From Elusimicrobia bacterium GWA2_51_34 (GTDB lineage: Bacteria; Elusimicrobiota; Elusimicrobia; Elusimicrobiales; UBA9959): a DNA stretch of 34,138 bases. Every line of letters starts with the position of its first letter. Within the stretch, counting starts at the first letter, position 1. Where the stretch lies: positions 1 to 34,138 of the forward strand of contig MGTS01000009.1 in the NCBI GenBank assembly GCA_001799565.1. Direction: 5' to 3'. This document shows, in pieces, positions 1 to 34,138 of the stretch. The translations under genes were made by a program, and so were the position numbers. The notes below the pieces were generated by a model, which did no database searches, was not told the origin of the DNA, and worked only from the letters and a program-made list of their open reading frames with translations.

Positions 1-59
1 ACAAAAACATTCAGAAATGGAGGCTTAGCAAAAGAATTACGACGGAGTAACGACGATAC

Positions 60-75
60 ATTTCACCATCATGTT
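60..75. repeat. Short repeat, inverted relative to the window's right end
   Basis: The 16 bases at 60-75 are the exact reverse complement of 34104-34119. A variant direct copy lies at 34068-34086. The core is ATGATGGTGAAA on the right-hand side. The two ends of the contig therefore share a dispersed short repeat. It may be part of a larger element that broke the assembly. No transposase is visible at either end. Confidence 0.5.
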
Positions 76-88
76 TGAATTAGAAAAT

Positions 89-158
89 GCTGGCCGGGCG
101 TTCGCTTAAAACGGATATTTTTTGCCGTATATCCGTCGTACGCGGAAGCCCGGGCAGC
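89..158. repeat. Nested inverted repeat upstream of promoter
   Basis: Outer imperfect arms 89-105 and 142-158 (14 of 17 bases complementary) enclose a perfect 8-bp inverted repeat, ACGGATAT (111-118) and ATATCCGT (129-136). The structure ends four bases before a -35 box at 163. It could be the terminator or hairpin of an upstream gene outside the window, or a regulatory cruciform. There is no T-run, so a simple intrinsic terminator is unlikely. Confidence 0.5.
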
Positions 159-162
159 GGTG

Positions 163-191
163 TTGACATTGATTAGTTTCATTGTTATATT
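163..191 (+). promoter_or_regulatory. Sigma70-type promoter
   Basis: TTGACA at 163-168, 17-base spacer, TATATT at 186-191. This is a near-consensus promoter. Transcription would start around 198, giving a leader of about 30 bases before the ATG at 227. The -10 box lies over an in-frame TTG at 182, which argues that TTG is not the start codon. Confidence 0.75.
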
Positions 192-226
192 ATCACTGTG
201 CCAAACGGCGGTGGAGAACGCAAAAA

Positions 227-1015
227 ATGGAGCAGGAAACAAAACGATCAGGTTGGAAAATATGGTTGTATCTTACGCCTGTTTATATCCTTCTCGCCAT
301 ACCTCTGGTAAGATGGACTATAAAGGTGGATTCAGGAGACGTGAACATTTCCAAGGACGAAGAAAATATTTTCAGCTCCCCCGAAGGAGAAATTAAAACA
401 AGCGCCGCTGTTTACACCCCGGAACTGGCCGACACCGGTTTTTCTCTTAATTACCGCTCCAGCCACGGCCCCGACGCCAAGCCGCTGGAGCGAAAAAACA
501 CGGCCGGTTATCGGCAGCCTGCGCCGAGAAACGCCGCGCAGGAACAGGCACAGAGAGCCTCCGGCGCCATGAAGGGTTATCTTACCTACGCGGTGGGCAA
601 AACAATAAATAATCCAAAGGCAGTCAGCGCAATATTCAACAATCCCTTCGTGGTAGAAGGATTCATGTCGCGGGACACGGTAAAGGCGGCGCTTGGCAGC
701 ACGCAGGGTTTGCGGAGCTGCCTTTTAAACACCTCCGTAGTGAGTAATTTTTTAAAAACCAGTGTGGTAAAAGCGGCGTTGGCGGACCCGCAGATATTAA
801 ACGCCGTGGCCGCAAGTTCGCTTGTCTCCGCCATGCTGAATTCAACAGCGGTGCGGGACCTGATGAAAGACCCTGATTCAATGGACGGCATTCTGGCTTC
901 CAATCCGCAGATAACCAGGCTTTTAAAGGAACCCAACGTTAAGAACGCCCTGACGAATACCCCCCAAACAGCCGGCGTGGCACGAAAACTGCGCCTGGAC
1001 GCCGCGAACAATTAA
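227..1015 (+). CDS. Membrane-anchored protein with 9-10-residue helical repeats, unknown function
   Basis: The ATG at 227 is preceded by GGAGA at 213-217 and gives 262 residues. An upstream in-frame TTG at 182 overlaps the promoter -10 box and is not preferred. Residues about 11-29 form one membrane segment (KIWLYLTPVYILLAIPLV), so the rest is probably exported but anchored. Residues about 50-110 are polar and probably disordered. From about 128 to 250 there are a dozen consecutive 9-10-residue units with a Pro/Ser/Thr near the start and a V/I-x-x-h-h pattern, for example NPQITRLLK, EPNVKNALT and DPQILNAVA. Paired units make a register of about 19 residues. The pattern is reminiscent of the helical DP/STI1-type repeats, but that is analogy only. 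It has its own promoter and is followed by a separately promoted protease gene. No family was recognised. Confidence 0.8.
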   Translation: MEQETKRSGWKIWLYLTPVYILLAIPLVRWTIKVDSGDVNISKDEENIFSSPEGEIKTSAAVYTPELADTGFSLNYRSSHGPDAKPLERKNTAGYRQPAPRNAAQEQAQRASGAMKGYLTYAVGKTINNPKAVSAIFNNPFVVEGFMSRDTVKAALGSTQGLRSCLLNTSVVSNFLKTSVVKAALADPQILNAVAASSLVSAMLNSTAVRDLMKDPDSMDGILASNPQITRLLKEPNVKNALTNTPQTAGVARKLRLDAANN

Positions 1016-1054
1016 ATAGAAAGCCCCGCTTAAATGTTTTGACACTCATTTCTA

Positions 1055-1084
1055 TTGACTTTCGTAGAACAAAAGTCCTATATT
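1055..1084 (+). promoter_or_regulatory. Sigma70-type promoter for protease gene
   Basis: TTGACT at 1055-1060, 18-base spacer, TATATT at 1079-1084. The ATG follows at 1116 after GGAGG at 1107-1111. A second TTGACA at 1039-1044 has no well-spaced -10 partner. Confidence 0.65.
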
Positions 1085-1115
1085 TGGGTTTACCATATCC
1101 GCGGTCGGAGGAAAA

Positions 1116-2318
1116 ATGAAAAAAATACTTGGAATATTTGCCGGAACGCTGCTGATACCGGTGGTTTACGCCCATGCCTCGCAGAAAATTATAAGTTTTG
1201 AAACGGCCTACCGCGGCGGCCCCATCGTGAAAAGCGTGGAAAGCCTGGGCGGCAGAGTTACAAAACAGTTTCAAATCATAGACGCCCTGGTGGCGGTGTT
1301 CCCGGACAGTGTTAAAGACGCCGGCATCTATTCGCTTAAAGGCATAACCAATGTGGAAGAAGACAGGTATATAAAGTGGATAGAAGAAGTCTCCATGAAC
1401 GCCACTCCTTTTCCCAGTGTTGAAAACGCCCTCTCCATGATACACGCGGGAGAAGGCTGGGAGACCCATGTTTTTACGGACATCAGGCCGGCGACAGACC
1501 CCGCAGGAGAAGAAATACCCTGGGGTGTTAAACGCGTCAACGCTTCCGGCGCCTGGAATTTCACCGAAGGCGCGGGTATTAAGGTAGCCGTTATAGACAC
1601 CGGCATAGATTACACCCACCCTGATCTGCAAGCCAATTACGCGGGCGGTTATAACACCATTATCTCCACGGCCACCCCGATGGATGACCACGGCCACGGC
1701 ACGCATGTGGCGGGCACCATAGGCGCGATAAGGGATTCCAACGGCGTGGCGGGCGTAGCCCCCATGGCCAGGCTTTACGCCGTGAAAGTGCTTGATAAGA
1801 ACGGCTCCGGCACCTATTCCAACGTCATCTCGGGTATTGAGTGGGCAGCGCAGAACAAAATGGATGTCATAAACATGAGCCTGGGCGGCGGCGGGGCAAT
1901 GGACGCCATGGCAAAAGTTATTACGGCGGCAAACCTGGCCGGCGTCACAATAGTCTGCGCCGCAGGCAACGATTCCGGGCCGGTAAACTACCCGGCTAAA
2001 TATCCGGAATCCATAGCGGTTTCCGCCTCCAACTCAACGGACGGGATAGCTTATTTCTCTTCAAGAGGAAAGGAAATAGCCTTTATAGCGCCCGGCGTAA
2101 ATGTTTACTCAACCTACAAGGACGGAAAATACGCAACTTTGTCCGGCACCTCCATGGCCTGCCCTCACGTGGCGGGCCTGGCGGCCTTGGCAGCAGCCGC
2201 AGGAGCAAAAACCCCGGAGGCGGTCAGGGAAACACTCACAAAATCGGCTTCCAGCCTGAGCCTTACGCCTACTGAGGAAGGCGCGGGAATGATAGACGCG
2301 GCCAAGTTGATGAAATAG
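1116..2318 (+). CDS. Secreted subtilisin-like serine protease (S8 family)
   Basis: This 400-residue protein has a signal peptide (about 1-21). An inhibitor_I9-like propeptide follows at about 23-90. The S8 catalytic domain starts at about 137. The triad is complete: Asp161 in VAVIDTGIDYTHPDL, His194 in DDHGHGTHVAG and Ser346 in SGTSMACPHVAGLAA. The oxyanion Asn285 sits in CAAGND. The protein ends shortly after the catalytic domain, with no extra C-terminal binding modules, so it is a compact exported protease acting in the periplasm or outside the cell on unknown substrates. The start is fixed by GGAGG at 1107. It is monocistronic, with its own promoter and a downstream terminator shared with the convergent minus-strand gene. 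The stop codon lies inside one arm of an AGGGTAGAG word repeat. Confidence 0.95.
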   Translation: MKKILGIFAGTLLIPVVYAHASQKIISFETAYRGGPIVKSVESLGGRVTKQFQIIDALVAVFPDSVKDAGIYSLKGITNVEEDRYIKWIEEVSMNATPFPSVENALSMIHAGEGWETHVFTDIRPATDPAGEEIPWGVKRVNASGAWNFTEGAGIKVAVIDTGIDYTHPDLQANYAGGYNTIISTATPMDDHGHGTHVAGTIGAIRDSNGVAGVAPMARLYAVKVLDKNGSGTYSNVISGIEWAAQNKMDVINMSLGGGGAMDAMAKVITAANLAGVTIVCAAGNDSGPVNYPAKYPESIAVSASNSTDGIAYFSSRGKEIAFIAPGVNVYSTYKDGKYATLSGTSMACPHVAGLAALAAAAGAKTPEAVRETLTKSASSLSLTPTEEGAGMIDAAKLMK

Positions 2319-2429
2319 GGTAGAGCAAAAGAAGAGCAGATAAAAAAACACCCGAATTAAACCCCCGCAGTCTTTAAAAGACTGCGGGGGTTTTAATCTC
2401 TACCCTCTACCCTAAACCCTATACCCTTT
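2316..2429. repeat. AGGGTAKAGGG-word inverted repeat enclosing a terminator
   Basis: The left arm TAGGGTAGAG at 2316-2325 is perfectly complementary to 2405-2414. The right side (2398-2429) is an iteration of CTACCCT-type words. The arms enclose the terminator at 2361-2391 and overlap the protease stop codon. The same word recurs at 14274-14355 before rimO. Confidence 0.7.
2361..2394. terminator. Bidirectional intrinsic terminator
   Basis: A 14-bp perfect stem (2361-2374 with 2378-2391), a 3-base loop, and TTTT on the plus strand. On the minus strand the sequence after the stem is TTTAATTC. It sits between the convergent protease gene and the minus-strand gene ending at 2431. Confidence 0.9.
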
Positions 2430-2430
2430 T

Positions 2431-3162
2431 TTACCAGCCGTAGCCTTCGCCGGTAAGCTGCCCAAGGCGCTGTTCAACAATTTTATCCTTATTGACTTTA
2501 CGTTTTTCAAGATTTTTCCTAAGCTTAATCAGGCCTGCTTCCATACGCTTAACGCGCAGTTCCTGACCTTTAGATTTCAGGTCAAAGAGTTCAGAGAGGT
2601 TCGCCTTCAGGGCCTCTTTTACTCCCTTTTTTCCAGCGTCGGACGCTTTATCGAACTTCAGCGATAATTCCTTGCATCCGAACTCAAGCGCAAGCATGCG
2701 TACGGCGTCTTTTTCAGCTGCCTCATCCCCCTCTATTTTGGACGCGGCCAATAGCCTGCCGGCCATCTGCAAAACCATGCGGTATTTAGGCGGGACTATT
2801 ATTTTCAAGTCTTCCACCTTTTTGGCGAAGACAGCGTCGTGTTTTTTAATGACCGCCAGGGTCTCCTCTTCCGATAAGAAGTTCTGACCACCCATCATCT
2901 TGCGGACATTGCCGGTCATGCGGCCCGGACCCGACTCCTCGTCCCTTTCCATCCAGGCCATGTGCATGGTTCCCTTCGCTTTATGTTTCATGGCCCGCGC
3001 CGGACCGGCTCCGCCTGGCGCCATGCCTGGCTGGCGTCCACCTTCCCATGCCTCAATTTCTCCGGCATCTTCGCCTTCAGGCCCCTCCTGCGCGCGCAAA
3101 AACATGGCGGGGGCGGTAATCAGCGCCAGCGCTCCAAACAACATTACAAGTTTATTTTTCAT
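2431..3162 (-). CDS. Secreted helical protein downstream of ECF sigma/anti-sigma genes
   Basis: This 243-residue protein has a signal peptide (about 1-24, ending FLRAQ). A Gly/Pro/Met-rich stretch follows at about 25-90. Residues about 95-240 are predominantly charged alpha helix with likely coiled coil. Lys and Arg are abundant near the end (KLRKNLEKRKVNKDK). No catalytic motif is visible. The layout recalls Spy/CpxP-like periplasmic helical proteins that sit beside sigma/anti-sigma pairs, but no LTxxQ motif is evident, so the resemblance is contextual. The 14-base gap to the anti-sigma stop, with AGGAGA just before the ATG, indicates one transcript with the sigma and anti-sigma genes. It may be the effector or sensor arm of an envelope-stress circuit. 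Confidence 0.8.
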   Translation of the reverse strand: MKNKLVMLFGALALITAPAMFLRAQEGPEGEDAGEIEAWEGGRQPGMAPGGAGPARAMKHKAKGTMHMAWMERDEESGPGRMTGNVRKMMGGQNFLSEEETLAVIKKHDAVFAKKVEDLKIIVPPKYRMVLQMAGRLLAASKIEGDEAAEKDAVRMLALEFGCKELSLKFDKASDAGKKGVKEALKANLSELFDLKSKGQELRVKRMEAGLIKLRKNLEKRKVNKDKIVEQRLGQLTGEGYGW

Positions 3163-3176
3163 ACGATTCTCCTTTT

Positions 3177-3767
3177 TTATCCCAGTGCCTGACTACTTTC
3201 AGCCTCAAGCAGACTATAGTTGTATTCCCAATCGGCCTGGTACGCGTCCATCTCTAACAGCGCCTGATAGATTGAGTAGTCAACCGCGTCCAGCCCCGAA
3301 TCAAGCCCGCTGTTCCAGGCCAGTTCCGGGTTTACTCCGCGAACGGAGAATGCGAACATTGCGGCTAGTACCGCCGTTAAAGCGCCGGCAGACAGGGCTT
3401 GCGCCAGATTAAAAGAAAACCTGCCGGTATTTTCCTCAGCCGCGGACAGCGCCAGAGGCCCGCGGCAGGCCAGTGTCTCAGCCGCGGACAGCGCCAGAGG
3501 CCCGCGTCCGCCTAAGGCGGACAGTGTCTCAGCCGCGGACCGGGCCTGCCTCATCACCGTTTCCACCGCGGCCGAAGAAGGCTGCGCGGCCCCGGCTTTA
3601 AGCCAGTCCTCCGCCGCTGACAAAGCGGTAAGCCCGGCCCGGCAGAAAGCGCAAATTTTGAGATGGCTTTCAACACAGGCCTCAAGTTCAGGGCCGGCTT
3701 CGCCGTAGAAGTAAAGGATGAGCTTTTCCCCGTATCCGCAGTTCATAGAAGTATTAATTTCTGCCAT
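3177..3767 (-). CDS. Zinc-finger anti-sigma factor
   Basis: This 196-residue protein begins with an anti-sigma zinc-finger (ZAS) segment whose H-x3-C-x2-C signature is His35, Cys39, Cys42. One membrane helix lies at about 122-143, and a C-terminal domain of about 50 residues would face the periplasm. It should hold the ECF factor encoded just upstream inactive at the membrane. Residues about 78-112 are unusual. They are translated from two full copies and one partial copy of a 30-base G/C-rich repeat, with a GTCCGCCTAAGGCGGAC palindrome after the second, giving the echo GPLALSAAE twice. The assigned ATG at 3767 overlaps a word repeat and has no Shine-Dalgarno sequence. Met8 (3746) is an alternative. 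Confidence 0.85.
   Translation of the reverse strand: MAEINTSMNCGYGEKLILYFYGEAGPELEACVESHLKICAFCRAGLTALSAAEDWLKAGAAQPSSAAVETVMRQARSAAETLSALGGRGPLALSAAETLACRGPLALSAAEENTGRFSFNLAQALSAGALTAVLAAMFAFSVRGVNPELAWNSGLDSGLDAVDYSIYQALLEMDAYQADWEYNYSLLEAESSQALG
3435..3540. repeat. In-frame G/C-rich direct repeat inside anti-sigma gene
   Basis: Identical 30-base copies lie at 3435-3464 and 3477-3506, with a 13-base partial copy at 3528-3540. The 17-base palindrome GTCCGCCTAAGGCGGAC lies at 3506-3522. It also occurs (centre T) at 30856-30872 and 32548-32564. The repeat keeps the reading frame open between the zinc finger and the membrane helix. Confidence 0.8.
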
Positions 3768-3830
3768 AGGCCATACGCTTTAGGCCATAGGCGGTAAGGA
3801 ATTCCTTACAGCTTATGGCTTATGGCTTAC
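3764..3830. repeat. GCCATAGGCC-word inverted repeat with 16-bp palindromic centre
   Basis: The left side iterates GGCCATA words (3764-3791). The centre is the perfect palindrome GTAAGGAATTCCTTAC (3794-3809). The right side iterates CTTATGG words (3811-3829). It overlaps the anti-sigma start codon. Similar words and a similar centre recur inside rimO (15568-15702). Confidence 0.75.
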
Positions 3831-3849
3831 AACTTTCACCTCTGCTTCT

Positions 3850-3893
3850 TACCTAATAGTCTAACAGCCTTCAGCCTAAACAACCTGAGCAGT
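3850..3893. repeat. CAGCCTAA-word repeat
   Basis: Degenerate iterations of CTAATAG/CTAACAGCCT words. The 15 bases at 3872-3886 are identical to 26016-26030, in the spacer upstream of the GH57-like gene. It lies between the sigma and anti-sigma genes. Confidence 0.65.
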
Positions 3894-3933
3894 TACAAAG
3901 GCTCCTTAATATGTAACGCAGGAGACCCTTGTT

Positions 3934-4662
3934 TTATTGCGGCCCTTTTTCCACCCCGCTACCAAGGAGCCCGCCGGAGGCCGGTTTTGCAGATACGTCG
4001 GCTTCAGCCGCCTGTCCGGGTGGCGGGGCCAGCTCTTTGCGCAGGAATGCCGCCGCCCGGCTCATGCGGGCCAGCACCGTGCCTATCGGCGTTGCGAGTA
4101 TCCCGGCTATTTCCTTAAATGAGAGCTCTGAATAATGCCGCAGGTAAAAAACCTCGCGCTGCTCGGATGAAAGCCGCTCCAGCGCCCGGCTTATCTGTTC
4201 ACCCAAGTTTCTTTTCTCAAGGGCCTCTTGCGGCCCAGGCTCCGGGGAAACCGCTTTATCAAGCGCACCGCAGCCGCCGTCTTCCCCTTCCAGGGGCTCG
4301 GCTCGCCTGGAACTCTCACGCCTGAAATAGTCCATGGCGGCGTTTCTGGCAACGGTAAACAACCAGGCTTTAAATTTATTCTCAATGCTTGCGCAGGAGG
4401 GGAAACCGCTGTGCGGTGTCCCCTCAGCCGTTGGGAAGGGGTGTATCAAAGGGCTATGCCCATCAGACGGCCTTTCGCGGTAGGCGGCGGGATTACGCAC
4501 AAGTTTGAGGAAAACTTCCTGAAAAAGGTCGTCAGCGGCATCGGGCCGGGCGGTAAGGCTAAGCAGATAACCATAAACAGCCGCCTTGTGGCGTTCCATC
4601 AGAACGCCCAGGGCCTCAATGTCGCCGGCTTTGAAAGCCGCAATCAGTTCGGAATCAGTCAT
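3934..4662 (-). CDS. ECF-type RNA polymerase sigma factor with repeat-derived insertions
   Basis: From the ATG at 4662 (MTDSELI) the protein has 242 residues, longer than most ECF factors. Region 2 begins at about 20-63 (DDLFQEVFLKLVRN) and continues at about 95-116 (NKFKAWLFTVARNAAMDYFRR). Region 4 covers about 157-211 (LSFKEIAGILATPIGTVLARMSRAA). About 28 residues rich in Pro, His and Gly (64-92) separate the two parts of region 2, at a site normally bridged by a short linker. Residues 213-235 (starting PPPGQAAEADV) are encoded by a palindromic element also present in the SpoIID gene. A longer open frame to 4704 only adds residues translated from the GAATAGCGAATGG word repeat. No Shine-Dalgarno sequence is seen. 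It is followed by its anti-sigma gene. Confidence 0.9.
   Translation of the reverse strand: MTDSELIAAFKAGDIEALGVLMERHKAAVYGYLLSLTARPDAADDLFQEVFLKLVRNPAAYRERPSDGHSPLIHPFPTAEGTPHSGFPSCASIENKFKAWLFTVARNAAMDYFRRESSRRAEPLEGEDGGCGALDKAVSPEPGPQEALEKRNLGEQISRALERLSSEQREVFYLRHYSELSFKEIAGILATPIGTVLARMSRAAAFLRKELAPPPGQAAEADVSAKPASGGLLGSGVEKGPQ
3950..4030. repeat. Palindromic element in frame in the sigma-factor gene
   Basis: The reverse complement of this stretch aligns over most of its length with 6413-6495 in the SpoIID gene, including CCACCCGGACAGGCGGCT and TCTGCAAA. Ends are imperfectly inverted (CCCCGCTACC against GGTGGCGGGG). It encodes PPPGQAAEADVSAKPASGG on the minus strand, which extends the sigma factor beyond region 4. 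Confidence 0.8.
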
Positions 4663-4671
4663 ATAAAACCA

Positions 4672-4782
4672 GCGAATAGCGAATGGCAAGATAGCGAATA
4701 GCAAAGCATGGAATAAAAAACAGAAAAACCATTAGAATCCGCATTCCCGCCCTATTCGCCATTCGCTATTCCCTATTCGCTG
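4672..4782. repeat. GAATAGCGAATGGC-word inverted repeat
   Basis: The 14-base arm at 4674-4687 is perfectly complementary to 4758-4771. Each side carries further degenerate copies (ATAGCGAATAG; CCCTATTCGC). It fills the divergent spacer between the sigma gene (minus) and the SpoIID gene (plus). A related word occurs at 33845-33920. Confidence 0.8.
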
Positions 4783-4819
4783 CCCTAATAATTTCATACG
4801 ATATCATTATAAAATTTTG

Positions 4820-7024
4820 ATGATACGCATTGTGATTATTTTTACCTCCATTTTTTTTAATGGACGCTTCACAGCCAGGGCGCAGGCTCCGAACGGCGCA
4901 TTGGCGGATAATTTATCCGCCAATGCAGTAGTGGCAAACGCCTACTCCGACTATCTTAAAGGCGATTTAACAAAAGCCGCGGCAGGTTATCTGCGCCTGT
5001 CCGCGCTTGAGCCTGCTAACCCCGCGCCGCTTTTAAACGCCGCCATGTGCTGGCGCCAGGCCGGAAAATACTCCCTGGCCGCGCAGACCATGGACAAGGC
5101 GGCGGCCATAGCTCCGGCAACCCCCGACATTCAGGCGGAAACCGGCTGGCTGAAATTCCATCTGGCCGATTACGCCGCCGCCAAGACGGACTTTGAACTG
5201 GCGCTCACGCTTGCGCCGGATCACGAACGCGCCACTCTTGGACTTGCCAGCGTTTATTCTAACCTTGATAACAGGGACAAAACAGTTGAGCTCCTTGGCC
5301 GCTACAAACAGCTGCGTCCGGATTTTGCCGGGGTGGACTACATTATCGCCTGGAACTACATGAATTTTAAGATGTACAGGGAAGCCGAAGCCTCTTTGAT
5401 AGAAGCGCTGCGCAAAGACATATCTTTCACCGAAGCGCGCCTGCCGCTTGCCGGCATTTACGCGAGGGACGGTAAATTCAACGAAGCATGGAACCAGTAC
5501 CGCCGGGTGCTTGACTACGCGCCCGGCCACCCGGTGGCCTCCAAGGCTATAAAAGTTCTGGAAGGCAAACTTACAAAACAACCTGAAGAGATCCGCCCGC
5601 CTTTTAAAATAATCCGCCCGCTTTCCATGGAGCCGGTGGATATAATAAACAGCCTGTCAAAGTCGGCAAAAATGCGCGTTGGAATAGGCACAGGCAAAAC
5701 CGGTAAACAGGGCAGGAATAACCACCTTAAATTCAAGTCTTTTGAGGGGCTTACCATAACCGGCAAGGCAAGCGGCAAATTATACGCGGAACTCCCCCCT
5801 GACGAGGAATGGACGGCCGAGTACTCCGAAGGGCGCACAGTATTAAAAGACTCCAAAGGTAAAGTTTACGGCCGGTTCAAGGGCCCCATAATTCTGGCCT
5901 CAAAGGATGCTAAAAACGGCTCCATAATTTTTGAGAGCTCAAGAAAATGCGCAAACCCGTGGTTTGCTTTTTCCGACCGGCAGTACCGCGAAGCCATAGA
6001 GCTTTACCCTATACCCGGCCGAGGTCTTGGCGTGGTGAACATTATTGAAATGGAAAAGTATCTTATGGGAGTAGTGCCAAGCGAGGTTTCGTCGCAATGG
6101 CCATACGAGGCGCTGAAAGCCCAGGCCGTAATAGCCCGCACCCAGGCCATAATACGCCGGGCGCGCGGGGGCGCGCACAAGGCTAACGGCTACCATATCT
6201 GCGATGGAGAGCACTGTCAGGCATACAGAGGCATGGCGAATGAGGCCAACTCAACTAACTGCTCGGTGCTTGACACCGAAGGGGAATTGCTGCTTTATCA
6301 CGGCAAACCCGCCTATACCTTTTACCATTCAAACTGCGGCGGCTGGATACAGGCCTCCGGCGAAGTGAGCGGCTGGGGCGATTTACCGTATCTCACCGAC
6401 CACCCCGATAGCGTTACCCCACCACCCGGACAGGCGGCTACAGCCGCCTCGTCTGCAAAGCCCGCCGTAGGCGAGCGTCCGGGTGGTGGGGTTACCCCGC
6501 TCGGAGGGCTGTCGCCATGGGACTTCCACCTTTGGCTTACGGGGAACCCGGAAGCTAACTGCAATTATCCCGGCAAGGTGCGCGCTTCTGAATACCGCTG
6601 GATGAAAATCATACGGCACAAAGACCTGGACTTCCGCGTGAAGCGGGATTATTCCATAGGCGACCTGCGCGAAATTGTGCCGCTGCGGCGCAGCCGTTCC
6701 GGCAATGTTAATTCTATAAGGCTGGTAGGCTCTAAAAAAACCATAACCGTAACCAGAGAGCACCTTATACGGAACCTGCTTGGTTTTTCCCCGCTTAAAA
6801 GCACGCTCTTTGAAATAGAAATAAACCGCTTCAAGGACGGCAGGATACGCAATTACTGGTTTTACGGAGGAGGCTGGGGCCACGCCATAGGGCTGTGCCA
6901 GTCCGGCGCGGCGGGGCTGGCCGGCAAATACGACAAAAAATATCTGGAAATACTTGAATTTTATTTTCCCGGCACCGTGCTGAGGAAAATAAAATACATT
7001 CAAAAAAAGCGTCCGCTAAAATAA
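4820..7024 (+). CDS. Exported TPR + SpoIID/LytB-domain protein
   Basis: The ATG at 4820 gives 734 residues; an in-frame TTG lies at 4817. There is no Shine-Dalgarno, and a TATAAA 6 bases upstream leaves a leaderless message possible. An N-terminal signal sequence (about 1-22, ending ARAQA) precedes TPR-type helix pairs at about 35-255. The SpoIID domain lies at about 400-720, with MEKYLMGVVPSEVSSQWP, LKAQAVIARTQA, YHICDGEHCQAYRG, TFYHSNCGG and GGGWGHAIGLCQSGA. SpoIID-family proteins cleave or bind denuded peptidoglycan glycan strands. In non-sporulating bacteria they are linked to wall remodelling. Residues about 531-557 are encoded by an in-frame palindromic element homologous to one in the sigma gene. 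The stop codon lies in the loop of a terminator. Confidence 0.92.
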   Translation: MIRIVIIFTSIFFNGRFTARAQAPNGALADNLSANAVVANAYSDYLKGDLTKAAAGYLRLSALEPANPAPLLNAAMCWRQAGKYSLAAQTMDKAAAIAPATPDIQAETGWLKFHLADYAAAKTDFELALTLAPDHERATLGLASVYSNLDNRDKTVELLGRYKQLRPDFAGVDYIIAWNYMNFKMYREAEASLIEALRKDISFTEARLPLAGIYARDGKFNEAWNQYRRVLDYAPGHPVASKAIKVLEGKLTKQPEEIRPPFKIIRPLSMEPVDIINSLSKSAKMRVGIGTGKTGKQGRNNHLKFKSFEGLTITGKASGKLYAELPPDEEWTAEYSEGRTVLKDSKGKVYGRFKGPIILASKDAKNGSIIFESSRKCANPWFAFSDRQYREAIELYPIPGRGLGVVNIIEMEKYLMGVVPSEVSSQWPYEALKAQAVIARTQAIIRRARGGAHKANGYHICDGEHCQAYRGMANEANSTNCSVLDTEGELLLYHGKPAYTFYHSNCGGWIQASGEVSGWGDLPYLTDHPDSVTPPPGQAATAASSAKPAVGERPGGGVTPLGGLSPWDFHLWLTGNPEANCNYPGKVRASEYRWMKIIRHKDLDFRVKRDYSIGDLREIVPLRRSRSGNVNSIRLVGSKKTITVTREHLIRNLLGFSPLKSTLFEIEINRFKDGRIRNYWFYGGGWGHAIGLCQSGAAGLAGKYDKKYLEILEFYFPGTVLRKIKYIQKKRPLK
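6413..6495. repeat. Palindromic element in frame in the SpoIID gene
   Basis: The 18-base arms 6413-6430 and 6478-6495 are complementary at 17 positions. An inner hairpin (GGCGGCTACAGCCGCC) lies between. It encodes PPPGQAATAASSAKPAVG, matching the residues encoded by 3950-4030. It interrupts the SpoIID domain between DHPDS and LSPWDFHLW, a surface-loop position. Confidence 0.85.
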
Positions 7025-7038
7025 CGGACGCATTTTTT
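7009..7038 (+). terminator. Intrinsic terminator of the SpoIID gene
   Basis: Stem GCGTCCG (7009-7015) with CGGACGC (7025-7031), then ATTTTTT. The TAA stop at 7022-7024 lies in the loop. Confidence 0.85.
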
Positions 7039-7104
7039 GAACCAGGCATAGAATCCTCCCCAGCCGACTACTGACAGACTCTCATATCTTTGCCCTACCG
7101 GCAA

Positions 7105-7129
7105 CCACCGGGTGCGGTGGAACTTTTTT
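7105..7129 (+). terminator. Second hairpin with T-run
   Basis: Stem CCACCG (7105-7110), loop GGTG, CGGTGG (7115-7120), then AAC and TTTTTT (7124-7129). It lies 90 bases upstream of the reductase gene, so it could be a back-up terminator or an attenuator. The preceding sequence has weak similarity to a riboswitch core, but I do not call one. Confidence 0.55.
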
Positions 7130-7219
7130 AAATTTTAGAAAGACGCGCCTCTTTTTGTATTATAGCGGTAAGGGAAGATTTCCGCTAATTTTTCTAAACG
7201 TGAAAAGATTAAGAAATGT

Positions 7220-7885
7220 ATGTTGCCGAAAATAATCATACATAATTCGATTAGCCTTGATGGTTCGCTGACGAATTTTATGCCGAACATGGAATTACAC
7301 TACCGGATTGCCGGCAGTTACAAGCCGGATGCGCACCTTATAGGCTCAAATACCATAAAAACAGGCGTAGAACTTTATGAAAGCGGCGTACCCAAAGAAG
7401 AGAAAACAGATTTTGAAAAACCAGAAAGAGATAAAAATCTGCCTTATTGGGTAATACCGGACACAGGCGGGACTTTAAAAGGCCTGCTGCACACCTGTAG
7501 GAGGTTTGAGTTTTGTAGAGACGTTATAGTATTGGTGTCGAATCAAACTTCTGCTTCTTACATCAGGCATCTTAAAGAAAGGAATTATGACTATCACATT
7601 ACAGGTAAAAAGCACATTGATCTTAAAATATCACTTAAGCTTCTTTCAGCAAAGTACAAAGTAAAGAAAATACTGACTGATACCGGCAGGATATTGTCCA
7701 GCCTGCTTTTAAATCAGGGGCTCGCAAACGAAATTAGTTTACTGGTGCATCCCTTAATTGTCGGGACCACATCTTATAACGTGTTCAGCAGCGTTACCAA
7801 AAATCTTAAACTGAAATTAATGAAAAGAGAAATACCGGAAAAGGAATATATTTGGCTGATTTATAAAATAATTAAAGGGGATTGA
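7220..7885 (+). CDS. RibD C-terminal / dihydrofolate reductase-like oxidoreductase
   Basis: This 221-residue protein has the RibD_C fold signature. It opens with strand IIIHNSISLDGSLTNF, continues with PDAHLIGSNTIKTG, and has a late KKILTDTGRILSSLLLNQGLANEISLLVHPLIVG. These correspond to the NADPH-binding reductase half of riboflavin biosynthesis enzymes (pyrimidine reductase) and its standalone relatives. Only the reductase domain is present, with no deaminase domain and no rib genes nearby, so the substrate is uncertain. The gene is visibly richer in A/T and Lys/Ile codons than its neighbours and stands alone between terminators, which suggests recent acquisition. No strong Shine-Dalgarno sequence precedes the ATG at 7220. 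Confidence 0.8.
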   Translation: MLPKIIIHNSISLDGSLTNFMPNMELHYRIAGSYKPDAHLIGSNTIKTGVELYESGVPKEEKTDFEKPERDKNLPYWVIPDTGGTLKGLLHTCRRFEFCRDVIVLVSNQTSASYIRHLKERNYDYHITGKKHIDLKISLKLLSAKYKVKKILTDTGRILSSLLLNQGLANEISLLVHPLIVGTTSYNVFSSVTKNLKLKLMKREIPEKEYIWLIYKIIKGD

Positions 7886-7970
7886 ATATTAAGTCAGATT
7901 AAACGCCAAATTAAGCCGATCTCTCCCCGGTGTCACAAAAGTTTAATTCCTTGCCCATACTTCTTACTTC

Positions 7971-7995
7971 ATAAAATTCGCTTTGCGAATTTTAT
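7971..7995. terminator. Palindromic terminator between convergent genes
   Basis: An 11-bp perfect stem ATAAAATTCGC (7971-7981) / GCGAATTTTAT (7985-7995) with a TTT loop. It overlaps the korB stop codon (7992-7994). T-rich flanks are present on the plus strand. It probably ends transcription from both the reductase gene and korB. Confidence 0.7.
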
Positions 7996-8993
7996 TTTAC
8001 TTCCCAGGCGTCAGGGCCCGCCAGCAGGGTTTCCAGCTCGTTGCTCTTCGTATCACCCACAGCGGCTACCTGGTTATAATAAAGCTCCTCGTATGACGAT
8101 TTCTCCGTGGCCCTGAACACGCCGAGCGGGATCGGGAATTCCGGCGCCTGGAAACCGCTTATCAGGTAGGCCATCTCGGCATTGGTTTCGTCGTAAACGG
8201 CCACGTCGTCCGGTATATTGCCGGGCTTGAATTCTATTATACCGGGCCTGAAATTCCTGAAAATTATGCCTTTATCCCTGTTACGGCCGAACACAAGCGG
8301 TTTGCCGTGCTCTATTTTTATCAGGAAATCGTCTTTTTTATCCTTATCTTTCAGACCGTCAAATTCCTTATCGGTAAAAGGTATACATTTCTGGAATATT
8401 TCCACGAAAGCGGTACCTTTGTGCCTGGCGGCCCGCTCAAGGATATGGCTTGTAAGCGCCATATCCGTGTCCAGACCGCGGGCTACGAACGCGCAGTCAA
8501 GCCCTATAGCGAAACGTGCCGGATTGAAGGGATAATCTATGGTTCCCATGGGCGAAGTTTTGGTCTTTGTCCCCTGCTGAGTGGTGGGGCTGGCCTGACC
8601 CTTTGTCATCGCGTAAATGCGGTTGTTGAAAAGCAGTATCTTCAGACCGATATTCCTTCTTATAGCGTGCAGAACGTGATTCCCGCCTATAGAAAGGCCG
8701 TCGCCGTCGCCCGTAACTACCCAGACGGAGAGTTCCGGGTTTGCAAGCTTTATGCCCGATGCCACCGCGGGCGCCCGGCCGTGTATGGAGTGGAAACCGT
8801 AGGTGTTCATATAATAAGGGAAACGGCTTGAGCAGCCTATGCCAGAAACCACCACGTATTTTTCATGCGGCAGCCCCATGGCGGCCATAGTCCTCTGAAC
8901 CTGGGCGAGTATGGCGAAGTCACCGCAGCCGGGACACCACTTGACCGGAGAATCAGGCGCGAAATCTTTCGCTGTAAGTTTTATGTTTTCCAT
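7992..8993 (-). CDS. korB: 2-oxoacid:ferredoxin oxidoreductase beta subunit (KorB-type)
   Basis: This 333-residue TPP-binding subunit has KWCPGCGDFAIL near the N-terminus, VVSGIGCSSRFPYY, HGRAPAVASGIKLANP, and the TPP/Mg motif VTGDGDGLSIGGNH followed by LLFNNRIYAMTKGQASPTT. With KorA it oxidises 2-oxoglutarate (or a related 2-oxoacid) to the acyl-CoA, reducing ferredoxin. The reaction is reversible in autotrophs. AGGAGA precedes the ATG at 8993. It lies 176 bases downstream of korA on the same strand. That gap is filled by a GCAACAGAAA word repeat. No separate gamma or delta (ferredoxin) subunit genes are present, so this is the two-subunit KorAB type. Substrate preference is inferred from the adjacent sucCD. 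Confidence 0.92.
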   Translation of the reverse strand: MENIKLTAKDFAPDSPVKWCPGCGDFAILAQVQRTMAAMGLPHEKYVVVSGIGCSSRFPYYMNTYGFHSIHGRAPAVASGIKLANPELSVWVVTGDGDGLSIGGNHVLHAIRRNIGLKILLFNNRIYAMTKGQASPTTQQGTKTKTSPMGTIDYPFNPARFAIGLDCAFVARGLDTDMALTSHILERAARHKGTAFVEIFQKCIPFTDKEFDGLKDKDKKDDFLIKIEHGKPLVFGRNRDKGIIFRNFRPGIIEFKPGNIPDDVAVYDETNAEMAYLISGFQAPEFPIPLGVFRATEKSSYEELYYNQVAAVGDTKSNELETLLAGPDAWEVK

Positions 8994-9019
8994 GTAGTAA
9001 TCTCCTAAAAATCAAATCG

Positions 9020-9160
9020 ATAGCAACAGAAGGCCACTGACCGCTACAGAGAGCAACGGAAAGTGATGCGAAGTTTTTATGGCAATTCTTACCTTCATTT
9101 GCGTTCAATAACTTTCTTTTGCTTTCTGTTGCTCAATTAATCACGGCTTTCCGTTGCTAT
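9020..9160. repeat. GCAACAGAAA-word inverted repeat inside the kor operon
   Basis: The arms 9020-9035 and 9145-9160 are complementary at 14 of 16 bases. A second inner pair, 9051-9062 and 9123-9134, matches at 11 of 12. The structure occupies nearly the whole korA-korB spacer and would form a long hairpin in the operon transcript. Confidence 0.75.
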
Positions 9161-9169
9161 TACTTAGCC

Positions 9170-11026
9170 TCAGTTGCCTCTTAAAATTTCCTTTATCTTA
9201 GACAGGATCTCATCAGAATTAAGCGCCTGGCCCTGGATCTTGTTAAGCCCTATAGGTTCGATAAGATAACTGGCGCGCAGCATCATCCTGAACTGGCCTA
9301 AATTTTCCTCAGGCACCAGGACCTTCCTGAACCTGCGTATAACAGTTCCCAGGTCCGGCGGAAGCGGGTTCATGTATTTGATATGCGCGGAAGATACCCG
9401 CAAACCCATCTCCCTGGCTTCAGTTACGGCCTGGGTGATAGCGCCGAAAGTGGAACCCCAGCCCACTACCAGAAGTTCTCCCTCGTTCGCGCCTGATATT
9501 CTGGTTGGCGGGATCTCCGCCACCACGCGCGCAATTTTTTCGGCTCTTAACTTGGTCATCTTCTCGTGGTTTTCCGGCTCATAGCTGACGGCGCCGGTGA
9601 TGTCGGCCTTTTCCAGGCCGCCAATACGGTGTTCATAGCCTTTCAGGCCGGCATACGCCCAGGGACGCGCCAGGGTTTCGGAGCTGCGCATATAAGGCTT
9701 GAACTGCCCCGGCTCCGGCAGCGGCGGAACTTCAAACCTGGGCAATTCCCTCAGCTTCGGTATCCGGAACGGCTCCGAACCGTTTGAAAGGTACGCGTTT
9801 GAAAGCACGATGACCGGCGTCATGTACTTCACGGCTATCCGCGCTGCTTCAAGCGTTGTGGTAAAGCAATCAGCGGGACTAGCGGCGGCAATTACCACCA
9901 GCGGCGATTCGCCGTGCCGGCCGTAAACGGCCTGCAGAAGGTCAGACTGTTCGGTCTTTGTGGGCAGTCCCGTTGAGGGGCCGCTTCTCTGCACATTCAC
10001 TATCACCAGCGGCAGTTCCACTATGACGCCAAGGCCCATGGCTTCTATTTTAAGCGAGAGACCGGGACCGCTGGTACCGGTAGCTGCCAGGCACCCGGCG
10101 AAAGCGGCGCCTATGGAAGTACAGATCGCGGCTATTTCGTCCTCCGTCTGAAAAACCACCACATCATTGGCTTTATGCATGCAAAGAGTATGCAGTATTT
10201 CAGAGGCCGGCGTGATCGGGTAGGAACCGTAAAAAAGTTTCTTTTTAAGAAGCTTGGCGGCGGTTATTAGCGCGTAAGCGGCCGCCTCGTTACCGGTAAG
10301 ATTCCTGTACTTCCCCGGAGCTACGGGGCTTTTCTTTATCTGGAACCTGGCGTCGAATATTTCCGCGGCCTCGGAGTAGGCGTAGCCGGCCGAAAGGACT
10401 TCCTGATTGGCTTTGGCCAATTCAGGCGTTTTCTTAAATTTGATCTTTATCCAGTTGATGGTGGGCTCAAGCGGCAGGCCGTACATCCAGTACATTATGC
10501 CAAGCATGTAAAAATTCTTGCATTTCAGGATCTGCGGCTTGGCAAGCCCGGAATCTTTTAGCGTGTTTTCGGTGAACGTGTTCACAGGGATGGCCATAAC
10601 CCTGTAGTTCGCAAGCGTTCCGTCCTCCAAAGGGTTAGCGCTGTAGCCGGCTTTTTCAAGGGCGCCCGGGTTGAAGGCGTCGGAATTGACGATTATAACG
10701 GAACCTTTATCTATGTTCTTTATATTAACGGCAAGCGCCGCCGGGTTCATGGCGATAAGCACATCAGGCCGGGTTCCGGGCGTCATTACCGACTTATCGC
10801 CGAAACTCAGCTGAAAGCCGCTTACCCCGCCCAGAGAGCCGGCAGGCGCCCGCACCTCCGACGGATAATCCGGTAAAGTGCTCAGGTCGTTGCCGGCTAT
10901 GGCGGTGGCATTGGCGAACTGGTGGCCCACCAGCTGTATGCCGTCACCCGAATCTCCGGCGAAACGGATAGTTATGGAATTTAATTCATTTATTCTAACT
11001 TCTTTTTTGGGGGAGGACTTATTCAT
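9170..11026 (-). CDS. korA: 2-oxoacid:ferredoxin oxidoreductase, fused gamma-alpha subunit (KorA-type)
   Basis: The gamma domain comes first (about 8-200: ITIRFAGDSGDGIQLVG, LPDYPSEVRAPAGSLGGVSG). The alpha pyrimidine-binding domain begins at about 240 (FYGSYPITPASEIL, FQTEDEIAAICTSIGAAFAG, TGTSGPGLSLKIEAMG). The C-terminal part includes LLVVGWGSTFGAI and VPEENLGQF. The preferred start is the ATG at 11026 (618 residues), because AGGTG lies 5 bases before it. An upstream in-frame ATG at 11038 has no Shine-Dalgarno. The protein pairs with KorB. Divergent orientation to sucCD over a 127-base spacer suggests co-regulation of 2-oxoglutarate oxidation and succinyl-CoA hydrolysis. 'korA' is chosen over por/vor from context and from the fused architecture. 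Confidence 0.92.
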   Translation of the reverse strand: MNKSSPKKEVRINELNSITIRFAGDSGDGIQLVGHQFANATAIAGNDLSTLPDYPSEVRAPAGSLGGVSGFQLSFGDKSVMTPGTRPDVLIAMNPAALAVNIKNIDKGSVIIVNSDAFNPGALEKAGYSANPLEDGTLANYRVMAIPVNTFTENTLKDSGLAKPQILKCKNFYMLGIMYWMYGLPLEPTINWIKIKFKKTPELAKANQEVLSAGYAYSEAAEIFDARFQIKKSPVAPGKYRNLTGNEAAAYALITAAKLLKKKLFYGSYPITPASEILHTLCMHKANDVVVFQTEDEIAAICTSIGAAFAGCLAATGTSGPGLSLKIEAMGLGVIVELPLVIVNVQRSGPSTGLPTKTEQSDLLQAVYGRHGESPLVVIAAASPADCFTTTLEAARIAVKYMTPVIVLSNAYLSNGSEPFRIPKLRELPRFEVPPLPEPGQFKPYMRSSETLARPWAYAGLKGYEHRIGGLEKADITGAVSYEPENHEKMTKLRAEKIARVVAEIPPTRISGANEGELLVVGWGSTFGAITQAVTEAREMGLRVSSAHIKYMNPLPPDLGTVIRRFRKVLVPEENLGQFRMMLRASYLIEPIGLNKIQGQALNSDEILSKIKEILRGN

Positions 11027-11153
11027 CTTGCACCTCATGTTGCGGCAAGCCGCGTTTAAAAGGAACTGGACTTGACGCCTGAATTTATACTACAAATTAT
11101 ACAGAAAGATTATCAACCGCGCCCTGCAATCGTTTTAACCTTGAGGAGACTTT

Positions 11154-12326
11154 ATGAAACTGTTGGAATACGAAGGCAAGGAAATTTTTGAGAAATACGG
11201 TCTGCCCCTGCTTAAAAGAATAGGCGTGCTTAAAATAGGCGATAGTCCTGAGAAACTGAAGTTTAACGGCCAGGGCCCCTGGGTTATAAAAGCCCAGGTG
11301 CTTGCCGGAGGCCGCGGCAAAGCGGGCGGAGTAAAAATAGCCGGCACCGCCGACACGGCCCGGGAGCTGTCGCAAAAAATGCTCGGGATGCAGCTTGTAA
11401 CACACCAGACCCAGGGGCGCGCGCTTACGGTGGAGGAAGTGCTGGTTGAGGAAGCTTCGGACATTGAAAGGGAAATTTATATTTCAGTGGTGCTTGACCG
11501 CAAGGAAGGCGCGCCCGTGGTTATAGCTTCAGCCGAAGGCGGCATGTCCATAGAGGAGCTTGCCAAAACCCGGCCAGAGCTTATAATTAAAACTCCCGTG
11601 GACCCGAATTGCGGCCTTCTTGACTTTCAGGCGCGCGAACTCGCTTTTAACCTTAAAATGCCGAAAGGCGTTTTTTGCGAATTCACGGAACTCGCGAAAA
11701 CCCTGGTAAAACTGTTTATAGAGCAGGACGCGGCTCTGGTTGAAATAAACCCCCTTGCAATAACACGCGCGGGCCGGCTGACGGTCATAGACTCCAAAAT
11801 AGTCATTGATGACAACTCTCTGTTCCGTCATAAAGATCTGGCCTCAAAACCCGACCATGAAGCCTCGGAAATTGAAAAGGAAGCCAAGGCTATAGGCATA
11901 AATTACATCGGCCTAGAAGGCGATATAGGCTGTATGGTAAACGGCGCGGGACTGGCTATGGCAACGCTGGACACCGTTAAACTTGCAGGGGGCAACGCGG
12001 CAAATTTTCTGGATGTGGGCGGCGGCGCCACCGTGGAGCAGATAACAAAGGCCTTCCAGATAATATTGAAAGACGCCAAGGTGAGAGCGATACTTATAAA
12101 TATTTTCGGCGGCATAATGAAATGCGACGATATCGCCGCCGGGGTGGTTGAGGCCTCAAGAAAAGTTAAAATAAGCGTACCCCTTATAGTGCGGCTTGAA
12201 GGCACCAATGTGGAGAAAGGCAGGGAAATACTCGCCGCGTCCGGTATAAAGATCGGACAGGCCGATTCGCTTTGGGAAGCCGCGCAGAAAGCGGTAGCCG
12301 CGGCGAAAAACCAGTTTCAGAGTTGA
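11154..12326 (+). CDS. sucC: Succinyl-CoA synthetase (ADP/GDP-forming) beta subunit
   Basis: This 390-residue ATP-grasp protein matches the family's usual length. Visible landmarks are YEGKEIFEKYGLPL at the N-terminus, WVIKAQVLAGGRGKAGGVK, LVEINPLAI, GLEGDIGCMVNGAGLAMATLD and the C-terminal LIVRLEGTNVEKGREIL. With SucD it converts succinyl-CoA, phosphate and ADP/GDP to succinate, CoA and ATP/GTP. GAGGAG precedes the ATG. The stop codon begins an AGAGTT-word repeat that separates it from sucD. Confidence 0.97.
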   Translation: MKLLEYEGKEIFEKYGLPLLKRIGVLKIGDSPEKLKFNGQGPWVIKAQVLAGGRGKAGGVKIAGTADTARELSQKMLGMQLVTHQTQGRALTVEEVLVEEASDIEREIYISVVLDRKEGAPVVIASAEGGMSIEELAKTRPELIIKTPVDPNCGLLDFQARELAFNLKMPKGVFCEFTELAKTLVKLFIEQDAALVEINPLAITRAGRLTVIDSKIVIDDNSLFRHKDLASKPDHEASEIEKEAKAIGINYIGLEGDIGCMVNGAGLAMATLDTVKLAGGNAANFLDVGGGATVEQITKAFQIILKDAKVRAILINIFGGIMKCDDIAAGVVEASRKVKISVPLIVRLEGTNVEKGREILAASGIKIGQADSLWEAAQKAVAAAKNQFQS

Positions 12327-12404
12327 AGAGTTAGAGAGTTTTGGAGTTATTAGGAGTTAAAGAGCGTCACAACTCTTAACTCCCAACTCTTGCACTCACC
12401 AACT
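12327..12404. repeat. GGAGTTAAGAG-word inverted repeat between sucC and sucD
   Basis: The left side iterates AGTTAGAGAGTT/GGAGTTA words. The right side iterates AACTCTTAACTCCC. The innermost arms are 12353-12364 and 12373-12383, with one bulge. It lies inside the predicted sucCD transcript. Confidence 0.75.
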
Positions 12405-12429
12405 GACGAAATAATGTTTGGAGATCAAT

Positions 12430-13335
12430 ATGTCCATACTGTTAAATAAAGACTCAAAAATAGTGGTGCATGGGCTTACTGGCGCCCAAGGGTCGTTTCA
12501 TTCCAAACAGTGTCTTGCTTACGGCTCTAAAATAGTTGCGGGCGTTACGCCGGGCAAGGGCGGAACAGAGCATCTGGGCGTGCCGGTTTTCAATACGGCG
12601 CGTGAAGCGGTGGAAAAAACGGGCGCCAACGCCTCGCTGATTTTTGTGCCGCCGCCGTACGCCGCGGACTCCATACTGGAAGCCTGCGACGCCGGCATTA
12701 AAGTCATCATCTGCATTACTGAAGGCATACCGGTAATGGACATGGTAAAAGTTAAAAGCCGCCTTACAAGGCTTAACGCCGAAGGAAAAAACATTATACT
12801 GGTGGGCCCCAACTGCCCCGGCGTAATAACCCCGGGGATATGCAAGGCCGGAATAATGCCTGCCTATATACACAAAAAGGGCTCCGTAGGTGTAGTGTCG
12901 CGCTCAGGCACTCTTACCTACGAGGCTGTATGGCAGCTGACAAAACAGGGCCTCGGTCAGTCCACGGTTGTGGGCATAGGCGGCGACCCGGTGCAGGGCA
13001 TGAATTTTGTGGACACGCTTAAACTTTTCCAGGCTGACCGCCAGACAAAGGCCGTGGTCATGATAGGAGAAATAGGAGGCGCGGCCGAAGAAGACGCGGC
13101 GCGCTATATTAAGGAAAGCATGACTAAACCCGTGTTTTCCTTCGTGGCCGGGAAAACAGCCCCTCCGGGCCGCCGCATGGGACACGCCGGCGCCATAGTG
13201 GAAGGGGGCGCGGGCACGCACGCCTCCAAAGTGGAAGCGCTTAAAGCTGCGGGAGTGACGGTAGTTGAAAACCTCTCGGAAATAGGCGCGGCCGCAGCCA
13301 CAAAACTTAAAACCGGAACAAAAACCGCCCCATAG
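12430..13335 (+). CDS. sucD: Succinyl-CoA synthetase alpha subunit
   Basis: The ATG at 12430 ([18 protein letters not shown]) follows GGAG at 12420-12423 and gives 301 residues. An in-frame TTG at 12418 is rejected. The CoA-binding Rossmann domain comes first ([19 protein letters not shown]). [11 protein letters not shown] and the ligase signature [17 protein letters not shown] follow. The phosphohistidine is His252 in [13 protein letters not shown]. It completes the SucCD heterodimer or heterotetramer. The corA-like gene starts 8 bases after the stop. Confidence 0.97.
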
Positions 13336-13343
13336 CGCTCTTT

Positions 13344-14270
13344 ATGATAAAAAAATACAAGTTTGAAAACGATCAGTTGGTTTTATCGGAAATCGGGGAC
13401 AACCCCGTTTTTGTGGTCATAAACCCGAACGACGAAGAAAAGAAATGGCTGCTGGAAAACTTCAAACTGGACGAACACAATCTGGCCTCGGCTTTCGACC
13501 CCGAAGAGCCCTCGCGCCTTGAATTTGAGCCGGATCATCTTGAGATGATCCTTAAGCGCCCTAAAAACTATTCCTCAAAAGACCACTTTCTCTTCAAGGT
13601 GTCCTCAATGGGCGTATTCCTGTTCAAAGACAAGCTTATACTCGCCCTTTCGGAAGATATCAACATGTTTTCGGGCAAGTATTTCAAGCATGTAAGCGGT
13701 CTGCGGGAAGTATTCCTTAAGCTGTTATATAATTCCATTTTCCATTTTATGGAGCACCTGAAAGTGATAAACATGATAGCCGAAGAAATAGAGCAGAAGA
13801 TAAACGCCTCCATGGAAAACAAGCATCTTTTAAACCTGTTCACGCTTGAAAAAAGTCTGGTATATTATCTGAACGCCATAAACGCCAACGCCTATGTAAT
13901 AGACCGTCTTAAGCATAACACGGAAAAAATAGGACTCTCACAGCGCAGCGTGGAATTCCTGGACGACATCATAATAGAGAACAACCAGGCCATGCGGCAG
14001 GCTGAGATTTATTCCAATATTCTGGCCGGCCTCATGGACGCGCGCGCTTCCATAGTAAGCAACAACCTTAATGTGATGATGAAGAACCTGAACGCCGTGG
14101 TTATAGCCGTAGCAGTGCCTAGTTTCTTCGCCGGGGTGGGCGGGATGTCGGAACTATGTACGGTTACCGGCATCACAAACCCACGGCTGGCCTTCCTGGC
14201 GTTTGTATGTGTTATGTCTCTTCTGGGCCTGCTTACCTATTACATCATAAAACGCGCGGAAAAACATTAA
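13344..14270 (+). CDS. CorA-like divalent cation transporter with altered GMN motif
   Basis: This 308-residue protein has CorA architecture: a cytoplasmic alpha/beta N-terminal domain, a long helix at about 125-245 rich in Glu and Asn, and two C-terminal membrane segments (about 249-266 and 281-303). In CorA proteins the first membrane helix ends in the nearly invariant GMN motif that forms the selectivity filter. Here it reads GMS at 267-269 (FFAGVGGMSEL). This is a visible departure in a key residue. The protein may transport a different ion or be less selective. The final positive cluster (IIKRAEKH) fits CorA topology. It starts 8 bases after sucD without a Shine-Dalgarno, so it probably shares the suc transcript. 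Confidence 0.85.
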   Translation: MIKKYKFENDQLVLSEIGDNPVFVVINPNDEEKKWLLENFKLDEHNLASAFDPEEPSRLEFEPDHLEMILKRPKNYSSKDHFLFKVSSMGVFLFKDKLILALSEDINMFSGKYFKHVSGLREVFLKLLYNSIFHFMEHLKVINMIAEEIEQKINASMENKHLLNLFTLEKSLVYYLNAINANAYVIDRLKHNTEKIGLSQRSVEFLDDIIIENNQAMRQAEIYSNILAGLMDARASIVSNNLNVMMKNLNAVVIAVAVPSFFAGVGGMSELCTVTGITNPRLAFLAFVCVMSLLGLLTYYIIKRAEKH

Positions 14271-14273
14271 AAG

Positions 14274-14355
14274 CAGGGTATAGGGGTTAGGGTATAGGTT
14301 AAGGAGTTCCTTATTTCGGCACCCTCTACCCACTACCCTTTACCCTCTACCCTAT
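14274..14355. repeat. AGGGTATAGGG-word inverted repeat before rimO
   Basis: The left side is AGGGTATAGGGGTTAGGGTA-type, and the right side iterates ACCCTCTACCC. The centre TAAGGAGTTCCTTA (14300-14313) closely matches the palindromic centre at 3794-3809. The last word ends 4 bases before the rimO ATG. Same word family as 2316-2429. Confidence 0.75.
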
Positions 14356-14358
14356 TTT

Positions 14359-15804
14359 ATGGAAAAAGTATTCATTGTCAGTCTGGGATGTCCCAAAAAC
14401 CTCACCGACGCGGAAGTAATGGCCGGCGAACTGCTGGCCTCCGGGTACGAACTGACGCATAACGAGGAGGAAGCTGATATCGCGCTGGTAAACACTTGCG
14501 CTTTTCTAAGCTCTGCCGCGCATGAAAGCGAACTGGAAATTGAACATTTTCTGTCGCTTAAAAAACGGGGCAAACTGAAAACTGTGGCGGTTGCGGGCTG
14601 CCTTGGGGAACGCCTGCAGGGAGAAATTTTAAAGCGTTTTCCCGAACTTGACGCCGTGATAGGCGTAAACGCCCTGGATAAAGTGGTTTCGGCCTTGCGG
14701 GAGAAAAAAGCCGTCCTCCCACCCCATGGAACCGGACTTTACCCGCCCGTTTTTAAGGCGCGCCTTACCGCCCCGCACAGCGCTTACCTTAAAATAGCCG
14801 ACGGCTGCGATAATCACTGCTCCTACTGCCTGATACCTTCCTTAAGGGGGCGCTTCCGTTCCAAACCGATGGAAGCCGTCATTGAAGAGGCGCAAAAACT
14901 GGTTTCAAGCGGCGCCAAAGAAATTTCGCTTATAGCCCAGGACACCACTTCCTACGGCACGGACCTCTACGGCAGGCCAAAACTGTTTGAACTGCTCAGG
15001 CGCCTGGAAAGAACGGAAGGCCTGGAGTGGCTCAGGTTAATGTATATTTACCCAGAAAGGCTGACAAAAAACACTTTGGCTTTAATGCGCGATTCAAGTC
15101 TTATCTGCCACTACCTGGACATGCCGCTTCAGCATATTTCCGACGAAATTTTAAAAAGGATGAACCGCCGTTCCTCTGAACGCTCCATAAGAAAAAAGAT
15201 CCGGGAAATCCGGGCTTTAGTGCCCGATATCGCGCTTCGCACAAATTTTATAGTGGGATTCCCCGGAGAAACCGGCAAAGATTTCTCCCGGCTTGAAAAG
15301 TTTATCAAGGAAACCCGTTTTGACAACTTAGGAGTGTTTAAATATTCGCAGGAAACAGGAACTTCCGCCGCCTCTTTCCCCGAACAGTTATCCGACGAGG
15401 TTAAAACGGAGCGTTTTGACTCCCTGATAGGCACGCAAAGCGCTGTGATAAACGATATAAACACCGCTCTGAAAGGAAAGACTTTCAGGGTTTTAATGGA
15501 TTCTCCTATCTTTGGCCGCACATACCGCGACGCGCCGGATATTGACGGGAAAGTGGAAGTGATAACGAACGCTATAAGCCATAAGGGCGCCGCGCACGCC
15601 ATAAGCCGTATGCCGGAGGCCATAAACTGTAAGGGAACTCCTAAAAAGCATATGGCAGCCTTTCTGCCTATGGCCTACGGCAGCGCGCGAGGAACTCCCG
15701 CGCTTAAGGCGGGGGATTTTGTGAAGGTGAAAATAACCGGCGCTTCGGGTTACACGCGCAGGGGAATAATCAGTTCCTGCTCGGAAAGTCGCAGAAATAA
15801 GTAA
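14359..15804 (+). CDS. rimO: Ribosomal protein S12 methylthiotransferase, with TRAM-region insertion
   Basis: This radical-SAM methylthiotransferase (481 residues, longer than the usual ~430-440) has the N-terminal cluster cysteines Cys11, Cys47 and Cys81 and the radical-SAM CxxxCxxC at Cys150, Cys154 and Cys157 (DGCDNHCSYCLIPSLRG). RimO-type landmarks include LGCPKNLTDAE and YIYPERL. It adds a methylthio group to an aspartate of ribosomal protein S12. Residues about 404-448, in the C-terminal TRAM domain between DIDGKVEVIT and LKAGDFVKVKITGA, have no place in the family. Their DNA is a GCCATAAGCC-word palindrome like those in the spacers. The gene has no Shine-Dalgarno; the upstream word repeat comes within 4 bases of the ATG. 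Confidence 0.92.
   Translation: MEKVFIVSLGCPKNLTDAEVMAGELLASGYELTHNEEEADIALVNTCAFLSSAAHESELEIEHFLSLKKRGKLKTVAVAGCLGERLQGEILKRFPELDAVIGVNALDKVVSALREKKAVLPPHGTGLYPPVFKARLTAPHSAYLKIADGCDNHCSYCLIPSLRGRFRSKPMEAVIEEAQKLVSSGAKEISLIAQDTTSYGTDLYGRPKLFELLRRLERTEGLEWLRLMYIYPERLTKNTLALMRDSSLICHYLDMPLQHISDEILKRMNRRSSERSIRKKIREIRALVPDIALRTNFIVGFPGETGKDFSRLEKFIKETRFDNLGVFKYSQETGTSAASFPEQLSDEVKTERFDSLIGTQSAVINDINTALKGKTFRVLMDSPIFGRTYRDAPDIDGKVEVITNAISHKGAAHAISRMPEAINCKGTPKKHMAAFLPMAYGSARGTPALKAGDFVKVKITGASGYTRRGIISSCSESRRNK
15568..15702. repeat. Word-type palindromic insertion in frame in rimO
   Basis: Left words (GCCATAAGCC, GGCCATAAACTG), a centre at 15629-15644 like GTAAGGAATTCCTTAC, and right words (TATGGCAGCC, CTATGGCCTACGGC) form an imperfect inverted repeat. 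It resembles the spacer repeat at 3764-3830. It encodes about 45 residues without a stop. Confidence 0.7.
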
Positions 15805-15839
15805 TCACTGAAATCGTTTTGTTCAATCTGTGCAATCAC

Positions 15840-15903
15840 GGGGCTGCTGACTTTTTTCCGCCAGAGGCGGACCCGCCCGGTCTGTTTGGCGGGCAGCAGC
15901 CCC
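15840..15903. repeat. Nested double-hairpin REP-like element
   Basis: Perfect 10-bp outer arms GGGGCTGCTG (15840-15849) and CAGCAGCCCC (15894-15903) enclose two hairpins, TCCGCC/GGCGGA and CCCGCC/GGCGGG, giving a three-way-junction shape. The reverse complement contains GCTGCCCGCCAAACAG, also at 25867-25882. It lies between convergent genes and touches the metallopeptidase stop codon. It may terminate or stabilise transcripts. Confidence 0.8.
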
Positions 15904-16259
15904 TAATATAAACCTTTTTCACGCAATTCCTTATCGGTGATTCCGAAGTGGTGGGCTGTTTCGTGCATTACTACATCGCGTATTTCGCTCTTGATATCCC
16001 GCCCATCCCGGCAGACGGCCTCGATGTTATCCTTAAAAAGAGTTATTTTATCCGGCATAGCTCCGCTGTAAGAATGCCCCCTGTCCAATAACGGAACCCC
16101 TTCGTAAAGCCCTAAAAGCCCGCCGCCTAATTTCCTCAACTGCGCCTCCGTCGGGCGCGCGCGGACAATAACCGCTACATTTACCATCCGCTCCTTGAAA
16201 AAAGCCGGCAAAGCCCGTATGGCCACCGCCGCCGCACGTTCAAATTCTTCCGTGGTCAT
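15903..16259 (-). CDS. Zincin-like metallopeptidase family protein
   Basis: From the ATG at 16259 (MTTEEFERAA) this is a 118-residue protein. An in-frame TTG at 16271, with AAGG just upstream, is an alternative start. It matches the small bacterial zincin-like family (PF06262 type) along its length: LGLYEGVPL, the SYSGAMPDKITLFKDNIEA stretch, and VVMHETAHHFGI, whose HExxH supplies the zinc ligands and the catalytic Glu. Cellular substrates of this family are poorly known. It has no signal peptide, so it is cytoplasmic. It is convergent with rimO. Confidence 0.88.
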   Translation of the reverse strand: MTTEEFERAAAVAIRALPAFFKERMVNVAVIVRARPTEAQLRKLGGGLLGLYEGVPLLDRGHSYSGAMPDKITLFKDNIEAVCRDGRDIKSEIRDVVMHETAHHFGITDKELREKGLY

Positions 16260-16332
16260 AATCAGCCGCAATACGCCTTAAGTCTTCGGCCTGCGCTAAA
16301 AGCACAATTTGTGATTTTGAAAGAAAATAGAA

Positions 16333-16368
16333 GCATCCTCCTGTCCGGGTTCGGAGCAAGGAGGATGC
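16333..16368 (-). terminator. Terminator of the Cys-rich protein gene
   Basis: A perfect 10-bp stem (16333-16342 with 16359-16368, GCATCCTCCT/AGGAGGATGC). On the minus strand it is followed by TTCTATTTTC. It lies 28 bases beyond the stop of the gene ending at 16397. Confidence 0.75.
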
Positions 16369-16396
16369 CTGTATATTACCTATAATTCCTTATTTT

Positions 16397-17218
16397 TTAG
16401 TTAGAGAACCTTCTAAAACATTCAATCTTGTCACTGTCAAGGAACTTGCCTCCGCAGAACCCGGCCTCGTCACGGGAGATCCTCCTGTCGGATATCGTGC
16501 GCAGACAGAGTATTTTTTCGTCGTCAAAGAAGATACCGCCGCAGACTTTTACGGCGTAGGCTGAGAGAAACCTTGCCCGATGCACCACATCCATACAGTC
16601 CATCTGGTCGTCTTCAAGAAATATATTACGGCATACTCTGCCGGCCTGCATTATTCCCTCATCGGAATGGGAAGGAGGGTAATATCCACCGTTGTGCCCG
16701 CCGTCATGCCCACCGGGGTATTGATGATGGCCTTCTTCACAAGGTTCTGTACGTCCCTCCCATTTCCCCGTACAGCCGAAAGCGTTGCAACCGCCGCCTC
16801 GTTGCCAACAGCCGAAAGTATTGCAGCCGCCGCCGTACCGCCAGCAGCCGAAAGTATTACATCCACCGCCGGACTGCCAGCAACCAAAAGTATTACATCC
16901 ACCTCCCGCATAATAAGTGCCGAACACATTGGAACCGCCGCACATTTGGGAAAGACTGGGCTGCGGCACGGGAAACATAGGGGGCCCGCCATGATGTCCA
17001 CCGGGCTGTTGATGATTGCCCCAGCCGTTGTTATCTGCACCAGTAGCGGCATCAATAAGGTCCCCAATCGCTCCAAGGACCTGTCCCGCCGTTATACCAT
17101 CGGACTGTTGATGAACACCCGGTTTATGCTGCGGATTACCCGAAACCATGGGAGCCGCATTACCGAAATTAATACCGACCGCCAGCACCAATGCTAATAT
17201 TGCCGCCATTCTTTTCAT
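16397..17218 (-). CDS. Secreted Cys-rich two-repeat protein, unknown function
   Basis: This 273-residue protein has a signal peptide (about 1-21, ending FGNAA). A His/Gly/Pro-rich region covers about 62-90. Four tandem 12-residue repeats follow at 105-152, three with the core GGGCNTFGCW and the last degenerate. Another His/Gly stretch lies at 163-180. The C-terminal domain (about 190-273) has three units of about 30 residues. Each has a Cys pair separated by eleven residues (Cys196/208, Cys226/238, Cys255/267) around a core like CGGxFxDxxKxxC. Even-numbered cysteines fit disulfides or metal binding outside the cytoplasm, and His-rich flanks also suggest metals. No known family was recognised. 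It has its own promoter and terminator. Confidence 0.85.
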   Translation of the reverse strand: MKRMAAILALVLAVGINFGNAAPMVSGNPQHKPGVHQQSDGITAGQVLGAIGDLIDAATGADNNGWGNHQQPGGHHGGPPMFPVPQPSLSQMCGGSNVFGTYYAGGGCNTFGCWQSGGGCNTFGCWRYGGGCNTFGCWQRGGGCNAFGCTGKWEGRTEPCEEGHHQYPGGHDGGHNGGYYPPSHSDEGIMQAGRVCRNIFLEDDQMDCMDVVHRARFLSAYAVKVCGGIFFDDEKILCLRTISDRRISRDEAGFCGGKFLDSDKIECFRRFSN

Positions 17219-17267
17219 TTATCTGACCCCTTTTTTGAGTTAAACACCGGATACTGCCATATGTAAT

Positions 17268-17296
17268 AGAATAGCGCGCCTGAAATCTTTTCGCAA
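17268..17296 (-). promoter_or_regulatory. Sigma70-type promoter for the Cys-rich protein
   Basis: On the minus strand: TTGCGA (17296-17291), 17-base spacer, TATTCT (17273-17268). The ATG follows at 17218 after AGGGG. Confidence 0.5.
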
Positions 17297-17381
17297 CGGC
17301 CTTAAGTCCCTTAACGCCCTTGTTTTAGGACCTACCGCCTTCCGGGCACTTCGGTCCGGGGCCGCCTTACGGATCCGCCCT

Positions 17382-17810
17382 TTATTTGGAAATGAAGTAA
17401 ATACCGCCGGAGAGGAGGAGGGTGCCTATCAGCTTGTTCAAGGTAAAATTTTCCCCGAGAAAAACCATTGCCAGCGCGAATGTCACAAAGGGGTATGTGG
17501 AGCTTAAGGGAACTATCTTTGAGGCTTCTCCGCCGCTCATCGCCTTCAGGTAGAAAAATACTCCTCCCATAGTTACCAGCACGCTTGAAAGCACAAAAAT
17601 AGAGGCGAGCCTGCCCGCCGACGCCAGCGCCTGGCGCACCGGCGAATATTTCCACAGCAGGAAAGGTATAAAAAGGACCAGCATGAAAAGCGTTCTGATA
17701 TAGAACGCCCCGGAGGCATCCATGTATTTAAGCGTCATCTTGTCGAAAAAAGCTCCAAAGCCCCAGGCGGTTACGGCTAAAAGCAGAAATATTATTGTTG
17801 AAAGTTCCAT
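17382..17810 (-). CDS. EamA/DMT-type small membrane transporter
   Basis: This 142-residue protein has four to five membrane segments (about 5-22, 36-53, 68-86, 96-115, 121-139). Its drug/metabolite-transporter features are TAWGFGAFFDKM at the start and VPLSSTYPFVTFALAMVFLGE near the end, as in single-EamA-domain proteins. The usual ten-helix transporter has two such domains, so this one probably works as a dimer. The start has no Shine-Dalgarno, and the GTCACAAG word repeat comes within 10 bases upstream. The solute is unknown. Confidence 0.85.
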   Translation of the reverse strand: MELSTIIFLLLAVTAWGFGAFFDKMTLKYMDASGAFYIRTLFMLVLFIPFLLWKYSPVRQALASAGRLASIFVLSSVLVTMGGVFFYLKAMSGGEASKIVPLSSTYPFVTFALAMVFLGENFTLNKLIGTLLLSGGIYFISK

Positions 17811-17818
17811 AAAGAATA

Positions 17819-17916
17819 GTCACAAGACACAGGTCACATGTCACAAGTGAAGAATAAGAGTTTACCTGAAACTTTCAACCTGAAACTAAATTGGTTTGTG
17901 ACTTGTGTCTTGTGAC
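17819..17916. repeat. GTCACAAGACAC-word inverted repeat
   Basis: The 19-base arms 17819-17837 and 17898-17916 are complementary at 18 positions. Further iterations (ACATGTCACAAGT; TTGTGACTTGAGAC) flank them. It lies between the TPR gene and the EamA-type gene on the minus strand. Confidence 0.85.
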
Positions 17917-17922
17917 TTGAGA

Positions 17923-17979
17923 CAGCGTGCCCTTTGCACGCTGTAACTTGTGACAGGTTTGAGCCTGCGGCTCAAACCT
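17923..17979. repeat. Two perfect hairpins at the 3' end of the TPR gene
   Basis: CAGCGTGC/GCACGCTG (17923-17943, 5-base loop) and AGGTTTGAGCC/GGCTCAAACCT (17955-17979, 3-base loop). The second reaches the stop codon of the minus-strand TPR gene. No T-run follows either. They could be factor-dependent terminators or RNA-stabilising hairpins. Confidence 0.7.
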
Positions 17980-19172
17980 TATGGCGGAGGAAGCGTGCCG
18001 GGCAGTTCCGTCTCGGCGAAAGGTCTTTTCAGGTAGTTTTTTATGGATTCGGAAAATCCCCAATCGTCCGGATAAGCCTTCGCTTCCTTATAAAGCTCAA
18101 CCGCTTTGGCGCGTTCGCCTTTCAGGTCATAAACATTTCCAAGACGCACTATGGCCCACACGGCCCAGCGCGCCGGAGGGATCTCCGGGTTATCTTTAAT
18201 GGTGGCGGCGGCTTTGGCAAAATATTCCCCGGCCAGATCGTATTTTTTCTCCACCAGATAGGTGGTGCCTATGGCGGTAAGCACACGGGGCAGATAACGC
18301 CTGCGATAAGTGGAACGGCCTTCGTGTACCGCCTTCAGGTAATCAAGCGATTGTTCGCGGGATTCTTCGTACTTTTTATCCTCAAAAAGCGCGACTATCT
18401 CCACAAACTGCATCTGCGGCTGCAACGGGAAAGCGGCAAACAGTTCCCGCGACCATTTAACAGCCAGTTCCGTATTCGCGAACTTGCTGCCGGTCTGCGT
18501 ATAAATCTCTATGAGCAGCAGCTTGGCGCCCAGAGCGTTAAAGTAACCCTTCTCCCTGCAGATATTCAGGTATTCTATTCCTTTCCCGGCGTTACCGCTC
18601 ATAATAAGTTTAGCCAGCAGCTTTATCACTCCGGGAAGCGTGCCCGCGTAGTATTCGTACATACCCAGCCCCAGATAGGCGTCGTAAAGCTGGGGATCTA
18701 TCGCCAACGATTTTCTGGTATGCGAAAGAGCTTTCCTGCCGTCAAAATACGCGGCAAACCAGCGGTGCTGCAAAACGGCAAGGCGCGCCCGCAGGCCGTA
18801 CATGCCGCCAAGGCACAGGTGGGCGTTGGCATCCCCCGGATGCACTTTAAGCCACTTATGTGCCACCGCTATGGCATTATCGGTCAGCTCCGAATATTCT
18901 CTGCCAAGTTTTGGGTCCGACTCATCTTCAAGATACTCAAACGCGGCCCATTTGGCCATGGCCACTCCAAAATAGGGGAACGGATGCTCCGGAAATTTTT
19001 TCACCGCCTCTTCAAAATTCATGCGAGCGGTTTCAATATCCACGGCATAAATGGCGTCTATTCCCTTTTTGGAAAGCTCCCTTAGTTCCGGCGCCAGAGG
19101 CTCGGAAACCTTGGGGGCGGCTATTACACCGGCGCTTATAAATAGAAACGGAACAATTAAAAGTTTTTTCAT
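17979..19172 (-). CDS. Exported TPR protein
   Basis: This 397-residue protein has a signal peptide (about 1-18) and then helix-turn-helix TPR-like repeats through the whole chain (ARMNFEEAVKKFPEHPFPYFG; ANAHLCLGGMYGLRARLA; YLVEKKYDLAGEYFAKAAA; VRLGNVYDLKGERAKAVELYKEA). It is probably a periplasmic scaffold. No enzymatic motif is visible. Its ATG overlaps the serS stop as ATGA (19169-19172), so translation is coupled to serS despite the absence of a clear Shine-Dalgarno. Confidence 0.85.
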   Translation of the reverse strand: MKKLLIVPFLFISAGVIAAPKVSEPLAPELRELSKKGIDAIYAVDIETARMNFEEAVKKFPEHPFPYFGVAMAKWAAFEYLEDESDPKLGREYSELTDNAIAVAHKWLKVHPGDANAHLCLGGMYGLRARLAVLQHRWFAAYFDGRKALSHTRKSLAIDPQLYDAYLGLGMYEYYAGTLPGVIKLLAKLIMSGNAGKGIEYLNICREKGYFNALGAKLLLIEIYTQTGSKFANTELAVKWSRELFAAFPLQPQMQFVEIVALFEDKKYEESREQSLDYLKAVHEGRSTYRRRYLPRVLTAIGTTYLVEKKYDLAGEYFAKAAATIKDNPEIPPARWAVWAIVRLGNVYDLKGERAKAVELYKEAKAYPDDWGFSESIKNYLKRPFAETELPGTLPPP

Positions 19173-20458
19173 AAAGTTATAACGTTAATCCCCATGTATT
19201 TGCGAAGAGCCTCCGGCACGGTAACCGAACCGTCCGCGTTCTGGTAATTCTCAAGTATGGCAGCTAAGGTGCGTCCTACCGCAAGGCCTGAGCCGTTCAG
19301 GGTATGCACAAATTCAGTTTTCTTGCCGTCAGCGCGTTTAAAGCGGGTGTTCATGCGCCGTGCCTGAAAATCCAGGCAATTGGAGCAGGAAGAAATCTCC
19401 CTGAACCGGTTTTCGCCCGGCATCCAGACCTCAAGGTCATAGGTTTTAGCCGAGGAGAAGCCCATGTCGCCGGCACAAAGCTCAAGTACCCTGTAAGGGA
19501 GCTTGAGTATATGTAATATTTTCTCCGCATCGGCGCGAAGCTTCAGCAGGGCATCCATGGACTCTTCCGGTTTTACAAGCCACACCAGTTCCACCTTATT
19601 GAACTGATGGTTGCGTATAAGGCCGCGGGTATCTTTACCGTAAGAGCCGGCCTCCTGCCTGAAGCAGGCGGTACAGGCGGTGTATTTAAGCGGAAGATTT
19701 TCCGCTTTAAGTATCTCTCCACGGTGCATATTTGTAAGCGGCACTTCAGCTGTCGGGATAAGATACATAGGCGGCTCGGCCGCTATTTTGTAAAGCTCTT
19801 CCTCAAATTTAGGCAGTTGGCCGGTACCGGCCATGGTTTCAGCGTTCACAAGAAACGGCGGAAAAATTTCGGTGTAACCGTTCTCTAAGGTGTGTGTGTC
19901 AAGCATCAGAGAAATGACGGCCCGCTCAAGGCGGGCGCCCGCCGCTTTCAATAGAGCGAAACGCGCGCCCGAAAGCCTGACGGCTGTTTCAAAATCAAAT
20001 ATACCCAATGCCTCGCCAAGGGCGTGGTGGTCAAGCGGCTTAAAAGAAAATTCGCGCCGGTTTGACACATCCGCTAACACCTCTTTATTATCCTGCGGGC
20101 CGGCGCCTTTAACCACGCTTTCATGCGGCAGATTCGGTAGACCTGAAAGCAGGGCATTCAACTCTTTTTCAAGGAGGGAAAGCCTTTCCTCTTTTCCTTT
20201 TATGGCCTCTTTAACCGTGTTGGCCTCTGCCATAATCCGGGCGGCCTCAGTCTCGTTTTTGGCTATTTTAAATTCCTGAACTTTCTGGGAAATCCCGTTG
20301 CGTTTGGAGCGCAGTTCTTCCGTTTCGGCAAGGAGGCCGCGCCACAGAGCGTCTGTCTCAAAAATCTTTTCAAGCGCGGGAAGGTAACGGTCTCCCCTGT
20401 CTTTGAGGGCGGCTTTGACTTTTTCAGGATTGGAACGCAAAAATTTAATGTCAAGCAT
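19169..20458 (-). CDS. serS: Seryl-tRNA synthetase
   Basis: This 429-residue class II synthetase is full length. The N-terminal helical arm that binds the tRNA long variable arm covers about 1-110 (MLDIKFLRSNPEKVK, LRSKRNGISQKVQEF). Motif 2 reads CFRQEAGSYGKDTRGLIRNHQF and motif 3 reads GSGLAVGRTLAAILENYQ. It charges tRNA-Ser in the cytoplasm. There is no Shine-Dalgarno before the ATG at 20458. The spacer upstream is filled by the GTAACCGG word repeat. The downstream TPR gene overlaps by four bases. Confidence 0.97.
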   Translation of the reverse strand: MLDIKFLRSNPEKVKAALKDRGDRYLPALEKIFETDALWRGLLAETEELRSKRNGISQKVQEFKIAKNETEAARIMAEANTVKEAIKGKEERLSLLEKELNALLSGLPNLPHESVVKGAGPQDNKEVLADVSNRREFSFKPLDHHALGEALGIFDFETAVRLSGARFALLKAAGARLERAVISLMLDTHTLENGYTEIFPPFLVNAETMAGTGQLPKFEEELYKIAAEPPMYLIPTAEVPLTNMHRGEILKAENLPLKYTACTACFRQEAGSYGKDTRGLIRNHQFNKVELVWLVKPEESMDALLKLRADAEKILHILKLPYRVLELCAGDMGFSSAKTYDLEVWMPGENRFREISSCSNCLDFQARRMNTRFKRADGKKTEFVHTLNGSGLAVGRTLAAILENYQNADGSVTVPEALRKYMGINVITL

Positions 20459-20478
20459 AAAGGGGTGCAGGGAACAAT

Positions 20479-20601
20479 GTAATCGGTAATCAGTAACCGG
20501 TAAACAGTAAAGAATTATAAAAAACAGCTCAGATATTTTTTCAAATTTACGGCTACAGGGTCAGAAACAAGAAGTAACCGAATTACCGGTTACCGGTTGC
20601 C
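20479..20601. repeat. GTAACCGGTAA-word inverted repeat
   Basis: The left side (20479-20512) iterates GTAATCGGTAATCAGTAACCGG-like words, and the right side (20574-20601) iterates AACCGAATTACCGGTTACCGG. It separates serS from the preceding secreted-protein gene. Its right side supplies the last codons of that protein (ATPATGNR). Confidence 0.75.
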
Positions 20602-21128
20602 GGCGTTGCCGCTGTTACAGCCAGGACCGACTCCTGGGTTATGCCGGAAAGCTCCTCCCCCCGTCGGGGTTCAACCATCACTTCCAACTTCAGGGCGTCA
20701 AACCAAAAACCAGTGCCGGAGAGCTTTTTTATCTGCTCATTAAGTTCAAAACGTATGGCACGCACCTGCCTTGATTCTCCCGCCGGGACCTTGGCGAGGC
20801 GCAGTTCTTCAACACGAAAAGGCACCCCCCACACCCCGTTTTCGGGGGCATCCCCGTCTTTTACCAGACGAAGGCGCAGGGCATAGCGCAGGACCAGGCC
20901 TTCCATCGCGGCCCGCGAAGAGTTGCGCACGGTAAAAACCGCGCGCAGCTTATCCCTTGTTTTCCGGGTAGCCCCGAGTTTCAGTTCCGTTACGGGCGCG
21001 AAAGGCGTCCAGTTTTTTGCCTTCGGGGCCGAAGACTCCCAGGAGATGGATGTTACCCGCACCTGGGCACGGGCCAACGAGAAAAACAAAAGAAAAAAGG
21101 CTGCGAAATAAATGGTTTTTTTAAACAT
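20583..21128 (-). CDS. Secreted protein of unknown function
   Basis: The ATG at 21128 (MFKKTIYFAAFFLL) follows GGTGA and gives 181 residues. A GTG at 21137 is a weaker alternative. A signal peptide (about 1-21, ending LARAQ) precedes a mostly beta-strand domain (VRVTSISWESS, LRAVFTVRNSS, LVLRYALRLRLV, FDALKLEVMV) that could be an immunoglobulin-like fold. No known family was recognised. The extreme C-terminus is encoded by a word repeat. It lies 18 bases downstream of the CheC-like gene in the metK-serS cluster. Confidence 0.8.
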   Translation of the reverse strand: MFKKTIYFAAFFLLFFSLARAQVRVTSISWESSAPKAKNWTPFAPVTELKLGATRKTRDKLRAVFTVRNSSRAAMEGLVLRYALRLRLVKDGDAPENGVWGVPFRVEELRLAKVPAGESRQVRAIRFELNEQIKKLSGTGFWFDALKLEVMVEPRRGEELSGITQESVLAVTAATPATGNR

Positions 21129-21146
21129 ATTTTTCACCGGTGATTT

Positions 21147-21737
21147 TTAAAGCATACCGGCGGCTTTTACAAGCTCTTTCTCAAGTTTGCCGGGCACAAC
21201 ACATATAACTTCGGCGCGGGTAACAGTGTCGTCACATTGCAGGTTTATATCCATGGAAACTAAATTATATTTATGTTCTTTGTCCAGCATGGCCCAAAGA
21301 GCCTCAAGCAGAAACAGCGGCTCGCCTTTTATACACTTTGGAACGGAAGGGATAAAACTGCGATTTACCGAGTTGAAAAGCGCGCTCACGAGCGAATTAA
21401 GAATAATGCTCCCTAATTCCGAAAGCAGAAGCTCTTCGGCTTGATTGATTTCTGCCATGCGCGGGAAGGCAAAACCGAGAAAACATTTAGAAATAAGTTT
21501 CACATCCTTGGCCTGAAAAATCATCATGACGGTGAAAGGACAGTCGCCCGCAATTTCAAAATACACGGCGGCTCCGCCGGCGGCTGAGCGGCGTTTCAGC
21601 ATTATCTCGTTTAAAGTTCCACAGGACACGCTTGTATCCGCCAGGCTCCAGTGGCCAGCGGATATTTTTGACAGCTTATCCACGCACTTTTCAAGGCCGG
21701 CGGCCGCGACACGCTCAAAGATGCTGTTGGTATTCAT
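21147..21737 (-). CDS. CheC/CheX-like protein with substituted catalytic Asn
   Basis: From the ATG at 21737 (MNTNSIFERV) this has 196 residues; an upstream in-frame TTG at 21758 is less likely. The central segment (about 99-131: NQAEELLLSELGSIILNS, then FIPSVP) matches the CheC-family signature Glu-x-x-Asn followed about 20 residues later by Pro. CheC proteins dephosphorylate CheY-P. Here Glu107 is present, but the position of the catalytic Asn is Ser110. A second copy of the signature is not obvious. The CheY-like gene is directly upstream, so a receiver/partner relationship is likely, but phosphatase activity is doubtful. No flagellar or other chemotaxis genes are in the window. Confidence 0.7.
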   Translation of the reverse strand: MNTNSIFERVAAAGLEKCVDKLSKISAGHWSLADTSVSCGTLNEIMLKRRSAAGGAAVYFEIAGDCPFTVMMIFQAKDVKLISKCFLGFAFPRMAEINQAEELLLSELGSIILNSLVSALFNSVNRSFIPSVPKCIKGEPLFLLEALWAMLDKEHKYNLVSMDINLQCDDTVTRAEVICVVPGKLEKELVKAAGML

Positions 21738-21794
21738 GGTAGGAAAAGCGACAGACAACGGATAACAGACTGAGGTTAAGGTTGAGGCGATTAA

Positions 21795-21855
21795 AGAAGT
21801 CAGAGAGCAGGCGTCAGGAAACGATCCGACTTTTATCTCCTGCCTTCTGACTTCT
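21795..21855. repeat. AGAAGTCAGAGAGCAGG-word inverted repeat
   Basis: The arms 21795-21811 and 21839-21855 match at 15 of 17 bases. Outer material (CGGATA; TATCCG) extends the inversion to about 21745-21880. It fills the spacer between the CheY-like and CheC-like genes. Confidence 0.75.
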
Positions 21856-21892
21856 CTCCTGCGCCTCTGCCTATATCCGTCATATACCGTCT

Positions 21893-22246
21893 TCAGGAGA
21901 TGCTTTTGAGCAAAGTCTTAAACTCTTCAAAAGAGAAAGGTTTGCGCATTATGGCGTCAGCCCCCTTATTGGAAAGCTGACGGTCTATTTCCTCCTGCTC
22001 CACGGCGGTAAGAATCACTATTTTAGGCTTCGGATTTATCTTACGCAAATCCTCAAATATTTCAACTCCGGATTTGCCCGGCAGAATTAGGTCTAAAAAT
22101 ACCACATCAGGTTTTAACTCGGTGAAACAGCGCACCGCTCCCACCGATTCCTCGGCTTCGCCCACCACCTCATGGCCCAGCTTGTTCAGCAGGGCTTTAA
22201 TGGTATGGCGCGTAAGCGCGTTGTCCTCAACTATCAACACCCTCAT
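21893..22246 (-). CDS. CheY-like single-domain response regulator
   Basis: From the ATG at 22246 (MRVLIVEDNALTR) this is a 117-residue receiver domain. GGGGG lies upstream, and longer open-frame starts at 22282/22279 overlap the metK stop. All receiver landmarks are present: the acidic pair Glu7/Asp8, phospho-acceptor Asp52 (VVFLDLILPG), Thr80 and Lys102 (RKPFSFEEF). There is no output domain, so it should act through a protein partner, plausibly the adjacent CheC-like protein. It lies 32 bases after metK on the same strand. Confidence 0.92.
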   Translation of the reverse strand: MRVLIVEDNALTRHTIKALLNKLGHEVVGEAEESVGAVRCFTELKPDVVFLDLILPGKSGVEIFEDLRKINPKPKIVILTAVEQEEIDRQLSNKGADAIMRKPFSFEEFKTLLKSIS

Positions 22247-22278
22247 GCTAGCCCCCTTTTCACGGAAATCGTGATACA

Positions 22279-23481
22279 TCAAACCCTCACCGCGGCGCGG
22301 ACCTTAAGGCCGCCCAGAGCTTTTTTTTTGAGCATATCAACCGCATTTAACTTTTCCCACTCAAACTTCGCGTCCATGCGGCCGAAATGACCGTAGGATG
22401 CGGTTTTCCTGAAGATAGGCTCGCGCAATTTAAGGTTCTTTATCATGCCTCGGGGCGTGAAGTCAAATGAGTCCAGCACCAGTTTTGAAAGCTTATCATC
22501 CGCGATCACACCGCTGCCGCGGGTATCCACATAAAGGCCCACGGGTTCGGCCACGCCGATAGCGTAGGCGACCTGCAGTGTGCACTCCCGTGCCAGACCA
22601 GCGGCTACTATATTTTTTGCCACGTAGCGCGCCATGTAAGCGGCCGAACGGTCAACCTTGGTGGAATCTTTACCGGAGAAAGCGCCGCCGCCGTGAGGCG
22701 CCACGCCGCCATAGGTATCAACTATTATCTTTCTGCCTGTAACGCCGGTGTCGGACTGGGGACCTCCTATCAGAAACTTGCCGGTTGGATTAATAAGGAA
22801 CCGTGTATCTTTGGTTAAAAGTTTTTTGTCAAGCGCCGGCAGGGCCACCGTTTCAATAATTTCGCGCTTGGCCGATTCAGTAATGTGCATTCCGGTCTTG
22901 TCCAGGATATCCCCGGTATGCTGGGAGGAAAGCACCACTGTTTCAATGCGTCCGGGCCTGCCGTCAAGGTACTCAACTGTAACCTGGGATTTGCCGTCGG
23001 GACCGAGATAATCCAGGATGCCTTTCTTTCTTACTTCCGCAAGACGCATGGTTAAACGATGCGCGAGCACTAAAGGCATTGGCATGAATTCCGGGGTCTC
23101 ATCGCAGGCGTAGCCGACCATCAACCCCTGGTCGCCGGCGCCGCCGGTATCCACTCCCTGGGAAATATCAGGTGACTGCCGGCCTATAACATTTACAACC
23201 GCGCAGGTTTCGTAGTTAAACCCGTATTTGGCGTGGGTATATCCGATGTCCTTTATCACCTGGCGCGCCAGAGTGTCCACGTCAATATAGGTTTTAGTTG
23301 TAATTTCTCCACCCACCACCACCAGGCCCCTGGTAATGAAAGTTTCGCAGGCCACGCGGCCCGCCGGGTCCTTCTTCATTATCTCATCAAGCACCGCGTC
23401 TGAAATCTGGTCGCAAACCTTATCAGGGTGGCCCTCGGTCACCGATTCCGAGCTCACCAGCCTTTTTCTTTTGAAGTCCAT
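22279..23481 (-). CDS. metK: S-adenosylmethionine synthetase
   Basis: This 400-residue, full-length enzyme makes SAM from methionine and ATP. It has [20 protein letters not shown] near the N-terminus, [21 protein letters not shown], and the glycine-rich signature [25 protein letters not shown] precedes the ATG. It is the first gene of a minus-strand cluster that continues with the CheY-like and CheC-like genes. ahcY, elsewhere in the window, handles the by-product of methylation. No S-box riboswitch is seen in the leader; a REP-like hairpin lies there instead. Confidence 0.97.
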
Positions 23482-23529
23482 ACATCCTCCTTAATCTGTC
23501 TTTTTTATTTATGCTGCTCAAATCGTTCA

Positions 23530-23558
23530 GGTTGCCCGCCGGGCTGCTTGGCGGGCAG
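23530..23558. repeat. REP-like hairpin upstream of metK
   Basis: GCCCGCC (23534-23540) and GGCGGGC (23550-23556) with a 9-base loop. The reverse complement contains GCTGCCCGCCAAGCAG, one base different from the copies at 15840-15903 and 25867-25914. It lies between the phosphohexomutase gene and metK. Confidence 0.7.
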
Positions 23559-23590
23559 CCTATCCACCCGCGCAGTTACATTTTTTGCCT

Positions 23591-25009
23591 TTATTTGCGT
23601 TCCACAAGCTTAAGCGCGAGATCAAGAAATTTTTTTGTATTCTCAGGGCTGTCTGTCTCGGAATAGGTTCGAAGCAGCGGTTCGGTGCCAGAAGGACGCA
23701 TTAAGAGCCAGCTGTCGTTTTCCAGAATAATTTTCAGCCCGTCCATAGTGCTGGTACCCGCTATTTTTTTGCCGAAAAGAGTTTTCGGAAGTTTCTTTTT
23801 AATTTTAACGGCAAAAGAATGCTTATTGGGAATGGATTTCTCAAGCGTGAAATCCCGCCTGACAAAAAAAGATTTTCCATATCTGGATTCTATGTCTTTG
23901 TAAAGCTGTGAAACGGTTTTTTTGGTTTTAACAGCCATCTCCATAAACATCAGGGCAGTGAGCAAGCCGTCACGTTCCGGCAGATTTCCCTTCCAAGCGT
24001 AACCGCCGGATTCTTCTACACCGAAAGACACATCCTCGGTGAGCATTTTCTCTGCTATGTACTTAAAACCCACCGGCGTTTCTTCAAAAGGGAGGTTATG
24101 CGCCTTGGCAATGCGCCTGGTAAGATAGCCCACCGAAACAGCCTGCACAAGCTTACCCTTGGAATGGTTCCGGCCAAGAAGGTATTCAAAAAGCATGGGC
24201 GCTATCTGGCAGGGCGTCATATACTGGCCCTTGTCGGACACCAACGCGAAGCGGTCGGCGTCACCGTCAAGAGCCACGCCGAAAAGCGCCTTATTCTTTT
24301 TTACGGCTTCTATCAGAGGGGCAAGATTTTTTTCAACCGGCTCGGGCGCCATGCCTCCGAAAAACGGGTCGCGTTCGGCGCGGATCTTTATGACATTTTT
24401 TGATTTGAAGATCTCCTCCGAAAGCTCGGCTCCGACGCCGTGCATAAAATCCACCACCACGGGGCCGCTCAGCCTGGCCATTATCGCGGCGGCCGGCAGT
24501 TTAGAATTAAGGAAATCGGAATAAACCTTTTTTAAGGATTTTACGGATGCCGGCGGAACGGGGAGTGAACGGATGGGCACCGCTTTTGCCGAGTAATTTT
24601 CAATTTCAGCTGTCACGGCAGGCGGCGCCGAACGCCCATTTTGCTTTATTTTAATTCCGTTGTAAATATGCCCGTTGTGGCTTGCCGTTATCACAACGCC
24701 AAGGCCATAGCCCTTTGTAGTAAGCAGGCTGACGGCGGGAGTTGGAAGCGGCCCCTCTGAGAGAACAGCCGTAAGCTTGTTAGCCGCCAGAATATCCGCG
24801 AAGATCCTTGCGAAGCGCTCCCCCATAAACCGCCGGTCGTAGCCCACAATAACCTGCGGCTTATCCGGGCTGCGCATATATTTATAGGCTATATAATCCG
24901 CCATACCCTGCGCTATTTTTCTTACGGCATCGCAGGTAAAATCGCGGGCCACTATGCCCCTGAAACCATCCGTGCCAAAAGAAATCTGGTTTGACTGATG
25001 GGAACTCAT
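23591..25009 (-). CDS. Phosphoglucomutase/phosphomannomutase family protein
   Basis: This 472-residue alpha-D-phosphohexomutase has four recognisable elements. The N-terminus is FGTDGFRGIVARDF. The phosphoserine loop is VVITASHNGHIYNG (Ser110). The metal-binding DGDADR uses Asp248, Asp250 and Asp252. The sugar-specificity loop is GVEESGGYAW, and the phosphate-binding RPSGTEPLLRTY is near the C-terminus. It interconverts hexose 1- and 6-phosphates. The exact sugar (glucose, mannose, glucosamine) cannot be set from sequence alone. The nearby CBM48-like and GH57-like genes make a link to alpha-glucan metabolism plausible. GGAGG precedes the ATG. Confidence 0.93.
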   Translation of the reverse strand: MSSHQSNQISFGTDGFRGIVARDFTCDAVRKIAQGMADYIAYKYMRSPDKPQVIVGYDRRFMGERFARIFADILAANKLTAVLSEGPLPTPAVSLLTTKGYGLGVVITASHNGHIYNGIKIKQNGRSAPPAVTAEIENYSAKAVPIRSLPVPPASVKSLKKVYSDFLNSKLPAAAIMARLSGPVVVDFMHGVGAELSEEIFKSKNVIKIRAERDPFFGGMAPEPVEKNLAPLIEAVKKNKALFGVALDGDADRFALVSDKGQYMTPCQIAPMLFEYLLGRNHSKGKLVQAVSVGYLTRRIAKAHNLPFEETPVGFKYIAEKMLTEDVSFGVEESGGYAWKGNLPERDGLLTALMFMEMAVKTKKTVSQLYKDIESRYGKSFFVRRDFTLEKSIPNKHSFAVKIKKKLPKTLFGKKIAGTSTMDGLKIILENDSWLLMRPSGTEPLLRTYSETDSPENTKKFLDLALKLVERK

Positions 25010-25071
25010 TTAGAAACCTCCGCAAAACAACATAAAACAAAAACAGGCCCGCATCGCAATGTCGGTTGTAT

Positions 25072-25101
25072 ATAATATTAAAAATACAATCCGATAATCA
25101 A
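25072..25101 (-). promoter_or_regulatory. Possible promoter for the phosphohexomutase gene
   Basis: On the minus strand: TTGATT (25101-25096), 18-base spacer, TATTAT (25077-25072), in an A/T-rich stretch. The leader to the ATG at 25009 would be about 55 bases. Confidence 0.45.
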
Positions 25102-25151
25102 CACTTGGGGCAAATTGCAAATTTTCACGAATCCTCATAAATGGTAGAATA

Positions 25152-25372
25152 ATGCCAAGCAACAGCTTCAACCTGAATAACCTTGAACCGACTCCCGTGG
25201 AAACGGCGCGGCTTACGGCTCAGGCTTACGCGGAAAAATCTTTTGACGAACTGGTTTTTTGCGGTTACGGCGAGCCGCCATGCGTATGTACGCCGTTATT
25301 GAAATGACGGCCTTTAAAAAATTAGCCGAGGGATTTGGGGTAAAGTGCAAAATCCGCGCCAGGCTGGAATGA
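25152..25372 (+). pseudogene. Decayed, frameshifted radical-SAM protein fragment
   Basis: The first frame (25152-25307, 51 residues) contains NLEPTPVETARLTAQAYA and FDELVFCGYGEP. This matches the segment after the cluster cysteines in TatD-associated-type radical-SAM proteins (EPTxEEV ... DEVVFCGYGEPT). It then runs to a stop. Similarity continues in another frame from about 25280 (MRMYAVIEMTAFKK, then GVKCKIRA) to a stop at 25370-25372. The radical-SAM CxxxCxxC and everything after the fragment are missing, so it cannot be functional. The 3' end overlaps the region just upstream of the CBM48-like gene. Confidence 0.6.
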
Positions 25373-25380
25373 GGAAAGCG

Positions 25381-25845
25381 ATGATTGAAAGAAAAGCATT
25401 GCTTCTTATCGCCGCAATGTCCGCTCTTGCCCTGATAAGCGTTCCCAGCGTGCTTTTTAATAACGCCATTCAGAAATATTTCAAGTTCATAAATTCATGG
25501 AACGTCGCCGCGATAAAGCCTTCAAGAACGGCCCGTCTGCCGGAAATGCGGCAGCACGGCGCAAGCAACGGCGACCTGCCGCAGCCCGAATTGCGCTTTG
25601 TTAAATTTTCAGTTAAGCTGGCCGGGGCTAAAAAAGTAAAAGTGGCGGCTGATTTTAATAAATGGAATCCGGACACGCTGGAACTTGTAAAAAGAAGCCG
25701 CAATGTCTGGGAGACCATAGTACCTCTTCCGCCGGGCATCTACCGCTACCTTTACAACATCGACGGACAGAGCGTGCTGGACCCCATGAACCCAGACACC
25801 GACATGGATCTGGGCCGGAAAGTTTCGCTGCTGACAGTGAAATAA
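25381..25845 (+). CDS. Membrane-anchored/exported CBM48-like protein
   Basis: The ATG at 25381 follows GAGGAA and gives 154 residues. In-frame starts at 25345 (GTG) and 25369 lie in the decayed radical-SAM sequence. A hydrophobic N-terminal segment (about 5-28) acts as signal or anchor. Residues about 75-154 form a glycogen-binding CBM48/AMPK-beta-like domain: VKFSVKLAGAKKVKVAADFNKW, WETIVPLPPGIYRYLYNIDG and DPMNPDTD. These modules bind alpha-glucans. No catalytic domain is attached. It lies beside a phosphohexomutase and a GH57-like gene, consistent with a role in alpha-glucan sensing or handling outside the cytoplasm. Confidence 0.8.
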   Translation: MIERKALLLIAAMSALALISVPSVLFNNAIQKYFKFINSWNVAAIKPSRTARLPEMRQHGASNGDLPQPELRFVKFSVKLAGAKKVKVAADFNKWNPDTLELVKRSRNVWETIVPLPPGIYRYLYNIDGQSVLDPMNPDTDMDLGRKVSLLTVK

Positions 25846-25849
25846 GGTA

Positions 25850-26035
25850 ACTGCTTAGGCTGATAGGCTGCCCGCCAAACAGCTCGGCGGGTCCGCCAAA
25901 GTTGTGGTGGCGGATAGGCAGTTAGACTATTAGGTAAGGCCGTCTGATGGCCATAGGCCTTGATACGGCACTGGCATAGCCCTGAATCCGATCTGACTAA
26001 CAGCCTAATAGCCTACAGCCTAAACAACCTTGACA
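25850..26035. repeat. CAGCCTAATAGCC-word repeat with nested REP-like element
   Basis: Left words (CTTAGGCTGATAGGCTG) and right words (ATAGGCAGTTAGACTATTAGG) flank a REP-like double hairpin at 25867-25914. A third block, CTAACAGCCTAATAGCC-type, lies at 26004-26030, where 15 bases are identical to 3872-3886. A GGCCATAGGCC word is also present at about 25948. It is a mosaic of at least three repeat types in a 208-base spacer. Confidence 0.75.
25867..25914. repeat. REP-like double hairpin
   Basis: It begins GCTGCCCGCCAAACAG (identical to the reverse complement of part of 15840-15903). It forms CCCGCC/GGCGGG and TCCGCC/GGCGGA hairpins in tandem. Confidence 0.8.
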
Positions 26036-26053
26036 TTATCTCAGGAGACTATA

Positions 26054-27730
26054 ATGCGCGCACTTTTGCTGACAATTTCATTCCTGTTGTTTTTCTGCCG
26101 GGCGGCGAACGCCCAACAGGCCTTGCTTTGGATCCCGGCGGATGATTCTGATAAGGGAGAGGTTTTAGACCTTCTTGAAACCGGCAAAGACCTTAAACTC
26201 ACAGCCGCCCTTGGCTCACTGCCCAAACCCCTGGAAGAAAAAGCAAAAAAACTCTCGGCCAATGGCCGCCTTGAACCGACCCTGCGGGCGCAGGGAGACC
26301 CCATACTGCCGCTTTTTTACTACCCGGGAGAGCAAAGCGTTTCGTGGCGCAATAAACCCTCCACGCCCATAGCCTCAAACGACCAGTATTTTCTGGCGCT
26401 CCGCCTGACGCAGGCGAAAGACGCCCATATTAAAACTTTTACGCTCCCGCCGCAGGGACTGGTTAATCCGCCTGGCGGATTTTTAGCGGATTATCTGCCG
26501 CTCGCTAAAGCTTTAGGGCTAAGTTGGACGGCCATGGGTCCCGCTGTGTCTACAGCCGCCTCAGTCTTTGAGTTCGGCGGATTTTACGCGATTCCTTTTA
26601 TAAAATATTCATCGCAGCCGGCGCCCGGCGCCGCTTTAACTTTCACTGTCTTTGACGAGACCCTGCCCGGAGAGCAGGCGGAAACCAGAAGGGGACTGCT
26701 GTCTTTTCTGAAAACCAAACCGGACGGGGGCTGGCTTACGGTCTCACAGGCCCTTAAACTCGCGACGTCCACTTCCGCCTCGGCAGCTGAACTGACGGCC
26801 GCTCTCCCCTGGAGCGGGGATTACACTCCCTGGGCCGCGGCCCCCGCCCAAACCGGCGCCCTTTCCGCTTTAGCCAAAACACGCTCCGATCTGATGCGTT
26901 ACCTGAACGAAAAGCAGGGAGATTACAAAGCGGCGCGGGACGCTTTTGAAGCTTACTTCGCGGCCGAAGATACGCAAAGACTGGCGCGTCTGGCCTCGGC
27001 GGACTCAGACCTGAACCGGGAGGCCGAAACGGAAACGCAAAACTCCCTTTCCGATGTTTACCGTCTTATGAAAAAAAACCCGCCAGTCTGGTTGTTTTCC
27101 GGCCTTGCCGGAGCGCTGGATAATGAAGTTGCACAGGATAAGCTTTCGGTAATTGTTGACACCGCCGGTTTCAGAGCCGTTAACTCTTCCAGAACGCCGG
27201 AACTTCCCGCCCGCTCTCCCGAGCTCTCCAAGGACTCGGACCCGTATAAGGTCTGGAAACTTGCGGCGTTTGAAACGGCCCTTGGCAAAACTGACACCGT
27301 GTTTAAGTTTTATCCGCTTCAGACGGACAATTCACAGCGCTCCGACGCGGGTTTCAGTTACGCGCGTTTTGACCTTTACATTGATATAAACCACAGGCCC
27401 AGGGCCGGCTCCACAAAACTCCTTGCGGGCGCGGACGGCCGCCTGTTCCCTGATAACGCCTGGGACTACGCCCTTAAAGTTTCTCCCGGCGTAGCCGCGT
27501 TTTACCTTGCGACGCACAAAGGACCGAAGCTGCTGGGACAGGCGGCAGCGCGCCTGGAGAACGGGGCCGTAACCGTACGGGCGCCCAAAACCCTGTTTGG
27601 GGGAAACCCGCTCTCGTGGGGTTACGCGGCAATGATGCTCGCGCCCGAAGGCGGGGACAAATATTTCATCACCGATTACATCGCGGCGGATTTTTCAAAT
27701 GGCTACTTTTACGCCTTAAAACTGCGCTAA
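26054..27730 (+). CDS. Exported GH57-like (degenerate) protein with glucodextranase-C-like domain
   Basis: The ATG at 26054 follows AGGAG and gives 558 residues. A signal peptide (about 1-20) is clear. The N-terminal half recalls GH57 alpha-amylase relatives (GDPILPLFYYPGEQ; the segment LADYLPLAKALGLSWTAMGP). The expected family motifs with the catalytic Glu and Asp are not evident, so it may be non-catalytic. Residues about 400-555 resemble the C-terminal domain of glucodextranase (FSYARFDLYIDINHRPRAGS, NAWDYALKVSPG, ITDYIAADF). It probably binds or acts on alpha-glucans in the periplasm or at the surface. It neighbours the CBM48-like gene. The Nif3 gene follows 30 bases later. Confidence 0.65.
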   Translation: MRALLLTISFLLFFCRAANAQQALLWIPADDSDKGEVLDLLETGKDLKLTAALGSLPKPLEEKAKKLSANGRLEPTLRAQGDPILPLFYYPGEQSVSWRNKPSTPIASNDQYFLALRLTQAKDAHIKTFTLPPQGLVNPPGGFLADYLPLAKALGLSWTAMGPAVSTAASVFEFGGFYAIPFIKYSSQPAPGAALTFTVFDETLPGEQAETRRGLLSFLKTKPDGGWLTVSQALKLATSTSASAAELTAALPWSGDYTPWAAAPAQTGALSALAKTRSDLMRYLNEKQGDYKAARDAFEAYFAAEDTQRLARLASADSDLNREAETETQNSLSDVYRLMKKNPPVWLFSGLAGALDNEVAQDKLSVIVDTAGFRAVNSSRTPELPARSPELSKDSDPYKVWKLAAFETALGKTDTVFKFYPLQTDNSQRSDAGFSYARFDLYIDINHRPRAGSTKLLAGADGRLFPDNAWDYALKVSPGVAAFYLATHKGPKLLGQAAARLENGAVTVRAPKTLFGGNPLSWGYAAMMLAPEGGDKYFITDYIAADFSNGYFYALKLR

Positions 27731-27760
27731 CAGCAATTAAAAATTTGGTAATATATTTGA

Positions 27761-28513
27761 ATGCAGCGGGACAAAATAATAGATTTTGCGGATAGATATC
27801 TGAACAGCAAAAACATCAAGGACGCCTCCCAGAACGGCCTGCAGTTTGAGGGCGTGCCGGAAGTGAAAAAGATCGCCTTCGGCGTTTCCGCCTCGCTTGA
27901 ACTGATAAAAGAAGCCGCCGCCTGGCGCGCCGACCTCATTATTGTCCACCACGGCCTGCTTTGGGGCAAGTCCCAGCCTTTCAGGGGCCCGCTTAAACAA
28001 AAACTTGAACTGCTTTTTAAAAGCTCGATGTCGCTTGCCACCTGGCATCTACCGTTGGATAAGCACCCTGTAATCGGGAACAACGCGCGCCTGCTGGATA
28101 TCCTGGCCGTTAAAAAGCTGAAACCTTTCGGGACTTACGACGGGGAAATAATAGGTCTTTCCGGCGTTTTACCCAAGCCGCAAAGCGCCGGCAAAATAGC
28201 CAAAACACTTTCATGCGCGCTTTGGGCTGATGCCCTCTGCTATAGTTTCGGGCCGGCGTCCGTAAAAACTGTAGGCGTAGTTTCCGGCGGCGCACAGAGG
28301 ATGTTTGACCAGGCCATAGAAGCGGGCTTGGACCTATATGTGACGGGGGAGGTCTCGGAGTTCGTGCAGGAGATGGCGCGTGAAAACAAAATTAATTTTA
28401 TAGCCGCCGGGCATTATAATACCGAAAAAACCGGCATTTGGGCGCTTGAAAAATTGCTCCGCTCAAAATTCAAAGTTGAGACGCTGTTCATAGACATCCC
28501 AAATCCGGTATAG
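27761..28513 (+). CDS. Nif3-like dinuclear metal centre protein
   Basis: This 250-residue, full-length member of the Nif3/YbgI (DUF34) family shows the metal ligands. They are the His pair 63/64 in LIIVHHGLLWG, His96 and Asp100 in TWHLPLD, and the late GHYNTEKTG with His and Glu. Members bind two metal ions in a toroidal hexamer. Their biochemical role is still disputed (annotated in databases as GTP cyclohydrolase I type 2, which is doubtful). The position 30 bases after the GH57-like gene and 28 before the lipoprotein gene suggests a shared transcript. Confidence 0.92.
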   Translation: MQRDKIIDFADRYLNSKNIKDASQNGLQFEGVPEVKKIAFGVSASLELIKEAAAWRADLIIVHHGLLWGKSQPFRGPLKQKLELLFKSSMSLATWHLPLDKHPVIGNNARLLDILAVKKLKPFGTYDGEIIGLSGVLPKPQSAGKIAKTLSCALWADALCYSFGPASVKTVGVVSGGAQRMFDQAIEAGLDLYVTGEVSEFVQEMARENKINFIAAGHYNTEKTGIWALEKLLRSKFKVETLFIDIPNPV

Positions 28514-28541
28514 AAAACGAAACCAAGGAGACAAAAACACC

Positions 28542-29147
28542 ATGAAAAATCTGAAACTGTTACTGCCGGCTCTGCTTTTGGCCGCAGCCTGCTCAAGCGC
28601 CGGGATTCCTTTTGAACAGCGCCCTCTGGCCTGCGTAATGCCTTTTATTTACGCGGCTTCGGACGCACAGTATTCATCAAGTGTCACCGGGCTGCAGGAC
28701 TCGCTTACGGCTTCGCTTATGAAAACCGGCAGGATACGCCTGCTTGAGCGCGCCCGCGTAGACGCGGCAATGGCGGAATTGAAACTGTCCGCGGCTGGAG
28801 TGGTGGATTCAAATACAGCGGCCCAGGTGGGCAAACAGATAGGCGCCCGCTACGCCGTGCTGGGTTCGGTTACCGCTGTTTCCGTGAAGGATGAGTGGCG
28901 CAGCGTGAAGATCGCCGAAAAAACCGACCGCATTGTGGAAGTAGGCGTTGAAGCGCGCCTGGTGAACCTTGAAACCGGCGAACTGCTTGGCGCCGGCCGC
29001 GCCACCGGCAAAGCGAAGTCCTCTGAAAAGCACGCTTTCGGCGGCAAGATAGGCACACTGGCCAAACCTGAAGCCATCATACAGAAAGCCATCATGTCTA
29101 TCACCGACGATCTGGCCGAAGATCTGGTCAAGAATATAGGAAAATAA
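28542..29147 (+). CDS. CsgG-like outer-membrane lipoprotein
   Basis: This 201-residue protein has a lipoprotein signal with lipobox LAAAC (Cys17). The body fits the CsgG/FlgT-related fold: LACVMPFIY, LQDSLTASLMKTGRIRLLERARVDAAMAE, VGKQIGARYAVLGSVTAVS, GVEARLVNLETGELLGAG. CsgG proper is an oligomeric secretion channel for curli; many homologues of this length have no known substrate, and no csg genes are nearby. AGGAG precedes the ATG. It is the last gene of the plus-strand run. A strong terminator hairpin lies 300 bases downstream. Confidence 0.8.
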   Translation: MKNLKLLLPALLLAAACSSAGIPFEQRPLACVMPFIYAASDAQYSSSVTGLQDSLTASLMKTGRIRLLERARVDAAMAELKLSAAGVVDSNTAAQVGKQIGARYAVLGSVTAVSVKDEWRSVKIAEKTDRIVEVGVEARLVNLETGELLGAGRATGKAKSSEKHAFGGKIGTLAKPEAIIQKAIMSITDDLAEDLVKNIGK

Positions 29148-29229
29148 CCTGGGTTGTCAACTGGTACTTGCCGGCCGCCGATTTATACCTGGCAATGTTC
29201 GCCTTTTGGGAGATTTCGGCCAAAACCGA

Positions 29230-29261
29230 ACCGCTAAATTCCCCTCAGGCCGCTCCCCACA
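29230..29261. repeat. 32-bp direct repeat, copy 1
   Basis: Identical to 29747-29778; similarity extends imperfectly about 13 bases to the left. This copy duplicates DNA that in copy 2 encodes the last residues and stop codon of RNase HI. Confidence 0.9.
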
Positions 29262-29448
29262 ATCTCCCGTCTTCCACAATGGGACACCCATAATCTTAGA
29301 CAGCAGTCTATCCTATACTGGCGCGGGTCCTGCTCGGGGACTGGAACGCAAAACCAGTGTCGGGCACACAGTGCCCGCACTTCGCAACCTCGCCCGCCGC
29401 GCTACGCAGGCGGCGGGTTCCGGAGCGTTTTGCTTATCCAGCCCCCCC

Positions 29449-29474
29449 AGCACCCGCGCAAGCCGGGTGCTTTT
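29449..29474 (+). terminator. Intrinsic terminator
   Basis: Stem AGCACCCG (29449-29456) / CGGGTGCT (29464-29471), 7-base loop, followed by TTT and a further T-rich stretch. It could end transcripts from the plus-strand cluster ending with the lipoprotein gene. Confidence 0.7.
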
Positions 29475-29592
29475 GCTCTGGCTTTTTAAACATAAGAAAT
29501 AAGACGGAAATAACGGAAGCGGGTGACGCCGGAGCCGGATAAGCGGGGCCTTCACGAATCTGAGGCTTAACACGCCGAAGATTAGTGGTGGA

Positions 29593-29615
29593 AGCCGGCC
29601 ACTGTGTGGCCGGCT
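29593..29615. repeat. Perfect 10-bp hairpin
   Basis: AGCCGGCCAC (29593-29602), loop TGT, GTGGCCGGCT (29606-29615). There is no T-run on either side. Confidence 0.75.
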
Positions 29616-29746
29616 GTCCCCGCGTTCCGGTCCGGCGGCAGGACCCGCGAACCCATGCTTTAGCAGTCTTGAGACACCCAAAATCCAAGAGGTCTCGTCG
29701 AGAAAGTTTCTGTTTTTGGATGGTTTGCGGAAGACGGGAAAAACGG

Positions 29747-29778
29747 ACCGCTAAATTCCCCTCAGGCCGCTCCCCACA
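29747..29778. repeat. 32-bp direct repeat, copy 2
   Basis: Identical to 29230-29261. Its right half (29762-29778) lies in the RNase HI coding end, including the stop codon. Confidence 0.9.
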
Positions 29779-30487
29779 GCTTTAAGACAGCCTGCTCCTC
29801 TTCGGCGGACGTTACCTTTTTAAACCGCGCTTTTGAGACGCCATGCACGCGCTCCTGACATTGCGGCCATGTGGCATGACGTTCCACACGGCCCGCTACG
29901 AGGCTTAGGTAGAACCCGCCCCTGGCCTTTGGCCTGGAAAAGGGTTTAGCCGGACGCGGCGCGGGCTCACGCAAGTGCTCAGTCCCCGGCTCCAGCAGCG
30001 AATAGCCGCAGCCGACCGCGGGACCTTCGTAGAGACAGGGCTTATTTCCCCTGGAGAAGGCGACCGCTATCTCGTCACAGCGCTCATTTATCTCGTGACC
30101 CGCGTGGCCTTTTACATGCCCCCATGTCAGCCGCCCTTTCCGGGCAAGGACCAGGCGGTCAAGGCGCTCCCAGAGGTCGCGGTTGACCACTGGCTTCCCC
30201 TCAGCCGTTTTCCAGCCTTTGCGCTTCCAGGCGTGTATCCAGCCGGTAATCCCGTTTATGAGCAGACTGGAATCGGTATAAAGTCTGACCGGTTCAGGCC
30301 GGTCCTGCACGGCGCTGAGCGCAGCGATCGCGCCCCGCATCTCCATCCTGTTGTTCGTCGTAGGGCGCCCCCCGCCGCCGAGCTCGCGGACACGGTTCTC
30401 CGGTAATATGATGACGGTTCCCCAGCCGCCCGGCCCAGGATTACCCGAGCAGGCGCCGTCGCAATAGATGAAGATAGTATTCGCCAT
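29762..30487 (-). CDS. rnhA: Ribonuclease HI with C-terminal viroplasmin-like domain
   Basis: This 241-residue protein begins with a complete RNase HI domain (about 1-145). The catalytic acids are Asp10 (IYCDGACSGNPGPGGWG), Glu49 (NNRMEMRGAI), Asp72 (LYTDSSLLING) and Asp138 (NERCDEIA), with KGHAGH in between. It cleaves the RNA strand of RNA-DNA hybrids. After a Pro/Arg-rich linker (about 165-188), residues about 190-238 resemble the caulimovirus viroplasmin/RNase H1 hybrid-binding domain (GGFYLSLVAGRVERHATWPQC, then VHGVSKARFKKVTSAEE). That domain is usually at the N-terminus in RNase H1; here it is C-terminal. The gene end lies in a 32-bp direct repeat. Confidence 0.92.
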   Translation of the reverse strand: MANTIFIYCDGACSGNPGPGGWGTVIILPENRVRELGGGGRPTTNNRMEMRGAIAALSAVQDRPEPVRLYTDSSLLINGITGWIHAWKRKGWKTAEGKPVVNRDLWERLDRLVLARKGRLTWGHVKGHAGHEINERCDEIAVAFSRGNKPCLYEGPAVGCGYSLLEPGTEHLREPAPRPAKPFSRPKARGGFYLSLVAGRVERHATWPQCQERVHGVSKARFKKVTSAEEEQAVLKLWGAA

Positions 30488-30503
30488 CGCCGGGATGCCG
30501 CTA

Positions 30504-30731
30504 TTATCTTATTTTTCTGGCGAATCGCTCTTTCACATTGGCGTTTATAAAAGTACCCAATCCCTTCCCGGCAAGCGCAAGGGACTTCATCTGGCTTATA
30601 TTGATGTTGCCCGCGCTTTGATTGGAATATATATAAGCTGAACACGTTGTAAACCCGACTGTTACAGAATCTTTTGCGATTTTATACGCCGCAACCTCGG
30701 AATTACCGCTAAGGTTTTTATATCGTTTCAT
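30504..30731 (-). CDS. KTSC-like small conserved protein
   Basis: The ATG at 30731 (MKRYKNLSGNSEVAAYKI) follows AGAGGA and gives 75 residues. A longer open frame to 30845 would run into a REP-like hairpin and is rejected. The body fits the small KTSC-type family: GNSxVxAYxI, then SVTVGFTTCSAYIYSNQSAG, then MKSLALAGKGLGTFINANVK. Such proteins are cytoplasmic, of unknown function, and sometimes phage-associated. It lies 16 bases upstream of rnhA on the same strand, so the two may be co-transcribed. Confidence 0.75.
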   Translation of the reverse strand: MKRYKNLSGNSEVAAYKIAKDSVTVGFTTCSAYIYSNQSAGNINISQMKSLALAGKGLGTFINANVKERFARKIR

Positions 30732-30840
30732 TTTTGTCCTCTTTATCTTGATGTTATTTACAAAATCCATGCTAGTCAGCAAAAAAAGACTCCTGCCGCC
30801 TTTTCGCGGATACTCATTAATTGGTCTATGGCAGCACCAT

Positions 30841-30887
30841 CTCACCCCGCCACCTGTCCGCCTTAGGCGGACGGTTGGCGGGGTGAG
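30841..30887. repeat. Nested palindrome with GTCCGCCTTAGGCGGAC core
   Basis: The outer arms CTCACCCCGCCACC (30841-30854) and GGTTGGCGGGGTGAG (30873-30887) pair with one bulge. The inner palindrome is at 30856-30872, identical to 32548-32564. It lies between ahcY and the KTSC-like gene. It could act as a transcription barrier. Confidence 0.85.
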
Positions 30888-30919
30888 ATACGGCGCTTAC
30901 GCAAGTATTGGAATCTGGC

Positions 30920-32374
30920 TTAATAGCGGTAATGGTCCGCCTTGTAGGGGCCTTCCACTTTTACTCCGATATAATCAGCCTGCTCCTTGCTGAGTTTTGT
31001 AAGCTTCACGCCTATTTTCTCAAGGTGAAGCCTGGCTACTTCCTCGTCAAGATGCTTCGGCAGTCTGTACACTCCCACAGCCATCTTTTTGGTCCAGAGT
31101 TCCAACTGGGCCAGAGTCTGGTTTGAAAACGAATTACTCATAACGAACGAGGGATGGCCATTGGCGCAGCCAAGGTTTACCAGGCGGCCGTCGGCCAGTA
31201 TAAATATGGACTTATCTCCCGGCAGACAATATCTGTCAACCTGGGGCTTTATGTTTACGATCGTCACACCTTTGGTATTTTTAAGCCCGTTGACCTGTAT
31301 TTCGTTGTCAAAGTGGCCGATATTGCAGACTATGGCCTGATCCTTCATTTTGAGCATGTGCTCCACGCGGATAATGTCTTTGTTGCCGGTGGTGGTCACG
31401 TAGATATCGCCAACGCCCAGCGTGTCCTCCACCGTGGAAACCTCAAAGCCCTCCATAGCCGCCTGAAGAGCGCAGATGGGGTCGACCTCCGTAACTATCA
31501 CGCGCGCTCCGAAACCGCGCAGCGACCTGGACGAGCCCTTTCCCACATCCCCGTAGCCGCAAACCACACAAACCTTACCGGCTACCATTACGCCAGTCGC
31601 CCTCTTAATACCGTCCACCAGCGACTCCCTGCAGCCGTAGAGGTTGTCAAACTTGGATTTTGTAACCGAATCGTTTACATTTATGGCCGGGACCATAAGT
31701 TCACCCGCTTCATGCATCTGGTAAAGACGATGTACGCCGGTTGTGGTCTCTTCCGAAACCCCCTTCCATTCTTTCACGGAATTATGCCAGCGTTTCGGGT
31801 TCCGCTTCAGCTCCGCTTTCAGGAAATTATTAAGTTCCCGCTCATCCTCTCCGCCGACTTTCACGTCAAGTATTTTAGGGTCATTTTCCGCAGCCACGCC
31901 CCTGTGCAGCATCATGGTGGCGTCGCCTCCGTCGTCCACTATAAGGTTCGGGCCTTTGCCACCGGGAAAATCAAGCGCCCGGTCGGTGCACCACCAGTAT
32001 TCGGCCAGCGTTTCGCCCTTCCAGGCGAAAACCGGTATGCCCGCAGCGGCGATGGCGGCCGCGGCCTGGTCCTGGGTGGAGAAAATATTGCAGGAACACC
32101 AGCGCACTTCGGCCCCAAGAGCCGCGAGCGTTTCTATTAGTACGGCGGTCTGGGTGGTCATGTGAAGCGAACCCATTACCCGCGCGCCATTAAGCGGTTT
32201 TTTTGCCGAGTATTGCCTGCGTATGGCCAAAAGCCCAGGCATTTCCTTTTCGGCTATTTCTATTTCCCTGCGGCCCCATTCGGCCAGGGTTATGTCCTTA
32301 ACTTTGAAATCTTTATTCATGGCTTGAGTATCCTTTTGAGTTTCAGTATTTTTGGTCTCAGTCTGACTGGGCAT
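30920..32374 (-). CDS. ahcY: Adenosylhomocysteinase
   Basis: This 484-residue enzyme hydrolyses S-adenosylhomocysteine to adenosine and homocysteine, relieving inhibition of methyltransferases. The N-terminal substrate domain includes [21 protein letters not shown]. The NAD-binding region reads [19 protein letters not shown], then [11 protein letters not shown]. The family's C-terminal tail ends in [12 protein letters not shown]. The ATG at 32374 is supported by AGGAG. The first 18 residues (rich in Thr, Gln and Lys) extend beyond the typical start near [16 protein letters not shown], so an internal start is possible but has no better ribosome site. Together with metK it supplies the methyl cycle. 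Confidence 0.96.
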
Positions 32375-32412
32375 GATGTTTACTCCTATAGCTCCCTGGA
32401 ATCTTCCTTATA

Positions 32413-32418
32413 ATTATA
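32413..32418 (-). promoter_or_regulatory. Possible -10 box for ahcY
   Basis: On the minus strand TATAAT at 32418-32413, about 39 bases upstream of the ahcY ATG. A matching -35 (TTCTGA at about 18 bases) is poor. Confidence 0.35.
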
Positions 32419-32547
32419 ACCTTTTCGCAGGCTTTTTCAGAAACACAGGGGTATTATTTATCATAATTCAGCTTGTTACAATCCAGAACAAAAATAATAC
32501 AAATATAGCCTGTTATTCTGGAAAACAGAATCCAACAGCCAGAATTC

Positions 32548-32584
32548 GTCCGCCTTAGGCGGACGCCCGCTGGAATAGCGGGCG
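32548..32584. repeat. REP-like double hairpin
   Basis: GTCCGCCTTAGGCGGAC (32548-32564) followed directly by CGCCCGC/GCGGGCG (32564-32584, 7-base loop). It lies 25 bases beyond the stop of the PLD-like gene. The rest of the 234-base spacer up to ahcY (32375-32547) shows only an A/T-rich promoter-like stretch. Confidence 0.85.
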
Positions 32585-32608
32585 ACTTCTGACCACCTTA
32601 GTAGTTAC

Positions 32609-33826
32609 TTACTGCTTCTTTACAGGCGGATAATCCTTAAGGGGGTCCACAACTTTAACATAGGGCCCGTACCAGACCTTGTGGAAAATATCGTTCAGCG
32701 TTTCAACGGCGGAAGCGCCCTCAACTATCACGGCCGCGTCCCGGGTATTATAAAAATAGTCGCGGCTCCAGTTGGAAGTGCTGATAAAACCGTATTTATC
32801 GTCGGCAACAAGATATTTGCAATGTTCAACTCTGGCAAACGGCACAAACCCTCCGCTGTATTGGGGCAATGAGGAGATTTTAACCGTTATATTCTTAACC
32901 TGGGAAAGCGCCTTTATATCCGAATCCGCCTTGCCGCCCATGGCCCGGTCGGCAAAAACAAGCCGCACCGTTACGCCTCTTTTAGCGGCCTCCCTGAAAG
33001 CGTTATCAAGCCCCCTCCATTTCACTTTGCCGCCGTAATCTTTAAGCGAGTAGGTCATTACCTGCGCGGACAGGCTTTTTTTCGCTTTTTTTATAAGCCC
33101 CGTCAGTGCGTCTATTTCCGCACTGAACTTTTTGGGTTTAAGTCCCTTTGGGCTGAACGCCGCGTAGTAAGAAATCTGCCGGCCGTTCAGCAGGGCTTTC
33201 TCGGGATATTTTTTGGTGACGGCTTCAGGAACGGGGGATTTTAAATATTCCAGACCGTCCGCTTTGCCGCCCGAAGCGGCCATTCTCCAGTCGGCCTCAA
33301 AAATAGTTTCAAAGGTGCGGGCGGCGCGCCGGCTTTCAATTTTAAGCCCCACTTCATGTATATGTTTCAACGAACGCCAGTCAAAGTTCTGGCTGCCCGC
33401 ATAAACCGCGCTTGAATCAACGATGAAAAATTTTGAATGCTGGATTCCGCCTCCCAGTTTTTTATAGTTAATCACGCGCGTTTCAATATTGGAGACGGAA
33501 GCCAGATCCCTAAGGGGAGCGCCTGATTCTTTCATCATTACGCGGTCAACAATTACGCGGACTTTAACGCCCCGCTCAGCGGCGGCCTTTATGGCCGAAA
33601 GCACCTGCACCATGGGTTCGCCGGGCACGGTTGCTATATAGAACTGCTCTATGTCCAGCGTTTTAGCCGCCCCGTTTATCATGCCCAGCCACACCTCAAG
33701 CGGGCGCGCGGTCAAAGTTGAGCCGTAAACCGTTTCTTCCGGTACGGACTCCACTATGGTGAGCTCCGCCGACCGCGCGTTTGCGGCGATAAAAACTGAA
33801 ATAAGCAGGCTAATGAACAATTTCAT
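32609..33826 (-). CDS. Exported phospholipase D-superfamily protein, PLD3/4-like
   Basis: The ATG at 33826 (MKLFISLLISVFIAANARSA) follows AAGGA and gives 405 residues. The longer open frame to 33916 has no ribosome site. A signal peptide (about 1-20) is clear. Two HKD motifs are present: His130/Lys132/Asp137 in IQHSKFFIVD and His335/Lys337/Asp342 in VEHCKYLVAD. The signatures after them (AGSQNFDWRSL and ISTSNWSRDYFYNT) resemble the PLD3/PLD4/vaccinia K4 branch, whose animal members are exonucleases rather than lipases. The substrate here is unknown. It would act outside the cytoplasm. Confidence 0.9.
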   Translation of the reverse strand: MKLFISLLISVFIAANARSAELTIVESVPEETVYGSTLTARPLEVWLGMINGAAKTLDIEQFYIATVPGEPMVQVLSAIKAAAERGVKVRVIVDRVMMKESGAPLRDLASVSNIETRVINYKKLGGGIQHSKFFIVDSSAVYAGSQNFDWRSLKHIHEVGLKIESRRAARTFETIFEADWRMAASGGKADGLEYLKSPVPEAVTKKYPEKALLNGRQISYYAAFSPKGLKPKKFSAEIDALTGLIKKAKKSLSAQVMTYSLKDYGGKVKWRGLDNAFREAAKRGVTVRLVFADRAMGGKADSDIKALSQVKNITVKISSLPQYSGGFVPFARVEHCKYLVADDKYGFISTSNWSRDYFYNTRDAAVIVEGASAVETLNDIFHKVWYGPYVKVVDPLKDYPPVKKQ

Positions 33827-33837
33827 GTAATCTATCC

Positions 33838-33920
33838 TTAATTTAGCGAAATAGCGAACAGGGGTTAGTGGATAGCGGTCGAGTTTCTTAACTACTTTAC
33901 TACTTCGCCATTCCACTATT
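33838..33920. repeat. AATAGCGAA-word inverted repeat
   Basis: The left side has GCGAAATAGCGAAC and AGTGGATAGCGG. The right side has CTACTTTACTACTTCGCC and ATTCCACTATT. The word is related to that at 4672-4782. It lies upstream of the PLD-like gene. Confidence 0.65.
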
Positions 33921-33940
33921 TATACACCGACTATAAAAAA

Positions 33941-34014
33941 GTCAGAGCCGCGTATATCCATTGGTTGGAACTACTTGGGGGTTTGGGTTAGGGAGGAGTA
34001 TACGCGACCCTGAC
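33941..34014. repeat. Inverted repeat with G-rich loop
   Basis: The arms 33941-33956 and 33999-34014 (GTCAGAGCCGCGTATA against GTCAGGGTCGCGTATA after reversal) match at 14 of 16. The 42-base loop includes GGGGGTTTGGGTTAGGGAGG at 33977-33996, four G-runs that could fold as a G-quadruplex. No gene is seen from 33827 to the window end. Apart from this structure and the word repeat, only the short repeats at 34068-34120 are visible. Confidence 0.65.
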
Positions 34015-34067
34015 ATAAATATCCTACAAGACTTTTGAGCCGAAATCAAGGGGCAGAATTATCCAAT

Positions 34068-34120
34068 GCAAGATGATGGTGAAAATATCCCCATTTCCAA
34101 CGCAACATGATGGTGAAATT
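34068..34120. repeat. Two direct copies of the ATGATGGTGAAA repeat
   Basis: Copies at 34068-34086 and 34102-34120 differ at few positions. The second is the exact inverse of 60-75 over 16 bases. Confidence 0.6.
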
Positions 34121-34138
34121 GGCGCAATCTTGAAAAAG

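Follow-up and report, generated by a model that had tools for sequence, protein, structure and literature searches.

A family of small palindromic DNA elements is dispersed through the genome of Elusimicrobia bacterium GWA2_51_34, with 26 of 45 copies lying in protein genes, where they are kept in frame. Our favored reading, to which we assign a probability of nearly nine in ten, is that of a MITE-like family moved in trans by a DDE-type transposase and purged from genes unless the inserted copy is in frame and innocuous. The copies themselves, their target-site duplications, the insert-free orthologues, the filter on length (a multiple of three, 3n) and on reading phase, and the wider spread are established by sequence comparison. 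Hairpin-shaped mobile DNA has, it appears, entered dozens of genes, essential ones among them, and added harmless residues there instead of breaking the protein.

Two copies in the window and the family to which they belong

The window (the whole stretch of 34,138 nucleotides of contig MGTS01000009.1 that was analyzed) contains two related copies in protein genes. The first, a 75-nt palindrome of what will be called subfamily A (6417..6491, plus strand, read as TPPPGQAATAASSAKPAVGERPGGGV), lies in a gene for a TPR + SpoIID domain protein (4817..7024, plus strand), between left and right target-site duplications TTA (6414..6416 and 6492..6494). The second, also of 75 nt and of subfamily A but degenerate, provides the C-terminal tail of an ECF sigma factor encoded by the neighboring gene (3934..4662, minus strand, with its ATG at 4662 in an ORF that opens at 4704); it occupies 3954..4028 on the minus strand, is read as APPPGQAAEADVSAKPASGGLLGSGV, and is bounded by CCA duplications (TGG on the coding strand) at 3951..3953 and 4029..4031. 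The homology originally proposed for these two places is real: over 75 nt, 6417-6491 can be aligned from end to end with the reverse complement of 3954-4028 (as an inverted-repeat pair: 76 nt, 75% complementary), and the SpoIID element finds the sigma copy by BLAST (E = 9.4e-8, 82% over 50 nt). Each has terminal inverted repeats YCCCACCACC...GGTGGTGGGR, the two share phase and orientation of reading, and their translations are the very peptides of the original prediction. That prediction also located the elements properly, within 6413-6495 and 3950-4030; the exact limits are the tighter ones given above, with the 3-bp duplications outside. The claim of in-frame insertion in two proteins holds for SpoIID; the sigma copy constitutes a new C-terminal tail and is not an internal insert. 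The SpoIID copy is predicted to fold as a closed hairpin with a long terminal stem and two inner hairpins (DNA z = -6.4), intact copies of the family fold at z = -6 to -10, and the sigma copy has lost its hairpin fold (z = -0.3). A third window copy (30845..30883, 39 nt, CCCCGCCACCTGTCCGCC..GGCGGACGGTTGGCGGGG) is intergenic and belongs to subfamily C, the shortest common one.

The SpoIID/sigma match is not a matter of chance, since there are further BLAST relatives, as well as matches to the terminal-repeat pattern that are wholly absent from a control. The genome (2.63 Mb in 43 contigs, its sequence examined as stretches around matches) yields five clear copies by BLAST with the element, these two included; paired terminal-repeat patterns give 14 and 11 matches per strand, the reversed-pattern control giving 0, and a single-end pattern matches 81 times, as against 7 in its control. 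Most apparently solo ends have a degenerate partner nearby (the check for distant partners of single ends allowed up to 3 mismatches), and a count made after checking degenerate partners comes to at least 45 elements. The copies in other proteins that had been anticipated are thus found, in frame, in unrelated proteins of the same genome. Ends of the form YCCCACCACCYG...CRGGTGGTGGGR are common to all, while interiors (about 25-81 nt, plus nested copies) are unrelated from one subfamily to another, with lengths from outer CCC to GGG of 73 nt (A), 58 (B), 37 (C), 56 (D) and 76 (E). With nested copies included, the terminal CCC-to-GGG span is 25-148 nt, into which a transposase gene cannot fit. 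In a polysaccharide deacetylase gene, for instance, a subfamily-A copy has itself received a 43-nt element of another subfamily, and the frame of the gene is still intact. No Rfam family matches the window above its gathering score, and plasmid and phage records contain no match to the element.

(A technical note on other repeats: the ECF sigma gene has another in-frame insert, PSDGHSPLIHPFPTAEGTPHSGFPSCASIE, which is unrelated to the first and about 30 residues long, at window positions 4378-4470 (minus strand); orthologues are without it. In translation it has about ten further matches in the same-genus genome G045, several of them with stop codons, and it is therefore another dispersed repeat. 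Positions 4449-4474 match 25936-25961. Window positions 3426-3546, together with loci L022, L035, L220 and L225, define an in-frame repeat family with VADSAIGPRQASVT-like units of about 42 nt, tandem or scattered in several proteins and adjoining, or inserted into, palindromic elements. An inverted-repeat family, CCCGCCGGGCTG..TGGCGGGCAGCC, at 23535-23586 and 25840-25891 (52 nt at 83%) is unrelated to the palindromic element.)

Target-site duplication and occurrence in other genomes

Once the terminal Y..R pair is assigned to the element, a direct repeat of exactly three bases is left on the two sides, most often TCA, TGA, TAA or TTA and in some cases CCA or TGG; by inspection, the preferred flanking site is the palindromic RTNAY. 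The 3-bp match is present in 64 of 89 copies from Elusimicrobiota (own genome and others), Omnitrophota and 'Deltaproteobacteria' MAGs, a control position shifted further out gives 2 of 89, and the duplication is imperfect or absent in about a quarter of copies. The outermost base of the element alternates between C and T, yet nearly always complements that of the opposite end (82/89); such a variable but complementary pair is unusual for the fixed end of a transposon. Short, devoid of a transposase gene, and furnished with terminal inverted repeats and a target-site duplication, these elements have the structural attributes of MITEs.

Might they instead be single-strand hairpin elements mobilized by a Y1 transposase of the IS200/IS605 or RAYT/REP type? 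Strong single-strand hairpins, short palindromes scattered genome-wide and targets resembling short tetranucleotide targets are all compatible with that proposal. IS200/IS605-type insertion generates no target duplication, and the high proportion of duplicated copies speaks against this mode, so that mobilization by a Y1 enzyme seems improbable.

How widely is the MITE-like family distributed? The strict pattern matches 10 of the 295 genomes sampled from the phylum, in several families. Beyond this genome, further Elusimicrobiota, Omnitrophota and some 'Deltaproteobacteria' MAGs carry the same ends together with TNA-type duplications. The 35 pattern hits from the remaining taxa, for the most part actinobacterial, include 0 with the 3-bp duplication and 2 with Y..R tips. 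The contrast with the 64 duplications in the three groups identifies the family as real there and the remaining pattern hits as noise: those in Streptomyces and other actinobacteria are accordingly set aside as chance or unrelated palindromes.

Coding copies and insert-free orthologues

The 26 copies that we class as coding have hosts supported by Pfam or by orthologues, or, for 2 of the 26, by a spanning ORF alone. Pfam-supported hosts include PheT, DnaX, MnmG, dihydrolipoamide dehydrogenase (Lpd), a CCA-type nucleotidyltransferase, QueA, NadC and Omp85 (the last two at their N-termini), an amidohydrolase, an ABC transporter, a beta-lactamase-family protein, an ApbC/Mrp ATPase and an outer-membrane efflux protein; the insert peptide of PheT is PPPASGPKGPDKVGQAGGG. 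Element plus duplication is divisible by three in every coding copy (26/26) as compared with 11 of the 19 others (Fisher p = 3.5e-4); against an expectation of 1/3, the binomial p is 4e-13. All coding copies but one (25/26) use a single phase, xTN-AYC-CCA-CCA..., which gives (V/L)TPPP...GGGV and in which the TNA duplication is never a codon; QueA is the sole exception in this genome to the PPP...GGG phase. (In NadC, locus L039, and Omp85, locus L032, insertion is at the ATG start, with ATGA as target: the start codon is preserved in the left copy and an N-terminal MTPPP... extension is gained. In NadC, a GTG lies immediately past the element.)

Avoidance of stop codons is not the sole cause of this uniformity, because representatives of subfamily B are stop-free in six of six frames and all but one of its coding copies nevertheless use the frame and orientation PPPASGPxGPxKVGQAGGG. 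For subfamilies A, B and E the frame used is also the one with the highest share of P/G/S/A/polar residues among the six, and the element peptides are low-complexity, linker-like P/G/A/S sequences. We read this as purifying selection against harmful frames. There is only a weak hint of selection acting on element interiors: when disorder of the encoded peptides is compared with that of dinucleotide shuffles, three element tests give p = 0.02-0.08 and two give 0.25-0.54. In other genomes, common ends with unrelated interiors stand in frame in PdxA, an AspRS-like synthetase, a chlorite-dismutase-family protein, glycogen synthase, a xanthine-dehydrogenase-like subunit, iPGM and DHOD. In one Elusimicrobiota MAG, a fumarase-type lyase and a NicO protein hold two copies with CCA duplications that are read in a different phase (PHHLL...); the preference for phase is thus strong, not absolute.

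A genic copy, as we picture it, would survive only if the combined length of element and duplication is divisible by three and no stop occurs in the phase used; in nearly all coding copies that phase is PPP...GGG, which does not take a TAA/TGA duplication as a codon and yields, among the six possible peptides, the one most like a linker. Such a filter would leave genes with an insert of 14-26 residues (up to about 50 if nested), probably translated as a tolerated loop or tail and probably neutral. Alternatively, ribosomes might skip the hairpin, as they do with byp-type inserts, so that the peptide is never made. Strong hairpins within essential genes might recommend translational bypassing, which, however, has no need of 3n length or of an open frame; the coding copies are nevertheless without exception 3n and open, and degenerate copies that have lost their hairpin (the sigma copy, for one) are in frame as well; we consider it very unlikely. 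For annotation there is a warning here: PPP...GGG segments of 14-50 residues in proteins of Elusimicrobiota and Omnitrophota, essential enzymes included, are to be taken as mobile DNA and not as domains.

Orthologues without the insert, which insertion predicts, are found for SpoIID, the sigma factor, PheT, MnmG, the amidohydrolase, the ABC transporter and the beta-lactamase-family protein. SpoIID-related matches are present in 59 of 59 family genomes searched: orthologues aligned from outside the genus lack the insert, and many other matches break at it. In G207, which belongs to the same genus and is the closest relative (83% identity), the corresponding codon of the SpoIID gene (locus L154) is the site of a different element, namely VNPPPSSYFPKMNFRFKAGGGIN, with ends CCCGCCGCC...GGCGGCGGG and the duplication TAA. 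The explanation is either a repeated insertion at a tolerated position (a hotspot) or an ancestral insertion with an interior that has diverged past recognition. ECF sigma orthologues of the same genus and family stop before the element and have no such C-terminal tail. In same-genus and same-family orthologues of the other five proteins the insert is missing and the flanking alignment is undisturbed. Nor do distant orthologues share the peptide: PDB homologues of Lpd, MnmG and PheT align with a gap at the insert. That these segments are ancestral conserved linkers, alike by coincidence and lost in relatives, is scarcely credible: the peptides do look like low-complexity linkers, but homology at the DNA level spans unrelated genes and intergenic sites, palindromic ends and 3-bp duplications accompany it, and the clean absence from same-genus, same-family and PDB orthologues refutes it.

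The proposed mobilizing enzyme and other palindromic elements

By what means would the MITE-like elements move? A DDE-type transposase working in trans would be expected to leave the traces observed here: terminal inverted repeats, a duplication of fixed length, copies that are dispersed or nested, and recent insertions specific to a lineage. Elements would insert at RTNAY-like sites and duplicate the three bases at the center, TNA in most cases and CCA/TGG in some, and it is from this 3-bp duplication that we infer a cut-and-join transposase, acting in trans with a 3-bp stagger; the interiors would be interchangeable hairpin sequences. Among the 81 ends in the own genome no long-range pair encloses a transposase or an autonomous element. 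Long end pairs in other loci were rejected as autonomous elements: they enclose (by eye) gas-vesicle-type, glycine-dehydrogenase-like and lipid-kinase-like genes, and are two short elements placed close together. A Pfam search finds neither DDE_Tnp_1 (PF01609) nor DDE_Tnp_4 (PF13359) in the own genome; DDE_Tnp_4 is absent from the 11 genomes searched, and the DDE_Tnp_1 genes of related and Omnitrophota carriers have other ends, with no CCCACCACC. MAG assemblies often lose IS copies, and the absence of a transposase is therefore weak evidence; many accepted MITE families, to our knowledge, also lack a known autonomous partner. The IS1031 group of the IS5 family makes 3-bp TNA target duplications. 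An IS5/IS1031 origin is not supported: DDE_Tnp_1 and DDE_Tnp_4 are missing from the own genome and PF01609 loci elsewhere are without CCCACCACC ends; IS1031 ends also differ from those of the element, and the group serves as a lead only. One can go further and speculate about a transposon lineage adapted to genes, its ends selected as a flexible PPP...GGG linker and its interchangeable interiors held to 3n, served by a transposase of unrecognized type and supplying linkers to the proteins of at least three phyla; we rate this stronger version as rather unlikely, if considerably less so than the alternatives weighed above.

Protein-coding palindromes have so far been a Rickettsiales oddity, joined by a few reports from one archaeon and by enteric ERIC elements, and we know of no established mechanism for their movement. 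The Elusimicrobiota family, with its mostly lineage-specific copies, visible duplications and insert-free orthologues within the genus, makes the insertion mechanism and the tolerance of the host proteins directly testable. It is, apparently, previously unreported: a literature search for the end sequence turned up nothing relevant and, among the papers searched, no description of such a family; the original prediction had recognized no described family in it either. The 3-bp TNA-type duplication, the interior subfamilies, the extension to other phyla, and the filter on length and phase are new beyond that first account.

The likeness to Rickettsia palindromic elements (RPEs) drawn in the original prediction is apt for the mode of action and does not extend to membership. 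The present elements are MITEs by structure, with a TNA duplication and another size. RPEs and the Wolbachia palindromic elements are likewise small in-frame palindromes of several sequence families, located in many unrelated and often essential genes and encoding a tolerated peptide. Even individual hosts recur: RPEs have also been reported in PheT and QueA (PMC3767692), each of which harbors an Elusimicrobiota element. The differences are equally plain: 1) single copies here measure 27-83 nt and RPEs about 100-150 bp; 2) the elements described here have the CCCACCACC end in common and their 3-bp TNA duplication is clear, the target duplication of RPEs being listed as unknown (PMC2229807); 3) for RPE-bearing genes of R. 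japonica, every rickettsial orthologue examined has an insert at the corresponding locus, while most insertions compared here are absent even from genomes of the same genus. Homology to an RPE family is unlikely, lineage (Elusimicrobiota), size and C-rich ends all setting the elements apart. As size differs, the duplication is evident here and the demonstrated resemblance is one of mode only, the name RPE should not be applied.

The protein-coding palindromes of the archaeon Methanocaldococcus jannaschii (Suyama et al. 2005, as cited in PMC2996958 and PMC2229807) are, in the descriptions given by those citing papers, on which the comparison is based, also repetitive, endowed with coding potential and inserted in genes. 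Similar in structure are the Correia/NEMIS, ERIC and RUP MITEs: non-autonomous, hairpin-forming and transposase-less, with terminal inverted repeats and target duplications, and responsible for some in-frame fusions (PMC2229807, PMC10969869). Those elements have TA termini and lengths of about 100-200 bp; the Elusimicrobiota family differs in its TNA duplication, in its C-rich ends, and in that most copies found lie in coding sequence.
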